64,000 nt of DNA from Pseudomonadota bacterium (GTDB lineage Bacteria > Pseudomonadota > Alphaproteobacteria > Rhizobiales > Xanthobacteraceae). The translations under genes and the position numbers were made by a program. The notes below the pieces were generated by a model. The model was not told where the DNA came from. It did not search any database and saw only the letters and a program-made list of their open reading frames with translations. The DNA lies in the NCBI GenBank assembly GCA_018242205.1, contig JAFECJ010000002.1:62001-126000 (forward strand), in the 5' to 3' direction. Below are positions 1 to 64,000 of the stretch, in pieces (the first letter of the stretch is position 1; the number at the start of each line of letters is the position of its first letter).

Positions 1-164
1 CCGGCACCGACCCCGGCGCGCCGGCGTCGCATGTGATGTGGCGGAAGCTCGGCTACACGACGGTGATCGCGACGGTGATCTTCGGCCTTCTGTACTTCGC
101 CTATACGCGCGACCTCATTCCGTTCGATTTTCTCAGGCGGATCTCGCAGCCACCGCATTCGTAG
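1..164 (+). CDS. DUF1467 family membrane protein, C-terminal fragment
   Basis: This is the last 53 codons of a gene cut by the window edge; the frame begins at base 3 and ends at TAG 162-164. The visible part has a proline/alanine-rich segment (GTDPGAPASH), then a basic W-R-K-L, one hydrophobic helix (TTVIATVIFGLLYFAYT) and a short polar tail. A PGAPA loop followed by a final helix is typical of DUF1467, a small two-helix inner-membrane protein usually encoded just upstream of proS in Rhizobiales, as here. Function of the family is unknown. The N-terminus is not visible, so the family call rests on the C-terminal pattern and context. Confidence 0.7.
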   Translation, partial: GTDPGAPASHVMWRKLGYTTVIATVIFGLLYFAYTRDLIPFDFLRRISQPPHS

Positions 165-199
165 GCCGGATGGGGCATCGTGCCGCCTGAAGTCACGGC

Positions 200-240
200 A
201 AAAAAAGAGCAGGGCTCGTATGCCCTGCTCGGTCAATTTT
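200..240 (-). terminator. Rho-independent terminator of the copper module (weakly bidirectional)
   Basis: A perfect 9-bp inverted repeat (GAGCAGGGC at 207-215, GCCCTGCTC at 222-230) with a 6-nt loop. Read on the minus strand, the stem is followed at once by seven T residues (complement of 200-206), an ideal intrinsic terminator for the copD-distal end of the minus-strand operon. On the plus strand the T-run (TTTT at 237-240) is farther from the stem, so termination of the DUF1467 transcript would be weaker. The 241-417 stretch between it and copD shows no convincing gene. Confidence 0.85.
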
Positions 241-417
241 AGCTGTCTCTCGTTCTCGATTCTTATCGCTCTTTTTAAGCTTTTGTATCGAGACGGCTGC
301 GTCTGTCGCGCCGGAGACTTTCCTCCCAAGACTTGGACCGCATGTCGGAGCGCCGGTCTTGTTGCCAGCTATCCTGCCACTCGGCTTCAGGAAGGCTATC
401 GGAGGAAATCTCGCGTG

Positions 418-1656
418 TCACCTGCAATCGTTGCTGCACTGCGTTATCACGAGCGGTGCATCGAGCGCGGTCGATGTGCCGTCATGATCGATGATGACTC
501 GGGCGGTCCACACGCCAGGCGATTGTATACGCATCCGTTCAATCACCCATGAACCGTCTGCAGATTGAACGGCTTCGTGCTGAATGGCGGCGGCGCCGGA
601 AAAGGTCGGATCGAGTGCCAATTTGACCCGTTCGGCGATGAAAGGTGTGTAGTCCTCGTGCCAGAGCCGCATGATCGCGGCCGACGTACCAGGAGTCCCC
701 GGGGCGATGGTGAGGTCCGCCATCACCACTTCGGTGTGGATGTGGACGAAGGCTGCATCCGGATTGATCGCTGCTGTCGGCTTGTGCAGGTGACTGGCCG
801 GCGCCAGCGTGCCGAGCAGGCCGACCAGCAGGAGAATACCGAGTCCCAGCGCGGTTTCGGCAAACGTGGTGGCGGCGAGCGCGCCCAGCGCGTCGCGCGC
901 CGGCAGACACGGGGTGAGTCGGTAGCGGTTGAAGGCAGCCAGGACCAGCATCATGGCGAACAGCGCCACTTTCAGCGCCAGCGCCCGGCCGTAGGACGAG
1001 GCCAACAGGCCGGTGGGCCAGCCGACCAGCACCGCGCTGTTAACGACGCCGCTGATCAGCAACGCCAGGACGCAGCCGACCGCCAGTAGTGAAAACCGCC
1101 GGGTTACGCCGGCGGCGAGCTTCGCCCGCGCCGGATCGCCCCGGCTCCAGAGCAGCATCAAGGCGAAGGCCGGCAGGGCGCCGAGCCACAGACCGGCCGA
1201 GATCAGGTGCAGGACATCGGATGCCAGATGAAGGCTGCCGACCGGGCCGGTTCCGGCACCGGCATGGCCGGTCCAGGCGATGGCTCCGGTCAGCATGGCC
1301 GCCGCTGCGGCAGCTGGCCAGCGCCAGCGCGGCGTCAGCACGGCGCCGAAGCCGAGCACGGCGAAAACCAACCTCAGCACGGCCATCCGGCCGAACCGGG
1401 TATCGGTCGCGACCGTGATCAGGCCGCCATCGCCGAGCGCTTCCCTCACCGGCACGGCGAGGATGCGCGCGGCGACCAGCGTAAACCACACCGCGCCGGA
1501 GACCACGGCCACCGCCAGCGCCGCCGCCGTAAAGCGGCGGAGCGGGCGCTCGAGGGTGTCCAGGCTGCCGGCCAGCAGCATGAACGCGGGCGTGCCCAAC
1601 GCCGCCAGGCAGGCGGCGAAGTGCACGGCCCGAACGATAGCGAGCGGCTCGAGCAT
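418..1656 (-). CDS. copD: CopD-type copper transport membrane protein with C-terminal YtkA/FixH-like domain
   Basis: A 412-residue polytopic inner-membrane protein. Residues about 1-290 hold roughly eight hydrophobic helices typical of CopD/PcoD (copper uptake into the cytoplasm), starting with LAIVRAVHFAACLAALG. After the last helix, residues about 300-410 form a soluble periplasmic domain (HIHTEVVMADLTIAPGTPG... to PLVITQ) resembling the YtkA-like or FixH-like beta domain that ends YcnJ-type CopD proteins. The ATG start lies 15 nt after the copC stop, so the two are co-transcribed and probably act together: CopC binds periplasmic copper and CopD moves it. It is the last gene before the terminator near 200-240. 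The family call is firm; the transport direction is from family knowledge. Confidence 0.85.
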   Translation of the reverse strand: MLEPLAIVRAVHFAACLAALGTPAFMLLAGSLDTLERPLRRFTAAALAVAVVSGAVWFTLVAARILAVPVREALGDGGLITVATDTRFGRMAVLRLVFAVLGFGAVLTPRWRWPAAAAAAMLTGAIAWTGHAGAGTGPVGSLHLASDVLHLISAGLWLGALPAFALMLLWSRGDPARAKLAAGVTRRFSLLAVGCVLALLISGVVNSAVLVGWPTGLLASSYGRALALKVALFAMMLVLAAFNRYRLTPCLPARDALGALAATTFAETALGLGILLLVGLLGTLAPASHLHKPTAAINPDAAFVHIHTEVVMADLTIAPGTPGTSAAIMRLWHEDYTPFIAERVKLALDPTFSGAAAIQHEAVQSADGSWVIERMRIQSPGVWTARVIIDHDGTSTALDAPLVITQCSNDCR

Positions 1657-1671
1657 CGGCGTTGGATCGGC

Positions 1672-2037
1672 CTAGGGCGCGACGGTGAAGCTGAAGGTGC
1701 CCTGGGTGCGGTGCGTATCGACCGACAGCACCTTCCAGTTCACCTTGTAGACACCGGCCTTGAGGCTCTTCAGCTTGACCTTGAGTTCGGCAGTGTTGTC
1801 GGCAGCGCCTTCGGCCTTGCCGTCCTGCACCGCCGTGCCCTTGGCGTCCTGCACCACGATCGAGGAGAACTTCGGCTCGATCGCTTCAGTAAACCAGAGC
1901 GACACTTCGTGCGGCGCCTGAGTGAGCCTGGTACCGGCCGCAGGCTGGGCATGATCGAGATGGGCGTGCGCCAGCGCGGCAGCGGGCAGCAGCGACAACC
2001 CGATCAGGGTGATGATGGCTTTGAAGATAGTGCGCAT
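1672..2037 (-). CDS. copC: Periplasmic copper-binding protein CopC
   Basis: A 121-residue CopC/PcoC family protein. An N-terminal signal peptide (about residues 1-23, ending AAALA) would leave His24 as the mature N-terminus, followed by A-H-L. This free-amine histidine, together with the C-terminal D-T-H motif (Asp107, His109) in the last strand, is the classical Cu(II) site of CopC. The methionine-rich Cu(I) loop of plasmid CopC is absent, so this is the Cu(II)-only class. It lies 3 nt downstream of the ycnI-like gene and 15 nt upstream of copD, in one minus-strand operon. Length and motifs fit the family. Confidence 0.92.
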   Translation of the reverse strand: MRTIFKAIITLIGLSLLPAAALAHAHLDHAQPAAGTRLTQAPHEVSLWFTEAIEPKFSSIVVQDAKGTAVQDGKAEGAADNTAELKVKLKSLKAGVYKVNWKVLSVDTHRTQGTFSFTVAP

Positions 2038-2040
2038 AGT

Positions 2041-2583
2041 TCAGTGTCCTTTCACGGGGGCGGGGATGAGTTTCAGAGCCGGTGCCGGTTCGTTGAAATG
2101 CTCGTTCGGCTTATCGGCGGTCGGAATTTGGACCCAGCGGTGCTCGCCTTTCTCGCAAGTCTGGATCACGGGGAAATACAGCGTCGTACCCGGGGTCAAT
2201 TCGCCGGCGATGAAGGTTTGCAGCGCGAACTCGTCAAAATAGGCGTCGGGCAGATTGCCGCCGGACCAGACGACCTCCTTCGGTCCTTGCGTCATCTTGG
2301 CGCCGTGCAGGTAGCTGTAGGGCCTGGCGTAGTCGCCGCGCTTGACCTCGATGCTCCAGCCGGCCTTCACCATCGGTTTGACCGAAATGACGCCTTCCGG
2401 AATCTGCACCGCGATCTTGACGGTCGGCGAACCGTCGCAGCCATGCGGCACGGTGAGCACCGCCTTGTAGAACGAACCGACCGGCGCCTCCTTCTTATCG
2501 AGGGTGACGTGGGCGGAAGCCGGGCCGAAAGCGAACGCGGCGAACAGCGCTGTCGATGCGGCGAGTGTGAATGGACGTTTCAT
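2041..2583 (-). CDS. YcnI/DUF1775 family periplasmic copper-binding protein
   Basis: A 180-residue secreted protein. The signal peptide (residues 1-24, ending GPASA) leaves His25 at the mature N-terminus in an H-V-T-L start, the hallmark of DUF1775/YcnI proteins. These bind Cu(II) in a histidine-brace-like site built on the N-terminal amine and a conserved Trp. Family blocks visible: VPHGCDGSPT, IPEGVISVKPM, GWSIEV, and WSGGNLPDAYFDEFAL. In Bacillus the homologue is fused or linked to CopC/CopD (YcnJ); here it directly precedes copC (3-nt gap), which supports a role as copper chaperone or store in the same pathway. Confidence 0.9.
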   Translation of the reverse strand: MKRPFTLAASTALFAAFAFGPASAHVTLDKKEAPVGSFYKAVLTVPHGCDGSPTVKIAVQIPEGVISVKPMVKAGWSIEVKRGDYARPYSYLHGAKMTQGPKEVVWSGGNLPDAYFDEFALQTFIAGELTPGTTLYFPVIQTCEKGEHRWVQIPTADKPNEHFNEPAPALKLIPAPVKGH

Positions 2584-2604
2584 GGTTGTCTCCTTGGGTT
2601 TGTG

Positions 2605-4656
2605 TCAGATGCGATAGCGAAGGCCGGCATAGACCGCGCGGCCCATGCCCGGATTGAACAGCTGCGACGCTGCGGTCGCGGTGCCGGCGGTGATGGTCGT
2701 GGAGATGTAGCGCTTGTCGAAAAGGTTGCGGCCTTCGACATAGCCGGACCAGCCCTGGCCCTTGTCGAAGCCGACCTTGAAGTTGACCAGCGCGTAGGGA
2801 TCGACGCTCAGGCTGTTGGCGTTGTCGGCGTAGAATGACTGCGGCATCCACTCGACATTCGGTCCGGCGTAGAAGCCGCCCGGATGCTTGTAGAGCAGTT
2901 CGGCGCGCAGATAGTGCGGCGGCACGCCGGGCAGACGGTTGTTGCCCCACGTCGCGTCATTGCTGAAGCGGAAGTCGCTGTAGGTATAGGCGACGTTGAG
3001 CCACACGCGATCGTCGGCGGCGTAGATCGACTTGAGCACTGCGGCGCCGAAGCCGAGTTCGACGCCCTGGTGCACGGTGCGGTCGGCATTGACGACGGTG
3101 CAGGGGCTGAACGGCGACGTCGTCAGACACTGCATCTCGTTTTGGAGGTTGGCGCGGTACAGCGAGACGTCCCAGGTGAAGTCGGGCCGGCGGCCGCGCG
3201 TGCCGATCTCGTAAGTCGTCGCGGTTTGCGCGGCGACATTGGAACTCGCCGGCGAGGCGAAGGTATTGACGTCGAAGGTCGGCGCCTCGGCGCTGCGCGA
3301 TACATTGCCGAACACCTGCCATGTCGAATCGACGTCCCACAGCAGCCCGATCTTCGGGCTGAAGTTGTCATAGACGCGGCGGCCGGACTGGTCGCCATCG
3401 GACAGGAAGCGATCCTGCTGGTCGCGCACCACATGCGACAACTGCCCGCCGGTGACGATGGCGACCGTCGGCAGCACGTAGAGCGAATTCTCCGCATAGG
3501 CCGACAGGTTCTGCGACTTCCACAGGTAGGAGGCGATCAGTGGCCCCTTCGCGGCACCGCCGGGATTGGTGAAATTGTCGAGATCGATGGTGCCGTTCTG
3601 GAGATTGACGCCAGCTACAAGGCGGTTGCGATGGCCGCCGATCTGCCGATCGTCGGTGGCGCGGACAAAGCCGCCATAGTCGTGCGCGCGGAAATCGTAC
3701 CAGATGAAGATCGGGTGCATGACGTGGCGCTCGAGCGCGTAAAGCCCGAGATCCACGGTCGTATTGTCGAAGCGCAATGTCGTCTTGTTGGCGAGCCGGA
3801 TGGAATCGATGTTGCGCTGCTGGTCCTGCCTGGTGAAGTCCGGATTGGCGGCGCGCGGATTGTTCAGCGCCGTGGCCTTGTCGAGTTCGCCCGGCAGTTG
3901 GCCGCGCCAGGTGCTGGCGTTGATGTAGAAACGCGTTTCGGCGTCCGGCGAGAACTGATAGCCGACATTGGCGTTGAGGCGCTCGACGTTTTGCCGGCTG
4001 TGCTCGCGATAGCCGTCCTCGTGCTGAATCGAGCCGTTGACGTACCAGTCATACGGCCCTTTCGAGCCGCCGGTCGAAACCGCCGTCTTGCCATAACCGA
4101 AACTGCCGACATCGAAGCGCGCGTCGAAGGCGGAGGCGTCGCGCCCGGTCGGCATGACGAAGTTGATGGCGCCACCGAGCGAGTTGGCGCCGTAACGCAA
4201 CGCGTTGGCGCCCTTGTAGACCTCGACATAGCGGTAGGTGGTCGGGTCGATTTCGTACAGATCGAACAGCCCGTCGGCGGTGCTGATCGGCATGCCGTCC
4301 ATCAGCGGTGTGATGCCGCGGTTGCCGTAGTTGCGCGTCAGCCCCGAGCCGCGGATCGACAGCCGCGCGTCGGGTCCCCAGCGCGTCTGCACGATGACGC
4401 CGGGCACCCAGCCGAGCACGTCCTTGACGGTGTTGGCCGGGCCGTTCTTGAAGGCGGTGTCCGGTACCACCTCGACGCCGCCCGGCGTCTCGTTGATGGC
4501 GCGGGTCGCGGTTTCGGAGTTCGGCACGACGAGCGAGGGGCTTTGCGCGCCCTGCACGACGACGGGCGGCAGCGTGACGGTTGATTGAGCGAAGGCAGGC
4601 GAGGCCGCCGCGAGCGCGCATAGCGACACGCAGCCGAGCCAACGGATGTTGGGCAT
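2605..4656 (-). CDS. TonB-dependent outer-membrane receptor, probable copper or metal-complex importer
   Basis: A 683-residue TonB-dependent receptor. There is a signal peptide (ends SPAFA-QS), a plug domain at about residues 40-165 (ETPGGVEVV, RLSIRGSG, GITPLMDGMP, VEVYKGANALRYG, LGGAINFVMPTG), then a beta barrel to the end. The last residues GLRYRI end in Ile rather than the usual Phe or Trp. Substrate cannot be read from sequence, but the gene sits between a DUF2946 protein and ycnI/copC/copD on the same strand with short gaps (57 and 21 nt), so copper or a copper complex is the best inference. The barrel type is close to general iron-complex receptors, so iron is the alternative. Confidence 0.85.
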   Translation of the reverse strand: MPNIRWLGCVSLCALAAASPAFAQSTVTLPPVVVQGAQSPSLVVPNSETATRAINETPGGVEVVPDTAFKNGPANTVKDVLGWVPGVIVQTRWGPDARLSIRGSGLTRNYGNRGITPLMDGMPISTADGLFDLYEIDPTTYRYVEVYKGANALRYGANSLGGAINFVMPTGRDASAFDARFDVGSFGYGKTAVSTGGSKGPYDWYVNGSIQHEDGYREHSRQNVERLNANVGYQFSPDAETRFYINASTWRGQLPGELDKATALNNPRAANPDFTRQDQQRNIDSIRLANKTTLRFDNTTVDLGLYALERHVMHPIFIWYDFRAHDYGGFVRATDDRQIGGHRNRLVAGVNLQNGTIDLDNFTNPGGAAKGPLIASYLWKSQNLSAYAENSLYVLPTVAIVTGGQLSHVVRDQQDRFLSDGDQSGRRVYDNFSPKIGLLWDVDSTWQVFGNVSRSAEAPTFDVNTFASPASSNVAAQTATTYEIGTRGRRPDFTWDVSLYRANLQNEMQCLTTSPFSPCTVVNADRTVHQGVELGFGAAVLKSIYAADDRVWLNVAYTYSDFRFSNDATWGNNRLPGVPPHYLRAELLYKHPGGFYAGPNVEWMPQSFYADNANSLSVDPYALVNFKVGFDKGQGWSGYVEGRNLFDKRYISTTITAGTATAASQLFNPGMGRAVYAGLRYRI

Positions 4657-4713
4657 GTATTTCGGTCCTTTTCACACACGATGACGAAGACGGCCGTTCA
4701 AGGCCGCGTCAGG

Positions 4714-5097
4714 TCATGCGATGTGCGGAGGACCACGCGCAGGACTGGGGGTGGCGGTGACGCTGGACGTGCGCGCGGCGTCGGCCGGACGCAGCACGCG
4801 CAACAATTTGCCGGGCTCGAGGATGCCGGCGAGGACCGCATCCGCCGCCGAATTGAACGAGGCCGGCGTCGTGCTGCATAGGCTGCAATGATCGCAGGCC
4901 TTGCTCGGCTTCGATGATGTGTCGGCCGGTGTCTGATCGCCGGCCACCGCATGATCGACGACGGTGTGACAGATAGCGGAGAGGGGATCGAGGGAACCGC
5001 CGGCCGGCAGCGGCATCGCGGCCGCCCACAGAATCGTATTCAGCGCGATCGCATAGATCGCCAGCACCGAAACGATTTTTCGCCAACCGGAACGCAT
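4714..5097 (-). CDS. DUF2946-like small membrane-anchored Cys/His protein
   Basis: A 127-residue protein with one N-terminal hydrophobic helix or signal (residues about 8-28) and a periplasmic tail. The tail carries clustered metal ligands: Cys43-His44, His49, and a tight C-D-H-C-S-L-C motif (Cys68, His70, Cys71, Cys74). It ends in ARGPP-HIA. A short helix, a CxxC-type cluster and a terminal RGPP are typical of DUF2946, which from family knowledge is often encoded next to TonB-dependent receptors of the copper class. It is the first gene of the minus-strand copper module. Function is unknown; periplasmic copper sensing or handing on is an inference. Confidence 0.72.
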   Translation of the reverse strand: MRSGWRKIVSVLAIYAIALNTILWAAAMPLPAGGSLDPLSAICHTVVDHAVAGDQTPADTSSKPSKACDHCSLCSTTPASFNSAADAVLAGILEPGKLLRVLRPADAARTSSVTATPSPARGPPHIA

Positions 5098-5330
5098 GAT
5101 CTGCTCAACACCCGGCGCTTACCTATCATTAACCTTTGGATACCGCCAGCCTCCGATTGGCCGTTGCGCATTCAGCGCCGCGCAGATGTGCATTTAGCGT
5201 CCCGCAGCGAGCCGACAAAGCCGCTTAAGGCCCGGTTTAATCGGCAGTTAACTGAGGCTCGCCTAGGGTAAACGCATTCTAAACGGCGCCGATTCAGGTG
5301 GCGCCCCAAGGATGACGGGGACTTGCTCGC

Positions 5331-6923
5331 ATGTGCGGATTTGCGGTCGCGATCGGATGGCCTGAGGCGCAGGCGACTGTCGCCAGCCTGATCCAGGGCA
5401 TTCAGCATCGCGGCGACGTCACCGATCCGCTGTTCACACCCTTCGCCGATGTCGCGATGTGCACGCGCCGCCTGCGTATCGTCGATGCCGAGCACGGCAC
5501 CCAGCCGCAGATTTCGTTCTACGGCCGTCTCGCGGTGTCGTTCAACGGCGAGATCTATAATCACGTCGAGCTGCGTCAGGAGCTCGAAGCGCTCGGCGTC
5601 GGCTTCCGCACCCATTCCGACACCGAAGTGCTTGCCAACGCGCTGCAGGCCTGGGGCTTCCGCGCGCTGGAACGCCTCAACGGCATGTACGCTTTCGTCG
5701 CCGTCGATCTGACCAATGGCGAATTCCTTGCTGCACGCGATCCGTTCGGCGTCAAGCCGCTGTATGTGATGCAGCAGGGCTCGGCTTTCCTGTTCTGCTC
5801 CGAGATGAAGCCGCTGCTCGACACCGTGCCGGTCGGCGACGTCATGATGCTGCCGCCGGGCTACGCGCTGTCGCGCAAGAACTGCGCGCGCTATCGTTCG
5901 CCAGTGTTTCCGCGGCTCGACGCACCGGTCGAAAGTTCGCCGCAGGCGCTCGATACGATCCTTCGGTCCGCCATCGAGCGGCGCATGCCGCCAGGCCTGC
6001 CGGTCGCCACCTGGTTTTCCGGCGGCATCGACTCAACCTTGGTCGCGCATTACACGCGCCAATTCCGCCCCGAGGCGCCGGGCTATTTCGTCGGCGGCGA
6101 GGGCGCGCCGGATTATCGTTACGCCGAGACCTATGCCGAGAAGACCGGTTACGATTTGCGCATCGTGCCGTTCGAACCGGAGAGCGCCGCCACTTTCGCT
6201 GCCATCGACGACGTCGTGCTGGCGACGGAATCGTTCGAACCGAACCTCATTCGCGGCGCGCTCGGCTCGATGGCCGCCAGCATCGCCATGCACCGCGACG
6301 GCTTCCGCGTCGGCCTGTGCGGCGAGGGCGCCGACGAATTGTTCTGCGGCTACGCGCCGCTCGAGATCGCCTTTCACGACAGTCCGGCCGACGGCGTCGT
6401 CTTCCGCGATGAATGCCTGTCGCTGATGCACCGCGTCAGCCTGCAGCGCGTCGATCGCGCCTCGATGCGGCAGTCGCTGGAAATGCGCGAACCGTTCCTC
6501 GATCCGGCCGTCGTCAATTACGCGCTCGGCCTTTCGCCCGAGGCGCTGGTGCGCGACATCAACGGACTGCCGACCGGCAAGATGCCGCTGCGCGAGCTCT
6601 ATAATCTCTATCCGAACGATCTGCCGGCGCTTATCCGCGACCGCAGCAAGGTTGCGTTCGGTGAGGGCGCCGGGATCGCGCCCGGCCAGGACGGCTGGTC
6701 GCGGTATTTCGAGGCAGCGGTGTCGGACGCCGATTTCCGCGACGGCCAGCGCCAGTTCGAGGCCTTCAGGGTGCAGTCCAAGGAAGAGCTCTATTACTTG
6801 CGCAAGCTCGCCGGGTTCATCGACGTCAACCGGGTGCCGTACCTCAAGGATCGCGCCTGGATTTCCTTCCCGGTGAAGGAACACCTGGAAAAGCTCAAGG
6901 CCTACGCGCACTTCAGTTTGTGA
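5331..6923 (+). CDS. asnB: Asparagine synthase (glutamine-hydrolysing)
   Basis: A 530-residue class II amidotransferase. The start is fixed by M-C-G-F: Cys2 becomes the N-terminal nucleophile of the glutaminase domain (residues about 1-190; ligands [25 protein letters not shown]). The synthetase domain carries the ATP-pyrophosphatase loop SGGIDS at residues 230-235 and the acidic GEGADE block near residue 331. It catalyses aspartate + glutamine + ATP to asparagine + glutamate + AMP + PPi. It stands alone, with 233 bp of untranslated DNA before it and a terminator after it. It is slightly shorter than E. coli AsnB (554). The possibility that it amidates another acid cannot be excluded. Confidence 0.9.
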
Positions 6924-6941
6924 AGCCGGGCAGAGGGGCTC

Positions 6942-6965
6942 AGGGCCGCCAGGCCCTTGTCTTTT
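6942..6965 (+). terminator. Candidate intrinsic terminator after asnB
   Basis: A 6-bp stem (AGGGCC 6942-6947, GGCCCT 6952-6957) with a 4-nt loop, followed by TGTCTTTT. It sits 18 nt after the asnB stop and about 60 nt before proS, so it would separate the two transcripts. Confidence 0.6.
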
Positions 6966-7027
6966 CCGCCCCGATCCGCTTTCACTCACCCCCTGATTTC
7001 ACCCCTGAAAAGCCGGCTCCGATCCCC

Positions 7028-8350
7028 ATGCGCCTGTCCCGCTATTTCCTGCCCACGCTCCGCGAACCGCCGCGCGAGGCCGAGATCGTTTCGCACCGCC
7101 TGATGCTGCGTGCCGGCATGATCCGCCAGGAGGCCGCCGGCATCTACGCCTTCTTGCCGCTCGGCCTGCGCGTGCTGAAAAAGATCGAGCAGATCGTGCG
7201 CGAGGAGCAGGATCGCTCGGGCGCCATCGAGCTTCTGATGCCGACCATGCAGTCGGCGGAGCTGTGGCGCGAGAGCGGCCGCTACGACGCCTATGGCAAG
7301 GAGATGCTTCGCATTAAGGATCGCCACGAGCGCGAAATGCTGTTCGGGCCGACCAACGAGGAAATGATCACCGAGATTTTCCGTGCCTCGGTGCGCTCTT
7401 ACAAAGACCTGCCGAAGAACCTCTATCACATCCAGTGGAAATTCCGCGACGAAGTGCGTCCGCGCTTCGGCCTGATGCGCGGCCGCGAATTCCTGATGAA
7501 GGATGCTTACTCGTTCGATGTCGACGAAGCCGGCGCGCGGCATTCCTACAACAAGATGTTCGTCGCTTACTTGCGCACCTTCAAGCGTCTCGGCCTGACT
7601 TCAATTCCGATGCGTGCCGACACCGGCCCGATCGGCGGCGACCTCAGCCACGAATTCATCGTGCTGGCGGAGACCGGCGAGTCGCAAGTGTTCTGCCACA
7701 AGAACTATCTCGACATGGCGGTGCCGGACGCCAACGTGAACTTCGACGATATCGCCGGTTTGCAAAAGATCGTCGATCAGTGGACGTCGATGTATGCCGC
7801 GACCGAAGACATGCACGAAGCCGACAAGTTCGGCGCCGTGCCGGCGGACCAGCAGGTGTCCGCGCGCGGCATCGAGGTCGGCCACATCTTCTATTTCGGC
7901 ACCAAGTATTCGCTGCCGATGAAAGCCGTCGTCGCCACCGCCGACGGCAAGGAAGTGCCCGTGCATATGGGCTCCTACGGCATCGGTCCGTCGCGGCTCG
8001 CCGCCGCCATCATCGAAGCGTCGCACGATGACGCCGGCATCGTCTGGCCGGAGCCGGTGGCGCCGTTCAAGGTCGCGCTGTTGAATCTCAAGCAGGGCGA
8101 CGCCGCGACCGACGGCGCCTGCGATCAGCTCTACAGCGAGCTCACCGCCAAGGGCGTCGACGTACTCTACAATGACCTCGACGAACGCGCCGGCGCCAAG
8201 TTCGCCAATGCCGATCTCATCGGCCTGCCGTGGCAGGTCATGGTCGGCCCGCGCGGGCTCGCCGCCGGTAAGGTCGAGATCAAGAACCGCAAGACCGGCG
8301 AGAAGCAGGAGCTGTCGCCGGCCGCCGCCGTGGATCTGCTGACCCGCTGA
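7028..8350 (+). CDS. proS: Prolyl-tRNA synthetase, short alphaproteobacterial type
   Basis: A 440-residue class II synthetase that attaches proline to tRNA-Pro. Start chosen at ATG 7028, giving [13 protein letters not shown], the standard N-terminus; an upstream in-frame extension to about 6920 would overlap the asnB end. Motif 2 ([18 protein letters not shown], from residue about 138) and motif 3 ([16 protein letters not shown]) are intact. The roughly 180-residue editing insertion found between motifs 2 and 3 in E. coli ProS is absent, which is normal for alphaproteobacteria. The C-terminal anticodon-binding domain is present (residues about 345-440). Confidence 0.96.
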
Positions 8351-8378
8351 GGCCTGGGTGCCGGGGAACGCGAGGGCT

Positions 8379-8460
8379 GTCATCCTCCGCGAAGGCGGAG
8401 GATCCAGCGCTCGTTCCATGCTCTGGAAGGGCTGGATCGTCCGCTTGCGCGGACGATGAC
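8379..8460. repeat. REP-doublet palindromic repeat, copy A
   Basis: Two hairpins facing each other: left stem ATCCTCCGC/GCGGAGGAT (8382-8403), then CCAGC, a short centre, GCTGG, and a right stem ATCGTCCGC/GCGGACGAT (8436-8457). The ends GTCAT and GATGAC complete an overall inverted repeat. It lies just after proS. Copies B (51294-51392) and C (59208-59260) share the layout hairpin-CCAG-centre-CTGGAT, and this type of element is scattered in intergenic DNA of Bradyrhizobium-like genomes. It may also end proS transcription. Confidence 0.8.
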
Positions 8461-8486
8461 ATTCATTGAAAAATTTCGAGCCGCCG

Positions 8487-8513
8487 TGTCGAATCCGGCG
8501 TTGCCCGTTCGTC
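8487..8513 (+). promoter_or_regulatory. Candidate ECF42-type promoter of the DGPF/sigma pair
   Basis: TGTCGAA at 8487-8493 and CGTC at 8510-8513, separated by 16 nt, 53-79 nt upstream of the DGPF gene. As far as I recall, ECF42 sigma factors recognise a TGTCGA-type -35 and a CGTC-like -10 upstream of DGPF genes, so this would be the auto-target of the sigma factor encoded at 9041. The match is read by eye; start mapping is not available. Confidence 0.6.
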
Positions 8514-8565
8514 GTGGTGTCAGAGGGGCCGAAAAACGGCCTCCGCAACCAACGGAGAGACGACA

Positions 8566-8988
8566 ATGCGCGTGATGGTGATGGTCAAGGCGACCAAGGA
8601 TTCCGAAGAAGGTGTCATGCCGGGCCCGGAACTGTTCGAGGCGATGGGCAAGTTCAACGAGGAACTTGTGAAGGCGGGCATCATGCTCAATGGCGATGGC
8701 CTCAAGCCGTCGTCGCAGGGCAAGCGCATCGCCTTTGACGGACCGAAGCGGACCGTCATCGACGGACCTTTCGCCGAGACGCGGGAACTCGTCGCCGGCT
8801 TCTGGGTCTGGGAGGTCAAGGACATGGCCGAGGCGATCGAATGGGCCAAACGCTGCCCCAATCCGATGCCTGGCCCGAGCGAGCTCGAAATCCGGCCGTT
8901 CTACGAAATGGCCGATTTCGCCGATGTTCTGACGCCGGAAATCGTCGAGCGTGACGGGCGGTTGCGCGACCAGCTTAAGGATCGCTGA
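8566..8988 (+). CDS. DGPF-domain (YciI/YCII-related) protein
   Basis: A 140-residue protein. It opens with MRVMVMVKATKDSE and contains the name-giving block V-I-D-G-P-F-A-E-T-R-E-L-V-A-G-F-W (residues about 64-80), followed by an AIEWAKRCP helix. The fold is a dimeric ferredoxin-like alpha/beta barrel; enzymatic activity of the class is mostly unknown. A strong ribosome site (GGAGAG) lies 7 nt before the ATG. It is followed 52 nt later by an ECF sigma factor with a C-terminal extension. The DGPF plus ECF42 pairing is a conserved gene neighbourhood, so this protein is most likely the main regulon member of that sigma factor. Confidence 0.88.
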   Translation: MRVMVMVKATKDSEEGVMPGPELFEAMGKFNEELVKAGIMLNGDGLKPSSQGKRIAFDGPKRTVIDGPFAETRELVAGFWVWEVKDMAEAIEWAKRCPNPMPGPSELEIRPFYEMADFADVLTPEIVERDGRLRDQLKDR

Positions 8989-9040
8989 CGCGGCCCTCAG
9001 TCGCTTGCCACGCACCCCGCTTGTCACCTAAGCGAGGGGC

Positions 9041-10324
9041 GTGGCCGGCACCGATATCCATCGCAGCGTCGAGACCGTCTTCCGCATCGAGCAGGCGCGG
9101 CTGATCGCCGGCCTGACCCGCATGGTGCGCGACGTCGGTCTCGCCGAGGAACTGGCGCAGGACGCGCTGGTGACCGCTTTGTCGGAATGGCCGCGGACCG
9201 GCGTGCCGGACAACCCCGGCGCCTGGCTCATGACGACGGCCAAGCGCCGCGCCATCGATCGCCTGCGCCGCGCCCACATGCAGGAGCGCAAGCACGCCGA
9301 GATCGGCCGCGACCTCGACGAAGCGCGCGACGACGACGTCGCGCGGATCGACGCTGCGCTCGATGACGACATCGGCGACGACCTGCTCAACCTTATTTTC
9401 ATCGCCTGCCATCCGGTGCTGTCGCCGGACGCGCGAGTGACGCTGACACTGCGTCTGATCGCTGGCCTGTCGACCGAGGAGATCGCGCGCGCCTTCCTTG
9501 CCACCGAGCCGACCATCGCCCAGCGCATTAGCCGGGCCAAGAAGACGCTGCACGATAGTGCTGCCGCTTACGAAGCCCCGCGCGGCGAAGAGCGCGACCG
9601 GCGGCTCGCCTCCGTCCTCGAGGTCATCTACCTGATCTTCAACGAAGGCTATGCCGCGACCGCCGGCGACGACCTGATCCGCGCCGATCTGTGCGGCGAG
9701 GCGCAGCGGCTTGGCCGCATCCTCACGGGCATCGCGCCCAATGAGCCCGAAGCCTTCGGGCTCCTGGCGCTCATGGAGATTCAGGCCTCGCGGCTGAAGG
9801 CCCGCGTCGGCCCGGATGGCGAGGCGATCATGCTGCCGGAGCAGAACCGGGCGCTCTGGGACCATCTCCTGATCCACCACGGTCTTGAGACGCTGGCGCG
9901 CGCCGAGGCGCTGGGCGGCGCCGATGGAGCCTATGCGCTACAGGCTGCGATCGCCGCCTGCCACGGCCGGGCGCGCACTGCCGCCGACACCGATTGGCCC
10001 CGGATCGCCGCGCTCTACGACCGGCTGCGCGCGGTCACGCCGTCTCCGGTTGTCGATCTCAATCGCGCAGTCGCCCACAGCATGGCTTTCGGGCCGGAGG
10101 CTGGGCTCGAATTGCTGCAGCCGCTCGAAGCGCAGGCGATTATGCGCGATTACCTGCCGCTGCCGGCCGCCAAAGGCGACTTCCTCTACCGCGCCGGCCG
10201 TTATCCTCAGGCGCGCGCCGCTTTCGAGGCCGCGGCCAGCCTGTCGCGCAATGCAGCGGAGCGGAATTTCCTTCTGAAGCGAGCCGCGGCCTGCGGTCCG
10301 GCGCGTCCCGTGACCCGGGAATAA
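9041..10324 (+). CDS. ECF-family RNA polymerase sigma factor, ECF42 type with long C-terminal extension
   Basis: A 427-residue sigma factor starting at GTG 9041. Region 2 is at residues about 10-80 (LAEELAQDALVTALSEWP, NPGAWLMTTAKRRAIDRLRR), region 4 at about 115-175 (LTLRLIAGLSTEEIARAFLATEPTIAQRISRAKKTL). Residues about 190-427 form a helical, TPR-like extension (DUF6596 type) with VIYLIFNEGYA, LCGEAQRLGRIL, EAFGLLALMEIQ, DHLLIHHG and VVDLNRAVA. ECF42 factors carry this extension in place of an anti-sigma partner; the extension is needed for activity. None of the neighbours resembles an anti-sigma factor, which fits. Input signal unknown. Confidence 0.9.
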   Translation: MAGTDIHRSVETVFRIEQARLIAGLTRMVRDVGLAEELAQDALVTALSEWPRTGVPDNPGAWLMTTAKRRAIDRLRRAHMQERKHAEIGRDLDEARDDDVARIDAALDDDIGDDLLNLIFIACHPVLSPDARVTLTLRLIAGLSTEEIARAFLATEPTIAQRISRAKKTLHDSAAAYEAPRGEERDRRLASVLEVIYLIFNEGYAATAGDDLIRADLCGEAQRLGRILTGIAPNEPEAFGLLALMEIQASRLKARVGPDGEAIMLPEQNRALWDHLLIHHGLETLARAEALGGADGAYALQAAIAACHGRARTAADTDWPRIAALYDRLRAVTPSPVVDLNRAVAHSMAFGPEAGLELLQPLEAQAIMRDYLPLPAAKGDFLYRAGRYPQARAAFEAAASLSRNAAERNFLLKRAAACGPARPVTRE

Positions 10325-10335
10325 AGCTGTGGCCC

Positions 10336-10387
10336 GGCTTGGGTTTTTCGCCCACGAAACCGCCCGAATCGTGTGAAAACCCAAGCC
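10336..10387. other. 12-bp inverted repeat between the ECF gene and lolC
   Basis: GGCTTGGGTTTT (10336-10347) and its exact complement AAAACCCAAGCC (10376-10387) are separated by 28 nt and fill most of the 82-nt gap before lolC. No T-run follows on the plus strand, so it is a poor terminator. It could be a folded lolC leader or a protein-binding dyad. Confidence 0.55.
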
Positions 10388-10406
10388 ACATGGGACCCAT
10401 ATTCCG

Positions 10407-11675
10407 ATGACCGAGCCCACCGGCACCCGGCCTTTCTCGCAGTTCGAATGGATGCTGTCGCTGCGTTATTTACGCGCGCGCCGCAAGGAAGGCTTCATTT
10501 CCGTCATCGCCGGGTTCTCCTTCCTCGGCATCATGCTCGGCGTCGCCACCCTGATCATCGTCATGGCGGTGATGAACGGCTTCCGCGCCGAACTGCTCGA
10601 CAAGATCCTCGGCCTCAACGGCCATCTCCTGATCCAGCCCTTGGAAAAGCCCCTGACCGACTGGGACGAGGTCGCCCAGCGCATTTCCAAGGTGAAGGGG
10701 GTGCGGCTCGCGGCGCCGATCGTCGAAGGCCAGGCCTTGGCCTCGTCGCCGTTCAATGCCGGCGGCGTCCTGGTCCGCGGCATCCGGTTGAAGGATCTCG
10801 AAGGCCTGCCGTCGGTCGTCAACAACATCAAGCAAGGCACGCTCGGCGGCTTTGACGACGGGCAGGGCGTTGCCATCGGCCGCCGCCTCGCCGATCAGCT
10901 CTCGCTGCGCGCCGGCGACAACATCACTTTGGTGTCGCCAAAAGGCGCGGTGACGCCGATGGGCACGACGCCGCGCATCAAGGTCTACAAGGTCGCGGCG
11001 GTGTTCGAGATCGGCATGTCCGAATATGACAGCGCCATGGTGTTCATGCCGCTCAAGGAGGCGCAGGCCTATTTCAACCGTGCCGGCGACGTCACCGCCA
11101 TCGAGGTCTATACCGACAACCCCGACAAGGTTCTGCAATACCGAAAAGAGGTGCAGGACGCGGCCAAGCGCCCGATCTTCGTCATCACCTGGCAGCAGCG
11201 CAACGCCACCTTCTTCAACGCGCTGCAGGTCGAGCGCAACGTCATGTTCCTGATTCTGACGCTGATCGTGCTGGTGGCGGCGCTCAACATCGTCTCCGGC
11301 CTGATCATGCTGGTGAAGGACAAGGGCCAGGACATCGCCATTCTGCGTACCATGGGCGCCAGCCAGGGCGCGGTGATGCGGGTGTTCCTGATCACCGGGG
11401 CCTCGATTGGCGTGGTCGGCACCTTGGTCGGATTCCTGCTCGGCATCGTCGTCTGCAAGAACATCGAGAGCATCCGCGAATTCTTGTCCTGGCTGACCAG
11501 CACCGAACTGTTCGACCCGACGCTCTACTTCCTGTCGAAGCTGCCGGCGCAGATGGATGTCGGCGAGACCGCCGCCGTGGTGCTGATGGCGCTGGTGCTG
11601 TCGCTTCTGGCGACGCTCTATCCGTCCTGGCGCGCCGCGCGCCTCGATCCGGTGGAGGCGCTGCGTTATGAGTGA
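10407..11675 (+). CDS. lolC: Lipoprotein-releasing ABC transporter permease LolC/LolE
   Basis: A 422-residue FtsX-type permease. There is a cytoplasmic N-terminus with [18 protein letters not shown], a first membrane helix (residues about 30-55, [23 protein letters not shown]), a large periplasmic domain (about 60-265), and three C-terminal helices within residues about 275-410. The closing [20 protein letters not shown] is the family signature. With LolD it extracts lipoproteins from the inner membrane and passes them to LolA. Alphaproteobacteria use a single LolC/E-type permease, probably as a homodimer; no second permease is present. Its end overlaps lolD by 8 nt. Confidence 0.95.
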
Positions 11676-12405
11676 CGTGATGGTCGAGAGCGAGGAAGTG
11701 ACGATCGAGGCCGAGGCCCAACAGGACATTCCGATCCTGTACCTGCACCAGGTCGAGCGACATTACAGCCAGGGCGAAACCGTACTCGACATCCTGCGCG
11801 GCGCGGATCTTGCGCTATGGCCGGGCCAGTCGGTGGCGCTGGTGGCGCCGTCGGGCGCCGGCAAATCGACGCTGCTGCACATCGCCGGCCTGCTCGAGCA
11901 CCCCGATCATGGCGAGGTCTATATCGGCGGGCAGGGCACGGCAGGGCTTCCCGACGCCGACCGCACCCGCATCCGCCGCACCGAGATCGGCTTCGTCTAT
12001 CAGTCGCATCACCTGCTGCCGGAATTCACGGCGCTGGAAAACGTCATGCTGCCGCAGCTGATCCGCGGCCTCGGCCGCGCGGAGGCCAAGAAGCGGGCGC
12101 TCGAACTGCTCGACTACCTGGGCCTGAAAGCCCGCGTCAATCATCGGCCGGCAGAACTGTCCGGCGGCGAACAGCAGCGCGTCGCTATCGCCCGCGCCGT
12201 CGCCAATGCGCCGCGCATCCTGCTCGCCGACGAGCCGACCGGCAATCTCGACGTTCACACCGCCGAGCACGTCTTCGCCGCCTTTACGCAGCTCGTCCAT
12301 GCGTCCGGGCTCGCGACCATCATCGCCACGCACAACATGGAAATCGCCGCGCGCATGGACCGCCGCGTGACGATCCGCGATGGCTTGGTGGTGGAGCTGG
12401 ACTGA
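11668..12405 (+). CDS. lolD: Lipoprotein-releasing system ATP-binding protein LolD
   Basis: A 245-residue ABC ATPase. Walker A SGAGKST (about residues 61-67), Q-loop [17 protein letters not shown], signature [14 protein letters not shown], and Walker [13 protein letters not shown] are all intact, and ATHN gives the switch histidine. The N-terminus has an acidic extension of about 22 residues before the core ([11 protein letters not shown]). It powers the LolC permease encoded directly upstream with an 8-nt overlap, so the two are translationally coupled. It ends 15 nt from the convergent oxygenase gene. Confidence 0.96.
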
Positions 12406-12420
12406 CGCGCCTGCGCCGTC

Positions 12421-13062
12421 TCACACTGCCGCCGCTGCGCGGTGAATCCAGCAATTGATGGCGAAGCGCGAATCCTCGAACGCGCCGCTCGGGCAGGTCA
12501 CCGCCGTGACCTCGTGCGGATACCAGGACGGGAAATACACCAGCGTGTCGTTGTCCGGCGGCACGTCAGCGCTGCTGCCCGGTGCGCCGGAGGCTGCCAC
12601 CGAATAGAGCCGCAGCACGCCGCCGCTGAACGCCCGGGGCTCACGGTGGAAGTAATACACCGCGCTGATGGCACGGCTGCCGGACCGGCCGCGGCCGATC
12701 CTGGTGTCGATGTGGCGCGCGAAGAAGGCGCCGTCATTGTGGGCGACCAATTCGAGTTCGAATTTCGACGGCACGAAGGGTGGCGCGCCGAGCGCCGCCG
12801 TCATCGCCGGAAGGAGGCCGTTGAAGCGCTCGCGCAACTCGTCGCCAAGCCCAGGTAGATCGTAGAGGACTTCCGATCGCCGGCGCTCCGGCTTGACCCG
12901 GCCGCTGGTGCCGTAGGTCATCTTCGACGGCGCGAAGGCGCTGCGCTGTGCCTGCGCATAGGCGAGCAGGCGGGCGACCGCGGCAGTCCCCAGCCAATCG
13001 CGGACCACGCCATGAGGCGGCGGCCGGTCCAATGCCGCCAGCGGCGACGGGCGTGCTTCCAT
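12421..13062 (-). CDS. 2-oxoglutarate/Fe(II)-dependent oxygenase (prolyl 4-hydroxylase-like)
   Basis: A 213-residue protein with the double-stranded beta-helix metal triad: His117-x-Asp119 in FFARHIDT, distal His183 in WYPHEV, and Arg199 in DSRFAINCW to hold 2-oxoglutarate. The block between (AVYYFHREPRAFSGGVLRLY) is typical of P4Hc-like 2OG-FeII_Oxy_3 proteins. Substrate is unknown; candidates are a peptidyl residue or a small molecule. It is convergent with lolD and divergent from the microprotein at 13263, whose LexA operators lie about 150-185 bp upstream of this start. Whether the oxygenase is also SOS-controlled is open. Confidence 0.85.
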   Translation of the reverse strand: MEARPSPLAALDRPPPHGVVRDWLGTAAVARLLAYAQAQRSAFAPSKMTYGTSGRVKPERRRSEVLYDLPGLGDELRERFNGLLPAMTAALGAPPFVPSKFELELVAHNDGAFFARHIDTRIGRGRSGSRAISAVYYFHREPRAFSGGVLRLYSVAASGAPGSSADVPPDNDTLVYFPSWYPHEVTAVTCPSGAFEDSRFAINCWIHRAAAAV

Positions 13063-13205
13063 TGGCGAATTCTACCTGCGGCTGTGGGCGGCGAGAAGGA
13101 GCAGGAACAGGAGACCGCAACGCCAGGCGAGTCCCGCGACCCGCAGGCCGAAGACGGGGATTTAACAGCGTGGCGGCAATGGCTTACGGGAGGCAGAGAT
13201 TCAGT

Positions 13206-13235
13206 TTGACAAAAGAACAGATCGCGAACTATGTT
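13206..13235 (+). promoter_or_regulatory. Sigma70-type promoter of the SOS microprotein
   Basis: A consensus -35 TTGACA (13206-13211), then 17 nt, then CTATGT (13229-13234); shifting by one gives TATGTT with 18 nt. Transcription would start near 13241 and give a leader of about 20 nt. Both LexA boxes overlap this promoter and start region, as expected for tight repression. Confidence 0.75.
13215..13229. promoter_or_regulatory. LexA box 1 (GAAC-N7-GAAC)
   Basis: GAAC at 13215-13218 and GAAC at 13226-13229 with exactly seven bases between, i.e. the alphaproteobacterial LexA operator GTTC-N7-GTTC read on the minus strand. It lies in the -35/-10 spacer of the microprotein promoter. Confidence 0.85.
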
Positions 13236-13247
13236 CTCTCTACGTTC
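13233..13247. promoter_or_regulatory. LexA box 2 (GTTC-N7-GTTC)
   Basis: GTTC at 13233-13236 and GTTC at 13244-13247 with exactly seven bases between. It overlaps the -10 end and the predicted transcription start and stands 3 nt from box 1 in the opposite orientation. Two perfect boxes at one promoter suggest very tight SOS repression. Confidence 0.85.
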
Positions 13248-13262
13248 TTGTTGGAGGGTGTC

Positions 13263-13361
13263 ATGATCAAGATCGTCGTTCAGGAAGCCGCCACGCTCGC
13301 CGCCCTGTCGCTGTTCGTCGGCATGGTCGCCATCTGGTCGCAAGTGATTGGAAGCCTGTGA
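13263..13361 (+). CDS. SOS-controlled 32-residue membrane microprotein (SidA-like in size and control)
   Basis: The ORF runs ATG 13263 to TGA 13361, 32 codons. A very good ribosome site (GGAGGG, 13253-13258) lies 4 nt upstream. The product has a short amphipathic start (MIKIVVQEAA) and one hydrophobic helix, residues about 11-30, with one Trp (Trp25) and a near-neutral tail; it is predicted to be a single-pass inner-membrane peptide. Its promoter is overlapped by two LexA boxes. In Caulobacter, SidA is a 29-residue, LexA-controlled inner-membrane peptide that blocks division through FtsW/FtsN; this one matches in size, topology and control, but I cannot claim homology. It is easily missed because it is far below usual gene-length limits. 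Confidence 0.8.
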   Translation: MIKIVVQEAATLAALSLFVGMVAIWSQVIGSL

Positions 13362-13368
13362 TTGGCAA

Positions 13369-13384
13369 CCTCCGATGACGGAGG
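13369..13384 (+). terminator. Small hairpin after the microprotein
   Basis: CCTCCG (13369-13374), 4-nt loop, CGGAGG (13379-13384), 8 nt after the stop codon. There is no T-run, so it may be an mRNA 3-prime stem rather than a true intrinsic terminator. Confidence 0.4.
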
Positions 13385-13800
13385 CGTCAGGTCCTGCCGC
13401 TCGCCGCTTCCGTTCCGATCGCGTCTCTGCGTTCTGGTCTGCCAACTGCCGTTTGCGTTGCTTTTTCTGCCTGTGTGTAGCGTAGCCCGCGTCTAGTCAT
13501 GTCCGGCCGGCGTTCCCCGACGCCTCCGCCGGCATGACGGGTCGGCTTCCGAATATCGGTCTGGGGATCGGACCGCTCTTCGGAACCGGCTGACGCCGGC
13601 GGGCGGACGTCAAGGATCGTCAAGGGGCGGATGCCCGATCCGGCCTGATCCGGTATCCGGGCGCGGCTGTGTAAAAGCCGCATAGCCGGTGCGCTGGCCG
13701 CCGCGAGGGTGGACGCGGGCGCCTCGTCTCCGCACTGTGGAGGCGAACAGAGAATCGCCTCGCCACCGCGAAGCGCCGTTTCAAGCCCGCGAACCTCACC
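13385..13800. other. Untranslated gap upstream of dnaE
   Basis: About 415 bases with no convincing gene on either strand; open frames here lack ribosome sites and have arginine/alanine-rich shadow composition. It holds a short hairpin (GCGGCT/AGCCGC near 13664-13682) and presumably the dnaE promoter, which I could not pinpoint. Confidence 0.5.
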
Positions 13801-17268
<3,468 letters not shown>

Positions 17269-17286
17269 GCGGGCGTTCTCTGTCTG

Positions 17287-17420
17287 CACCATCCCCTAGA
17301 GGGGGAGGGTCGCGAGCGAGGCGAGCGGGGTGGGGTGAAGCGACGCCCGCCGAAGATCACCCCACCCCGATTGCTTTCGCTGCGCTCAAGCAATCGACCC
17401 TCCCCCTCCAGGGGAGGGTG
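17287..17420. repeat. 134-bp nested palindromic element (MITE/REP-like)
   Basis: Terminal inverted repeats of 26 nt at 17287-17312 and 17395-17420 match at 24 of 26 positions. Inside lies a perfect 13-bp inverted repeat (17326-17338 and 17357-17369) and an 8-bp stem (GATTGCTT/AAGCAATC, 17369-17395). CCCTCCCC-rich elements of this design are frequent in intergenic DNA of Rhizobiales. It fills the gap between dnaE and the rpsB promoter and may insulate the two transcripts. It has no coding capacity. Confidence 0.8.
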
Positions 17421-17436
17421 AAGAGGCCCCCCGACC

Positions 17437-17465
17437 TTGCTTCCCGCGATTCCGACCTATATAAG
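17437..17465 (+). promoter_or_regulatory. Promoter of rpsB-tsf
   Basis: TTGCTT (17437-17442), 17-nt spacer, TATAAG (17460-17465), just downstream of the palindromic element. It predicts a leader of about 140 nt before rpsB. Confidence 0.65.
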
Positions 17466-17471
17466 CCCGGC

Positions 17472-17610
17472 ACATCACTCACGCGGAGAGTTGGCCTCTC
17501 GCCCCGACAATGGGCGAAGAAGCCGTCCGGTGGCCCCGAAAATCCTTTGAAAATCAAAGGCTAAACCAGGGCTCACACACCCTCCGCGGCGGATCAACCG
17601 GAGAATATCG
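17472..17610 (+). other. rpsB 5-prime leader with hairpins
   Basis: The predicted untranslated leader contains TCGCCC/GGGCGA (within about 17500-17520) and a perfect 7-bp hairpin CCTTTGA-AAA-TCAAAGG (17544-17560), then the ribosome site CCGGAGAA before ATG 17611. S2 represses its own operon through the mRNA leader in enterobacteria; a similar role here is an inference. Confidence 0.45.
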
Positions 17611-18615
17611 ATGGCTCTTCCTGACTTCTCGATGCGTCAGCTGCTCGAGGCTGGCGTTCATTTCGGCCACCAGGCCCACCGTTGGAACCCGAAGATGGGG
17701 CAATACATCTTCGGCACCCGCAACAACATTCACATCGTCGATCTGGCCCAGTCCGTGCCGATGCTGCACGCCGCGCTGCAGGCGGTGTCCGACACCGTCG
17801 CCAAGGGCGGCCGCATCCTGTTCGTCGGCACCAAGCGCCAGGCGCAGGACGCCATCGCCGACGCCGCCAAGCGTTCGGCGCAGTACTACGTCAATTCGCG
17901 CTGGCTCGGCGGCACGCTGACCAACTGGAAGACGATCTCGGGTTCGATCTCGCGCCTGCGCAAGCTGGAAGAGATCCTGAACTCGGCGGAAGCCGGCAGC
18001 TACACCAAGAAGGAACGCCTGACGATGCAGCGCGAGCGCGACAAGCTCGATCGCTCGCTCGGCGGCATCAAGGACATGGGCGGCGTGCCGGACCTTCTGT
18101 TCGTCATCGACACCAACAAGGAAGACATCGCGATCAAGGAAGCGCGCCGGCTCAACATCCCGGTCGCCGCGATCGTCGACACCAACTGCGATCCGGCCGG
18201 CATCACCTATGTCGTTCCGGGCAACGATGACGCCAGCCGCGCCGTGTCGCTGTATTGCGACCTGATCGCCAAGGCGGCGATCGACGGCATCGCGCGCGCC
18301 CAGGGCGAACGCGGCGTCGACATGGGCGCTGCCGAGAAGCCGATTGCGGAAGTCGTCCCGACCGCGCCGGCCGGTGGCGATCTCGGCTTCGAGCCGCTGC
18401 CGGGTCCGCGCGGCGTCGCCGACGACCTCAAGAAGCTGCCCGGCGTGTCGGGCGCGATCGAAAAGCAGCTCAACGACCTCGGCATCTTCCACTATTCGCA
18501 GATCGCCGAACTGTCGCCGACCGCCGCGCATAATGTCGGCGAAGAAGTCGGTCTGCCGGGCCGCGTCGATGGCTGGATCGCCAAGGCCAAGTCGATGCTG
18601 GCGGAAGCCGAGTAA
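17611..18615 (+). CDS. rpsB: 30S ribosomal protein S2, with C-terminal extension
   Basis: A 334-residue S2 protein. The first 240 residues or so are canonical: [79 protein letters not shown]-like block. Residues about 255-334 form an extension absent from E. coli S2 (241 aa). It has a linker rich in Pro/Gly (FEPLPGPRG) and a helical segment ([20 protein letters not shown], then [13 protein letters not shown]) reminiscent of helix-hairpin-helix DNA/RNA-binding modules. Such extensions are known for Rhizobiales S2 proteins. It is co-transcribed with tsf. Confidence 0.97.
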
Positions 18616-18681
18616 GACACCGAACAGGGCCGGCGCCCCCACCGGACGCCGGTCTCTCGCTGGACGAATTGGATGACGTCA

Positions 18682-18704
18682 CCGGCCAAGGTTCGCTTTG
18701 CCGG
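18682..18704 (+). other. Hairpin in the rpsB-tsf gap
   Basis: CCGGCCAA and TTGCCGG can pair around an 8-nt loop (18682-18704) about 25 nt before the tsf start. The rpsB-tsf gap of many bacteria holds a partial terminator or processing site; no long T-run follows here, so read-through into tsf is expected. Confidence 0.4.
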
Positions 18705-18729
18705 CTTTGACGGTTGAAGGAACGGATTG

Positions 18730-19659
18730 ATGGCAAATATCTCAGCAGCGATGGTCAAGGAACTCCGTGATTCGACGGGCGCCGGCATGATGGATTGCAA
18801 GGCCGCGCTCTCGGAAACGAATGGTGACATGGAGCAGGCGCAGGACTGGCTGCGCAAGAAAGGCCTGTCGAAGGCCGCCAAGAAGGCCGGCCGTGTCGCC
18901 GCCGAAGGTCTGATCGGTCTCGCGGTCCGCGGCACCAAGGGCGTCGTCGTCGAGGTCAACTCGGAAACCGACTTCGTCGCGCGCAATGACCTGTTCCAGG
19001 GCCTCGTTATGATGTCGGTCGAAGCCGCGTTCGATGTCGGCACCGATGTCGAAAAGATCCTGGCGTCGAAGGCCGGCTCGATGACCATCCAGGACGCCTT
19101 CAGCAACACCATCGCCAAGATCGGCGAGAACATGACCTTGCGCCGCGCCGCCTCGCTCGAAGTGTCGAAGGGCGCCATCGGCTCGTACGTGCACACCTCG
19201 GTGTCGGAAGGCCTCGGCAAGATCGGCGTCATCGTCGCTCTGGAGTCGACCGGCAAGACCGATGAGCTTCTGGCGCTCGGCCGCCAGCTCGCCATGCATG
19301 TCGCCTCGTCGAACCCGATCGCGCTCGACGCCTCGGGCGTGTCGCCCGACATCATCAAGCGCGAGAAGGACGTGCTGGCCGACAAATTCCGTCAGCAGGG
19401 CAAGCCGGAGAACATGATCGAGAAGATCGTCGAGAACGGCCTGAAGACCTTCTACAAGGAACAGACCTTCCTCGAGCAGCCCTTCATCTTCGACGACTCG
19501 GGCAAGAAGAGCGTCGCCCAGGCGGTGAAGGAAGCCGAAGGCAAGGTCGGCGGTCCGATCAAGATCACCGGTTTCGTGCGTTACGCGCTCGGCGAGGGCA
19601 TCGAGAAACAAGAGTCCGATTTCGCCGCCGAAGTGGCGGCGGCCGCGGGCACCAACTGA
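18730..19659 (+). CDS. tsf: Translation elongation factor Ts
   Basis: A 309-residue guanine-nucleotide exchange factor for EF-Tu. Start chosen at ATG 18730 ([14 protein letters not shown]), with GAAGGAACGG as ribosome site; a TTG three bases earlier is less likely. N-terminal UBA-like domain with [12 protein letters not shown] (contacts EF-Tu), the core motif [10 protein letters not shown], and a coiled-coil/dimer part ([21 protein letters not shown]) are all present. It follows rpsB by 114 nt and precedes pyrH, the usual order. Confidence 0.97.
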
Positions 19660-19717
19660 TGAAATGGGGCGGCGGTGCTTAGTCACCGCCGCTTCCGCAA
19701 GAAGAGGGCTGCGGCCG

Positions 19718-20431
19718 ATGGCTGATCCCGTCTACAAGCGCGTCATCGTCAAATTGTCGGGCGAGGCGCTGTCCGCCGACAAGGGCTTCGGCATCGATCA
19801 GCCGACGGTCGAGCGCATCGCCGCCGATCTCGCCGCGACCGCGAAGATGGGCGTCGAGCTCGGCGTCGTCGTCGGTGGCGGCAACATTTTCCGTGGCGTC
19901 GAAGTGTCGAACCGCGGCGTGCCGCGTCCGGTCGGCGACACCATGGGCATGCTGGCAACGGTGATGAACTGCCTCGTGCTTGAGGCGGCGGTCGAACGCG
20001 CCGGGGTCGAGGCGCGCACCTTGTCGGCGCTGGCGATGCCGGCGGTTTGCGAACAATACAATCGCAAGCGCGCGCTCAAGAACCTCGGCAAGGGCCGGGT
20101 GGTGCTGCTGGCCGCCGGGACCGGCAATCCGTTCTTTACCACCGACACCACGGCGGTGCTGCGGGCCGCGGAACTGGACTGCCAGGCGGTGCTCAAGGCG
20201 ACCAATGTCGACGGCGTCTATACCGCCGATCCGAAGAAGGACCCCTCGGCCAAGCGCTACGAGCGCGTCAGCCACCAGGAGGCGATCGAAAAGGACCTCA
20301 AGGTGATGGATGGCGCCGCCTTCGCGCTTGCCCGTGAGAACCGGTTGCCTATCATTGTTTTCTCGATGGCGGACAAGGGCGCCGTCGGACAAGTTCTGCG
20401 CGGCGAGGGGCGTTCGACGCTGGTCGGCTGA
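19718..20431 (+). CDS. pyrH: UMP kinase
   Basis: A 237-residue amino-acid-kinase-fold enzyme that makes UDP from UMP and ATP. The start at ATG 19718 ([19 protein letters not shown]) has an upstream AGAGGG site; a longer upstream frame lacks family similarity. Motifs: [40 protein letters not shown] and [16 protein letters not shown], all typical of bacterial PyrH rather than eukaryotic UMP/CMP kinase. It sits between tsf and frr, the standard cluster. Confidence 0.96.
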
Positions 20432-20565
20432 CCGGCTGGTCGAATCCGCGCCGACGTTCTAAGCCGGCTGTCATCGGGCCGGCTGCCATCATAAGGCGCG
20501 GTTTGACCGACAAGGCCATTATCCGCGAGCCTTGATCGAGACCGTTCAATTTCTGGGGAAGCGTC

Positions 20566-21123
20566 ATGGCCAATGCCACGCATGACATCAACGAAATCAA
20601 GCGCCGCATGGCCGGCGCCAGTACCGCGCTGAAGACCGAACTGTCCGGCCTGCGTACCGGCAGAGCCTCGGCGCATCTGCTCGACCCGGTGATGGTCGAC
20701 GCCTACGGCCAGAGCATGCCGCTCAACCAGTGCGCCAGCGTCACGGTGCCGGAGCCGCGGCTGATCGCGGTCAGCGTCTGGGACAAGTCGCTGGTCAAGG
20801 CGGTCGAGAAGGGCATTGTCGATTCCAATCTCGGCCTGTCGCCGGCGACCGAAGGCCAGACCATCCGCCTGCGCATTCCGGAGCTGAACCAGGATCGCCG
20901 CAAGGAGCTGGTCAAGCTCGCGCATAAATACGCCGAGACCGCGCGCGTCGCCGTGCGCCACGTCCGCCGCGATGCGCTCGACGCGCTCAAGAAGCTCGAG
21001 AAGGATCACGGCAAGGACGAGATCGAGCGCTTCACCGCCGAGATCCAGAAGGCGACCGACGCCGGCATCGCCGAGGTCGATCAATTGCTCGCCGTCAAGG
21101 AAAAGGAGATCCTCACGGTCTGA
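20566..21123 (+). CDS. frr: Ribosome recycling factor
   Basis: A 185-residue RRF of standard length that, with EF-G, splits the post-termination ribosome. The three-helix-bundle domain includes LKTELSGLRTGRAS at the N-terminus and RRDALDALKKLEKDHGKDE near the C-terminus; the small domain carries YGQSMPLNQCASVTVPEPR. ATG 20566 has GGGGAAGC upstream. A 134-nt gap separates it from pyrH; uppS follows 12 nt after the stop. Confidence 0.97.
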   Translation: MANATHDINEIKRRMAGASTALKTELSGLRTGRASAHLLDPVMVDAYGQSMPLNQCASVTVPEPRLIAVSVWDKSLVKAVEKGIVDSNLGLSPATEGQTIRLRIPELNQDRRKELVKLAHKYAETARVAVRHVRRDALDALKKLEKDHGKDEIERFTAEIQKATDAGIAEVDQLLAVKEKEILTV

Positions 21124-21135
21124 GGTCGCGCCCGC

Positions 21136-21885
21136 ATGTCCGATGCTCCTCATACGCCGATTGCCGCCGCTGATGTGCCGCGCCACGTCGGCATCATAAT
21201 GGATGGCAATGGTCGCTGGGCGGCATCGCGCGGCATGCCGCGGGTCGAAGGCCATCGCCGCGGCGTCGAGGCGCTGCGCCGCACGATCCGCGCCGCCGGC
21301 GAGGTCGGCATCAAGTTCATCACCATCTTCTCCTTCAGCGCCGAGAACTGGTCGCGGCCGGCGAGCGAAGTCGGCGAACTGATGGGGCTGCTGCGGCGCT
21401 TCATCCGCAACGATCTGGCGGAATTGCACAAGAGCGGCGTGCGCGTGCGCATCATCGGCGAACGCGAGGGCCTCGAAGCCGACATCGCGCGTCTGCTGAC
21501 CGAAGCCGAGGAGCTCACGCGCGACAACACGAATCTGACGCTGGTGGTGGCGTTCAATTACGGGTCGCGGCAGGAGATCGTGCGTGGCGTGCGCCGCGCC
21601 ATGAAGGCGGTCGCGGAAGGCAAGCTGAAGGCCGAGCAGATCAGCGCCGATAACTTCTCCGGTTTTCTCGATGCGCCGGATATTCCCGATCCGGATCTGA
21701 TCATCCGCACCAGCGGCGAGCAGCGGCTGTCCAATTTCCTGCTGTGGCAGGCCGCCTACAGCGAGTTCGTGTTCGTACCGACCTACTGGCCGGATTTCGA
21801 TCGCGCCGCGCTCGAAGCGGCGATCGGCGAATTCCGCCAGCGCGAGCGCCGCTTCGGCGGCCTCGTCGCCAAGACGGGATCCTGA
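21136..21885 (+). CDS. uppS: Isoprenyl transferase (undecaprenyl diphosphate synthase)
   Basis: A 249-residue cis-prenyltransferase that builds the C55 lipid carrier for peptidoglycan and O-antigen. Signature blocks: [13 protein letters not shown] with the catalytic Asp, [44 protein letters not shown] and [23 protein letters not shown]. It lies 12 nt after frr and 4 nt before cdsA, so it is part of the frr-uppS-cdsA-dxr-rseP-bamA operon. Confidence 0.96.
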
Positions 21886-21889
21886 GCCC

Positions 21890-22780
21890 GTGCCGCCGGC
21901 CGACGACGCCGCGCATCCGCTGCCTGGGGCGACTCGGAAGGATCAGCCTGCGCCTGCGAATAAGCCCGCCGCCAGCAATCTCGTCCTGCGCGTCGTCTCG
22001 GCGGCCGTTATGGCGCCGCTCGCCCTTGGCTTCGCCTATTGGGGCTCGTGGGCCTTCGCGCTGTTCTGGGCGGCAGCCGGGATCGCCGTGCTGTGGGAAT
22101 GGATCACGTTGGCCGCGGGCCGCGATCATAAATTGATACTGTCGTCCTGCGGTGGCGCCATCGCCGTCGCCGCGCTTTTGGCGTGGCGCGAGCGGCCGGT
22201 GGTCGCGCTGCTTATCGTTGCGCTGGGCGCGCTGGCCGCGCTGATCTTCGCGCCGCGCAAGGACCGCTTCTGGGTGTTGGCCGGCATCGCTTACGCGGGC
22301 ACCATGACGCTGGCGCCGATCGTGCTGCGCGGCGAAGGCTGGCTGGGCTTCATCGCCATCGTGCTGATCTTCGCCATCGTGTGGACGACGGATGTGCTCG
22401 CCTATTTCACCGGTCGCGCCATCGGCGGTCCGAAGCTGATGCCGAAGGTCAGCCCGAAGAAGACCTGGTCGGGCGCGATCGGCGGCACGATCGGTGCCGT
22501 AGTGGCGGCGGTCGCGGTCGCGACTTTGTTCGGCGGACTGAACAAGGTGGCGATCGGCGGCGTGGCGCTTGTGCTCTCGGTGCTGTCGCAGGCCGGTGAT
22601 CTTCTGGAGTCGCATGTGAAGCGTCACTTTGGCGCCAAGGACGCCAGCCATCTCATTCCCGGTCATGGCGGGGTGATGGATCGTCTCGACGGATTCTGGG
22701 CGGCGGTGGTGGTCGCCTGCATGATCGGCTTGCTGCGCGGCGGGTTCGAGGCGCCGGCGCGCGGATTATTGATGTGGTGA
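21890..22780 (+). CDS. cdsA: Phosphatidate cytidylyltransferase
   Basis: A 296-residue polytopic inner-membrane enzyme making CDP-diacylglycerol. It starts at GTG 21890, 4 nt after the uppS stop. After a polar, proline-rich N-terminal 30 residues come about seven or eight hydrophobic helices. The CTP-transfer signature [20 protein letters not shown] with GVMDRLDG closes the catalytic region (residues about 245-275). The N-terminal leader ([14 protein letters not shown]) is weakly conserved, so a later start near [11 protein letters not shown] is possible. Confidence 0.94.
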
Positions 22781-22854
22781 ACGCGGTGAACCCAGTCGGC
22801 AAAGGCGGCCTGGCATCGTCGAGGCTGGCGCCGGCGTCGCCACGGGACGTGGCG

Positions 22855-24033
22855 ATGCGCAGCGTCAGCATCTTCGGCGCCACCGGTTCGATCGGTGCGT
22901 CGACGGTCGATCTCATCAAGCGCTCGCCCGAACGTTTCCGTGTCGAGGCGGTGACCGCGCATCGCAATGCGGCCGCGCTGGCGCGCGTCGCCCGTGAGGT
23001 CGGCGCGCGCATGGCGGTGCTGGCCGATCCGGCCGGGTTTGCTGAACTCAAGGACACGCTCGCCGGGAGCGGTATCGAGGTCGCTGCGGGCGAGGCGGGG
23101 CTGATCGAAGCGGCGCAGCGTCCGGTCGATTGGGTGATGGCGGCGATCGCCGGCGCCGTTGGCCTCAAGCCGACCATGGCCGCGATCGAGCGCGGCGCCA
23201 CCGTGGCGCTCGCCAACAAGGAATGCCTGGTCTGCGCCGGATCGCTGTTCATGCGCCGCGCCAAGGTCTCGGGCGCGACGGTGCTGCCGGTCGACAGCGA
23301 GCACAACGCGGTCTTCCAGGCCTTGGGGGCGGGGCGTCGTGACGACGTGTCCAAGGTGATCATCACCGCGTCCGGTGGTCCGTTCCGCACCTGGACGCTG
23401 GAGCAGATCCGCGAAGCGACGCCAGAACAGGCGCTGCGTCACCCGAACTGGTCGATGGGGCCGAAGATCACCGTCGATTCCGCGACCCTGATGAACAAGG
23501 GTCTCGAAGTCATTGAAGCGCACCACCTGTTCAATCTGCGCCCGGACGAGATCGAGGTGCTGGTGCATCCGCAATCGGTCATCCACGGCTTGGTCGAATT
23601 CCGCGACGGGTCGGTGGTGGCTCAGCTCGGGCCGCCGGACATGCGGGTGCCGATCGCGCATTGCCTGGCCTGGCCGGAACGGCTCGACGGGCCGGTCAAC
23701 CGGCTCGATCTGGCCGCCTTGGGGGAACTCACCTTCGAGAAACCGGATTTGCAGCGTTTCCCTGCGCTTAACCTGGCCTGGCAGGCGATGATTGCGGGTG
23801 GGGCGGCGCCAACCGTACTGAACGCCGCCGATGAGGTTGCGGTCGCCGAATTCATCGCCGGCCGGATCGGTTTTCCGGCCATTCCGGCCCTGGTCGAGAA
23901 GACGCTCGAGGCGGCCGACCGGCGCGGCCTTTTGGCCGACCCGGCGAGCGTCGAGGCGGCCTTGGCCATTGACCATACCGCGAGAACCCTGGCGCGGGAT
24001 CTCTTGCTCAATAATGCCGTAAAGGCATTCTAG
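22855..24033 (+). CDS. dxr: 1-deoxy-D-xylulose 5-phosphate reductoisomerase
   Basis: A 392-residue enzyme converting DXP to MEP with NADPH, the committed step of the non-mevalonate isoprenoid pathway that also feeds uppS. ATG 22855 gives [17 protein letters not shown], the standard N-terminal dinucleotide fold. An in-frame GTG at 22774 overlapping the cdsA stop would add 27 residues and cannot be ruled out. Motifs: [22 protein letters not shown] (metal ligands), [29 protein letters not shown] and [11 protein letters not shown]. Confidence 0.95.
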
Positions 24034-24083
24034 TCACCGTGGCGCCATATTGGCGTTTGCGGGTTCGGGACGGGGACTGACGA

Positions 24084-25217
24084 ATGGGCATTCTGGAGCA
24101 ATTGGGCGCGTTCGGCGGCGGGGCCGCCGGCTACATCGTCCCGTTCCTGTTCGTCCTGACCATCGTGGTGTTCTTCCACGAACTCGGCCATTTCCTCGTC
24201 GCCCGCTGGTGCGGTGTCGAGGTCACGGCTTTTTCGCTCGGCTTCGGCCCGGAAATCATCGGCTTCAACGACCGCTACGGCACGCGCTGGAAACTGTCCG
24301 CCATTCCGCTCGGTGGCTACGTGAAATTCGTCGGCGACGACAATGCGGCCAGCGTCCCCGATTTCGAAGCCGCGGCGTCGATGTCGGAAGAGCAGAAGCG
24401 GGGCTCTTTCGCGCATAAGCCCGTGTGGGCCCGTGCCGCCGTGGTGGCCGCGGGACCGATCGCCAATTTCATCCTCGCCATCGTCATCTTCGCCGGCCTT
24501 TTCATGGTGCTTGGCAAGCCGAACATGCTGCCGCGGGTCGATCAGGTGATCGCTGGCGGTGCGGCGGAAGCCGCCGGTTTCAAGCCCGGCGACCTGGTGC
24601 TGTCGATCGACGGCGAGCACATCGGCAGCTTCTCGGACATGCAGCGCATCGTCAGCATGAGCGCCGAGCGCAAGCTCAAGATCGAGGTCGAACGCGACAA
24701 GTCGATCGTTACGCTGCAGGCGACGCCGCAGCTCAAGCGCGACAAATTCGGCAATGAGCTGGGCGTGCTCGGCATCAGCCGGTCGGTCGCCGCCGGTGAC
24801 ATCAAGACCGAGAAGTTCGGGCCGGTCGGCGCCGTGGCCGAGGGCGCCAAGCAGACCTGGATGATCGTCGATCACACGTTTTCGTACATTGCGGGTATTT
24901 TTTCCGGCCGCAACTCACCCGATCAGTTGGGCGGGCCGATCCGCATCGCCCAGGTCTCCGGGCAGGTCGCGGCCGGGGGATTCGGGCCTTTGATCAATCT
25001 GGCGGCGGTTTTGTCGGTCTCGATCGGGCTTCTGAACCTGTTCCCGATTCCCCTGCTCGATGGCGGCCACCTTTTGTTCTATGCCGTGGAGGCCGCCCGT
25101 GGCCGGCCGCTGTCGGATCGCGCCCAGGAAGTAGGGTTCCGCATCGGCCTGGCGATCGTTCTCATGTTGATGATTTTTGCAACCTTTAATGACATCCTGC
25201 ACCTCGCCACCTCATAA
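24084..25217 (+). CDS. rseP: Site-2 intramembrane metalloprotease RseP
   Basis: A 377-residue inner-membrane zinc protease. The first helix carries HELGH (residues 32-36), one PDZ domain follows (about 130-220: VIAGGAAEAAGFKPGDLVLSIDG), and the third zinc ligand is in NLFPIPLLDGGHLLFY (LDG motif). E. coli RseP has two PDZ domains; here the second is not evident. It would cleave anti-sigma factors and signal peptide remnants. It lies between dxr (50 nt) and bamA, the standard order in alphaproteobacteria. Confidence 0.95.
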   Translation: MGILEQLGAFGGGAAGYIVPFLFVLTIVVFFHELGHFLVARWCGVEVTAFSLGFGPEIIGFNDRYGTRWKLSAIPLGGYVKFVGDDNAASVPDFEAAASMSEEQKRGSFAHKPVWARAAVVAAGPIANFILAIVIFAGLFMVLGKPNMLPRVDQVIAGGAAEAAGFKPGDLVLSIDGEHIGSFSDMQRIVSMSAERKLKIEVERDKSIVTLQATPQLKRDKFGNELGVLGISRSVAAGDIKTEKFGPVGAVAEGAKQTWMIVDHTFSYIAGIFSGRNSPDQLGGPIRIAQVSGQVAAGGFGPLINLAAVLSVSIGLLNLFPIPLLDGGHLLFYAVEAARGRPLSDRAQEVGFRIGLAIVLMLMIFATFNDILHLATS

Positions 25218-25381
25218 TCGTTGCCCAGCGGCAACTTGATGAGGGGAAAGGGAAAGTTCGGCCGGCAGTTTCGTTTGCAGTGCTTGCAAAAGACTGTAAA
25301 AAGCTTCCGACGACGGGCCTAAAGAGTCGGTCGGGGCCAAGTGCGGTGACGGCCGCAGGGACAATAAAGGGCGCGTTGCGC

Positions 25382-27880
25382 ATGGGACTTTGTGTGCGGG
25401 TTGTTCGGGGACTGACCCTCTCTCTGGCGGTCCTGGCTGGTATCCTTGTCGGTACCGCCGCCTTGACCGTTGCGGTGCCCACGGTTGCCGCTGCGCAGTC
25501 GGCAAGCTCCATCGTCGTCGAGGGTAATCGCCGCGTCGAAGCCGAGACCATTCGGTCCTATTTCCGGCCCGGTCCGGGCGGCCGCTTGAGCGCGCTCGAA
25601 ATCGACGAGGGCCTCAAGGCGCTTTACGCCACCGGGCTGTTTTCCGACGTCCGCATCAATCACGCCGGCGGCCGTCTGGTCGTTACCGTCGTCGAAAACC
25701 CGGTGATCAACCAGGTCGCTTTCGAAGGTAACAAGAAGGCCAAGGACGACCAGCTCAAGGCCGAAATCCAGTCCAAGCCGCGCGGCACGCTGTCGAAGCC
25801 GACCGTGCAGGCCGACGTGCAGCGCATCATCGATATCTATCAGCGCACCGGCCGGTTCGACGTCACCGTCGTGCCGAAAATCATCGATCTGCCGAACAAC
25901 CGCGTCAATCTCGTCTTCGAGATCAAGGAAGGCGAGAAGACCGGCGTCAAGGAAATCCGCTTCGTCGGCGCCAAGGCGTTCTCGTCGGGCCGCCTCAAGG
26001 ACGTCATCAAGACCTCGCAGACCAACTTCCTGAGCTTCCTGCAGACCACCGACATCTACGATCCGGATCGTGTCGAAGCGGATCGCGATCTGTTGCGCCG
26101 CTTCTACCTCAAGCACGGCTATGCCGACGTGCGCATCATCTCGGCGGTCGGCGAATACGATCCGGCCAAGAAGGGCTTCATCATCACCTTCACGATCGAT
26201 GAGGGCCCGCAATATCATGTCGGCACCGTCGACGTGATTTCGAATGTTCGCGTGCTCAGCGCGGCTGCGCTGCGCAGCAAGGTCAAGCTGTCGCCCGGAA
26301 ACGTTTACAACGCCGATCTCGTGGAGAAGAGCGTCGAGGCGATCGCTATCGAAGCGGCCAAGAGCGGCTATGCCTTCGCCAATGTGCGGCCGCGCGGCGA
26401 GCGCAAGCCGGAGGCCCGCATCATCAATCTGGCCTTCGTCGTCGAGGAGGGCGCGCGCGCTTATATCGAGCGGATCAACATCCGCGGCAACATCCGGACC
26501 CGCGATTACGTCGTTCGTCGCGAGTTCGATATCGGCGAAGGCGACGCTTACAACCGCGCACTGATCGACCGCGCCGAGCGGCGCCTGAAGAACCTGAATT
26601 ACTTCAAGTCCGTGAAGATCACCACCGAGCCCGGCTCGGCGCCCGATCGCGTCATCGTCAACGTCAATGTCGAAGAGCAGTCGACCGGTGAATTCTCGGT
26701 GGCGGGCGGCTACTCGACCGCAGACGGTTTCATCGCCGAAGCCAGCGTCGCCGACCGTAACCTCATGGGCCGCGGCCAGTTCGCCAAGGCGGCTGTGACC
26801 TGGGGTCAGCGTACCCGCGGCGTCGAATTGAATTTTGTCGAACCGTATCTGCTCGGCTATCGCATGGCCGGCGGCATCGATCTGTTCGCGCGCAAGAACG
26901 ATGCGTCGAATTCGATCTCGTACGACATCACCACGTACGGCACGAACCTGAAGCTCGGCTTCGCGCTCACCGAGGAGCTGTCGTTCTCGCCGCGCTACTC
27001 GATCTACCGGCAGGAAATCACGCTGCCCAATCAATACAATAACTGTCAGACGACCCCGACCGGAGGATCGATATTCTCGTCCGGGACGCCGTCCGGCTAT
27101 CACACGCACGCGTTCCCGGTCACGCCGGGCGACGAGTGCTACGCCGACGGCGAAGCCTCGCTGGCGGTCCGTAAGGAACTGGCGAGCGGCCCGGTGACCG
27201 TGTCGATGCTCGGCTACACCACCGCGTACAACACGCTCGACAACAACAAGAACCCGACCAGCGGCCTCTATGCCGAGTTGAAGCAGGACTTCGCCGGTAT
27301 CGGCGGTGACGTGAACTTCATCCGCACCACCGCTGAAGCGCGCACCTATTACGAAGTGGTTCCGGACGTGGTCGGCGTCTTCAAGGTGCAGGGTGGCAAT
27401 GTGTCGGGTTGGGGCAGCAAAGACCTGCGCATGCTCGATCACTTCCAGATGGGTCCGAACCTGGTCCGTGGTTTTGCGCCGAGCGGCATCGGTCCGCGCG
27501 ATCTCACCAACGGCACCAATAACGACTCTCTCGGCGGCACCCATTTCTGGGGCGCCAGCCTCGAATTCCAGACGCCGCTCTATTTCCTTCCGAAGGAAAT
27601 CGGTATCAAGCTCGCGACCTTCGCCGACGCGGGTAACGTCTGGGGCTACGAGGGGCCGACCTCGTGGAACGTCACGGGTGAAACCCTCAACGTCGGCCTC
27701 GACGGCATCGGCAAGACCCGCGCCTCGGTCGGTGTCGGCCTGATCTGGGATTCGCCGCTCGGACCGCTGCGCTTCGATTTCGCCTATCCGCTCAAGAAGT
27801 ACTGCGAGAATGCCCCGGGAGGCGGCCAGGTGTGCGACCGCACGCAGGTCTTCCGCTTCGGCGGCGGAACGAGGTTCTAA
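25382..27880 (+). CDS. bamA: Outer-membrane protein assembly factor BamA
   Basis: An 832-residue Omp85 protein. Start chosen at ATG 25382, which gives a clean signal peptide (MGLCVRVVRGLTLSLAVLAG... ending VAAAQS); the upstream extension to about 25280 is not signal-like. Five POTRA domains (about 40-440; first SSIVVEGNRRVEAETIRSYF) precede a 16-strand barrel with the VRGF-type latch (NLVRGFAPSGIGPRD) and a terminal FGGGTRF ending in Phe. It folds outer-membrane proteins, including the two TonB-dependent receptors encoded in this window. It is followed by lpxD. Confidence 0.97.
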   Translation: MGLCVRVVRGLTLSLAVLAGILVGTAALTVAVPTVAAAQSASSIVVEGNRRVEAETIRSYFRPGPGGRLSALEIDEGLKALYATGLFSDVRINHAGGRLVVTVVENPVINQVAFEGNKKAKDDQLKAEIQSKPRGTLSKPTVQADVQRIIDIYQRTGRFDVTVVPKIIDLPNNRVNLVFEIKEGEKTGVKEIRFVGAKAFSSGRLKDVIKTSQTNFLSFLQTTDIYDPDRVEADRDLLRRFYLKHGYADVRIISAVGEYDPAKKGFIITFTIDEGPQYHVGTVDVISNVRVLSAAALRSKVKLSPGNVYNADLVEKSVEAIAIEAAKSGYAFANVRPRGERKPEARIINLAFVVEEGARAYIERINIRGNIRTRDYVVRREFDIGEGDAYNRALIDRAERRLKNLNYFKSVKITTEPGSAPDRVIVNVNVEEQSTGEFSVAGGYSTADGFIAEASVADRNLMGRGQFAKAAVTWGQRTRGVELNFVEPYLLGYRMAGGIDLFARKNDASNSISYDITTYGTNLKLGFALTEELSFSPRYSIYRQEITLPNQYNNCQTTPTGGSIFSSGTPSGYHTHAFPVTPGDECYADGEASLAVRKELASGPVTVSMLGYTTAYNTLDNNKNPTSGLYAELKQDFAGIGGDVNFIRTTAEARTYYEVVPDVVGVFKVQGGNVSGWGSKDLRMLDHFQMGPNLVRGFAPSGIGPRDLTNGTNNDSLGGTHFWGASLEFQTPLYFLPKEIGIKLATFADAGNVWGYEGPTSWNVTGETLNVGLDGIGKTRASVGVGLIWDSPLGPLRFDFAYPLKKYCENAPGGGQVCDRTQVFRFGGGTRF

Positions 27881-28009
27881 TCGTAGCTCCGCCGGAGAAG
27901 GCCGGGCGACGCGAAAGTTTGGATCCGACGGGAATGCGGCCGATGTTTCGGCGAGCCCGTTCGGTTCCATGCAATGAGCGGCGGCATCCAGCGTGGCGGC
28001 AAAAGCAGA

Positions 28010-29068
28010 ATGAGCGAGCCGGTATTCCTCCGCGAGTCGGGCGGTCTGACGCTTGACGAGATTGTCGGGCTGACGGGCGCCAAGGTGCCCGACGGTGCGA
28101 TCGGAAGCCGGCGCTTTGTCAACGTAGCGGCGCTCGACCGTGCCTCGCCCTTCGACATCTCATTTTTCGACAACAAGAACTTCGCCAAGGACGCCGCCGC
28201 GAGCCATGCCGGCCTCTGCCTCACGCGGCCTGAACTTGCCGCGTTGCTGCCGCCGCGAGTGACGGCGCTGACGGTGCGCGATCCGTTTCGTGCCTTCGTG
28301 CTGGTATCGCGGACGCTGTTTCCGCAAGCCTTGCGGCCGGTATCGCTGGCGCCATCGGGCGCCACGGCCGGCGCGCATATCCATGAAACCGCCCGGCTGG
28401 AAAACGACGTGACGGTGGAGCCGGGCGCGGTCATCGGCGGTGGCGTCGAGATCGGCAGCGGGAGCGTGATCGGCGCCAATGCCGTCATTGGCACCGGGGT
28501 GCGGATCGGCCGCGACTGTTCCGTGGGCGCCGGCTCGGTGTTGACCAACGCGCTGGTTGGCGATCGCGTCATCATCCACCCCGGCTGCAAGATCGGCCAG
28601 GACGGCTTCGGCTTCGTCATGGGCGGCGGCGGCCATCTCAAGATACCGCAGGTCGGCCGCGTCATCATTCAGGACGATGTCGAGGTCGGTTCCGGCACCA
28701 CGATCGACCGCGGCGCCATCCGGGATACCGTGATCGGCGAGGGCACCAAGATCGACAACCTGGTGCAGGTCGGCCACAATGTGGCGATTGGACGGCATTG
28801 CGTCCTGGTCTCTTATGTGGGTATTTCCGGCAGCGCCACGCTGGAGGATTTCGTTGTCCTGGGCGCCAAGGCCGGCGTCGTTCCCGGCGTCACCATCGGC
28901 GAGGGGACGATGATCGCGGCCAGCAGCAATGTCGCGACCGACGTGCCGCCCGGCTCGAAATGGGGCGGTTCGCCGGCCAAGCCGATGCGGCAATGGCTGC
29001 GGGAAATCATGATGGTCAAACGGATGGCGCAGGCGAAGAACGGCGACGCCGCTGCCGCCGATGAGTGA
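28010..29068 (+). CDS. lpxD: UDP-3-O-(3-hydroxyacyl)glucosamine N-acyltransferase
   Basis: A 352-residue left-handed beta-helix acyltransferase for the third step of lipid A synthesis. Start chosen at ATG 28010 (MSEPVFLRESGGLTLDEIVG), matching family N-termini; an in-frame ATG at 27974 would add 12 poorly conserved residues. N-terminal uridine-binding domain, then hexapeptide repeats (VIGANAVIGTGVRIG, VIGEGTKIDNLVQVGHNVAIG) with the catalytic His in VGHN. The C-terminal helix is KRMAQAKNGD. It is 10 nt before fabZ. Confidence 0.96.
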   Translation: MSEPVFLRESGGLTLDEIVGLTGAKVPDGAIGSRRFVNVAALDRASPFDISFFDNKNFAKDAAASHAGLCLTRPELAALLPPRVTALTVRDPFRAFVLVSRTLFPQALRPVSLAPSGATAGAHIHETARLENDVTVEPGAVIGGGVEIGSGSVIGANAVIGTGVRIGRDCSVGAGSVLTNALVGDRVIIHPGCKIGQDGFGFVMGGGGHLKIPQVGRVIIQDDVEVGSGTTIDRGAIRDTVIGEGTKIDNLVQVGHNVAIGRHCVLVSYVGISGSATLEDFVVLGAKAGVVPGVTIGEGTMIAASSNVATDVPPGSKWGGSPAKPMRQWLREIMMVKRMAQAKNGDAAAADE

Positions 29069-29078
29069 GTAGGTTGCG

Positions 29079-29537
29079 ATGGATTCTGTTGTTACAAAGC
29101 TCGAGGCGGCCGACATCGCGCTGGTGATGCAGATGCTGCCGCATCGCTATCCGTTCCTGCTGGTCGACCGGGTCGTCGACATCCGCGGCGACGAATATGG
29201 CTGCGGCATCAAGAACGTCACCATCAACGAACCGCATTTCCAGGGCCATTTCCCGGGCAATCCGATCTTTCCCGGCGTCTTGATGATCGAGGGCATGGCG
29301 CAGACCGCCGGCGTTCTGTGCATCGCCGCGACGTCGTCGCGGCAGCCGAAGTCGGTGTTCTTTCTCACCATCGACAAAGCGAAATTCCGCAAGCCGGTGC
29401 GGCCCGGCGACACGCTCGAATATCACATGACGCGAACGGCGCGACGCAAGGACATGTGGTGGTATCACGGCGTCGCCAAGGTCGGCGGTGTTGTGGTCGC
29501 CGAGGCCGATCTCGGCGCCATGATCTCGGACCGGTAA
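29079..29537 (+). CDS. fabZ: 3-hydroxyacyl-ACP dehydratase FabZ
   Basis: A 152-residue hot-dog-fold dehydratase. The active-site segment [20 protein letters not shown] with His, and the following EGMAQTAG with Glu, are intact; [13 protein letters not shown] opens the core. It balances hydroxyacyl-ACP use between fatty-acid elongation and lipid A. Located between lpxD and lpxA as in most proteobacteria, with a 22-nt gap to lpxA. Confidence 0.97.
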
Positions 29538-29559
29538 GGGCTGACCTGAAAGGCCGGTG

Positions 29560-30375
29560 ATGAGCGATCCCGTCATTGATCCGACTGCGCGTGTCGCGTC
29601 TGGTGCGCAGATCGGTCCCGATGTGCTGATCGGGCCTTATTGTATCGTCGGCGAGCACGTGAAACTCGCGGCGGGGGTGCGGCTAGTGTCGCACGTCAAC
29701 ATCACCGGCCATACGTCGGTCGGCGCGCGCACTGTGGTTTATCCGTTCGCGTCCCTTGGTACGCCGCCACAATCGGTCGGCTACAAGGGCGAGCCGACGA
29801 GGCTCGAGATCGGCGAGTCTTGCGACATTCGCGAACATGTCACCATGAACACCGGCACCGCGGCCGATCGCGGCGTCACCACGGTCGGCAACAACTGCTT
29901 CGTCATGGTCGGCAGTCACGTTGCTCATGACTGCGTCGTAGGCAACAAAGTCACTTTCGCCAACAACGTTCTGCTCGGCGGTCATTCGCAGATCGGCGAC
30001 AATGTCGTTTTCGGCGGCGGCGCCGCGGTGCGCCAGTTCGTCCGCATCGGCGAGGGCGCCATGATCGTCGGCTTGTCCGGCGTGCGCGCCGATGTCATTC
30101 CGTTTGGCATGGCGCACGGACCGCTTGCTGATCTCGTCGGCCTCAACGTCGTCGGCATGCGGCGGCGCGGCCTGAGCAAGAGCGACGTGCACCGCGTGCG
30201 CTCGGCCTATCAGGACCTTTTCTTCGGCGAAGGCGAGTTCAAATCGCGGCTCGAGAAGGTCGCCGCCGAATACGCCGGCGATGCGCTGGTCGTGCGCATT
30301 ATCGAATTCATCCGCGCCGGCAGACGGCCGTTGACGATGGCGACCAGGCGCAACGAGGCGGAAGAGCTGCAATGA
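29560..30375 (+). CDS. lpxA: UDP-N-acetylglucosamine O-acyltransferase LpxA
   Basis: A 271-residue first-step enzyme of lipid A synthesis. ATG 29560 (MSDPVIDPTARVASGAQIG) is preferred over a GTG three bases upstream; AAAGGCCGGTG precedes it. Hexapeptide repeats build the beta helix; the catalytic His is in MVGSHVAHDCVVGN, and the family block VVGMRRRGLSKSDVHRVRSAY marks the helical C-terminus. Its stop overlaps the lpxI start by 4 nt (ATGA). Confidence 0.96.
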   Translation: MSDPVIDPTARVASGAQIGPDVLIGPYCIVGEHVKLAAGVRLVSHVNITGHTSVGARTVVYPFASLGTPPQSVGYKGEPTRLEIGESCDIREHVTMNTGTAADRGVTTVGNNCFVMVGSHVAHDCVVGNKVTFANNVLLGGHSQIGDNVVFGGGAAVRQFVRIGEGAMIVGLSGVRADVIPFGMAHGPLADLVGLNVVGMRRRGLSKSDVHRVRSAYQDLFFGEGEFKSRLEKVAAEYAGDALVVRIIEFIRAGRRPLTMATRRNEAEELQ

Positions 30376-31241
30376 GCGTCGCCGTGGCCGCGCCGTCGGA
30401 CGGACCGCTGGCCATGATCTGCGGCGGCGGCAGTCTGCCGATGGCGGTGGCCGACCAGGTCCGCGCGCAAGGCCGCGAGGTGGTGCTGTTCCCGCTGGTC
30501 GGCGCCGCCGACGGTTTGCCGGTCGAGCGTTATCGGCATCACTGGATCTATATCGGTCAGATCAACAAGTTCATGAAGCTGGCCCGCGCCGCGGGCTGCC
30601 GCGATGTCGTCTTCATCGGCGCGGTCATCAGACCGTCGGTATGGCAAACACGGTTCCAGTTGCGGGACTTGTTGTTGTTGCCGCGCGCGCTCAAAGCGTT
30701 TCGCGGTGGTGACGATCACCTGCTGTCCGGCATGGCGCGGCTCCTCGAGGACGAAGGCTTCACCTTGCACGGTGCGCATGAAGTGGCGCCGCAGATCCTC
30801 GCACCGGAAGGCGTGATGGGCGTTATCCAGCCGAGCGACGCCGACCGCGCCGATATCGCCTTCGGCATGGCCTATCTCGACGCCGCGAGTCCGTACGACA
30901 TCGGTCAGGCCGTGGTCGTCGCCAACCGCCACATCCTTGCCGTCGAGGCCGTCGAAGGCACCGACCAGATGTTGACGCGCGTTGCCGAGCTGCGCGCCAA
31001 CGGCCGCATTCGGGCGTCGAAAGGCGGCGTGCTGATCAAGGCGCCCAAGCGCGGCCAGGACCGGCGCTTCGATCTGCCATCGATCGGGCCGCAGACCGTC
31101 GAGGGTGTCGCGCGTGCCGGGCTTGCCGGCATTGCCGTGGTTGCCGGCGCGACCATCGTCGCCGAGGCCGAGCGGCTCGTCACCGCTGCCGACTGCGCCG
31201 GCGTTTTCATTCTCGGTCAGCCGGCGGACGCGGCGTCATGA
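30372..31241 (+). CDS. lpxI: UDP-2,3-diacylglucosamine pyrophosphatase LpxI
   Basis: A 289-residue LpxI (DUF1009) protein, which in alphaproteobacteria replaces LpxH in hydrolysing UDP-2,3-diacylglucosamine to lipid X. Family blocks: MICGGGSLPMAVADQV, GQINKFMKLARAAGCRDVVFIGAV, GDDHLLSGMARLLEDEGF and TDQMLTRVAELR, KGGVLIKAPKRGQDRRFDLP. It overlaps lpxA by 4 nt and lpxB by 4 nt, so the lpxA-lpxI-lpxB trio is translationally coupled and carries out consecutive steps. Confidence 0.95.
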   Translation: MSVAVAAPSDGPLAMICGGGSLPMAVADQVRAQGREVVLFPLVGAADGLPVERYRHHWIYIGQINKFMKLARAAGCRDVVFIGAVIRPSVWQTRFQLRDLLLLPRALKAFRGGDDHLLSGMARLLEDEGFTLHGAHEVAPQILAPEGVMGVIQPSDADRADIAFGMAYLDAASPYDIGQAVVVANRHILAVEAVEGTDQMLTRVAELRANGRIRASKGGVLIKAPKRGQDRRFDLPSIGPQTVEGVARAGLAGIAVVAGATIVAEAERLVTAADCAGVFILGQPADAAS

Positions 31242-32449
31242 GCGACGCCGCGACGCGCAAGCCGCGCATCTATTTGGTCGCGGGCGAAGAGTCCGGCGAC
31301 CGGCTGGGCGCGGCGTTGATCCGGGCGCTACGCCGCGCGCGCCCCGACATCGAATTTCTGGCTGTTGGCGGCAGCCACATGGCGACCGAGGGCGTTGCGA
31401 GCCTGTTTCCGCTCGGCGAACTAGCGATCATCGGCTTTGCCGCGATTGTCAGGAGCTTGCCGAGCATCCTCGGCCGCATCACGCAGACGGCCGAGGCCGT
31501 GGTCGCGGCCAAGCCCGATCTCCTGGTTATCATCGACAGCCCGGAGTTCACGCATCGCGTCGCCCGCAAGGTGCGCGCCCGGGCGCCGGAGATTCCCATC
31601 GTCGACTATGTGTGCCCGTCGGTCTGGGCCTGGCGGCCGGGCCGCGCGAAGGCGATGCGCGCCTATGTCGACCGCGTGCTGGCGCTGCTCCCCTTCGAGC
31701 CGGAGGCGATGGCGCGGTTGGGCGGGCCGCCAACGGATTTCGTCGGCCATCCGTTGGCCGAGCAGGTGACCGAACTGCGGCCCGAGAACGGCCCGGACAG
31801 CCGCCTCACGGGCCCGCCAATGCTGTTGGTGATGCCCGGCAGCCGCTCGGGCGAAATCCGGCGCCTGGCGGCCGTCTTTGGCGCTGCGCTCGGCCGGCTT
31901 GCGGCCATGGTCGGGCCGTTTGACGTTGTCGTACCGACGGTGCCGCGCCTCGAGACGGTCGTTCGCGGGGCCGTAGCGCATTGGCCGGTCCCGGCGCGGG
32001 TTATCACCGATGTGGCCGGGAAATATGCAGCCTTCCGTCGCGCCCGGGCGGCCCTGACGAAATCGGGTACCTCGACGCTCGAACTGGCGCTGGCGGGCGT
32101 GCCGATGGTGGCCGCCTACAAGGTCTCGCGGCTGGAGGAATGGGTGGCTCGGGCCCTGATCAAGGTACCCTCCGTGATCCTCGCCAATCTGGTCCTTGGG
32201 CAGAATATTGTGCCTGAGTATCTCCAGGGTGACTGCAACGCGGAACGGCTCGCGGCGGCTCTGGCGCCGCTCCTGAGCGACACGCCGGAGCGACAGCGCC
32301 AGGTCGAGGCCTTCGCCGCGCTCGACCGCATCATGGCCCTGTGCGAAGGCGCGCCGAGCGACCACGCCGCCGCCGTCGTGTTGGCGTTATTGCCCGAATT
32401 TAACCTTGAAGCCCGTGAAAATGTAGCATCCGGTCCGCGGACGGCGTAG
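31238..32449 (+). CDS. lpxB: Lipid-A-disaccharide synthase
   Basis: A 403-residue GT19 glycosyltransferase joining lipid X and UDP-diacylglucosamine. Blocks: LVAGEESGDRLGAALIRAL, FAAIVRSLPSILGRI, DYVCPSVWAWRPGRAKAM, FVGHPLAEQ, LVMPGSRSGEIRRL and KSGTSTLELALAGVPMVAAYK. It overlaps lpxI by 4 nt and ends the bamA-lpx run. The gene after it (FabH-like) is not part of the usual lipid A set. Confidence 0.96.
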   Translation: MSDAATRKPRIYLVAGEESGDRLGAALIRALRRARPDIEFLAVGGSHMATEGVASLFPLGELAIIGFAAIVRSLPSILGRITQTAEAVVAAKPDLLVIIDSPEFTHRVARKVRARAPEIPIVDYVCPSVWAWRPGRAKAMRAYVDRVLALLPFEPEAMARLGGPPTDFVGHPLAEQVTELRPENGPDSRLTGPPMLLVMPGSRSGEIRRLAAVFGAALGRLAAMVGPFDVVVPTVPRLETVVRGAVAHWPVPARVITDVAGKYAAFRRARAALTKSGTSTLELALAGVPMVAAYKVSRLEEWVARALIKVPSVILANLVLGQNIVPEYLQGDCNAERLAAALAPLLSDTPERQRQVEAFAALDRIMALCEGAPSDHAAAVVLALLPEFNLEARENVASGPRTA

Positions 32450-32507
32450 TTTGAACTTTCCGTTCCACGCGTTATGTCCTTGGCACACGAAACTGGAACC
32501 GAGTCCT

Positions 32508-33545
32508 TTGCCTGTCCCGTCCCGCGCGTCCATCACCGCCGTTCACGGCTATGTCCCCCCGGACGTGCTCACCAACGCCGACCTTGCGCACATGGTCGAC
32601 ACCACCGATGCGTGGATCACCGAGCGTACCGGCATCAAGGAACGGCACATCCTCAAGGGTGACGGGCTGGGCACCTCGCATATGGGCGCCGAAGCGGTTC
32701 GGGGCCTGCTGCAAAAGACCGGCACCCAACCCAGCGAGATCGACCTCCTGATCTGCGCGACGACGACGCCGGACATGCAGTTCCCGTCGACCGCAAACCT
32801 GATCTGCGACATGGTCGGTATCAACAATATCGGCTCGTTCGACGTGCAGGCGGCGTGCTCGGGCTTTCTCTATTCGCTGACCATCGCCTCGCAATTCATC
32901 GCCACCGGCACCGCGCGCAAAGTGATTGTGGTCGGCGCCGATAAGATGTCGTCGATTATCGATTATCAGGATCGTGCCACCTGCGTGATTTTCGGCGACG
33001 GCGCCGGCGCCGTGCTGCTCGAGCCGAACAACCAAGGCTACGGCATCATGGATGCGCTGATCCGCTCCGACGGGTCGGGCAACATCCATCTGCACCAGAA
33101 GGCGGGCGGCAGCCGCATGCCGGCGAGCCTCGAGACCGTCTCCAAGCGCCAGCACTACGTCTATCAGGAGGGCGCGGCGGTTTATAAATACGCCATCGCC
33201 AAGATGGCCGAGGTGTCCGGCGAGATCATGACGCGCAACAATCTGCGCGGCGATCAGATCGACTGGCTGGTGCCCCACCAGGCCAACAAGCGCATCATCG
33301 AGTCGACGGCCGAACGCATGGGCTTGTCGATGGACAAGGTGATGGTGACGATCCACAAATACGGCAACACCACCAACGCCACGATCCCGCTGTGCCTGTG
33401 CGACTACGAATCGCAGCTCAAGCCGGGCAACAAGATGGTGCTGGCGGCGTTCGGCGGCGGCTTCACCTGGGCCGGGGTCTATGTGCAATGGGCCTATGAC
33501 GGCGCCAAAGCGCCGAAGCTCAACGGCAAGGCCGGCCACGCCTGA
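32508..33545 (+). CDS. 3-oxoacyl-ACP synthase III (FabH-like), accessory copy
   Basis: A thiolase-fold synthase of about 345 residues. The catalytic triad is visible: Cys117 in VQAACSGFLYS, His257 in VPHQANKRIIEST and Asn in YGNTTNATIPL. Start is uncertain: no ATG precedes the conserved core (SITAVHGYVPPDVLTNADLA), so TTG 32508 is chosen; TTG 32451 would add 19 residues. The housekeeping fabH of these bacteria normally sits with plsX, so this copy, placed 58 nt after lpxB, is probably a second, specialised synthase. Substrate unknown. Confidence 0.85.
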   Translation: MPVPSRASITAVHGYVPPDVLTNADLAHMVDTTDAWITERTGIKERHILKGDGLGTSHMGAEAVRGLLQKTGTQPSEIDLLICATTTPDMQFPSTANLICDMVGINNIGSFDVQAACSGFLYSLTIASQFIATGTARKVIVVGADKMSSIIDYQDRATCVIFGDGAGAVLLEPNNQGYGIMDALIRSDGSGNIHLHQKAGGSRMPASLETVSKRQHYVYQEGAAVYKYAIAKMAEVSGEIMTRNNLRGDQIDWLVPHQANKRIIESTAERMGLSMDKVMVTIHKYGNTTNATIPLCLCDYESQLKPGNKMVLAAFGGGFTWAGVYVQWAYDGAKAPKLNGKAGHA

Positions 33546-33612
33546 TCATCTGTGATCGTGTAATGAGCGGTTCGCCAGCGGCGCCTTAAAAAGCCGCGCG
33601 GGGAGGACAGTC

Positions 33613-34647
33613 ATGGCTAAAGTTCTCGCGAAACATCGCGTCGGCATTATCGGCTTGGGCATGGCGCTCAAGCCGCATTTGCAGAGCCTCGAAGAGCTAT
33701 CCGACCGCGTCGATGTCGCGGCCTGCTTCACGCCATCGGCCGAGCGCCGCAAGGCCTTCGCGGCCGCCAGCCGGCATCCTGTCGTCGACGGCCTCGACGG
33801 CATCCTCGGCGACATGTCGATCGACGTCGTCTTCATCCTGACGCCGCCGATGTCGCATCTCGATCTGGTCGAGCAATGCGCCGCTGCCGGCAAGCATGTG
33901 CTGCTGGAAAAGCCGATCGACTTCACCAGCGACCGCGGCGGCAAACAGGTCGCGGCGATGGACAAAGCGGATAAGAAATTCGCCATCATGCTGCAGCATC
34001 GCTTCCGCGATGCCTCGCGCAAGCTGCGCGCCGCCATGAAAAGCGGCGAACTCGGCGAATTGATCTCAGCCTCGGCCTCGATCCGCTGGTGGCGCACGCC
34101 GGAATATTTCGCTCAGCCTGGCCGCGGCATGAAGGCGCGCGACGGCGGCGGCGTCCTGATCACGCAGGCGATCCATACGCTCGATCTGTTCCAGAGCCTG
34201 ACCGGGGCGATTGCGCGCGTCACCGCCTTCGCCAAGACCTCGCCGTTGCGCGCCATCGACACCGAGGACATCGCGGCCGCAGCGGTCGAATTCGGCAACG
34301 GGGCCATCGGCACCATCGATGCGACCACCGTGTCCTACCCGGGCTTCCCGGAGAAACTGGAACTCGCCTGCGCGAAGGCGACTGCGGTGCTGAACGCCGA
34401 AACGCTGGACATTTATTACAAGGATGGCCGCCATGTGCGGCACGAGGGCGCGGCGTCGAAGAGCGGCGGCGCCGATCCGATGGCCTTCCCAAACGACGCG
34501 CACAAGGCGCTGATCGTCGACTTCCTCGACGCCATCGACGACAACCGCGAGCCGGAAGTCAGCGGTGCGGAGTCGCTCAAGGTGATGCAGCTGATCGAGG
34601 CGATGCTGGCCTCGGCGGGTGAGGGCAAGCCGGTGCGGATCGGCTGA
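33613..34647 (+). CDS. Gfo/Idh/MocA family NAD(P)-dependent oxidoreductase
   Basis: A 344-residue dehydrogenase. The Rossmann domain (residues 1-125) has VGIIGLGMALKPHL and the family E-K-P motif in LLEKPIDF; the C-terminal alpha/beta domain contains GGGVLITQAIHTLDLFQSLTG with the usual catalytic-site histidine region. A strong ribosome site (GGGGAGGA) precedes the ATG by 8 nt. It follows the FabH-like gene by 67 nt on the same strand and ends 8 nt from a convergent operon. Substrate (sugar, inositol or similar) cannot be read from sequence or neighbours. Confidence 0.88.
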   Translation: MAKVLAKHRVGIIGLGMALKPHLQSLEELSDRVDVAACFTPSAERRKAFAAASRHPVVDGLDGILGDMSIDVVFILTPPMSHLDLVEQCAAAGKHVLLEKPIDFTSDRGGKQVAAMDKADKKFAIMLQHRFRDASRKLRAAMKSGELGELISASASIRWWRTPEYFAQPGRGMKARDGGGVLITQAIHTLDLFQSLTGAIARVTAFAKTSPLRAIDTEDIAAAAVEFGNGAIGTIDATTVSYPGFPEKLELACAKATAVLNAETLDIYYKDGRHVRHEGAASKSGGADPMAFPNDAHKALIVDFLDAIDDNREPEVSGAESLKVMQLIEAMLASAGEGKPVRIG

Positions 34648-34655
34648 GCGGTCGC

Positions 34656-34856
34656 TTACCCCGTGCGACCGCCGAATGTCAGGCAGAAGATCGCAATAGC
34701 CGGCGCGAGGCCGAGGCCGATCCAACCAGCGACGTCCCACCAGCCGTCGCCGACCAGTGCCAGGATCAGTCCGGCGCCGCTGACGAGGCCAATGGTGGCC
34801 GGCATGGCGAAGATCTGGCGGATCGAAAGCGGTCTGCGCTGGGCTGCCATCGTCAT
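34656..34856 (-). CDS. 66-residue two-helix membrane protein coupled to a PepSY protein
   Basis: A small inner-membrane protein of unknown function. It has a basic N-terminus (MTMAAQRRPLSIRQ), then helix 1 (about 15-33, AMPATIGLVSGAGLILALV), a DGWWD turn, and helix 2 (about 40-60). ATG 34856 overlaps the stop of the PepSY gene by 4 nt (ATGA), which fixes the start and implies translational coupling. Small proteins of this kind recur after PepSY reductase-like genes in siderophore loci; a partner role is an inference. Confidence 0.75.
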   Translation of the reverse strand: MTMAAQRRPLSIRQIFAMPATIGLVSGAGLILALVGDGWWDVAGWIGLGLAPAIAIFCLTFGGRTG

Positions 34857-35995
34857 TCCGCCGGCACCGAGACGGCGCGCGGGATACGCCGCCGGCCGAA
34901 ACGGCGCGCGACCCAAAGATAGACGCCGCTGCCCAGCACGACGATCGTCAGGATATCGAGAAGCGCCCAGACGATCTTGAGCGGCATGCCGCCATAATCG
35001 CCGAAATGCAGCGGCTGCGACAGCAGCAACGCTTTCACATACCACGGCATGACCCGGGTATCGGAAAAGCGGCCGTCGCTCGCATCGATCAGCACCGGCT
35101 GCATCAGCCGCGACGTCAACGGCGACTTGCCGCGCATAAAAACGGCATAGTGCCGGCTGCTGGTAAAAGCCGTGCCGGGATAGGCGATGAAATAGGGCGT
35201 CATGGCCGGCAATTTGGCTTGCGCCGTCTCGACCGCCTTTTCGACGCTGGTGAAGTGGCGCGGCAGCGGCGCGCCCTTGTAGGGGCCGACCATCGCGGTC
35301 AACTGATCGGCCTGCCAGTACTTCAGGACGAGGTCGGCCCAGGTATTGATGACGCCGGTAAAGCCGACCACGACGGCCCAGACGATGGTGACTGCGCCGA
35401 CCAAGTTATGGATATCGAGCCATTTGAGAATGCGGGATTTCGTCGTCCGCACGGTGCCGAAATCGAGTTTGCGCATGGCCGGTGTGTAGACAACGATACC
35501 GGAGATAATGGCGACGACGAACAGCAGGCCCATGAAGCCGAGAAATAGCTTCCCTGGCAGGCCGGCAAACATATCGGTGTGCAGCTTCAGCAAATAGTAG
35601 GTCAGGTGCCCGTCCGATGGCGGTGCATCGAGATAGCCGGCGGTGTGCGCATCGACGCGCAGGAAACGGTTGGTGTTCGATGGCGCATCCTGCGCCCTGG
35701 CGACGCTGAGGAAGATGACGTTCGGGTCGTCCCGGTCCCAGATCAGGAATTGCAGGAACTCGCCCGGTGCCTTCGCCATGCCGTTGGCGATTACCTTGTC
35801 GAGATCGGCCGGCGGCGTGCCGGGCTCAACCTGGGCCGCCGCCACGGTTTCGTGCAACAGGCCGTCGATTTCCTCATGGAAGATCAGCGGCAGCCCCGTT
35901 AAGCAAAGCAGCAGCAGAAACAGCGTCGAGACAATGCTGGTCCAGGTGTGAACGAACGACCAGGCGCGGATGGTTCTGGCCCGCACGGCTGTCAC
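34853..35995 (-). CDS. PepSY-associated transmembrane protein, probable ferric-siderophore reductase
   Basis: A 380-residue PepSY_TM protein starting at GTG 35995, which overlaps the receptor stop (GTGA). It has an N-terminal helix (IVSTLFLLLLCLTGLPLIFHEEID), a periplasmic PepSY-type domain (about 45-140), two central helices (LFLGFMGLLFVVAIISGIVVYTP; AVTIVWAVVVGFTGVI), a second periplasmic domain, and a last helix (IVWALLDILTIVVLGSGVYLWVARRFG). Conserved His residues (HEE, HTDM, DIHNLVG) are consistent with haem or iron handling. Homologues (FoxB/PiuB/FpvG type) help release iron from siderophores in the periplasm. Confidence 0.88.
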   Translation of the reverse strand: MTAVRARTIRAWSFVHTWTSIVSTLFLLLLCLTGLPLIFHEEIDGLLHETVAAAQVEPGTPPADLDKVIANGMAKAPGEFLQFLIWDRDDPNVIFLSVARAQDAPSNTNRFLRVDAHTAGYLDAPPSDGHLTYYLLKLHTDMFAGLPGKLFLGFMGLLFVVAIISGIVVYTPAMRKLDFGTVRTTKSRILKWLDIHNLVGAVTIVWAVVVGFTGVINTWADLVLKYWQADQLTAMVGPYKGAPLPRHFTSVEKAVETAQAKLPAMTPYFIAYPGTAFTSSRHYAVFMRGKSPLTSRLMQPVLIDASDGRFSDTRVMPWYVKALLLSQPLHFGDYGGMPLKIVWALLDILTIVVLGSGVYLWVARRFGRRRIPRAVSVPAE

Positions 35996-38181
35996 CAGCG
36001 ATAGGCGAGGCTGGCGGTCGTGCGCATGCGGTCGCCGTAGTAGCAGGCTGTCGGCGACGAACAGGACGCGACATAGATCTTGTCGAACAGGTTGGTGACG
36101 TTGATCGCCGCGCGCCAGCCCCTGATTTCATAATGAACCGTGGCATCGACGAGCGTGTAGTCGGGCACCGGCATCGCATTGGCCGTGTCGGCCCAGCTTG
36201 CGCCGACATAACGCACGCCACCGCCGAAACCGAAGCCGGCGAGCGTGCCCGACTGCAGGGTGTAATCGGCCCAAACTGAGCCGAACTGTTCGGGAACGCC
36301 GGTCGGCATCTTGCCGATATTGGCCGGGTTGAGATCTTCCGTCGTCGCCATGTCGTAAATCGTATAGGCGGCCTTGAGCTTCAGCCCCGGCAACGGCGTG
36401 CTCACCGCTTCGAATTCCCAGCCGCGCGATTTGACGGCGCCGGTCTGGGTGGAGAGCTGCGGGTTGCTCGGGTCAGTGGTGAGGACGTTGCGGCGGGCGA
36501 GATCGAAATAGGCGGCGCTGAAGTGGCCGTTGAACCAGGTCGGCTCGACCTTGACGCCGGCCTCGAATTGCCGGCCGGTCTCGGGCTCGAGAAGTTCCTT
36601 GGTGACTGAATTGGTGCCGATCACCGGATTGTAACTCGTGGAATAGACCAGGTAGGGCGCTACACCCCCCGGCAGCAAATAGCTGATGGCGGCGCGGCCG
36701 CTGAACCGGCCATCTGTCCGGTTCTGGTCAGCGCCGATGTGATTGTCGTTCTCGGTGCGCACGGAATCGTAGCGCCCGCCGAGAGTGACCATCACTCGAC
36801 CGAGCTTGATCTGGTCCTGGCCGTAGACGCCGCCGGTCCGCTGGGTGAGGTGATAGTCCTGGAACGGCGCGCCGCTGGCGAGCGGAGTCGAGGTATAGAC
36901 CGGATTGATGAGGTTGATCGGCGTCGCACCGGCGAATACGCCGTAGTCGTCGATGGTGTAGTACTTCAGGTCGGCGCCGGCCAACGCGGTATGCGACAGG
37001 GGCCCGGTGTTGAATTTGTATTCGAGCTGGTTGTCGAGATTGACCAGATTTGCGTTGGGACTGTCCCAGTAGTTGGCACGCGCCAGATTGGCCGCCGCGG
37101 CGGTCGTCGCGTAGCCGGCACCATAGACCTGAGACCCGAAGACTTTGACATGCGCGTAACGCGCATTTTGCCGGAACGTGACGCTGTCCGACAGCGCCGT
37201 CTCGAACTGATAGCCGACCATCTGCTGGTCGCGCCGGTACTTGTCGTTGCTCGGTTCGCCGGTAAAGGTTGATGTCGCTATGCGCCCATAAGGCGCCGCG
37301 GTGACCGTGCCTTCATAGGGCAGAAAGTTAAGTCCGTTGGCGTTGGTCCGCATGACCGACGCGAGCAAGGTCACCGTGGTGTCGAGGTTCGGCTTCCAGG
37401 TCAACGCCGGATTGATGAAGTAGACCTCGTTCTTCGTGTAATCGACTTGGGTATCGCCGGCCTGGGCCCAGCCGGTCAGCCGGTAATAAAACTTGCCGTG
37501 ATCGGCCGCGATCGCCAGCGGCCCGCCAATGTCGAAACCAACGTAACGATTGCCGTAGTTGTTGACGCCGACTTCGATCTCGTGCTGCGGCGTCATCGGC
37601 GGCTTCTTGCTGGTGGCGTTGATGACGCCGCCCGGGCTGCCACCGCTGTAGAGCGAGGCCGACGGTCCGAGCAGCACGTCGATGCGGTCGAGCGCGTAGG
37701 GGTGCAGCTTCCAGCTCGCGTACGAGGTGTAGAAGAGCTGCATGCCGTCGAGGAAGATCGCCTCGTTTTGCGAGGTGAAACCGCGCAACAGAAACCAATC
37801 GTTGCGATAGTCGGACCCAAACGTTTCGCCCTTGACGCCGGCCGAGTAGCGCACAGTCTCGGCAAAGGTCGCCGGGTTCTGGTCGCGCATCTGGTCGCCG
37901 GTGACCGTGCTGACCGATTGGGGTGTTTCGATCCATGGCGTGTTCGTTTTGGTTGCGGCGGTCGAACGTTTGGCGACATAGCCGTCGGTGTCGGCCGATT
38001 GATCCGCTTGTTTGCTGGCATCGACCTGGATCGTATTCAGATTGACGGTCGTGCCCGATTGCGCGTGCGCCGCGGGGGCCAGGAGTGCCAGCAAAGCTGC
38101 CGCACACACCGTTCGCATCACGATTGTCTTGTTGGCCTGTACCGAAATCTCCGAACTAAACGCCCGCCACCGCATCTGCAT
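35992..38181 (-). CDS. TonB-dependent siderophore receptor
   Basis: An outer-membrane receptor of 708-729 residues depending on start. Plug domain: TPQSVSTVTGDQMRD, GVKGETFGSDYRNDWFLLRGF, IDVLLGPSASLYSGGSPGGVIN, all typical of the TIGR01783 siderophore class. The barrel ends MRTTASLAYRW with a terminal aromatic. Start: ATG 38181 (MQMRWRAF) is taken; ATG 38118 (MRTVCAAALLALLAPAAHAQ) gives a cleaner signal peptide and is equally plausible. The stop overlaps the PepSY gene start. Transported siderophore unknown; the neighbouring PepSY gene supports iron. Confidence 0.9.
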   Translation of the reverse strand: MQMRWRAFSSEISVQANKTIVMRTVCAAALLALLAPAAHAQSGTTVNLNTIQVDASKQADQSADTDGYVAKRSTAATKTNTPWIETPQSVSTVTGDQMRDQNPATFAETVRYSAGVKGETFGSDYRNDWFLLRGFTSQNEAIFLDGMQLFYTSYASWKLHPYALDRIDVLLGPSASLYSGGSPGGVINATSKKPPMTPQHEIEVGVNNYGNRYVGFDIGGPLAIAADHGKFYYRLTGWAQAGDTQVDYTKNEVYFINPALTWKPNLDTTVTLLASVMRTNANGLNFLPYEGTVTAAPYGRIATSTFTGEPSNDKYRRDQQMVGYQFETALSDSVTFRQNARYAHVKVFGSQVYGAGYATTAAAANLARANYWDSPNANLVNLDNQLEYKFNTGPLSHTALAGADLKYYTIDDYGVFAGATPINLINPVYTSTPLASGAPFQDYHLTQRTGGVYGQDQIKLGRVMVTLGGRYDSVRTENDNHIGADQNRTDGRFSGRAAISYLLPGGVAPYLVYSTSYNPVIGTNSVTKELLEPETGRQFEAGVKVEPTWFNGHFSAAYFDLARRNVLTTDPSNPQLSTQTGAVKSRGWEFEAVSTPLPGLKLKAAYTIYDMATTEDLNPANIGKMPTGVPEQFGSVWADYTLQSGTLAGFGFGGGVRYVGASWADTANAMPVPDYTLVDATVHYEIRGWRAAINVTNLFDKIYVASCSSPTACYYGDRMRTTASLAYRW

Positions 38182-38612
38182 TGTCGCCCCAAGTAAAAAT
38201 GAATGCGGCGACTGGTACTCCGGTCCAGCCGCGACGGCAAGACAATATGCCAATAATATCAATATGTTAGAACTAGAATAGTTTCAGATTAGGATTGGAA
38301 CGACTAAAGTTATGGGGCGCCAACAAGCGCGGCGCGGTGCATTGGGGCGATCGACATTACGCCGCTCGTTGATGCTGAAATCGCGTAGAGCGGTGACGCT
38401 GCATAGAGCCGTCATAAGCGGCGTCGCGTTTCGCGCGCGGACATGCCGTTGAGCTAGGTCAACATCGCCATTCTGTGTTGGCGGTAACCAGAGCTGGCCG
38501 GCGGGTCAGCGGAGCGTGGAACCGGAGCTCGGTTTTGCCTCTAGGGGCTCGGATTTCTTGCCGCAGGCGAAATGCTTTCGACGAGAAAAACAGTAAGGCG
38601 AGGCGTCGAAAC
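38182..38612. other. Divergent control region between siderophore receptor and HlyD operons
   Basis: About 430 bases without a gene. The receptor-proximal part (about 38230-38300) is AT-rich in an otherwise GC-rich genome and should hold the receptor promoter and iron control; it includes TTAGAACTAGAATA at 38267-38280, loosely like iron-responsive motifs of alphaproteobacteria. The right part carries an FNR/FixK-like box at 38449-38462. Confidence 0.5.
38449..38462 (+). promoter_or_regulatory. FNR/FixK-like box upstream of the HlyD-RbbA-YhhJ operon
   Basis: TTGAGCTAGGTCAA matches the palindromic consensus TTGA-N6-TCAA of Crp/Fnr-type anaerobic regulators (FNR, FixK, AadR). It lies about 150 nt before the GTG start of the secretion-protein gene, a workable distance for an activator site near -40 if the leader is about 110 nt. 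Confidence 0.65.
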
Positions 38613-39683
38613 GTGGACAAGTCTAGAATCTGGTTCGTTCGGGCGGTGGCCGCCGTCGTGATTATCGGCGCCGCTTACGGCGCCTGGCACTGGCTCAACG
38701 TCTCGCCGTTGCCGCCGGGCATCGCCAGCGCCAATGGCCGTATCGAAGCGACCGAAATCGACATCGCGGCGAAGACGCCCGGGCGCCTCAAGGAGATCAT
38801 GGTCGACGAGGGCGACTTCGTCACCGCCGGCCAGGTTCTGGCCAGGATGGACACCGAAGTGCTCGACGCTCAGCTGCGCGAGGCGCAAGCCCAGGTGCGC
38901 CGTGCCACCGTCGCCATCGAGACGGCGCGCAGCCAGGTGGTGCAGCGTCAGGCCGAGAAGGAAGCCGCAACCGCCGTGGTCGCGCAGCGCAAGGCCGAAC
39001 TCGACGCGGCGCAGAAGCGCTTCGAACGATCCGATCAACTCGCCAAGTCCGGTAGCGGCTCGATCGAAAATCTCGACAATGACCGCGCCCGCTTCGAAGG
39101 CGCCAAGGCCGCTGTGAGCGCGGCCCAGGCCCAGGTGGCGGCCGCCACGTCGGCGATCAGCGCGGCGCAGGCGCAGGTGATCGACGCCGAGGCTGCGGTC
39201 GATGCTACCAAGGCGACCGTCGATCGCATCAGGGCCGACATCAAGGACAGCACGTTGGTAGCGCCGCGTGATGGCCGGGTCCAATATCGCGTGGCTCAGC
39301 CGGGCGAGGTGCTGGGTGCAGGCGGCAAAGTGCTCAACATGGTCGATCTGAGCGACGTCTATATGACGTTCTTTCTGCCGACCGACGCCGCCGGTCGCGT
39401 CGCCATTGGCGCCGAAGTGCATCTCGTGCTCGATGCCATCCCGCAGTACGTCGTGCCGGCGCGTGCCACTTTCGTCGCCGACGTCGCCCAATTCACGCCG
39501 AAGACCGTGGAGACGGCGGAAGAGCGGCAGAAGCTGATGTTCCGCATCAAGGCCAAGATTTCGTCCGATCTGCTGCGTAAATATATCCATCAGGTGAAGA
39601 CCGGCCTGCCGGGCATGGCCTATGTGCGGCTCAACCCGAACACGGAATGGCCGTCGAACCTGGCGGTCAAGCTGCCGCAATGA
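38613..39683 (+). CDS. HlyD-family periplasmic adaptor (YhiI-like)
   Basis: A 356-residue membrane-fusion protein. Start GTG 38613 gives one N-terminal anchor helix ([20 protein letters not shown]); longer frames upstream are not conserved in character. A biotinyl-lipoyl half ([21 protein letters not shown]), a long coiled coil rich in Ala/Gln (about 85-225), and the second lipoyl half ([21 protein letters not shown]) follow, then a beta-barrel domain. It overlaps the next gene by 4 nt (ATGA). With the fused ABC protein and the YhhJ permease it forms the YhiI-RbbA-YhhJ type exporter. Substrate unknown. Confidence 0.9.
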
Positions 39684-42391
39684 CTGAAACACCCGCGGCC
39701 GGCTATGTCGTCCGACTGAATGACGTCACACTTCGCTACGGTGCGACGCTCGCGCTCGATACCGTGACGCTCGACCTGCCGGCCGGCCAGATGGTCGGGC
39801 TCATCGGCCCGGACGGCGTCGGCAAATCAAGCCTGCTTGCGCTCATCGCCGGCGCCCGGCGGATGCAGAGCGGCCGGATCGAGGTGCTCGGCGGCGACAT
39901 CGGTAATGCTCAGCACCGCCGAGGGGTCTGTCCGCGCATCGCCTACATGCCGCAAGGGCTGGGCAAGAATCTTTATCCGACCTTGTCAGTGAAGGAGAAT
40001 ATCGACTTCTTCGCCAGCCTGTTCGGGCAAGGGCGCAAAGAGAGCGAGCACCGTATCGCCGAACTGGTCGAGAGTACCGGCTTGGCACCGTTCGTCGACC
40101 GCCCCGCCGGCAAGCTATCGGGCGGCATGAAGCAGAAGCTCGGCCTGTGCTGCGCGCTGGTCCACGATCCTGACCTTTTGATCCTCGATGAACCGACGAC
40201 TGGCATCGACCCGTTGTCGCGGCGCCAATTCTGGGAGTTGATCGACCGTATCCGCACCGGTCGTCCCGGCATGAGCGTGATCGTCGCCACCGCCTATATG
40301 GAAGAGGCGGCGCGCTTCGACCGGCTGATTGCCATGAACGGCGGTCGCGTGTTGGCCGCCGGCACCGTACCGGACCTGCTGGCGCGCACGAACCAGGCGA
40401 CGCTGGAGGCCGCCTTCATTGCCCTCCTGCCGGAGGCGCAGCGGCGCGGCCATCGGGCCGTCGAAATCATCCCGCGCGATGGCGGCGACGCCGTCGACGC
40501 CATCGAGGCCCAGCATCTCACCATGCGCTTCGGCGACTTCGTCGCGGTCGACGACGTCAGCTTCCACATCCATCAGGGCGAGATCTTCGGCTTCCTCGGC
40601 TCCAATGGCTGCGGCAAGACCACGACGATGAAGATGATCACGGGCCTGTTGCCGCCCAGCGCCGGCAGCGCCGAGCTGTTCGGGCAGCCGCTCGACCCGC
40701 ACGATCTCGCCACCCGCCGGCGCGTCGGTTACATGTCGCAGGGTTTCTCGCTCTACACCGAGCTGACGGTGCGGCAGAACCTGGAGCTGCACGCCCGCCT
40801 ATTCCAGCTTCCGGCCGCCGAAATTCCGGCCCGCGTCGCCGAAGTGGCCGCGCGCTTCGGGCTCACAGCGATCATGGACGACCTGCCGAGCGCGCTGCCG
40901 CTCGGCCAGCGCCAGCGCCTGCAGCTCGCCGTGGCCATGATCCACAAGCCGGCCGTGCTGATCCTCGACGAGCCGACCTCGGGCGTTGATCCGATCGCGC
41001 GTGACGCCTTCTGGCAGACGCTGATCGAACTGTCGCGCCGCGATGGTGTCACCATCTTCATCTCTACCCATTTCATGAACGAGGCCGAGCGCTGCGACCG
41101 GATTTCGCTGATGCATGCCGGCAAGGTACTTGTGAGCGACACGCCCCGGGCGCTGATCGACAAACGCGGCGCGCGGAACCTCGAAGAGGCCTTCATCGGC
41201 TATCTCGAAGACGCCGTCGGCGATCCGCCAGAGGCCCATGCGGCGCCGCTCGCCGTCGAGATGCTCGAGCGCCCGCCAGTGCGCCGGTTCGAGCCGCGTC
41301 GCATGTTCACGTATGCCCACCGCGAGGCGCTGGAGCTTCGCCGCGACGTGATCCGTGCGCTGACCGCCATGCTGGGCAGCGTGATTCTGATGGTGATCTT
41401 CGCCTATGGAATCACGCTGGACGTGGAGAATCTCACCTATGCGGTCCTCGATCGCGACCAGACCGCCATCAGCCAGAATTACGCCCTCAACATCGCCGGC
41501 TCGCGCTATTTCACCGAGAGAAGGCCGATCATCGACTACGCCGATCTCGATCGACGAATGCGGTCGGGTGAGCTGTCGCTGGCGGTCGAAATCCCGCCCG
41601 GCTTTGGCCGGGACATGACCCGCGGTCATGAAGTGCAGATCGGCGCCTGGATCGACGGCTCCATGCCGATGCGCGCCGATACGATCGAAGGCTATGTTCA
41701 GGCGATGCACGCTCAGTGGCTGAGCGGCGTGGCACACCTGTCGAGCCCCGTGAACGTCGCGCTGCGTTACCGCTACAATCCCAACGTCAAGAGTGTGATC
41801 GCCATGGTGCCGGCAGTCATTCCAATGCTGCTGCTGCTCATCCCAGCCATGCTGACCGCGCTCAGCGTGGTGCGCGAAAAGGAGCTCGGCTCGATCGTCA
41901 ATCTCTACGTGACGCCGACCACGCGACTGGAATTCCTGCTCGGCAAGCAAATTCCTTACGTCGTCCTGGCCCTGTTCAACTTCGTCCTGCTGACCGTGAT
42001 GTCGGTGACGTGGTTCGGCGTGCCGCTGAAGGGCAGCTTCGCCGCCTTGCTGCTCGGCGCCTGGCTCTATGTCATCTCGGCCACCGCCATGGGGCTCCTG
42101 ATGTCGTCGTTCATGAAGAGCCAGGTCGCGGCGGTGTTTGGCACGGCCATCGTGACGTTGATCCCGGCAATCGAATATAGCGGCTTCATCAATCCGGTTT
42201 CGTCGCTGCACGGCTTCGAAGCCGTGATCGGTCACGTCTATCCGACCAGTCACTTCCTGACCATCTCGCGCGGAATTTTCGCCAAAGGCTTGGGACTTGG
42301 CGACCTGCAAGTCCCGTTTCTGGCGCTGCTCATTGCGATTCCGGTCCTGATCGGCACGTGCGGCCTCCTCTTGAAGAAGCAGGAGAGCTAA
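39680..42391 (+). CDS. rbbA: Fused double-ATPase/permease ABC protein, RbbA type
   Basis: A 903-residue fusion close to E. coli RbbA/YhiH (911). First ATPase: Walker [10 protein letters not shown], signature [11 protein letters not shown], Walker [14 protein letters not shown]. Second ATPase: [21 protein letters not shown], but with a degenerate signature [11 protein letters not shown] instead of LSGGQ. The last 370 residues or so are an ABC-2 permease (helices around [20 protein letters not shown] and five more near the end). ATG 39680 overlaps the adaptor stop. RbbA was first described as a ribosome-bound ATPase, but context says exporter. It is followed 3 nt later by the second permease. 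Confidence 0.93.
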
Positions 42392-42394
42392 GCA

Positions 42395-43516
42395 ATGCGC
42401 CTTGCCAATGTCGCCAATCTGGGTGTCAAGGAATTGCGCAGCCTGTCGCGCGATCCGGTCATGCTGATCTTCATCGTCTATGCGTTCACAGTGGCGATCT
42501 ATTCGGCGGCGGCCGCCATCCCCGAGACGCTGAACAATGCCTCGATCGGCATCATCGACGAGGATCGTTCGACGCTGTCGAATCGCATTGTGGGCGCGTT
42601 CTATCCGCCGTACTTCAACGCCCCGAAACTGATCACGCGAGCCGAGATGGATGCTGGGTTGGACGACGGCTCGATCACCTTCGCGATCGACATCCCGCCG
42701 AATTTCCAGCGCGATGTGCTGGCCGGCAAGGTGCCGGATATTCAGCTCAACGTCGATGCCACGCGCGTCAGCCAGGCCTTTACCGGCGCCGGCAACATTC
42801 AGACCATCGTCACTACCGAGGTGACCGCCTTCGCCAGGCGCTATCGGTCGGAGACCGTGCTGCCGGTCGATCTGGCCTTGCGCATGCGTTTCAATCCGAC
42901 CGCGAACAAGTCGTGGTTCGGCGCCGTGGTCGAAGTCATCAATCAGGTGACGCTGTTATCGATTGTTCTTGCCGGTGCCGCGCTGATCCGCGAACGCGAG
43001 CACGGCACCATCGAACATCTGCTGGTCATGCCGGTGACGCCGGCGGAAATCATGGTGAGCAAGATCTGGTCGATGGCGTTGGTGGTGCTGGTTGCCGATG
43101 CCGCCTCGCTTGCGTTCGTCGTACAGGGCCTGCTGGGGGTGCCGATCCAGGGATCGATATCGCTGTTCCTGCTCGGCGCCGCGTTCAACTTGTTCGCGAC
43201 CACGTCGTTGGGCATCTTCCTTGCGACCATGGCGCGCTCAATGCCGCAATTCGCGCTGCTGACCATCCTGATCATCATGCCGCTGGAAATTTTGTCGGGC
43301 GGCACGACGCCGCGCGAGAGCATGCCGGTGTTCGTGCAGGACGTCATGCTGGCGGCGCCGACTACGCATTTCGTGTCGCTGGCACAGGCGATTCTGTTTC
43401 GCGGCGCCGGCCTCTCCGTGGTGTGGCCGCAGTTCCTGGCGCTCATCGGTATTGGCGGCGCGCTGTTCACCGTGGCGATGCTGCGCTTCCGCAAGGCAAT
43501 CGGCGAGATGGTCTGA
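42395..43516 (+). CDS. yhhJ: ABC-2 type permease, YhhJ-like
   Basis: A 373-residue ABC-2 permease. N-terminal helix in LIFIVYAFTVAIYSAAAAIP, a periplasmic domain (about 45-170, with IGIIDEDRSTLSNRIVGAF), then five or six C-terminal helices, including the conserved IREREHGTIEHLLVMPVTPAEIMVSKIWSM split by the ABC-2 signature. It pairs with the permease half of the upstream RbbA-type protein. It ends the FixK-box operon before a bidirectional terminator. Confidence 0.92.
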   Translation: MRLANVANLGVKELRSLSRDPVMLIFIVYAFTVAIYSAAAAIPETLNNASIGIIDEDRSTLSNRIVGAFYPPYFNAPKLITRAEMDAGLDDGSITFAIDIPPNFQRDVLAGKVPDIQLNVDATRVSQAFTGAGNIQTIVTTEVTAFARRYRSETVLPVDLALRMRFNPTANKSWFGAVVEVINQVTLLSIVLAGAALIREREHGTIEHLLVMPVTPAEIMVSKIWSMALVVLVADAASLAFVVQGLLGVPIQGSISLFLLGAAFNLFATTSLGIFLATMARSMPQFALLTILIIMPLEILSGGTTPRESMPVFVQDVMLAAPTTHFVSLAQAILFRGAGLSVVWPQFLALIGIGGALFTVAMLRFRKAIGEMV

Positions 43517-43539
43517 CAGAGCAGGTGGCGGCCAAAAGA

Positions 43540-43567
43540 AATGGCCGGGCGCTAAGGCCCGGCCATT
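43540..43567. terminator. Bidirectional terminator between yhhJ and gltA
   Basis: A perfect 10-bp inverted repeat (AATGGCCGGG 43540-43549, CCCGGCCATT 43558-43567) with an 8-nt loop, placed in the 74-nt gap between two convergent genes. Short A and T stretches flank it on both sides. It can end both transcripts. Confidence 0.75.
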
Positions 43568-43590
43568 GATTGTCGTAGATATCGACGCCG

Positions 43591-44901
43591 TTACTTGCGC
43601 CGAGAGATCGGCACGAAGTCGCGTTCGGTCGCGCCGGTGTAGAGCTGGCGCGGACGGCCGATCTTCTGCTTCGGATCTTCGATCATTTCCTTCCACTGCG
43701 CGATCCAGCCGACGGTGCGGGCGACCGCGAACAGCACTGTGAACATTGTGGTCGGGAAGCCCATCGCCTTGAGCGTGATGCCCGAATAGAAGTCGATGTT
43801 CGGGTACAGCTTCTTCTCGATGAAGTACTCGTCGTGTAGCGCGATGCGTTCGAGCTCCATGGCGACGTCGAGCAGCGGGTCGTCCTTGATGCCGAGTTCG
43901 GCCAGCACCTCGTGGCAGGTCTTCTGCATGATCTTGGCGCGCGGGTCATAGTTCTTGTAGACACGGTGGCCAAAGCCCATCAGGCGATAGCTGTCGTTCT
44001 TGTCCTTCGCGCGGCGCACGAACTCCGGAATGCGATCGACCGTGCCGATCTCGCTCAGCATGTTGAGTGCGGCTTCGTTGGCGCCGCCATGCGCCGGGCC
44101 CCACAGACAGGCACAGCCGGCCGCGATGCAGGCGAAGGGGTTGGCGCCTGAGGAACCTGCCAGTCGTACGGTCGAGGTCGAGGCGTTCTGCTCGTGATCG
44201 GCGTGCAGGATGAAGATGCGGTCCATGGCGCGCGCCAGTACTGGGTTCGGCTTGTAATCTTCAGCCGGCACCGCAAAGCACATGCGCAGGAAGTTAGTCG
44301 AGTAATCGAGGTTGTTCTGCGGATAGACGAAAGGCTGGCCGACCGAATATTTGTAGGCCATGGCGGCAAGCGTTGGCACCTTGGCGATCATGCGGATCGA
44401 CGCAATCATGCGCTGCGTCGGGTCCGAGATGTCGGTGGAGTCGTGATAGAACGCCGACAGCGCGCCGATCGAGCCGGTCATGATCGCCATCGGATGCGCG
44501 TCGCGGCGGAAGCCCTGGAAGAAGCGGGTCATCTGCTCATGCACCATGGTGTGGCGCGTGACGCGGTAGTCGAAGTCGGACTTCTGCGCGGCGGTCGGCA
44601 GTTCACCGTACAACAGAAGATAACAGGTCTCGAGGAAGTCGCCGTGCTCGGCGAGCTGGTCGATCGGGTAACCGCGATACAGCAGCACGCCTTCGTCGCC
44701 GTCGATGTAGGTGATCTTGGACTCGCAGCTCGCCGTCGAGGTGAAGCCGGGGTCGTAGGTGAAGATGCCGCTCTGGCCATAGAGCTTGGAGATGTCGAGG
44801 ACATCCGGCCCGATGGTGCCCTTGTAAACAGGGAAGTCAAAGTTCTTGTTACCGACGGTGATCGAGCCGGTTGCTTGGTTGGCGTCCGTTTTGGCGTCCA
44901 T
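43591..44901 (-). CDS. gltA: Citrate synthase
   Basis: A 436-residue type II (hexameric, Gram-negative) citrate synthase; acetyl-CoA + oxaloacetate to citrate. Start ATG 44901 ([17 protein letters not shown]); upstream codons lack family similarity. Catalytic residues lie in [50 protein letters not shown] and the Asp in [10 protein letters not shown] cysteine-containing N-terminal domain for NADH inhibition ([16 protein letters not shown]) is present. It lies 228 nt downstream of gltX on the same strand. Confidence 0.97.
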
Positions 44902-45129
44902 GGTCGAACCCTCGGATTTCGGAGCGGCAATGCGCTGCTTTATTGGCCTTAAAGCCGGACGGGGACGGCGCCAGAGAGGCGCTAAAGGCATCCAGCCTTC
45001 ATTTCGGTAGCCCATCCGTGTGTGCGCTGCAAGATCGCGCAAACGCAGGGGCTGCCTCGCATATGGGCATGGATTTCGTCGCCAAAGGATTGACGGAACG
45101 AAAATTTACCGCCTCGTTATCCGGTCCGC

Positions 45130-46554
45130 TCAGGACGCGGCCTGGTCGCGCAGGCGGGCCAGGCTCTCGATTCGCCCCAGCACCGCCAAAACGTCGAAAA
45201 TTGGCGGCGAGGTGGTCTTGCCCGTGAGCGCCGCGCGTAAGGGCTGCGCCACGGCACCGAGCTTGACAGTGGCGGTCTCGGCGAAGCTGCGGACCACGGC
45301 TTCGATGGCCGGTCCGTTCCACTCCGGAATGGTTTCCAGTGCCGGGATCAACTTGCCCAGCAGCCCCTTGGCCTCCGGCGTCAGCAATCCCTTGGCCTGA
45401 TCGGTAATAGGGAGCGGGCGGCTCGCCCACACAAAACGCGAGGCCTCGAACAGCTCGACCAGCGTCTTGGCGCGCTCCTTCAGGCCCGGCATGGCGACGA
45501 GCAGCTTGTCGCGGAGCGCCGCGTTCATCTTGTTGGCCAAGGCTTCGCCGCCGGCGATGTGTGGCAGCAGGTCTTCGAGCGCGGTGATTAAGGCCGCGTC
45601 CGGCGTATTGCGGATGTAGTGGCCGTTGAGGTTTTCCAGCTTGGCGAAATCGAAGCGTGCCGGCGAACGGCCTATGGCGGGCAGATCGAACGCCTCGACC
45701 ATTTCCTCGGGCGTGAAGATTTCCTGGTCGCCATGCGACCAACCGAGGCGCACAAGGTAGTTGCGCATCGCCGCCGGCAGGTAGCCCATGGCGCGGTAGG
45801 CATCGACGCCAAGGGCGCCGTGGCGCTTCGACAGCTTCGAGCCGTCCGGCCCATGGATCAGCGGGATATGCGCCATGGTCGGCACCGACCAGCCCAGCGC
45901 CTCGTAGATCTGCTTTTGCCGGGCGGCATTGGTCAGGTGGTCGTCGCCGCGGATGATGTGGGTGACACCCATGTCGTGGTCGTCGACCACGACCGCCAGC
46001 ATGTAGGTCGGCGTGCCGTCGGAGCGCAGAAGGACGAGGTCGTCGAGGTCGGAGTTCTGCCAGACGACGCGGCCCTGGACCTGGTCCTCGATCGCTGTCT
46101 CGCCGGTTGCCGGCGCCTTGAGGCGGATGACTGGCTTGACGCCGGCGGGGGCCTCAGACGGATCGCGGTCGCGCCATAGGCCGTTGTACAGCTTGGAGCG
46201 GCCTTCCTTGCGCGCAGCTTCGCGCATCGCCGTCAGCTCCTCCGGCGAGGCGTAGCAGCGGTAGGCCTTTCCGGCGGCGAGCAACTGCTCGACGGCCTCG
46301 CGGTGTCGGTCGGCGCGGGCGAACTGGAAGATCGGGTCGCCTTCCCAGGTCAGGCCGAGCCAGGTCAGGCCGTCAAGGATGGCGTCGATGGCGGCGTCGG
46401 TCGAGCGCTCGCGGTCAGTGTCCTCGATTCGCAGCAGCATCTTGCCGCCGCAGTGGCGGGCATAGAGCCAGTTGAACAGCGCCGTCCGGGCGCCGCCAAT
46501 ATGGAGGAAGCCGGTTGGGGAAGGCGCGAAGCGGGTGACGACAGGTGCGTTCAT
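45130..46554 (-). CDS. gltX: Glutamyl-tRNA synthetase
   Basis: A 474-residue class I synthetase. HIGH-type motif in [21 protein letters not shown] split around FLHIGG, zinc/acceptor domain ([21 protein letters not shown]), and KMSKS-type [12 protein letters not shown] are present, with the helical anticodon domain after residue about 300. It charges tRNA-Glu; many alphaproteobacteria also mischarge tRNA-Gln with it and amidate by GatCAB, but a separate glnS is encoded divergently 141 nt away. The gltX-gltA order is the usual one. Confidence 0.96.
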
Positions 46555-46695
46555 CGCGGGCCCTGTACCACAGGTACCGTCACGAGTGGCAAGGCATTTG
46601 ACATCGAGGTAACCGACACGTCATTGGGGGGGACCGGCATGGCGGCGCCGGGCAGGGCGTGGGCCCGGTCTTGAGTGGCAGGTTTGGACAAGAGC

Positions 46696-48393
46696 ATGGC
46701 GAGCGACGACAAGTCTTTGGCGACCCCGGCGGCGGCCGAAGCGGGGCGCGATTTCATCCGCGACATCGTGGCGGCCGACTTGGCGAACGGCAAGATTGGC
46801 GCTGTGGTCACCCGCTTCCCGCCGGAACCGAACGGCTACCTGCATCTCGGCCACGCCAAATCGATCTGCCTGAACTTCGGCGTCGCCCAGGAGTTCGGCG
46901 GCCGCTGCCACCTGCGCTTTGACGATACCAACCCGGTCAAGGAAGAGCAGGAATATATCGACGCTATCCAGCGCGACGTGCGCTGGCTGGGCTTCGACTG
47001 GGGTGAGCACCTCTATTTCGCCTCCGACTATTTCGAGCAGCTCTATGCCTGGGCCGAGGATCTGATCCGCGCCGGCAAGGCCTATGTCGACGACCAGACG
47101 CCCGACGAAATGCGCGGCAACCGCGGCACGCTCACCGAGCCCGGCAAGAATTCACCGTTTCGCGACCGCACGGTCGAGGAGAACCTCGACCTGTTCCGCC
47201 GCATGCGCGCCGGCGAGTTCCCCAATGGCGCCCGCGTGCTGCGCGCCAAGATCGACATGGCCTCGGGCAACATCAACCTGCGCGACCCGGTGATGTACCG
47301 CATCCTGCACGCGCATCACCCGCGTACCGGGACCGCCTGGAAGATCTATCCGAGCTACGACTACGCCCACGGCCAGTCGGACGCGATCGAACAGGTCACG
47401 CATTCGGTCTGCACGCTGGAGTTCGAGGATCACCGGCCGCTGTACGACTGGTTCATCGCCAATCTCTCCGTACCGTCGCAGCCGCATCAGTACGAATTCG
47501 CGCGGCTCAATCTGACGTATACCGTGCTGTCGAAGCGCGTGTTGACCACGCTGGTGCGCGACCAGCACGTGTCGGGCTGGGACGATCCGCGCATGCCCAC
47601 CCTGGCCGGGCTGCGCCGCCGCGGCGTGCCGCCGGCGGCGCTGCGCGATTTCGTCAAGCGCATCGGCGTCGCCAAGGCCAATTCGACCGTCGACTACGGC
47701 ATGTTCGAATTCTCGATCCGCGAGGTGCTCAACAAGACTGCGCAGCGCCGCATGGCCGTGCTGAAGCCGCTCAAGGTCGTGATCGAGAACTATCCGGAAG
47801 GCCAGGTCGAGGAGCTGGAGGCGGTCAATCATCCCGACGATCCGGCAGCCGGCAGCCGCAAGATCAAGTTCGGCCGCGAGCTCTTTATCGAGCAGGACGA
47901 CTTCATGGAGAACCCGCCGAAGAAGTTCTTCCGGCTGTCGCCGGGCATGGAAGTGCGCCTGCGCTACGCCTACTTCATCACCTGCAAGGAAGTGGTGAAG
48001 GACGCGGCCGGCAACATCGCCGAACTGCGCTGCACCTACGATCCGGCGACCAAGGGCGGCAACGCGCCGGACGGCCGCAAGGTCAAGGCCACCATCCACT
48101 GGGTGTCGGCGAAGGACTCCGTGCCGGCCGAGGTGCGGCTCTACAATCCGTTGTTCGCCAAGCCCGATCCGAAGGCCGGCGAGGGGTTCGAGAAGGATCT
48201 CAACCCGAATTCGCTCGAAGTCCTGAGCGACGCGCGGCTCGAGCCGTCGCTGGCGGAGATGAACTTCGAGGATGCGATCCAGTTCGAACGCAACGGCTAC
48301 TTCTGCCGCGACAAGGACTCGACGCCGGGAAAACCGGTATTCAACCGCACCGTCGGCCTGCGAGACACCTTCGCCAAGGAAGTCGGCAAATAG
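46696..48393 (+). CDS. glnS: Glutaminyl-tRNA synthetase
   Basis: A 565-residue class I synthetase of the GlnRS group. Class motifs [21 protein letters not shown] (HLGH) split at the Gly, the GlnRS-specific RFDDTNP and [18 protein letters not shown]-like block with [10 protein letters not shown], and VLSKR are visible. The C-terminal two-barrel anticodon domain spans about 345-555. Start: ATG 46696 is chosen; a GTG at 46675 would add seven residues. Its presence beside gltX shows that this organism can charge tRNA-Gln directly. It is followed 20 nt later by an acetyltransferase. Confidence 0.95.
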
Positions 48394-48413
48394 TGAAATA
48401 ACGGGAGGCGCGT

Positions 48414-48929
48414 TTGGCCTTCGTCGTCAGACGCCTGGTCGAGGAAGACGCCGAGGCGCTGCGCGCATTGCGTCTCGACGCGCTCGGCCGTCACCCGGAA
48501 GCGTTTCTCACAAGCTACGAGGAAGAAATCGCGCGGCCGTTTGAATGGTTCAAAATGGTTGCCCGCGGTTCGGGGCGCGACTTGGCCTTCGGTGCTTTCG
48601 AGAACGGGACGCTCATCGGCATGGCCGGCTTCGTCGCCGGCGAGCGCGACAAGGAACGGCACAAGGGCACCTTGGTCTCGGTTTATGTGCAGCCAGCCTT
48701 GCAGAGGCGGGGCGTGGGCCGCGCCCTCGTCGAGGCGGTCATGGCTTACGCCGCGGCGCACGTCATGATCCTGCAGGTCACTGTCGGCGCCGACAATGCC
48801 GCGGCGGGCACCCTCTATCGCAGGCTGGGCTTCTTGCGGTTCGGCACCGAGCCAAAGGCCATCGAGGTTGGCGGCCGCTTCCTCGACAACGACCTCCTGC
48901 AGATCGATTTTTCGGCCGAGGCCGGCTGA
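48414..48929 (+). CDS. GNAT family N-acetyltransferase
   Basis: A 171-residue acetyltransferase starting at TTG 48414; a strong GGGAGG site 5-10 nt upstream supports this rare start. Motif A for acetyl-CoA is in VSVYVQPALQRRGVGRALVEA (Q-x-x-G-x-G), motif B in GTLYRRLGFLRFGTEP. Substrate unknown. It sits 20 nt after glnS and is probably co-transcribed with it. It ends 86 nt before comEC. Confidence 0.85.
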   Translation: MAFVVRRLVEEDAEALRALRLDALGRHPEAFLTSYEEEIARPFEWFKMVARGSGRDLAFGAFENGTLIGMAGFVAGERDKERHKGTLVSVYVQPALQRRGVGRALVEAVMAYAAAHVMILQVTVGADNAAAGTLYRRLGFLRFGTEPKAIEVGGRFLDNDLLQIDFSAEAG

Positions 48930-49015
48930 TCGGCGCTCGGTCCGTTCACAACCGTTCTCCTAGTCACAACCTGTGGCTGCCGTAGCATCGTCCCCGGTTG
49001 TGGGCGGGTGGCGTC

Positions 49016-51283
49016 ATGGCGGGGCACGCGTCGGGAGGCCCAAGGAAGCGAGCGGTGGCGGGCGCCATCGCCGCAGGCGGCCGCGCCGGTCACGCCGTGC
49101 CGCTTGGCGTGGCCGCCTCGCAGCGACTGCGGCGGACGCTCGCCGACTGGGCGGCGGCGGAGGTCACACCCGGCCGGCTGATGCCGTGGCTGTCCGTGGC
49201 CTTCGGCGCCGGCATCGCGATCTACTTCACCGCCAACCGGGAACCGGCCTGGTGGGCCGCGTCAGCCGTTGCCGTGGCCACCCTGGCCGTCGTCGTTGCA
49301 GCGCGCCGCCACCCGGTCGGCTTTCCGCTGGCGCTCGGTGCCGCGGCAATCGCCTGCGGCTTCGCCGTCGCGACGTTGCAGACTTTGCGCATCGATCATC
49401 CGGTAATGAACATCGCGACCTGGCAAGCCCAAGTGACGGGCTATGTCGAAGCACGCGAAGAGCGCGAGCGCAGCGATCGCGTCGTCGTGCAGATCGATCG
49501 CTTCGCCGCGCCGCGCGTCGCGGCCAAACCACAGCGCGTCCGCGTCTCAGTGCGCAAGGACACGGCGCCGCCGGTTGGCGCCTATGTGTCGTTCAAGGCG
49601 CACCTTGCGCCGCCGCTCGCGCCGCTGAGGCCCGGCGGCTACGACTTTGCCCGCGACATGTATTTTCAGCAGATCGGCGGCTCGGGCTTCGTGCTCGGCA
49701 AGATCACGACGTCGGCAGCGCCCGCGCCGGCCAGCGCGCGGCTGGCCTTCGCCGCAGCCATCGATGCCATGCGCGAGGGCATCAATCGTCGCATCCATGC
49801 GGTGCTGCCCGGCGATCGCGGCTCGATTGCCTCGGCGTTGATCACCGGCAAGCGCAACGCCATTTCGGCGCCGGTGGCGGATGCGTTTTACGTCTCGAGC
49901 CTGGCGCATGTGCTGGCGATTTCCGGTTATCACATGGCGGTGGTCGCCGGCATCGTGTTCTTCGTGCTGCGCGCCGGCCTGGCGCTGGTGCCGGCGCTGG
50001 CGCTGCGCCGTCCGATCAAGAAATGGGCGGCGATGGCAGCCATGGCGGGGGCGAGTTTCTATCTCGTGCTGTCGGGGGCCAGCGTATCGACGCAACGCGC
50101 CTACATCATGATCGCGATCGTCCTCATCGGCGTCATGCTCGATCGCCCGACATTGACCTTTCGCACGCTCACGGTCGCGGCTTTTGGCGTGCTGCTGATC
50201 GCACCACAATCGCTGCTGCATCCGAGCTTCCAGATGTCGTTTTCGGCAACTTTGGCGCTGATCGCGATCTATCAATACAGCCTCAACTGGCACGCATCGG
50301 CCGATAGTTCCATCGCCATGCGGCTGGCGCTGTGGGGCGGACGCGAAGTCGCCGGGCTGCTGCTGGCCTCATTCGTCGCCGGGCTCGCGACCGAACCTTA
50401 TGCCGCCTACCACTTTCATCGCGTCGCGCCTTACGGCGTCATCGCCAATCTCCTGGCAATGCCGGTCGTTTCGGTACTGGTGATGCCGATGGGCATTCTC
50501 GGCGTGCTGACGATGCCGCTCGGCCTCGACGGCGTGTTCTGGCGTCTGATGGGCATCGGCATCGACTGGATGATCGACGTCGTCGTGTGGGTGGCGCATC
50601 TGCCCGGTGCGGTCGGTCACATGGCAGCGTTCGGCACCGGCCCGTTGCTGCTGGCGACCGCGGGCCTGCTGCTGATCTGTCTGTTGCGATCGCCGCTGCG
50701 CTGGAGCGGCGCCGTGCTCGCCGTCGCCGCCACGCTCTGGGCAATCAACACGCCGCGCCCGGATGTGCTGATCGCCGCCGACGGCGCAACAGCGGCGATC
50801 CGCGGGCCACAGGGCCGTCTGGTGTTCCTTGAGATCGCCCGCGACAACTTCGCCGCCAAGGAATGGCTCACCGCCGACGGCGACGCGCGCCTTGCGACCG
50901 ATGCCGCTGTACAGGCAGGCGTGCGCTGCGACGCCATTGGTTGCACCGGCCGCCTGCGCGACGGCCGTATCGTCGCTTTCGCGCGATCGGCCGAGGCCTT
51001 CGAAGACGATTGCCAGCGGGCGGCCGTTGTCCTCTCGGCGCAACAGGCACCGGCCGATTGCGCCACGCTGGTGGTGGTCGATCGGCCGCGTTGGCAACGA
51101 GATGGTGCGACGGCACTTTACGCCAACGGCGACCGCTTCAGGACCGAGATCGCGCGGCCGCCGACCGGCGATCGGCCTTGGGCGCGGGCGCCCGCCATTG
51201 CTGGCGAGCGTGGATCACCGGCGCGGCATCGCACGGTGCCCGAGGCGACGCCGAAGGCGGAGGATATGGAAGCGGGGGATTGA
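49016..51283 (+). CDS. comEC: ComEC/Rec2-type DNA uptake channel homologue
   Basis: A 755-residue polytopic protein. ATG 49016 (MAGHASGGPRKR) has GGGCGGGTGG upstream; TTG 48998 is an alternative. N-terminal DUF4131 segment with helices and an OB-like domain (about 55-215), the Competence domain (about 235-510) with GDRGSIASALITGKRNAIS, LAHVLAISGYHMAVVAG and LIGVMLDRPTLTFRTL. The C-terminal 150 residues retain a beta-lactamase-like position but lack the HxHxDH metal motif. Alphaproteobacteria keep comEC near lexA; natural transformation is unproven. Confidence 0.9.
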   Translation: MAGHASGGPRKRAVAGAIAAGGRAGHAVPLGVAASQRLRRTLADWAAAEVTPGRLMPWLSVAFGAGIAIYFTANREPAWWAASAVAVATLAVVVAARRHPVGFPLALGAAAIACGFAVATLQTLRIDHPVMNIATWQAQVTGYVEAREERERSDRVVVQIDRFAAPRVAAKPQRVRVSVRKDTAPPVGAYVSFKAHLAPPLAPLRPGGYDFARDMYFQQIGGSGFVLGKITTSAAPAPASARLAFAAAIDAMREGINRRIHAVLPGDRGSIASALITGKRNAISAPVADAFYVSSLAHVLAISGYHMAVVAGIVFFVLRAGLALVPALALRRPIKKWAAMAAMAGASFYLVLSGASVSTQRAYIMIAIVLIGVMLDRPTLTFRTLTVAAFGVLLIAPQSLLHPSFQMSFSATLALIAIYQYSLNWHASADSSIAMRLALWGGREVAGLLLASFVAGLATEPYAAYHFHRVAPYGVIANLLAMPVVSVLVMPMGILGVLTMPLGLDGVFWRLMGIGIDWMIDVVVWVAHLPGAVGHMAAFGTGPLLLATAGLLLICLLRSPLRWSGAVLAVAATLWAINTPRPDVLIAADGATAAIRGPQGRLVFLEIARDNFAAKEWLTADGDARLATDAAVQAGVRCDAIGCTGRLRDGRIVAFARSAEAFEDDCQRAAVVLSAQQAPADCATLVVVDRPRWQRDGATALYANGDRFRTEIARPPTGDRPWARAPAIAGERGSPARHRTVPEATPKAEDMEAGD

Positions 51284-51293
51284 ACCCTCTGAC

Positions 51294-51392
51294 GTCATGC
51301 CCCGCGCAAGCGGGGCATCCAGGATGCCGCAGCGCTCGTGTGGTCAGGTGACGGCAGTGGTTACTGGATCGTCCGCTTTCGCGGACGATGAC
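51294..51392. repeat. REP-doublet palindromic repeat, copy B
   Basis: Left hairpin ATGCCCCGC/GCGGGGCAT, then CCAG, a centre of about 45 nt, CTGGAT, and right hairpin ATCGTCCGC/GCGGACGAT ending GATGAC. The right half is nearly identical to copy A at 8379-8460. It fills the gap between the convergent comEC and lexA genes and may end both transcripts. Confidence 0.8.
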
Positions 51393-51414
51393 CGAGAACC
51401 AGGTCGCCTAGCGA

Positions 51415-52125
51415 TTAATACCGCCGGAACATCGCAACCATCTTGCCCTGAATGCGCACGCGGTTCGGCGGCAGGATGCGCACCTCGTAGGCGGCGTTGG
51501 CCGGCTCGAGCGCGATCGAGGCGCCGCGGCGGCGGAAACGTTTCAGTGTGGCTTCCTCGTCGTCGATCAGCGCCACGACGATGTCGCCGGTGTCGGCGGC
51601 TTCCGAGCGGCGGATGAGCGCGATATCGCCGTCAAGAATGCCGGCGTCGATCATTGAATCGCCGCGCACTTCGAGGGCGAAATGCTCGCCCGCGGTCAGT
51701 AGCTCGGGCGGCATGTTGATGACGTGGCTCTTGGTCTGGATCGCCTCGATCGGCGTACCGGCGGCGATGCGGCCCATGACCGGCACCGAGATCGAACGCG
51801 CCGAGTCATCGTCACCCGCGGGCACCGGCCGGACTTTGCCGAGGTTACCTTCGATGACGCTCGGGTTGAATCCCCTGGCGCGGCCATTACCGCCCATGCC
51901 ATGGGCGACGGAATCCGGGAGTTTGATGACCTCGATGGCCCGGGCGCGGTTGGCGAGGCGGCGAATGAAGCCGCGTTCCTCCAGAGCTGTGATCAGGCGG
52001 TGGATGCCAGATTTCGAGCGCAGATCCAGCGCGTCCTTCATTTCGTCGAAGGAGGGCGGCACGCCGGCCTCGGTCAGCCTCTCGTGGATGAAACGCAGGA
52101 GTTCGAATTGTTTGCGGGTCAGCAT
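51415..52125 (-). CDS. lexA: SOS repressor LexA
   Basis: A 236-residue repressor/autoprotease. Start at ATG 52125 ([17 protein letters not shown]), the standard N-terminus. The winged-helix DNA-binding domain is residues about 1-67; the alphaproteobacterial linker is long (70-112). The self-cleavage bond is Ala122-Gly123 in GRIAAGTP, and the Ser157/Lys195 dyad is in RGDSMIDAG and EEATLKRF. RecA filaments trigger cleavage. Its promoter carries a perfect LexA box, so it is self-repressed. Confidence 0.97.
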
Positions 52126-52207
52126 CGCCTGTGGTCTCCCGGTCGCGGATGAGGGCCCCGGATCGGCAGGGCGTTTGGGGGACTCATCCGAAACAAAGCA
52201 TGAACGG

Positions 52208-52236
52208 ACACTATCTGTTCGATATGTGTTCCGCAA
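52208..52236 (-). promoter_or_regulatory. lexA promoter
   Basis: On the minus strand TTGCGG (52236-52231), 17-nt spacer, TAGTGT (52213-52208). The LexA box fills the spacer, as in the microprotein promoter at 13206. The leader to the ATG is about 75 nt. Confidence 0.65.
52217..52231. promoter_or_regulatory. LexA box of lexA (GTTC-N7-GTTC)
   Basis: GTTC at 52217-52220 and GTTC at 52228-52231 with exactly seven bases between, about 90 bp upstream of lexA. It confirms the operator form used in this genome. Confidence 0.88.
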
Positions 52237-52270
52237 CCACTTAATTTGGCGTGAACAACTCTAAAGGCCG

Positions 52271-53494
52271 CTAAAACGCGAATTTAAGGATACGGCAGCG
52301 GTCGCCGACCTTGGCGGCCGGCGCAAAAGGCTCACGAATCAAAAGGCATCCGGCCCGGGCGAGCGGCGCCATCAGGGAACTGTCCTGCACCGGTACCGGA
52401 GTCGCGATTGGGCCGTCGGCCCCGGCCTCGAGGGTGGCGCGGAGATAATCGGCGCGTTCGTCGTTTTCCGGGAGGTCGCGGCCAAGAATGGCAGTTTCCG
52501 GTACTGCCTCGACATCGCTGCGGCCGGACAGTTTGCGGATCAGCGGCGCCAGGAACAGGAAGGCGCAGACGTAGGAGGATACCGGATTGCCCGGCACGCC
52601 GAGCACATGCATGGCGCCCAAACCTTCCCGGGCAAAGCGGCCATGCATCATCGGCCGGCCGGGGCGCAGCGCGACGCGCCAGAACGACAGATCGAGGCCT
52701 TCGGCCTTGAGCGCCTTCTGCATCAAATCGTGGTCGCCGACAGAGGCGCCGCCGCTGGTCAAAAGGATGTCGACATTGGCGTTGCGCGCCCGCTGGATGC
52801 GGGCGGTGAGGTCGTCGAGATTGTCGCGGGCGATGCCGAGATCGGTCACCATGCCGCCTTCGGACCGCACCAGTGCGGACAGCGCAAAGCCGTTCGAATA
52901 GACGATCTCGCCGGGCTGCAGCGTGCCGCCCGGCATGATGAGTTCATCGCCGGAGCCGAGCACAGCGACATGCGGCCGGCGATGGACGGCGAGGCGCGGA
53001 TAGTTCATCGCCGCCGCCAGCATCAGGTCGCGATCGGTGAGGCGGCGGCCTTTGGCGAGCAGCGCGTCGCCCTGTTTGAAGTCGATGCCGGCGCCGCGCA
53101 CGTTGCGGCCGGATGCGGTCGGCTTCTGCACGATCACGGCATCGCCGTCGCGCGCCGTGTGTTCCTGGATGACCACGGTATCGGCGCCTTGCGGCATCAT
53201 GCCGCCGGTGAAGATGCGCGCGGCCTGTCCAGGGCCGACCGCGCCGGCGAACGGATGGCCGGCGGCGACTTCGCCGATCACCTTGAGCGTTACGGGAGCG
53301 CTGGCGACGTCGGCGCCGCGCACGGCATAGCCGTCCATCGCGGAGACGGCGTCCGGCGGCTGGGTGCGCAGCGCGGACAAGTCATTGGCCAGCACGCGGC
53401 CGAGCGCGTCGTTGAGATCGACCTCTTCGGTCGGCAGCGGCGCAGTGTCGGCCAGCACCCGCGCCAGGGCTTCGGCGACCGGCATCAGGGGCAT
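52271..53494 (-). CDS. moeA: Molybdopterin molybdotransferase MoeA
   Basis: A 407-residue enzyme inserting molybdate into adenylylated molybdopterin. Start ATG 53494 ([16 protein letters not shown]) overlaps the moaC stop by one base (TAATG). Motifs: DAVSAMDGYAVRG, GEVAAGHPF, RIFTGGMMPQGADTVV, VLGSGDEL, YSNGFAL, TSGGASVGDHDL and LGVPGNPVSSYV. E. coli MoeA has 411 residues. It is coupled to moaC and ends about 40 bp from the lexA promoter. Confidence 0.96.
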   Translation of the reverse strand: MPLMPVAEALARVLADTAPLPTEEVDLNDALGRVLANDLSALRTQPPDAVSAMDGYAVRGADVASAPVTLKVIGEVAAGHPFAGAVGPGQAARIFTGGMMPQGADTVVIQEHTARDGDAVIVQKPTASGRNVRGAGIDFKQGDALLAKGRRLTDRDLMLAAAMNYPRLAVHRRPHVAVLGSGDELIMPGGTLQPGEIVYSNGFALSALVRSEGGMVTDLGIARDNLDDLTARIQRARNANVDILLTSGGASVGDHDLMQKALKAEGLDLSFWRVALRPGRPMMHGRFAREGLGAMHVLGVPGNPVSSYVCAFLFLAPLIRKLSGRSDVEAVPETAILGRDLPENDERADYLRATLEAGADGPIATPVPVQDSSLMAPLARAGCLLIREPFAPAAKVGDRCRILKFAF

Positions 53495-54030
53495 TAGTTT
53501 TCCGCCTTGTAAGGCCCGGACTTGCCGCCGGTCTTTTCCAGAAGGCGGATGCCCTCGATGCGCATCGACTTCTCGATCGCCTTGGCCATGTCGTAGATGG
53601 TCAGGCAGGCGATCGAAACCGCGGTCAGCGCCTCCATCTCGACGCCCGTCTTTCCCGTGACCTTGACCATGGCGTGGACGAGGAAACCGGGCAGGGAGTG
53701 CTCCGGGAATATCTCGATCTCGACCTTGGTGATCGGCAGCGGATGGCACAGCGGAATCAGGCCGTGGGTGTGCTTGGCGGCCATGATGCCGGCGAGCCGC
53801 GCGGCGCCGAGCACGTCGCCCTTCATGGCGTTGCCGGCGATCACGGCGTCGAGCGTGGCCTTGCTCATGATGACCTTGCCCTCGGCCAGCGCCATGCGCT
53901 CGGTCGGCGCCTTGGCCGAGACGTCGACCATATTGGCGCGGCCGGACTGGTCGATATGGCTGAGTCCAATTGGCGCCGCCCGCTTGCCTGAGGGCTTCTT
54001 CCTTCTGGCCGCGGCTTTGGCTTTGGCCAT
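53494..54030 (-). CDS. moaC: Cyclic pyranopterin monophosphate synthase MoaC
   Basis: A 178-residue enzyme for the second half of cPMP formation from the MoaA product. It carries a basic N-terminal tail ([17 protein letters not shown]) of about 20 residues before the core [16 protein letters not shown]. Catalytic blocks [14 protein letters not shown] and [20 protein letters not shown] are intact. It starts 5 nt after trpC and overlaps moeA by 1 nt, so molybdopterin genes are downstream members of the trpG-D-C operon. Confidence 0.96.
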
Positions 54031-54035
54031 GGGCG

Positions 54036-54848
54036 TTACTCGGCGGCGGCGTGGCTGGGGCGGGCGAGCAGGCTGCGCGTCGCTGCCGCGACATCGGCCT
54101 GCCGCATCAGGCTCTCGCCGATCAGGAAGGTCGAGATGCCGACGGCCTCCAGTCGAGCGAGATCGGCCGGAGTGAAGACGCCGCTTTCGCCGACGATGAC
54201 GCGGTCCTTCGGCACACGGGGCGCCAGCTTTTCACTGACCGCCAGCGAGGTCTCGAATGTGCGCAGATTGCGATTGTTGATGCCGATCAGTCGGGATTTC
54301 AGCTTGAGGGCGCGGTCGAGTTCATCTTCTGCATGAACTTCAATAAGAACATCCATGCCATATGAAATTGCTGCATTTTCAAGATCCAAAGCAACGGCGT
54401 CGTCGACGGCCGCCATGATGATCAGGATACAGTCGGCGCCCCAGGCTCTAGCCTCGGCGCACTGGTAGGGTTCGAACAGGAAGTCCTTGCGCAGCGCCGG
54501 CAGGCTCACCGCGGCGCGCGCGGCGGTGAGGAACTCCGGCTTACCCTGGAAGCTCGGTGCGTCGGTCAACACCGACAGGCAGGCGGCGCCGCCGGCTTCA
54601 TAAGCCTTGGCCAGCGCCGGCGGATCGAAATCGGGACGGATCAGTCCCTTGGATGGGCTCGCCTTCTTGATCTCGGCGATCAGGGCGTAATCGCCGGCCG
54701 AAATCTTCTTCTCGATGGCGCGCAGGAAGCCCCGCGGCGGCTCCTGCGTCTTGGCCATGGCCTCAAGGTCGGCAAGCGAGTGGGCACGCTTCGCCGCCGC
54801 GATTTCCTCGCGCTTGTAAGCCTCGATCTTCTTGAGGATATCGGCCAT
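54036..54848 (-). CDS. trpC: Indole-3-glycerol-phosphate synthase
   Basis: A 270-residue TIM-barrel enzyme closing the indole ring of tryptophan. Blocks: [18 protein letters not shown] with the catalytic Lys, [34 protein letters not shown] and [16 protein letters not shown]. It is the standalone, not TrpF-fused, form. It lies 63 nt after trpD and 5 nt before moaC. Confidence 0.97.
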
Positions 54849-54911
54849 CGGCTTTTTGTTACCGCTCGATCTTGTCCAAAAACCGGTCTCCGGTTCTTCG
54901 GATCCCGCAGT

Positions 54912-55937
54912 CTACTCCTCGGTCTCGCAGGATACCGCAATCAGCCGGTCCAGCCGACCCTCGGCTTCGCCGGAATCGATCGACTTGGCGGCCAGCACCG
55001 CGCCTTGCTTGAGGTCCTTGGCCTTGCCGGCGACGATGAGCGCCGCGGCGGCGTTGAGCACGGCGACGTCGCGGAACGCGCTCGGCTTGCCCTTGAGCAC
55101 GTCGAGCAGCGCCTTGGCATTGGTCTCGGCGTCGCCGCCCTTGAGCGCCTCCGGCTTGGCGCGCGGCAGGCCGGCGTCCTCCGGCGAGATCTCGAAGCTG
55201 CGGATCTTGCCGCCCTTGAGCTCGGCGACGCTGGTCGTGCCCGAGGTGGTGATCTCGTCGAGGCCGTCGGAGCCGTGCACCACCCAGATCGATTCCGAGC
55301 CCAGATTGTTGAGCACCTGCGCCATCGGCTCGACCCAGTGCTTCGAGAAGGTGCCGATCATCTGCCGCTTCACCGAAGCCGGATTCGACAAGGGACCGAG
55401 CAGATTGAAAATGGTGCGGGTTCCGAGTTCGACCCGGGTCGGGCCGACGTTCTTCATGGCCGGATGATGCGCTGGCGCAAACATGAAGCCGATGCCGGCC
55501 TTGGCGATGCACTTGCCGACCTGCTCCGGCGTCAGATCGATCCTGACGCCGAGCGCGCCGAGCACGTCGGCAGAACCGGAGCGCGACGACAGCGCGCGAT
55601 TGCCGTGCTTGGCGACCGGCACGCCGGCGCCGGCGACGATGAAGGCGGCGCAAGTCGAGATATTGTAGGAGCCGGAGGCGTCGCCCCCGGTGCCGACGAT
55701 ATCGACCGCGTCGGCGGGCGCCTTCACGCCCAGCATCTTCGAGCGCATCGTCGTCACCGCGCCGGTGATCTCGTCGACGGTCTCGCCGCGCACGCGCAGC
55801 GCCATCAAGAGGCCGCCCATCTGCGAGGGCGTCGCTTCGCCCGACATCATGCGGGCAAAGGCGTTGGCCGCTTCGTCGCGGCTGAGGCTGGCGCCGGTTG
55901 CGACTTTGGCAATCAGCGATTTGAATTCGTCGGCCAC
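54912..55937 (-). CDS. trpD: Anthranilate phosphoribosyltransferase
   Basis: A 341-residue enzyme joining anthranilate to PRPP. Start GTG 55937 ([15 protein letters not shown]) is chosen because GAGGAG lies 7 nt upstream; a longer frame to 55973 would overlap trpG. Motifs: [18 protein letters not shown] (PRPP loop), [40 protein letters not shown] and NLLGPLSNP. It is 10 nt after the trpG stop and leads on to trpC. Confidence 0.96.
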
Positions 55938-55947
55938 GGGCGTCTCC

Positions 55948-56601
55948 TCAACTCGCCAGATGCGCCGGCTCACGCGAGCCGGTCTGGCGGGCGGCGGCGC
56001 TTGAAATGGCGCGGCCCTGTTTCTTGTTCCACTCGGCCGCGATGGCCAGGAAGTTCTCGAGCATCAGATGGCCGTGCTCGGAAGCGATGCTTTCGGGATG
56101 GAACTGCACGCCGTGCAGCGGCAGCTTTTCGTGCGCCATGCCCATGATGATGCCGTCGGCGGTCTCTGCGTTGGCGCGCAGGCCCTTCGGCAGGCTTTGG
56201 CGTTCGACGATCAGCGAGTGGTAGCGCGTCGCCTGGAACGGCCCGTTGATGCCGCGGAATACGCCGGTGGCGTCATGGCGGATTTCCGACAGCTTGCCGT
56301 GCATCGTCAGCGGCGCGCGGATCACCTTGCCGCCGAAGGCCTGGCCCATCGCCTGATGGCCGAGGCAGACGCCGAGCATCGGGATCGTGGCCGAGGCTTT
56401 GGCGATGAGATCGAGGCAGATGCCGGCTTCGTTCGGGGTGCAGGGGCCGGGCGACAGCACGATGGCTTCCGGTTCGAGCGCGATCACGTCGGCTGCGGAG
56501 ATCTTGTCGTTGCGATGGACAATAACGTCCGCGCCCAGGCCACCCAAGTAGTGGACCAGGTTGAAGGTGAAGCTGTCGTAATTGTCGATCAGAACGATCA
56601 T
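55948..56601 (-). CDS. trpG: Anthranilate synthase component II (glutamine amidotransferase)
   Basis: A 217-residue class I glutaminase that feeds ammonia to TrpE. Start ATG 56601 ([20 protein letters not shown]). Nucleophile Cys in [11 protein letters not shown], His-Glu in [13 protein letters not shown]. It may also serve p-aminobenzoate synthesis. It heads the trpG-trpD-trpC-moaC-moeA operon; its partner trpE is 2.7 kb away, separated by a TRAP transporter and a cupin gene. Confidence 0.96.
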
Positions 56602-56612
56602 GTTTTCGAGCC

Positions 56613-56647
56613 AGCCTTTATTCAAGACTTGCAAGGTCTTAAAGGCT
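56613..56647. promoter_or_regulatory. Dyad overlapping the trpG promoter
   Basis: AGCCTTT (56613-56619) and AAAGGCT (56641-56647) pair; inside them AAGAC (56624-56628) and GTCTT (56636-56640) continue the stem around a 7-nt loop, leaving a 4-nt bulge. It covers the likely -10 of the trpG promoter and no T-run follows, so an operator or leader fold is more likely than a terminator. Confidence 0.5.
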
Positions 56648-56665
56648 AGGGCCCTGAGGGGTCAA
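56638..56665 (-). promoter_or_regulatory. Candidate promoter of trpG-trpD-trpC-moaC-moeA
   Basis: On the minus strand TTGACC (56665-56660), 16-nt spacer, TTTAAG (56643-56638). It lies in the 104-nt gap after the TRAP gene and would give a leader of about 30 nt. Confidence 0.5.
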
Positions 56666-56705
56666 GCGTGGCCGGGCGGGGCGCTTTCGGGTGGCCGGAG
56701 GGACC

Positions 56706-58142
56706 CTATTTGGTCGGGTCGAGCGGCGGCAACTGGATCATTTCGTTGAGCTTCTTGGTCATATCGTCGTTGGAAAGCGTCGCCGGGGCGCGCACTTCGT
56801 CCTTAGCGTTGTCCATAAAGTGGATCAGGCGCGGGAAGGCGAGCACCAGCGCCAGTAGCATCCATTGCGCGGCCAGAAACGGCACCAGGGCTTTGACGAA
56901 GGGCTTGAATGGCGAGGCCGGCTTGAGCGCGCCGCGCACCATCATCAGCGCGTAGCCGAACGGCGGCAGCAGAAAGCTCGACTGCAGCGTCAGCAACACC
57001 AGCACCGCGACCCAGCGCGCATCGGCGACTTTGACCAGCAGCGGCGGGATTAGGATCGGCAGGATGACGAAGATGATCTCGAAGGCGTCGAGCACGAAGG
57101 CGCACAGCGCGATCACCGTCAGCACCGCCGCCGTCGGCCCGATGTCGCCGCCGGGAATGCCGCGCACCAGGTCGTTGACCAGGCGGTCGGTACCGAGCAG
57201 ACGCAGCACCAGCGTGAAGGTGGTCGCGGCGGCCAGTAGCGAGAACAGCGCGCCGGTGATGGCCAAGGCCTCGCGCAGCAGCGTGCCCAAAGCCGGACCG
57301 AGCAGTCGGCCGCTGAGGAGCCCGGCCACCAGCAAGGCAAACGCGCCCATGGCGGCCGCCTCGACGGCGAAGAAATAGCCGGCGGCGACGCCGCCGAGCA
57401 GCACCAGGAGAAACGTTAGCGATCCTGCGGCCAGGATGCCTTCGCTCACGGTCAGCTTCGGCCGTTCCGGCAATCCGGAGACATCGCGGCCTGTCCACCA
57501 GGACAGTGCAAGGCACAGGACGAGGAAGATACCCGCTGGGACCAGGGCGGCATGGAAGATATCGCCGGTGTTGATGACGCGGTCGCTGCGGCCCGTCTCG
57601 GTCACGGCGTAGGTGTGGGCCGACAGCATGGCGTCGCTGAGCAGGATCAGGACCAGAGACGGCGGCACCAGAACGCCGAGCGTGGAGGCCACCGCGATCA
57701 GCGCCTCGCGCTTGGCGGCGGGAACACCTTCCGCCGCAAGCTTCGGCGCCACCACGCGCGACAGGCCGAGAACGCTGGCACCAACAGAACCGTTCATCGG
57801 TCCGAGCAGCGCACCAAGCAACATGCCCGAAACCATCGGCGCCTGCGGCTTGCGCGGCAGGATGGCGATGCTGGCGCGATAGAGCGCGTCGGCGACCGGC
57901 AGCCGGTTCAGCAACAGACCCATGGTCACGTAGAGCGGTAACGCCTGCAACAGGTCGGATTCGAACAGGTTGATCAGGCGTCCTGGCAGCGCGCCGAGCA
58001 GCAGATACGGGAAGGTGTGGGTGGCGACGCCGATGATCGCGCCGACGACAGCGGCGGAGATCAGGACGACGAATGCGGGCAGCCCGGTCAATAGGATGCC
58101 GACACCGACGCCAATCAGGAGCACAAAGCCGACCCACGGCAT
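56706..58142 (-). CDS. TRAP transporter large permease (DctM-like)
   Basis: A 478-residue polytopic protein with about 12 to 14 helices. The start ATG 58142 (MPWVGFVLLIGVGVGILLTGLP) overlaps the small-permease stop (ATGA). Family features: LPLYVTMGLLLNRLPVADALY, GPMNGSVGASVLGLSRVVAPKLAAEGVP, STLGVLVPPSLVLILLSDAM, and a C-terminal LQSSFLLPPFGYALMMVRG. It drives substrate import with a Na+ or H+ gradient. The periplasmic DctP-type binding protein, needed for substrate capture, is not encoded nearby. Substrate unknown; 2-oxo or aromatic acids are common for this group. Confidence 0.9.
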   Translation of the reverse strand: MPWVGFVLLIGVGVGILLTGLPAFVVLISAAVVGAIIGVATHTFPYLLLGALPGRLINLFESDLLQALPLYVTMGLLLNRLPVADALYRASIAILPRKPQAPMVSGMLLGALLGPMNGSVGASVLGLSRVVAPKLAAEGVPAAKREALIAVASTLGVLVPPSLVLILLSDAMLSAHTYAVTETGRSDRVINTGDIFHAALVPAGIFLVLCLALSWWTGRDVSGLPERPKLTVSEGILAAGSLTFLLVLLGGVAAGYFFAVEAAAMGAFALLVAGLLSGRLLGPALGTLLREALAITGALFSLLAAATTFTLVLRLLGTDRLVNDLVRGIPGGDIGPTAAVLTVIALCAFVLDAFEIIFVILPILIPPLLVKVADARWVAVLVLLTLQSSFLLPPFGYALMMVRGALKPASPFKPFVKALVPFLAAQWMLLALVLAFPRLIHFMDNAKDEVRAPATLSNDDMTKKLNEMIQLPPLDPTK

Positions 58143-58675
58143 CAGAGGGTCTCCACCGGACGACGCCGCAGGATATCGGCGACAGCCTGCATCAAAACGA
58201 TGCCCGTCATCAGCCAGAGCGCGAACTTGATCAGGAAATAACCGGGATTGCCGGTGTCGGGAAAAGCCTCGAGGCCGGTAAGTGATTGCCAGATCGTGCC
58301 GTGGCTGGTTTCGAGAATGACCAGCGCCCAAGGGACGAGCCCGACCACCGCGCCGATCTTGCGCAGCCGCCCCCGCGTTTGATCCGAATAGCGATGCGCC
58401 AGCGTATCGGCGGCGAGATGGGTGCCGGCCCGCGTCGCTGCGGTGACGCTGACCGCGACGAACAGGGCAAAGAAGATCTGGCCGAGATCGTTGGCTTGGC
58501 GCGAATAGCCGTGGATGAGATCGCGCAACGGCCATTGCAGAAACAACAGCAGGACGACGGGCAAGGCCAGCCAGGACGTCAGCGCAATAACGCCGGCAAC
58601 CGCCCGGTCCAGCCAGGCAACGATTGTGTCGATCAAGTACCGGCCCCCTGGCCGCGATGCCGCCATCCCCGGCAT
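58142..58675 (-). CDS. TRAP transporter small permease (DctQ-like)
   Basis: A 177-residue four-helix protein with ITSWLALPVVLLLFLQWPLRD, the conserved GQIFFALFVAVSVTAATRAGTHL and ETSHGTIWQSL. Start ATG 58675 is taken; a TTG later (L-I-D-T-I-V-A-W) is an alternative. Its stop overlaps the large-permease start, so the pair is translationally coupled, as usual for DctQM. It begins 23 nt downstream of the cupin gene, on the same strand. Confidence 0.88.
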   Translation of the reverse strand: MPGMAASRPGGRYLIDTIVAWLDRAVAGVIALTSWLALPVVLLLFLQWPLRDLIHGYSRQANDLGQIFFALFVAVSVTAATRAGTHLAADTLAHRYSDQTRGRLRKIGAVVGLVPWALVILETSHGTIWQSLTGLEAFPDTGNPGYFLIKFALWLMTGIVLMQAVADILRRRPVETL

Positions 58676-58698
58676 GTCTATAACACGGCGGGGAACCG

Positions 58699-59184
58699 TC
58701 AGGCCTTGTGGATCGGATCAATCCACGGAACATTTTCAGGCTTTTCGACTGGCTCGATGTCGAGGTTGACCACGACCGCCTCGTTGTCGGAGCGGACCAG
58801 GACGCACTCCAGCACCTCGTCAGGACTGGCGTTGATTTCCTGATGCGGCACGAAGGGCGGCACATAGATGAAATCGCCCGGGCCGGCCTCGGCGACGAAC
58901 TCGAGGTTCTCGCCCCAGCGCATGCGCGCCTTGCCGCGAACGACATAGATCACGCTTTCGAGTTCGCCATGATGGTGCGCGCCGGTCTTGGCGTTCGGAT
59001 GGATGGAGACGGTGCCGGCCCAGAGCTTCTGCGCGCCGACGCGGGCGGCGTTGATGGCCGCCTTGCGGTCCATGCCGGGCGTCGAAGCCGTGTTCGGATC
59101 GAGCGAGTTGCCGGGGATGACGCGGACGCCGTCGTGCTTCCACTTCGGTTCTTGAGAGTGTTCGTGCGGGTGATCGTGGCTCAT
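58699..59184 (-). CDS. Single-domain cupin protein
   Basis: A 161-residue cupin. Start ATG 59184 gives a His-rich N-terminus (MSHDHPHEHSQEP) with GGAGA upstream. Cupin motif 1 is GAHHHGELESVIYVVRG with His and Glu ligands, motif 2 is GDFIYVPPFVPHQEINA. A possible metal enzyme or ligand sensor; no specific reaction can be read. It is directly followed by the TRAP QM pair, so the three probably form one operon and handle the same small molecule. Confidence 0.82.
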   Translation of the reverse strand: MSHDHPHEHSQEPKWKHDGVRVIPGNSLDPNTASTPGMDRKAAINAARVGAQKLWAGTVSIHPNAKTGAHHHGELESVIYVVRGKARMRWGENLEFVAEAGPGDFIYVPPFVPHQEINASPDEVLECVLVRSDNEAVVVNLDIEPVEKPENVPWIDPIHKA

Positions 59185-59207
59185 CGATGCGTCTCCTTGT
59201 CCACCGC

Positions 59208-59260
59208 TCACCCCCGCGAAGGCGGGGGGCCAGTTCTTTGGCCTACTCTGGATGCCCGCC
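59208..59260. repeat. REP-doublet palindromic repeat, degenerate copy C
   Basis: TCACCCCCGCGAAGGCGGGGGGCCAG gives a left hairpin (CCCCCGC/GCGGGGG) followed by a centre and CTGGATGCCCGCC, the start of a right half that decays. It matches the hairpin-CCAG-centre-CTGGAT layout of copies A and B. It lies in the 153-nt gap between trpE and the cupin gene. Confidence 0.6.
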
Positions 59261-59272
59261 ATAGGCGTTCTG
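59254..59272 (-). terminator. Candidate terminator after trpE
   Basis: GGCGTTC and GAACGCC (59254-59272) pair around a 5-nt loop; a second small stem CGTTC/GAACG follows. It lies about 65 nt past the trpE stop, with no long T-run. It would separate ppiD-trpE from the cupin-TRAP operon. Confidence 0.45.
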
Positions 59273-59337
59273 AAAGAACGCCGTTCTTCGAACGGTTATC
59301 CGCAGGCACGAGCGGAGTATATAAGAACCTTTCGTCT

Positions 59338-60855
59338 TCACTGCCCGCGTTTCGCGGTACTGGCGAAGCGCCGGGCTTCCTCGGCGGCGCGGAACAGGGC
59401 CTTGGCCTTGTTGACGCATTCCTGCTGTTCCGAGGCGGGATTTGAATCGGCGACGATGCCGGCGCCGGCCTGCACATACATCTTGCCGTCCTTCACCAGC
59501 GCGGTGCGCAGCACGATGCAGGTATCCATCTCGCCGGCAGCCGAGAAATAACCGACGCAGCCGGCATAGAGGCCGCGCTTTTCCTTTTCGAGTTCGTCAA
59601 TGATCTGCATGGCGCGCACCTTGGGCGCGCCGGACACGGTGCCGGCCGGAAAGCCAGCGGCCAGCGCATCGAGCGCGTCGTATTTGGCGTCGAGCTTGCC
59701 TTCGACATTCGACACGATGTGCATGACGTGGCTGTAGCGCTCGATGAAGAACTTGTCGGTGACGTTGACAGTGCCGATTGCGGCGACGCGGCCGACGTCG
59801 TTGCGGCCGAGGTCGAGCAGCATCAGATGCTCGGCACATTCCTTCGGGTCGGCCAGCAGCTCGGCCTCGAGCGCCTTATCCTCGTGCGGCGTGAGCCCGC
59901 GCGGCCTTGTGCCGGCGATCGGGCGGATCGTGACGACGTCGTTCGCCACCTTGACCAGGATTTCCGGACTCGAGCCGGACACGGCGAAACCGCCGAAATC
60001 GAGGAAGTAGAGATAGGGCGACGGGTTGGTGCGGCGGAGCGCGCGATAGAGCGAGAAGGGCGGCAGAGTAAACGGTGCCTCGAAGCGCTGCGCCAGCACG
60101 ATCTGGAAGGCGTCGCCCGCGGCAATGTATTCCTTGGCGCGCTTGACCATGGCCGCGTATTCGGCCGGCGTGGTGTTCGACACCGGCGGCACGTCGAGCG
60201 GGCCTTCATCGTATTCGGCCAGTGACTTGTCGAGCGGTCGGTCGAGCGCATCGACCACGGCGGACAGCCGCTCGGTGGCGCGGGTCAGCGCCACTTTGGC
60301 GTCGACGCCTTTCTCCGGACGTACCGGCGTGACGACCGTGATGGAGTCCTTCACTGCGTCGAACACCACGATCAGAGTCGGCCGCATCATGATCGCGTCG
60401 GGAATGCCGATCGGATCGGGCTTGTCGGCCGGCAGTTCCTCGATCAGGCGCACGGTATCGTAGCCGAGATAGCCGAAAACGCCGGCCGCCATCGGCGGCA
60501 ATGCTTCCGGCAAATCGATGCGGCTATCGGTGATGAGCGTGCGCAGCGCCGACAAAGGAGGCTCGACGCAGGGCGCGAAGGCTTCGGGCCTGGTCCGCGC
60601 GCTGCGATTGATCTCGGCCTTGTCGCCATGGGCGCGCCAGATGAGATCGGGCTCGATGCCGATGATCGAATGGCGGCCGCGCACTGCGCCGCCTTCGACC
60701 GACTCGAGGAGGAAGCTCATCGGTTTGCCGCCGCCGAGCTTGAGAAACGCCGACACCGGCGTTTCGAGATCGGCGACGAGGGTGGTCCACACCACCTGAG
60801 GCTCGCCCCGATTGTAACGGTCCGCGAAGGCGCTCTCGGATGGTTCAATCTGCAT
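59338..60855 (-). CDS. trpE: Anthranilate synthase component I
   Basis: A 505-residue chorismate-using enzyme. N-terminal regulatory half with FLLESVEGG (the LLES element that binds feedback tryptophan), C-terminal catalytic half with IAAGDAFQIVLAQRF, SGSSPEILVKV, PIAGTRPRGLTPHEDKALE and HIVSNVEGKLDAKYDALDAL, then GTVSGAPKVRAMQIIDELE. It is the standalone form, not the TrpEG fusion used by Rhizobium and relatives. It starts 15 nt after ppiD, leaving no room for a leader-peptide attenuator of its own. Confidence 0.97.
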   Translation of the reverse strand: MQIEPSESAFADRYNRGEPQVVWTTLVADLETPVSAFLKLGGGKPMSFLLESVEGGAVRGRHSIIGIEPDLIWRAHGDKAEINRSARTRPEAFAPCVEPPLSALRTLITDSRIDLPEALPPMAAGVFGYLGYDTVRLIEELPADKPDPIGIPDAIMMRPTLIVVFDAVKDSITVVTPVRPEKGVDAKVALTRATERLSAVVDALDRPLDKSLAEYDEGPLDVPPVSNTTPAEYAAMVKRAKEYIAAGDAFQIVLAQRFEAPFTLPPFSLYRALRRTNPSPYLYFLDFGGFAVSGSSPEILVKVANDVVTIRPIAGTRPRGLTPHEDKALEAELLADPKECAEHLMLLDLGRNDVGRVAAIGTVNVTDKFFIERYSHVMHIVSNVEGKLDAKYDALDALAAGFPAGTVSGAPKVRAMQIIDELEKEKRGLYAGCVGYFSAAGEMDTCIVLRTALVKDGKMYVQAGAGIVADSNPASEQQECVNKAKALFRAAEEARRFASTAKRGQ

Positions 60856-60870
60856 CGCGGATGAATGCCG

Positions 60871-62781
60871 TTACTGGTTGGTCGATCCGCCGACGACCTG
60901 ATTGACCGCCTGCTGGTTGATCGAGACGCCAACGTCGTTCTCGACCTTGGCGATATACTCACCAATGATGTCGTCGGCGTACGAATTCTGCAGATTGGCC
61001 TTGAGCTGTTCGGGGCTCGCGCCCTGCGGATCGATCGGCGGCACGCTCACGTCGGTGACACGGAATAGATATCGGCGATCACCATTATCGCTGTCGGCGA
61101 CACCTGTTTCGCCCTTGCCGGTGCCGAAAGCGGCTTCGGACACCGCCGGCGGCAAGCCCGCCGCGGCGCGGCCGCGCTGCAGACCGAAGGCGGTCTCTAT
61201 CTTGAGATTGTTCTCGGTGGCGAGCTGGGCAAGCGTCGTGCCGGACTTGATCTTGGCGAGCATGTCGTCGGCCGTGGCCTTGAGACGTTTGGCGATCTCG
61301 TCGTTGCGCCAGCGCTGCGTCACCTGGTCCTTGACCTCGTCGAGGGTGCGGTCGCGCGACGGCGTAATGCCGGTCACGTCGTAGTAGAGATAGCCGCCGT
61401 CGGGCATTTGCAGCGCTTCATTGTCGACGCCGACATCGGTGGTGAACACGGCGCTGATCGCGTCCGGCGAACGCGGAATTGAGACTATCGGCTTGCCGTC
61501 CGGACCGCGGCCCGAGCGATCGACGGCGTCGATGACCGTGGCCTTGAGGTTGAGCTTCTTGGCGGCCTCGGCCAGCGTCGAGCCGGCCGCGCGCTCGTCT
61601 TCGAGCTTGTCGCGCAGATCGTTGATGTCGTTGCGCGCGCGCTGTTCGGCGATCTGCTGCTTGATCTGCGGTGCGACCTCTTCAAAGGTCTTCTGCGAGC
61701 CGGCGTCGATCTTGCCGACCGTCACCAGGACAGTGCCGAAGGTACCTTTGATCGGCGCGCTGACCTCGCCCGATTTTAGCGCGAACGCGGCGTTGGCAAC
61801 CGCCGGATCGATGATTTCGGTTTTGGCGACCATTCCGAGGTCGGTATCGCTCGGCTTCAGGCCGCGCTCCTTGACGATATCGTCGAAGCTCGCGCCCTTG
61901 GCGATCCTGTCATGCGCGGCCGCCGCGTCTTCCGGCTTGGAGAACACAATCTGGCGCACTTCGCGCTTCTCCGGCGCGCCGAAGCTGTCTTTGCGCTGGT
62001 CGTAGTACGCCTTGGCGTCGGCGTCGGAGACTTTGTCCGGCTTGGCGATCTCGGCCGGCGTCAAGGCGAGCAGGGTGACCTTGCGATATTCGGGGGCGCG
62101 GAAGGTGACCTTGCGGGCCTCGAAATACTTGGCCAGTTCGTCGGCGGTCGGCTGCGGGATGTCGCCGGCCTGCGCCGCGCCGAGCTGGATGTATTCGATC
62201 GAGCGCCGCTCGTTCTGGAAGTGATTGACGGCGTCGAGCATGGTCTGCGGCACCGGCAAGTCACCGCTCACGGTCTGCGCGATCTGGCGGCGCAGCAGCA
62301 CGTGGCGCTGCTCGGCGACGTAACGCTGTTCGCTGAAGCCGGCATTGCGGATGAGCTGTTCGAAGCGGTTCCGGTCGAACTGGCCATTGAGGCCCTTGAA
62401 GTTCGGGTCCGTCATGATGCGCTCGGCGATCGACTTGTCGGACAGGCCGAGCCGCATCTTGCGGGCCTCCTCGTCGAGCGATGTTTCTGCGATCAACTGG
62501 CCAAGGAATCGTTGGTCGAGGCCGAGCCCGCGCGCCTGGTCGGGCGAGATCGGGCGGCGCAATTGCTGGCCGAGTTGCTGCAGCTTGTCGGTGTAGTACT
62601 GGCGGAACTGGTCGAGCGTGATTTCGCTGCCGCCGACCTTGGCGACGGAATTGGCGCCGAAGCCGCGGAAAATGTCGCCGATGCCCCAGATCGCGAAGGA
62701 CAGGATCAGGAAGCCCATCACGATACCCATGATGGCCTTGCCGACCCACGTGGACGACGCTTTGTGAATTCCGCGGAGCAT
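60871..62781 (-). CDS. PpiD/SurA-type periplasmic peptidyl-prolyl isomerase
   Basis: A 636-residue membrane-anchored chaperone. Residues about 12-36 form the single anchor helix (STWVGKAIMGIVMGFLILSF), followed by a SurA-N-like chaperone region (about 45-250), one parvulin domain (about 265-365: KREVRQIVFSKPEDA, GASFDDIVKERGL, TDLGMVAKTEIIDPAV) and a long C-terminal region. It helps fold exported proteins at the inner membrane. It leads the ppiD-trpE operon and is divergent from tpiA. Confidence 0.93.
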   Translation of the reverse strand: MLRGIHKASSTWVGKAIMGIVMGFLILSFAIWGIGDIFRGFGANSVAKVGGSEITLDQFRQYYTDKLQQLGQQLRRPISPDQARGLGLDQRFLGQLIAETSLDEEARKMRLGLSDKSIAERIMTDPNFKGLNGQFDRNRFEQLIRNAGFSEQRYVAEQRHVLLRRQIAQTVSGDLPVPQTMLDAVNHFQNERRSIEYIQLGAAQAGDIPQPTADELAKYFEARKVTFRAPEYRKVTLLALTPAEIAKPDKVSDADAKAYYDQRKDSFGAPEKREVRQIVFSKPEDAAAAHDRIAKGASFDDIVKERGLKPSDTDLGMVAKTEIIDPAVANAAFALKSGEVSAPIKGTFGTVLVTVGKIDAGSQKTFEEVAPQIKQQIAEQRARNDINDLRDKLEDERAAGSTLAEAAKKLNLKATVIDAVDRSGRGPDGKPIVSIPRSPDAISAVFTTDVGVDNEALQMPDGGYLYYDVTGITPSRDRTLDEVKDQVTQRWRNDEIAKRLKATADDMLAKIKSGTTLAQLATENNLKIETAFGLQRGRAAAGLPPAVSEAAFGTGKGETGVADSDNGDRRYLFRVTDVSVPPIDPQGASPEQLKANLQNSYADDIIGEYIAKVENDVGVSINQQAVNQVVGGSTNQ

Positions 62782-62831
62782 GGAGGGTCCGTTTGTTGGT
62801 TCCGTTGGGGCCGTGGATCGACAGCCGCGCC

Positions 62832-62860
62832 CTTATAGGGAGGCGTCCAACCCGTTGCAA
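62832..62860 (-). promoter_or_regulatory. Promoter of ppiD-trpE
   Basis: On the minus strand TTGCAA (62860-62855), 17-nt spacer, TATAAG (62837-62832), 51 nt before the ppiD start. The same TTGCNN/TATAAG pattern is seen for rpsB. Confidence 0.65.
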
Positions 62861-62969
62861 CGCCGACAAGATCGGCCGCCGCCGGGGCTAAATTGCCGCA
62901 CACTATGGCGTAGCCCGCCAGCCTTTGCTAACCGCAGATGAAAGTCAGGTGGAAACAGGGTGATAGAGA

Positions 62970-63728
62970 ATGGCGTCGGGGCAAATTCGTCCGCTGGTCG
63001 CGGGCAACTGGAAGATGAATGGGCTCAGGGCCTCGGTGGCCGAGCTTGATGGCATCATGAAGGGCGCCGCCGAACTGGCCGGTAAGGCCGACCTGATGAT
63101 CTGCCCGCCGGCGACCTTGATCGTGCCGTTCAGCGCGGCCGCCAAAGGTTCGACGCTTGAGATCGGCGGCCAAGACTGTCACGCCAAGGCGTCCGGCGCG
63201 CACACCGGCGACATCGCCGCGGAGATGTTGGCGGACGCCGGCGCCACGGCGGTCATCGTCGGCCATTCTGAGCGCCGCACCGATCACAACGAAGCCGATG
63301 CCGGCGTTAAAGCCAAAGCAGAAGCCGCCTGGCGCGCCGGCTTGGTCGCGATCATTTGCGTCGGCGAGCAGCGCGCCGAGCGCGAAGCCGGGAAGACGCT
63401 CGATATTGTCGGGTCCCAGCTTGCGGGCTCGCTGCCGGACGGTTCGACCGCCGCCAATCTCGTCGTCGCCTATGAACCGGTGTGGGCCATCGGCACCGGG
63501 CTGACGCCAACCGCGGCCGACGTCGCCGAGGTCCACGCCTTCATCCGCAAGACGCTGACTGACCGTTTCGGCGCGGCGGGGGAGGGCGTCCGCATTCTGT
63601 ATGGGGGGTCGGTCAAGCCCTCTAATGCCAAGGAGCTTCTCGGGATTGCAGACGTCAATGGCGCCCTAGTCGGCGGCGCCAGCCTGAAGGCGGCGGATTT
63701 CCTTGGAATTGCCGGAGTTTACCGCTAG
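62970..63728 (+). CDS. tpiA: Triose-phosphate isomerase
   Basis: A 252-residue TIM-barrel glycolytic enzyme. Substrate-binding AGNWKMNG, catalytic His in [13 protein letters not shown], catalytic Glu in [12 protein letters not shown], and the phosphate loop [16 protein letters not shown] are intact. It is divergent from ppiD (188-nt gap) and followed 165 nt later by secG, a common pairing. Confidence 0.97.
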
Positions 63729-63893
63729 GTCGGGCAATCCGCGTGCGGTGGGCCCCCCGGGTGGAAATCGTACCCGCGATCGTGTAGAGACGCCGGCGAA
63801 TTCCTGTATTCGCCGATGGGTTTCGCTAGGTTCGCCCGGGTCTTCGGCCGGCCGGACGGTTTTGAACGGATTTTGTGAAACGGACGCCTTGAG

Positions 63894-64000
63894 ATGCAGC
63901 ACGTCGTAATCGTCATTCATCTGATGCTGGTGCTCGCCCTGATCGGCGTGGTGCTGTTGCAGCGCTCCGAAGGCGGCGGTCTCGGCATCGGCGGCGGCGG
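63894..64000 (+). CDS. secG: Preprotein translocase subunit SecG, N-terminal fragment
   Basis: ATG 63894 opens a frame running off the window end; 35 codons are visible. The product has one helix (VVIVIHLMLVLALIGVVLLQ) followed by R-S-E-G-G-G-L-G-I-G-G-G, the conserved SecG loop after helix 1. The start has CGCCTTGAG upstream, a modest ribosome site. SecG assists SecYEG protein export. Confidence 0.92.
   Translation, partial: MQHVVIVIHLMLVLALIGVVLLQRSEGGGLGIGGG

Follow-up and report, generated by a model that had tools for sequence, protein, structure and literature searches.

Which gene do the two LexA boxes upstream of dnaE serve at this locus, and is the 32-codon frame behind them a gene with a function in division? 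The window, that is, the whole stretch of 64,000 nucleotides analysed here, was earlier interpreted from its letters alone. This sequence-only reading proposed an SOS-induced membrane microprotein, and saw in it a Hyphomicrobiales counterpart of the Caulobacter peptide SidA, by descent or convergence. The genes concerned are arranged as follows.

11668–12405, + strand: lolD, the upstream partner, located by tblastn against the loci of relatives and named by its sequence and its place after lolC
12421–13062, − strand: ORF resembling, by eye, a 2-oxoglutarate/Fe(II) dioxygenase of the PiuC kind, between lolD and the microgene
13263–13361, + strand: SidA-like microprotein gene, ATG at 13263 and TGA at 13359–13361, 32 codons, MIKIVVQEAATLAALSLFVGMVAIWSQVIGSL
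13801–17268, + strand: dnaE, DNA polymerase III alpha subunit, the downstream partner, an ORF of 1155 aa

The microgene lies between lolD and dnaE on the same strand as both, with one gene of the opposite strand intervening. The ORF at 12421–13062 looks like a recent insertion because, among the loci of relatives, only L002 shares it. The window also contains the gene for a predicted repressor.

51421–52125, − strand: lexA, predicted repressor, 180.3 bits to TIGR00498, over the cut-off

An exact LexA box at 52217–52231, about 90 nt before lexA, is its own, and this single box is consistent with autoregulation. The signals around the microgene are these.

13206–13211, + strand: −35 element TTGACA, by direct reading and promoter scan; TTGAC is kept here in most genus members
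13215–13229, + strand: LexA box 1, GAACAGATCGCGAAC, an exact match to GAAC-N7-GAAC between the −35 and −10 elements
13229–13234, + strand: −10 element CTATGT after a 17-nt spacer, between both boxes in the core GAACTATGTTC
13233–13247, + strand: LexA box 2, GTTCTCTCTACGTTC, an exact match to GTTC-N7-GTTC covering the −10 element and the predicted transcription start
13253–13258, + strand: ribosome-binding site GGAGGG, by direct reading
13369–13384, + strand: 6-bp hairpin CCTCCG-ATGA-CGGAGG after the stop, weak and without a T run

The TTGACA-17-CTATGT promoter described by the sequence-only reading is present, and the two perfect alphaproteobacterial LexA boxes said to lie over it are both exact, at 13215 and 13233. 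The GGAGGG site and the 32-codon frame with one hydrophobic helix were confirmed as well, the helix being a prediction. The promoter scan favours TATGTT (13230–13235), with an 18-nt spacer, as the −10 element, and it finds one promoter-like site where shuffles have a mean of 0.0. Exact LexA boxes number 110 in the 4.6 Mb of the genome, or about 0.003 expected by chance per 130 nt; upstream of the microgene there are two, 18 nt apart. In relatives, box 1 is conserved at about −48 and box 2 at about −30, with the same 18-nt distance from box 1. A GGAG-type ribosome-binding site is seen in nearly all genus members shown. With the −10 element enclosed by both boxes, LexA bound there would be expected to keep RNA polymerase out. 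As for the small hairpin reported after the stop, it exists, but its stretch is no more stably folded than shuffled sequence (z −0.12). Its interpretation as a terminator was rejected on that score, together with the missing T run and the silence of the terminator scan at this site.

The frame itself is conserved as a protein. Of 150 related genomes searched with the peptide, 78 contained matches at E ≤ 1; these include 35 of the 42 other genomes of the same genus. The best 72 frames represent 62 distinct proteins, 57 of which are exactly 32 residues long. All 72 frames share L12, F18 and W25 and have an acidic residue, E or D, at position 8; F18 and W25 are invariant also in the order-wide alignment. 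Mismatches across genus pairs are distributed over codon positions 1, 2 and 3 as 0.261, 0.060 and 0.463, and pS is 0.62 against a pN of 0.24 (uncorrected, over all pairs). Frameshifts or stops in close relatives had been named in advance as what would speak against a gene. None was read in the 72 closest frames, and some relatives are without the gene and the boxes. Paired boxes, short frames and amino-acid conservation, the signs to be looked for in relatives, were all found. The peptide is predicted to form one helix over residues 2–31 (pLDDT 94), a fold uninformative on the target. Its hydropathy peaks at 2.1 within 32 residues, and the membrane helix is likewise predicted. Neither Pfam nor the plasmids searched contained anything similar. 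Judged by conservation, the 32-codon ORF is a genuine gene.

How far the family extends was seen by searching 397 genomes of the order with profile A1, made from the relatives of the window peptide; it gave many weak matches. Forty of these were retrieved, each a frame of about 27–38 residues, and most have an exact GAAC-N7-GAAC 45–100 nt upstream, a feature invisible to the profile. Altogether 138 loci from at least 17 families of Hyphomicrobiales were found by protein similarity alone, counted once per genome. Their frames are 25–38 residues long (median 32). An exact LexA box lies within 130 nt upstream in 128 of them, and in 73 it is part of a pair with 18-nt spacing. lolD is located upstream in 86 of the loci, within the extent of DNA read, and dnaE directly downstream on the same strand in 133. 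A class-wide profile search yielded mostly chance matches, and only those adjoining dnaE were retained.

Two deviations were seen within the family. Six members of the f44 branch (L119–L124; 27–31 residues, e.g. MIIRDVLALGSLITFMSMIAVWMQVLV) stand beside dnaE and have no exact box at the usual place; two of the six have an exact LexA box at −153. Regulation in this branch may differ from that in the rest of the family. The genome of L073 (G064:C13) has a normal copy and, at a place not adjoining dnaE, another frame of divergent sequence, MLKTVLHEAVRLASVALLVGVVIAWAAVKTGGV, that lacks a box and is a possible paralogue.

The constancy of dnaE downstream, in nearly all of the 138 loci, is also what could be expected if the boxes regulated dnaE and the short frame were merely a leader or an upstream ORF. 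Read-through is possible in the window, since no plus-strand terminator is seen between the frame and dnaE. The distance from the frame stop to dnaE, however, ranges from 11 to 1090 nt, and what is conserved is the residues, including the order-wide F18 and W25, and not just translation. The question was approached from the other side with 173 dnaE loci gathered by DnaE alone and a profile trained on peptides found regardless of boxes. Frame and box occur together in 27 loci, 126 have neither, 18 have a box without a scoring frame, and 2 have a frame without a box (Fisher p ~1.9e-17, a value that overstates independence, the loci being related). About two thirds of the 18 box-only loci contain a correctly placed short hydrophobic frame that is too divergent to score. 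In eight Xanthobacteraceae-type genomes (L377–L384), where at least 1.2 kb upstream of dnaE was read, frame and boxes are both lost; since these genomes do without the gene, the microgene is dispensable. Box and frame are likewise both missing upstream of dnaE in the Rhodobacteraceae loci read and in most Rhodospirillales ones (L304–L363). Without the frame, then, there are usually no boxes either, although dnaE is present; this holds for the 126 loci and for the eight genomes. Regulation of dnaE as the role of the boxes is very improbable by this evidence. Going by co-occurrence, it is the microgene and not dnaE that the LexA box serves.

The same place beside dnaE is occupied by sidA in Caulobacteraceae. 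NF033228, the NCBIfam equivalog model of SidA, has a curated cut-off of 35 bits, which is exceeded in Caulobacter vibrioides (control genomes) and in one sampled genome of the class, L160. The L160 SidA, MVQFTRETLALASVASFVWMMVEVARMFA, scores 44.3 bits; its gene follows the end of lolD, precedes dnaE, and has the LexA box GAACAAAGACAGAAC at −40. The order lolD-sidA-dnaE is found also in the Caulobacteraceae locus L161, and sidA is directly before dnaE in L275 and L284–L293, of the same family. A scan of named loci with DnaE of L160 as the query listed 80 loci, C. vibrioides not among them; sidA directly precedes dnaE in two Caulobacter, three Brevundimonas, a Phenylobacterium and others. Scores to NF033228 are 59.7 bits for L284 and 58 bits for L289, 58–60 bits in the Caulobacter and Phenylobacterium peptides tested, and 26–27 bits in two Brevundimonas-type peptides. 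In C. crescentus, dnaE is CC1926 (PMC1839093).

The resemblance of the peptides themselves is faint enough that convergence has to be considered: an SOS membrane peptide of an origin independent from SidA, possibly acting alike. The window peptide has no match to NF033228 at E up to 10, and none of the members tested outside Caulobacteraceae reaches the cut-off. Its identity to the L160 SidA is 24% (alignment A3). With a profile of three SidAs alone it scores 0.7 bits, no better than shuffles. Used genome-wide on two Caulobacteraceae genomes, the profile of the Hyphomicrobiales peptides misses sidA, so that homology rests on the locus and the local score. That local score was compared with shuffles that leave the hydrophobic/polar pattern of the residues unchanged. 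A profile built from 30 Hyphomicrobiales peptides gives 16.8 bits to the L160 SidA and 13.4 bits to the L275 SidA, each equalled by 0 of 2000 shuffles, and 9.1 bits to the L161 SidA, equalled by 5 of 2000. Conversely, when SidA and peptides of other orders are combined in one profile, the window peptide scores 18.9 bits with it, which none of 2000 shuffles reaches. Other orders have intermediates at this locus, for example L214 (MFRETFSDLLKDILALSAVGGVLWAVTVWSAILGGAL) and Parvibaculum L296 (...GDWLKDIAALGSIGAFLWVAATWVQIAHQ). L214 and L257, and L296, L298 and L300 of Parvibaculum, combine a SidA-like LALS-type helix start and first Trp with the second Trp of Hyphomicrobiales. The helix start [KRQ]-[DE]-x-x-A-L is common to both sides, and strand, place, neighbours and regulator are all those of SidA. 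These facts make an independent origin unlikely. Descent from a common SidA ancestor is the better reading, favoured by the shared lolD-sidA-dnaE locus and by profile scores beyond those of shuffles, so that the choice between descent and convergence left by the sequence-only reading tilts towards descent. The window peptide does not qualify as SidA under NF033228; its locus, regulation, size and local sequence appear to place it in the same orthologous group. We suggest the name SidA-like for it and regard its family as a known kind extended across the class.

The window gene is probably the local, unannotated sidA, an orthologue in the broad sense, and its product, by analogy, a LexA-repressed division inhibitor holding FtsW, FtsI and FtsN. 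The functional half of this claim draws its support from the relationship to SidA. LexA on the two promoter-overlapping boxes would keep transcription shut. We infer induction by DNA damage: removal of LexA would leave a good promoter with a short leader, and the 32-residue peptide would be made. It would then be inserted into the inner membrane as one helix, whose N terminus is predicted to lie inside; K3 and E8 would be at this cytoplasmic end, W25 close to the periplasmic surface. On the model of SidA of Caulobacter, the peptide might keep the FtsW/FtsI/FtsN complex inactive, and septum synthesis would in consequence wait until repair is done.

A SidA relative could also have changed its target, for example to another envelope machine. 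Hyphomicrobiales include polar growers with different growth machinery, and the residue pattern of the window peptide is unlike that of SidA. There is nevertheless no positive evidence for another target, and such a change is considered improbable.

Another possibility is an SOS toxin like TisB or DinQ of E. coli, whose helix would depolarise the membrane and slow growth, with division arrest as a side effect. TisB is an SOS toxin of the same size class, with LexA control and a single helix. DinQ is a LexA-controlled single-helix SOS peptide toxin (PMC3567139). Both, at about 30 residues, are like the window peptide in size, regulator and helix, but they are controlled by antisense RNA. No such RNA is seen at the window microgene, and its predicted leader is only about 22 nt. 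Rfam has no match here, and the fold of leader and ORF together is less stable than that of shuffles (z +2.0), although an undescribed antisense RNA might escape both. The constant position of the microgene next to dnaE and its kinship with SidA point to a core gene maintained by vertical inheritance and not to a toxin module. We give a toxin of this kind a low probability.

If the division-inhibitor reading is extended to the family, SidA is rather likely to be an ancestral SOS division checkpoint across much of Alphaproteobacteria, kept at a fixed lolD-sidA-dnaE locus, unrecognised outside Caulobacteraceae, and with boxes otherwise assigned to dnaE. The span of this reading covers Caulobacteraceae, Parvibaculum and its kin, at least 17 families of Hyphomicrobiales and scattered other families. 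Because the same gene stands beside dnaE in many alphaproteobacteria, this checkpoint, known from one family, is probably of ancient origin and wide distribution. In the literature searched, which was not exhaustive, there was no report of SidA-type peptides outside Caulobacteraceae and no account of how rhizobia or other Hyphomicrobiales halt division upon DNA damage. The family offers, for each Hyphomicrobiales genome that has it, a concrete gene, a regulator and a likely target for such a stop. The many natural variants mark the acidic residue 8, F18 and W25 as residues that might be important for gripping the division machinery.

Among known systems, YneA, SosA, DivS and ChiZ are alike in being SOS-induced division inhibitors of other bacteria; they belong to other lineages and are larger proteins. 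YneA acts on FtsW (PMC13396833). DidA of Caulobacter is closer, being a small inhibitor of division, induced by damage, that sits in the inner membrane and acts on FtsW/I/N (PMC4211646); unlike the window peptide, it has 71 residues, is encoded by a different gene, and is SOS-independent, under DriD. The closest is SidA of Caulobacter, a 29-aa inner-membrane peptide that binds FtsW and FtsN, whose activity is suppressed by ftsW and ftsI mutations and which causes a lexA deletion strain to filament (PMC4211646, PMC12700426). SidA has a Trp at 19, in contrast to the invariant W25 of the window-peptide family, and the Hyphomicrobiales family usually has two oppositely oriented boxes 18 nt apart. 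Common to both are the size of about 30 residues, the one helix with its shared start, the LexA box at the promoter, the gene position between lolD and dnaE, and a local profile similarity beyond that of shuffles.
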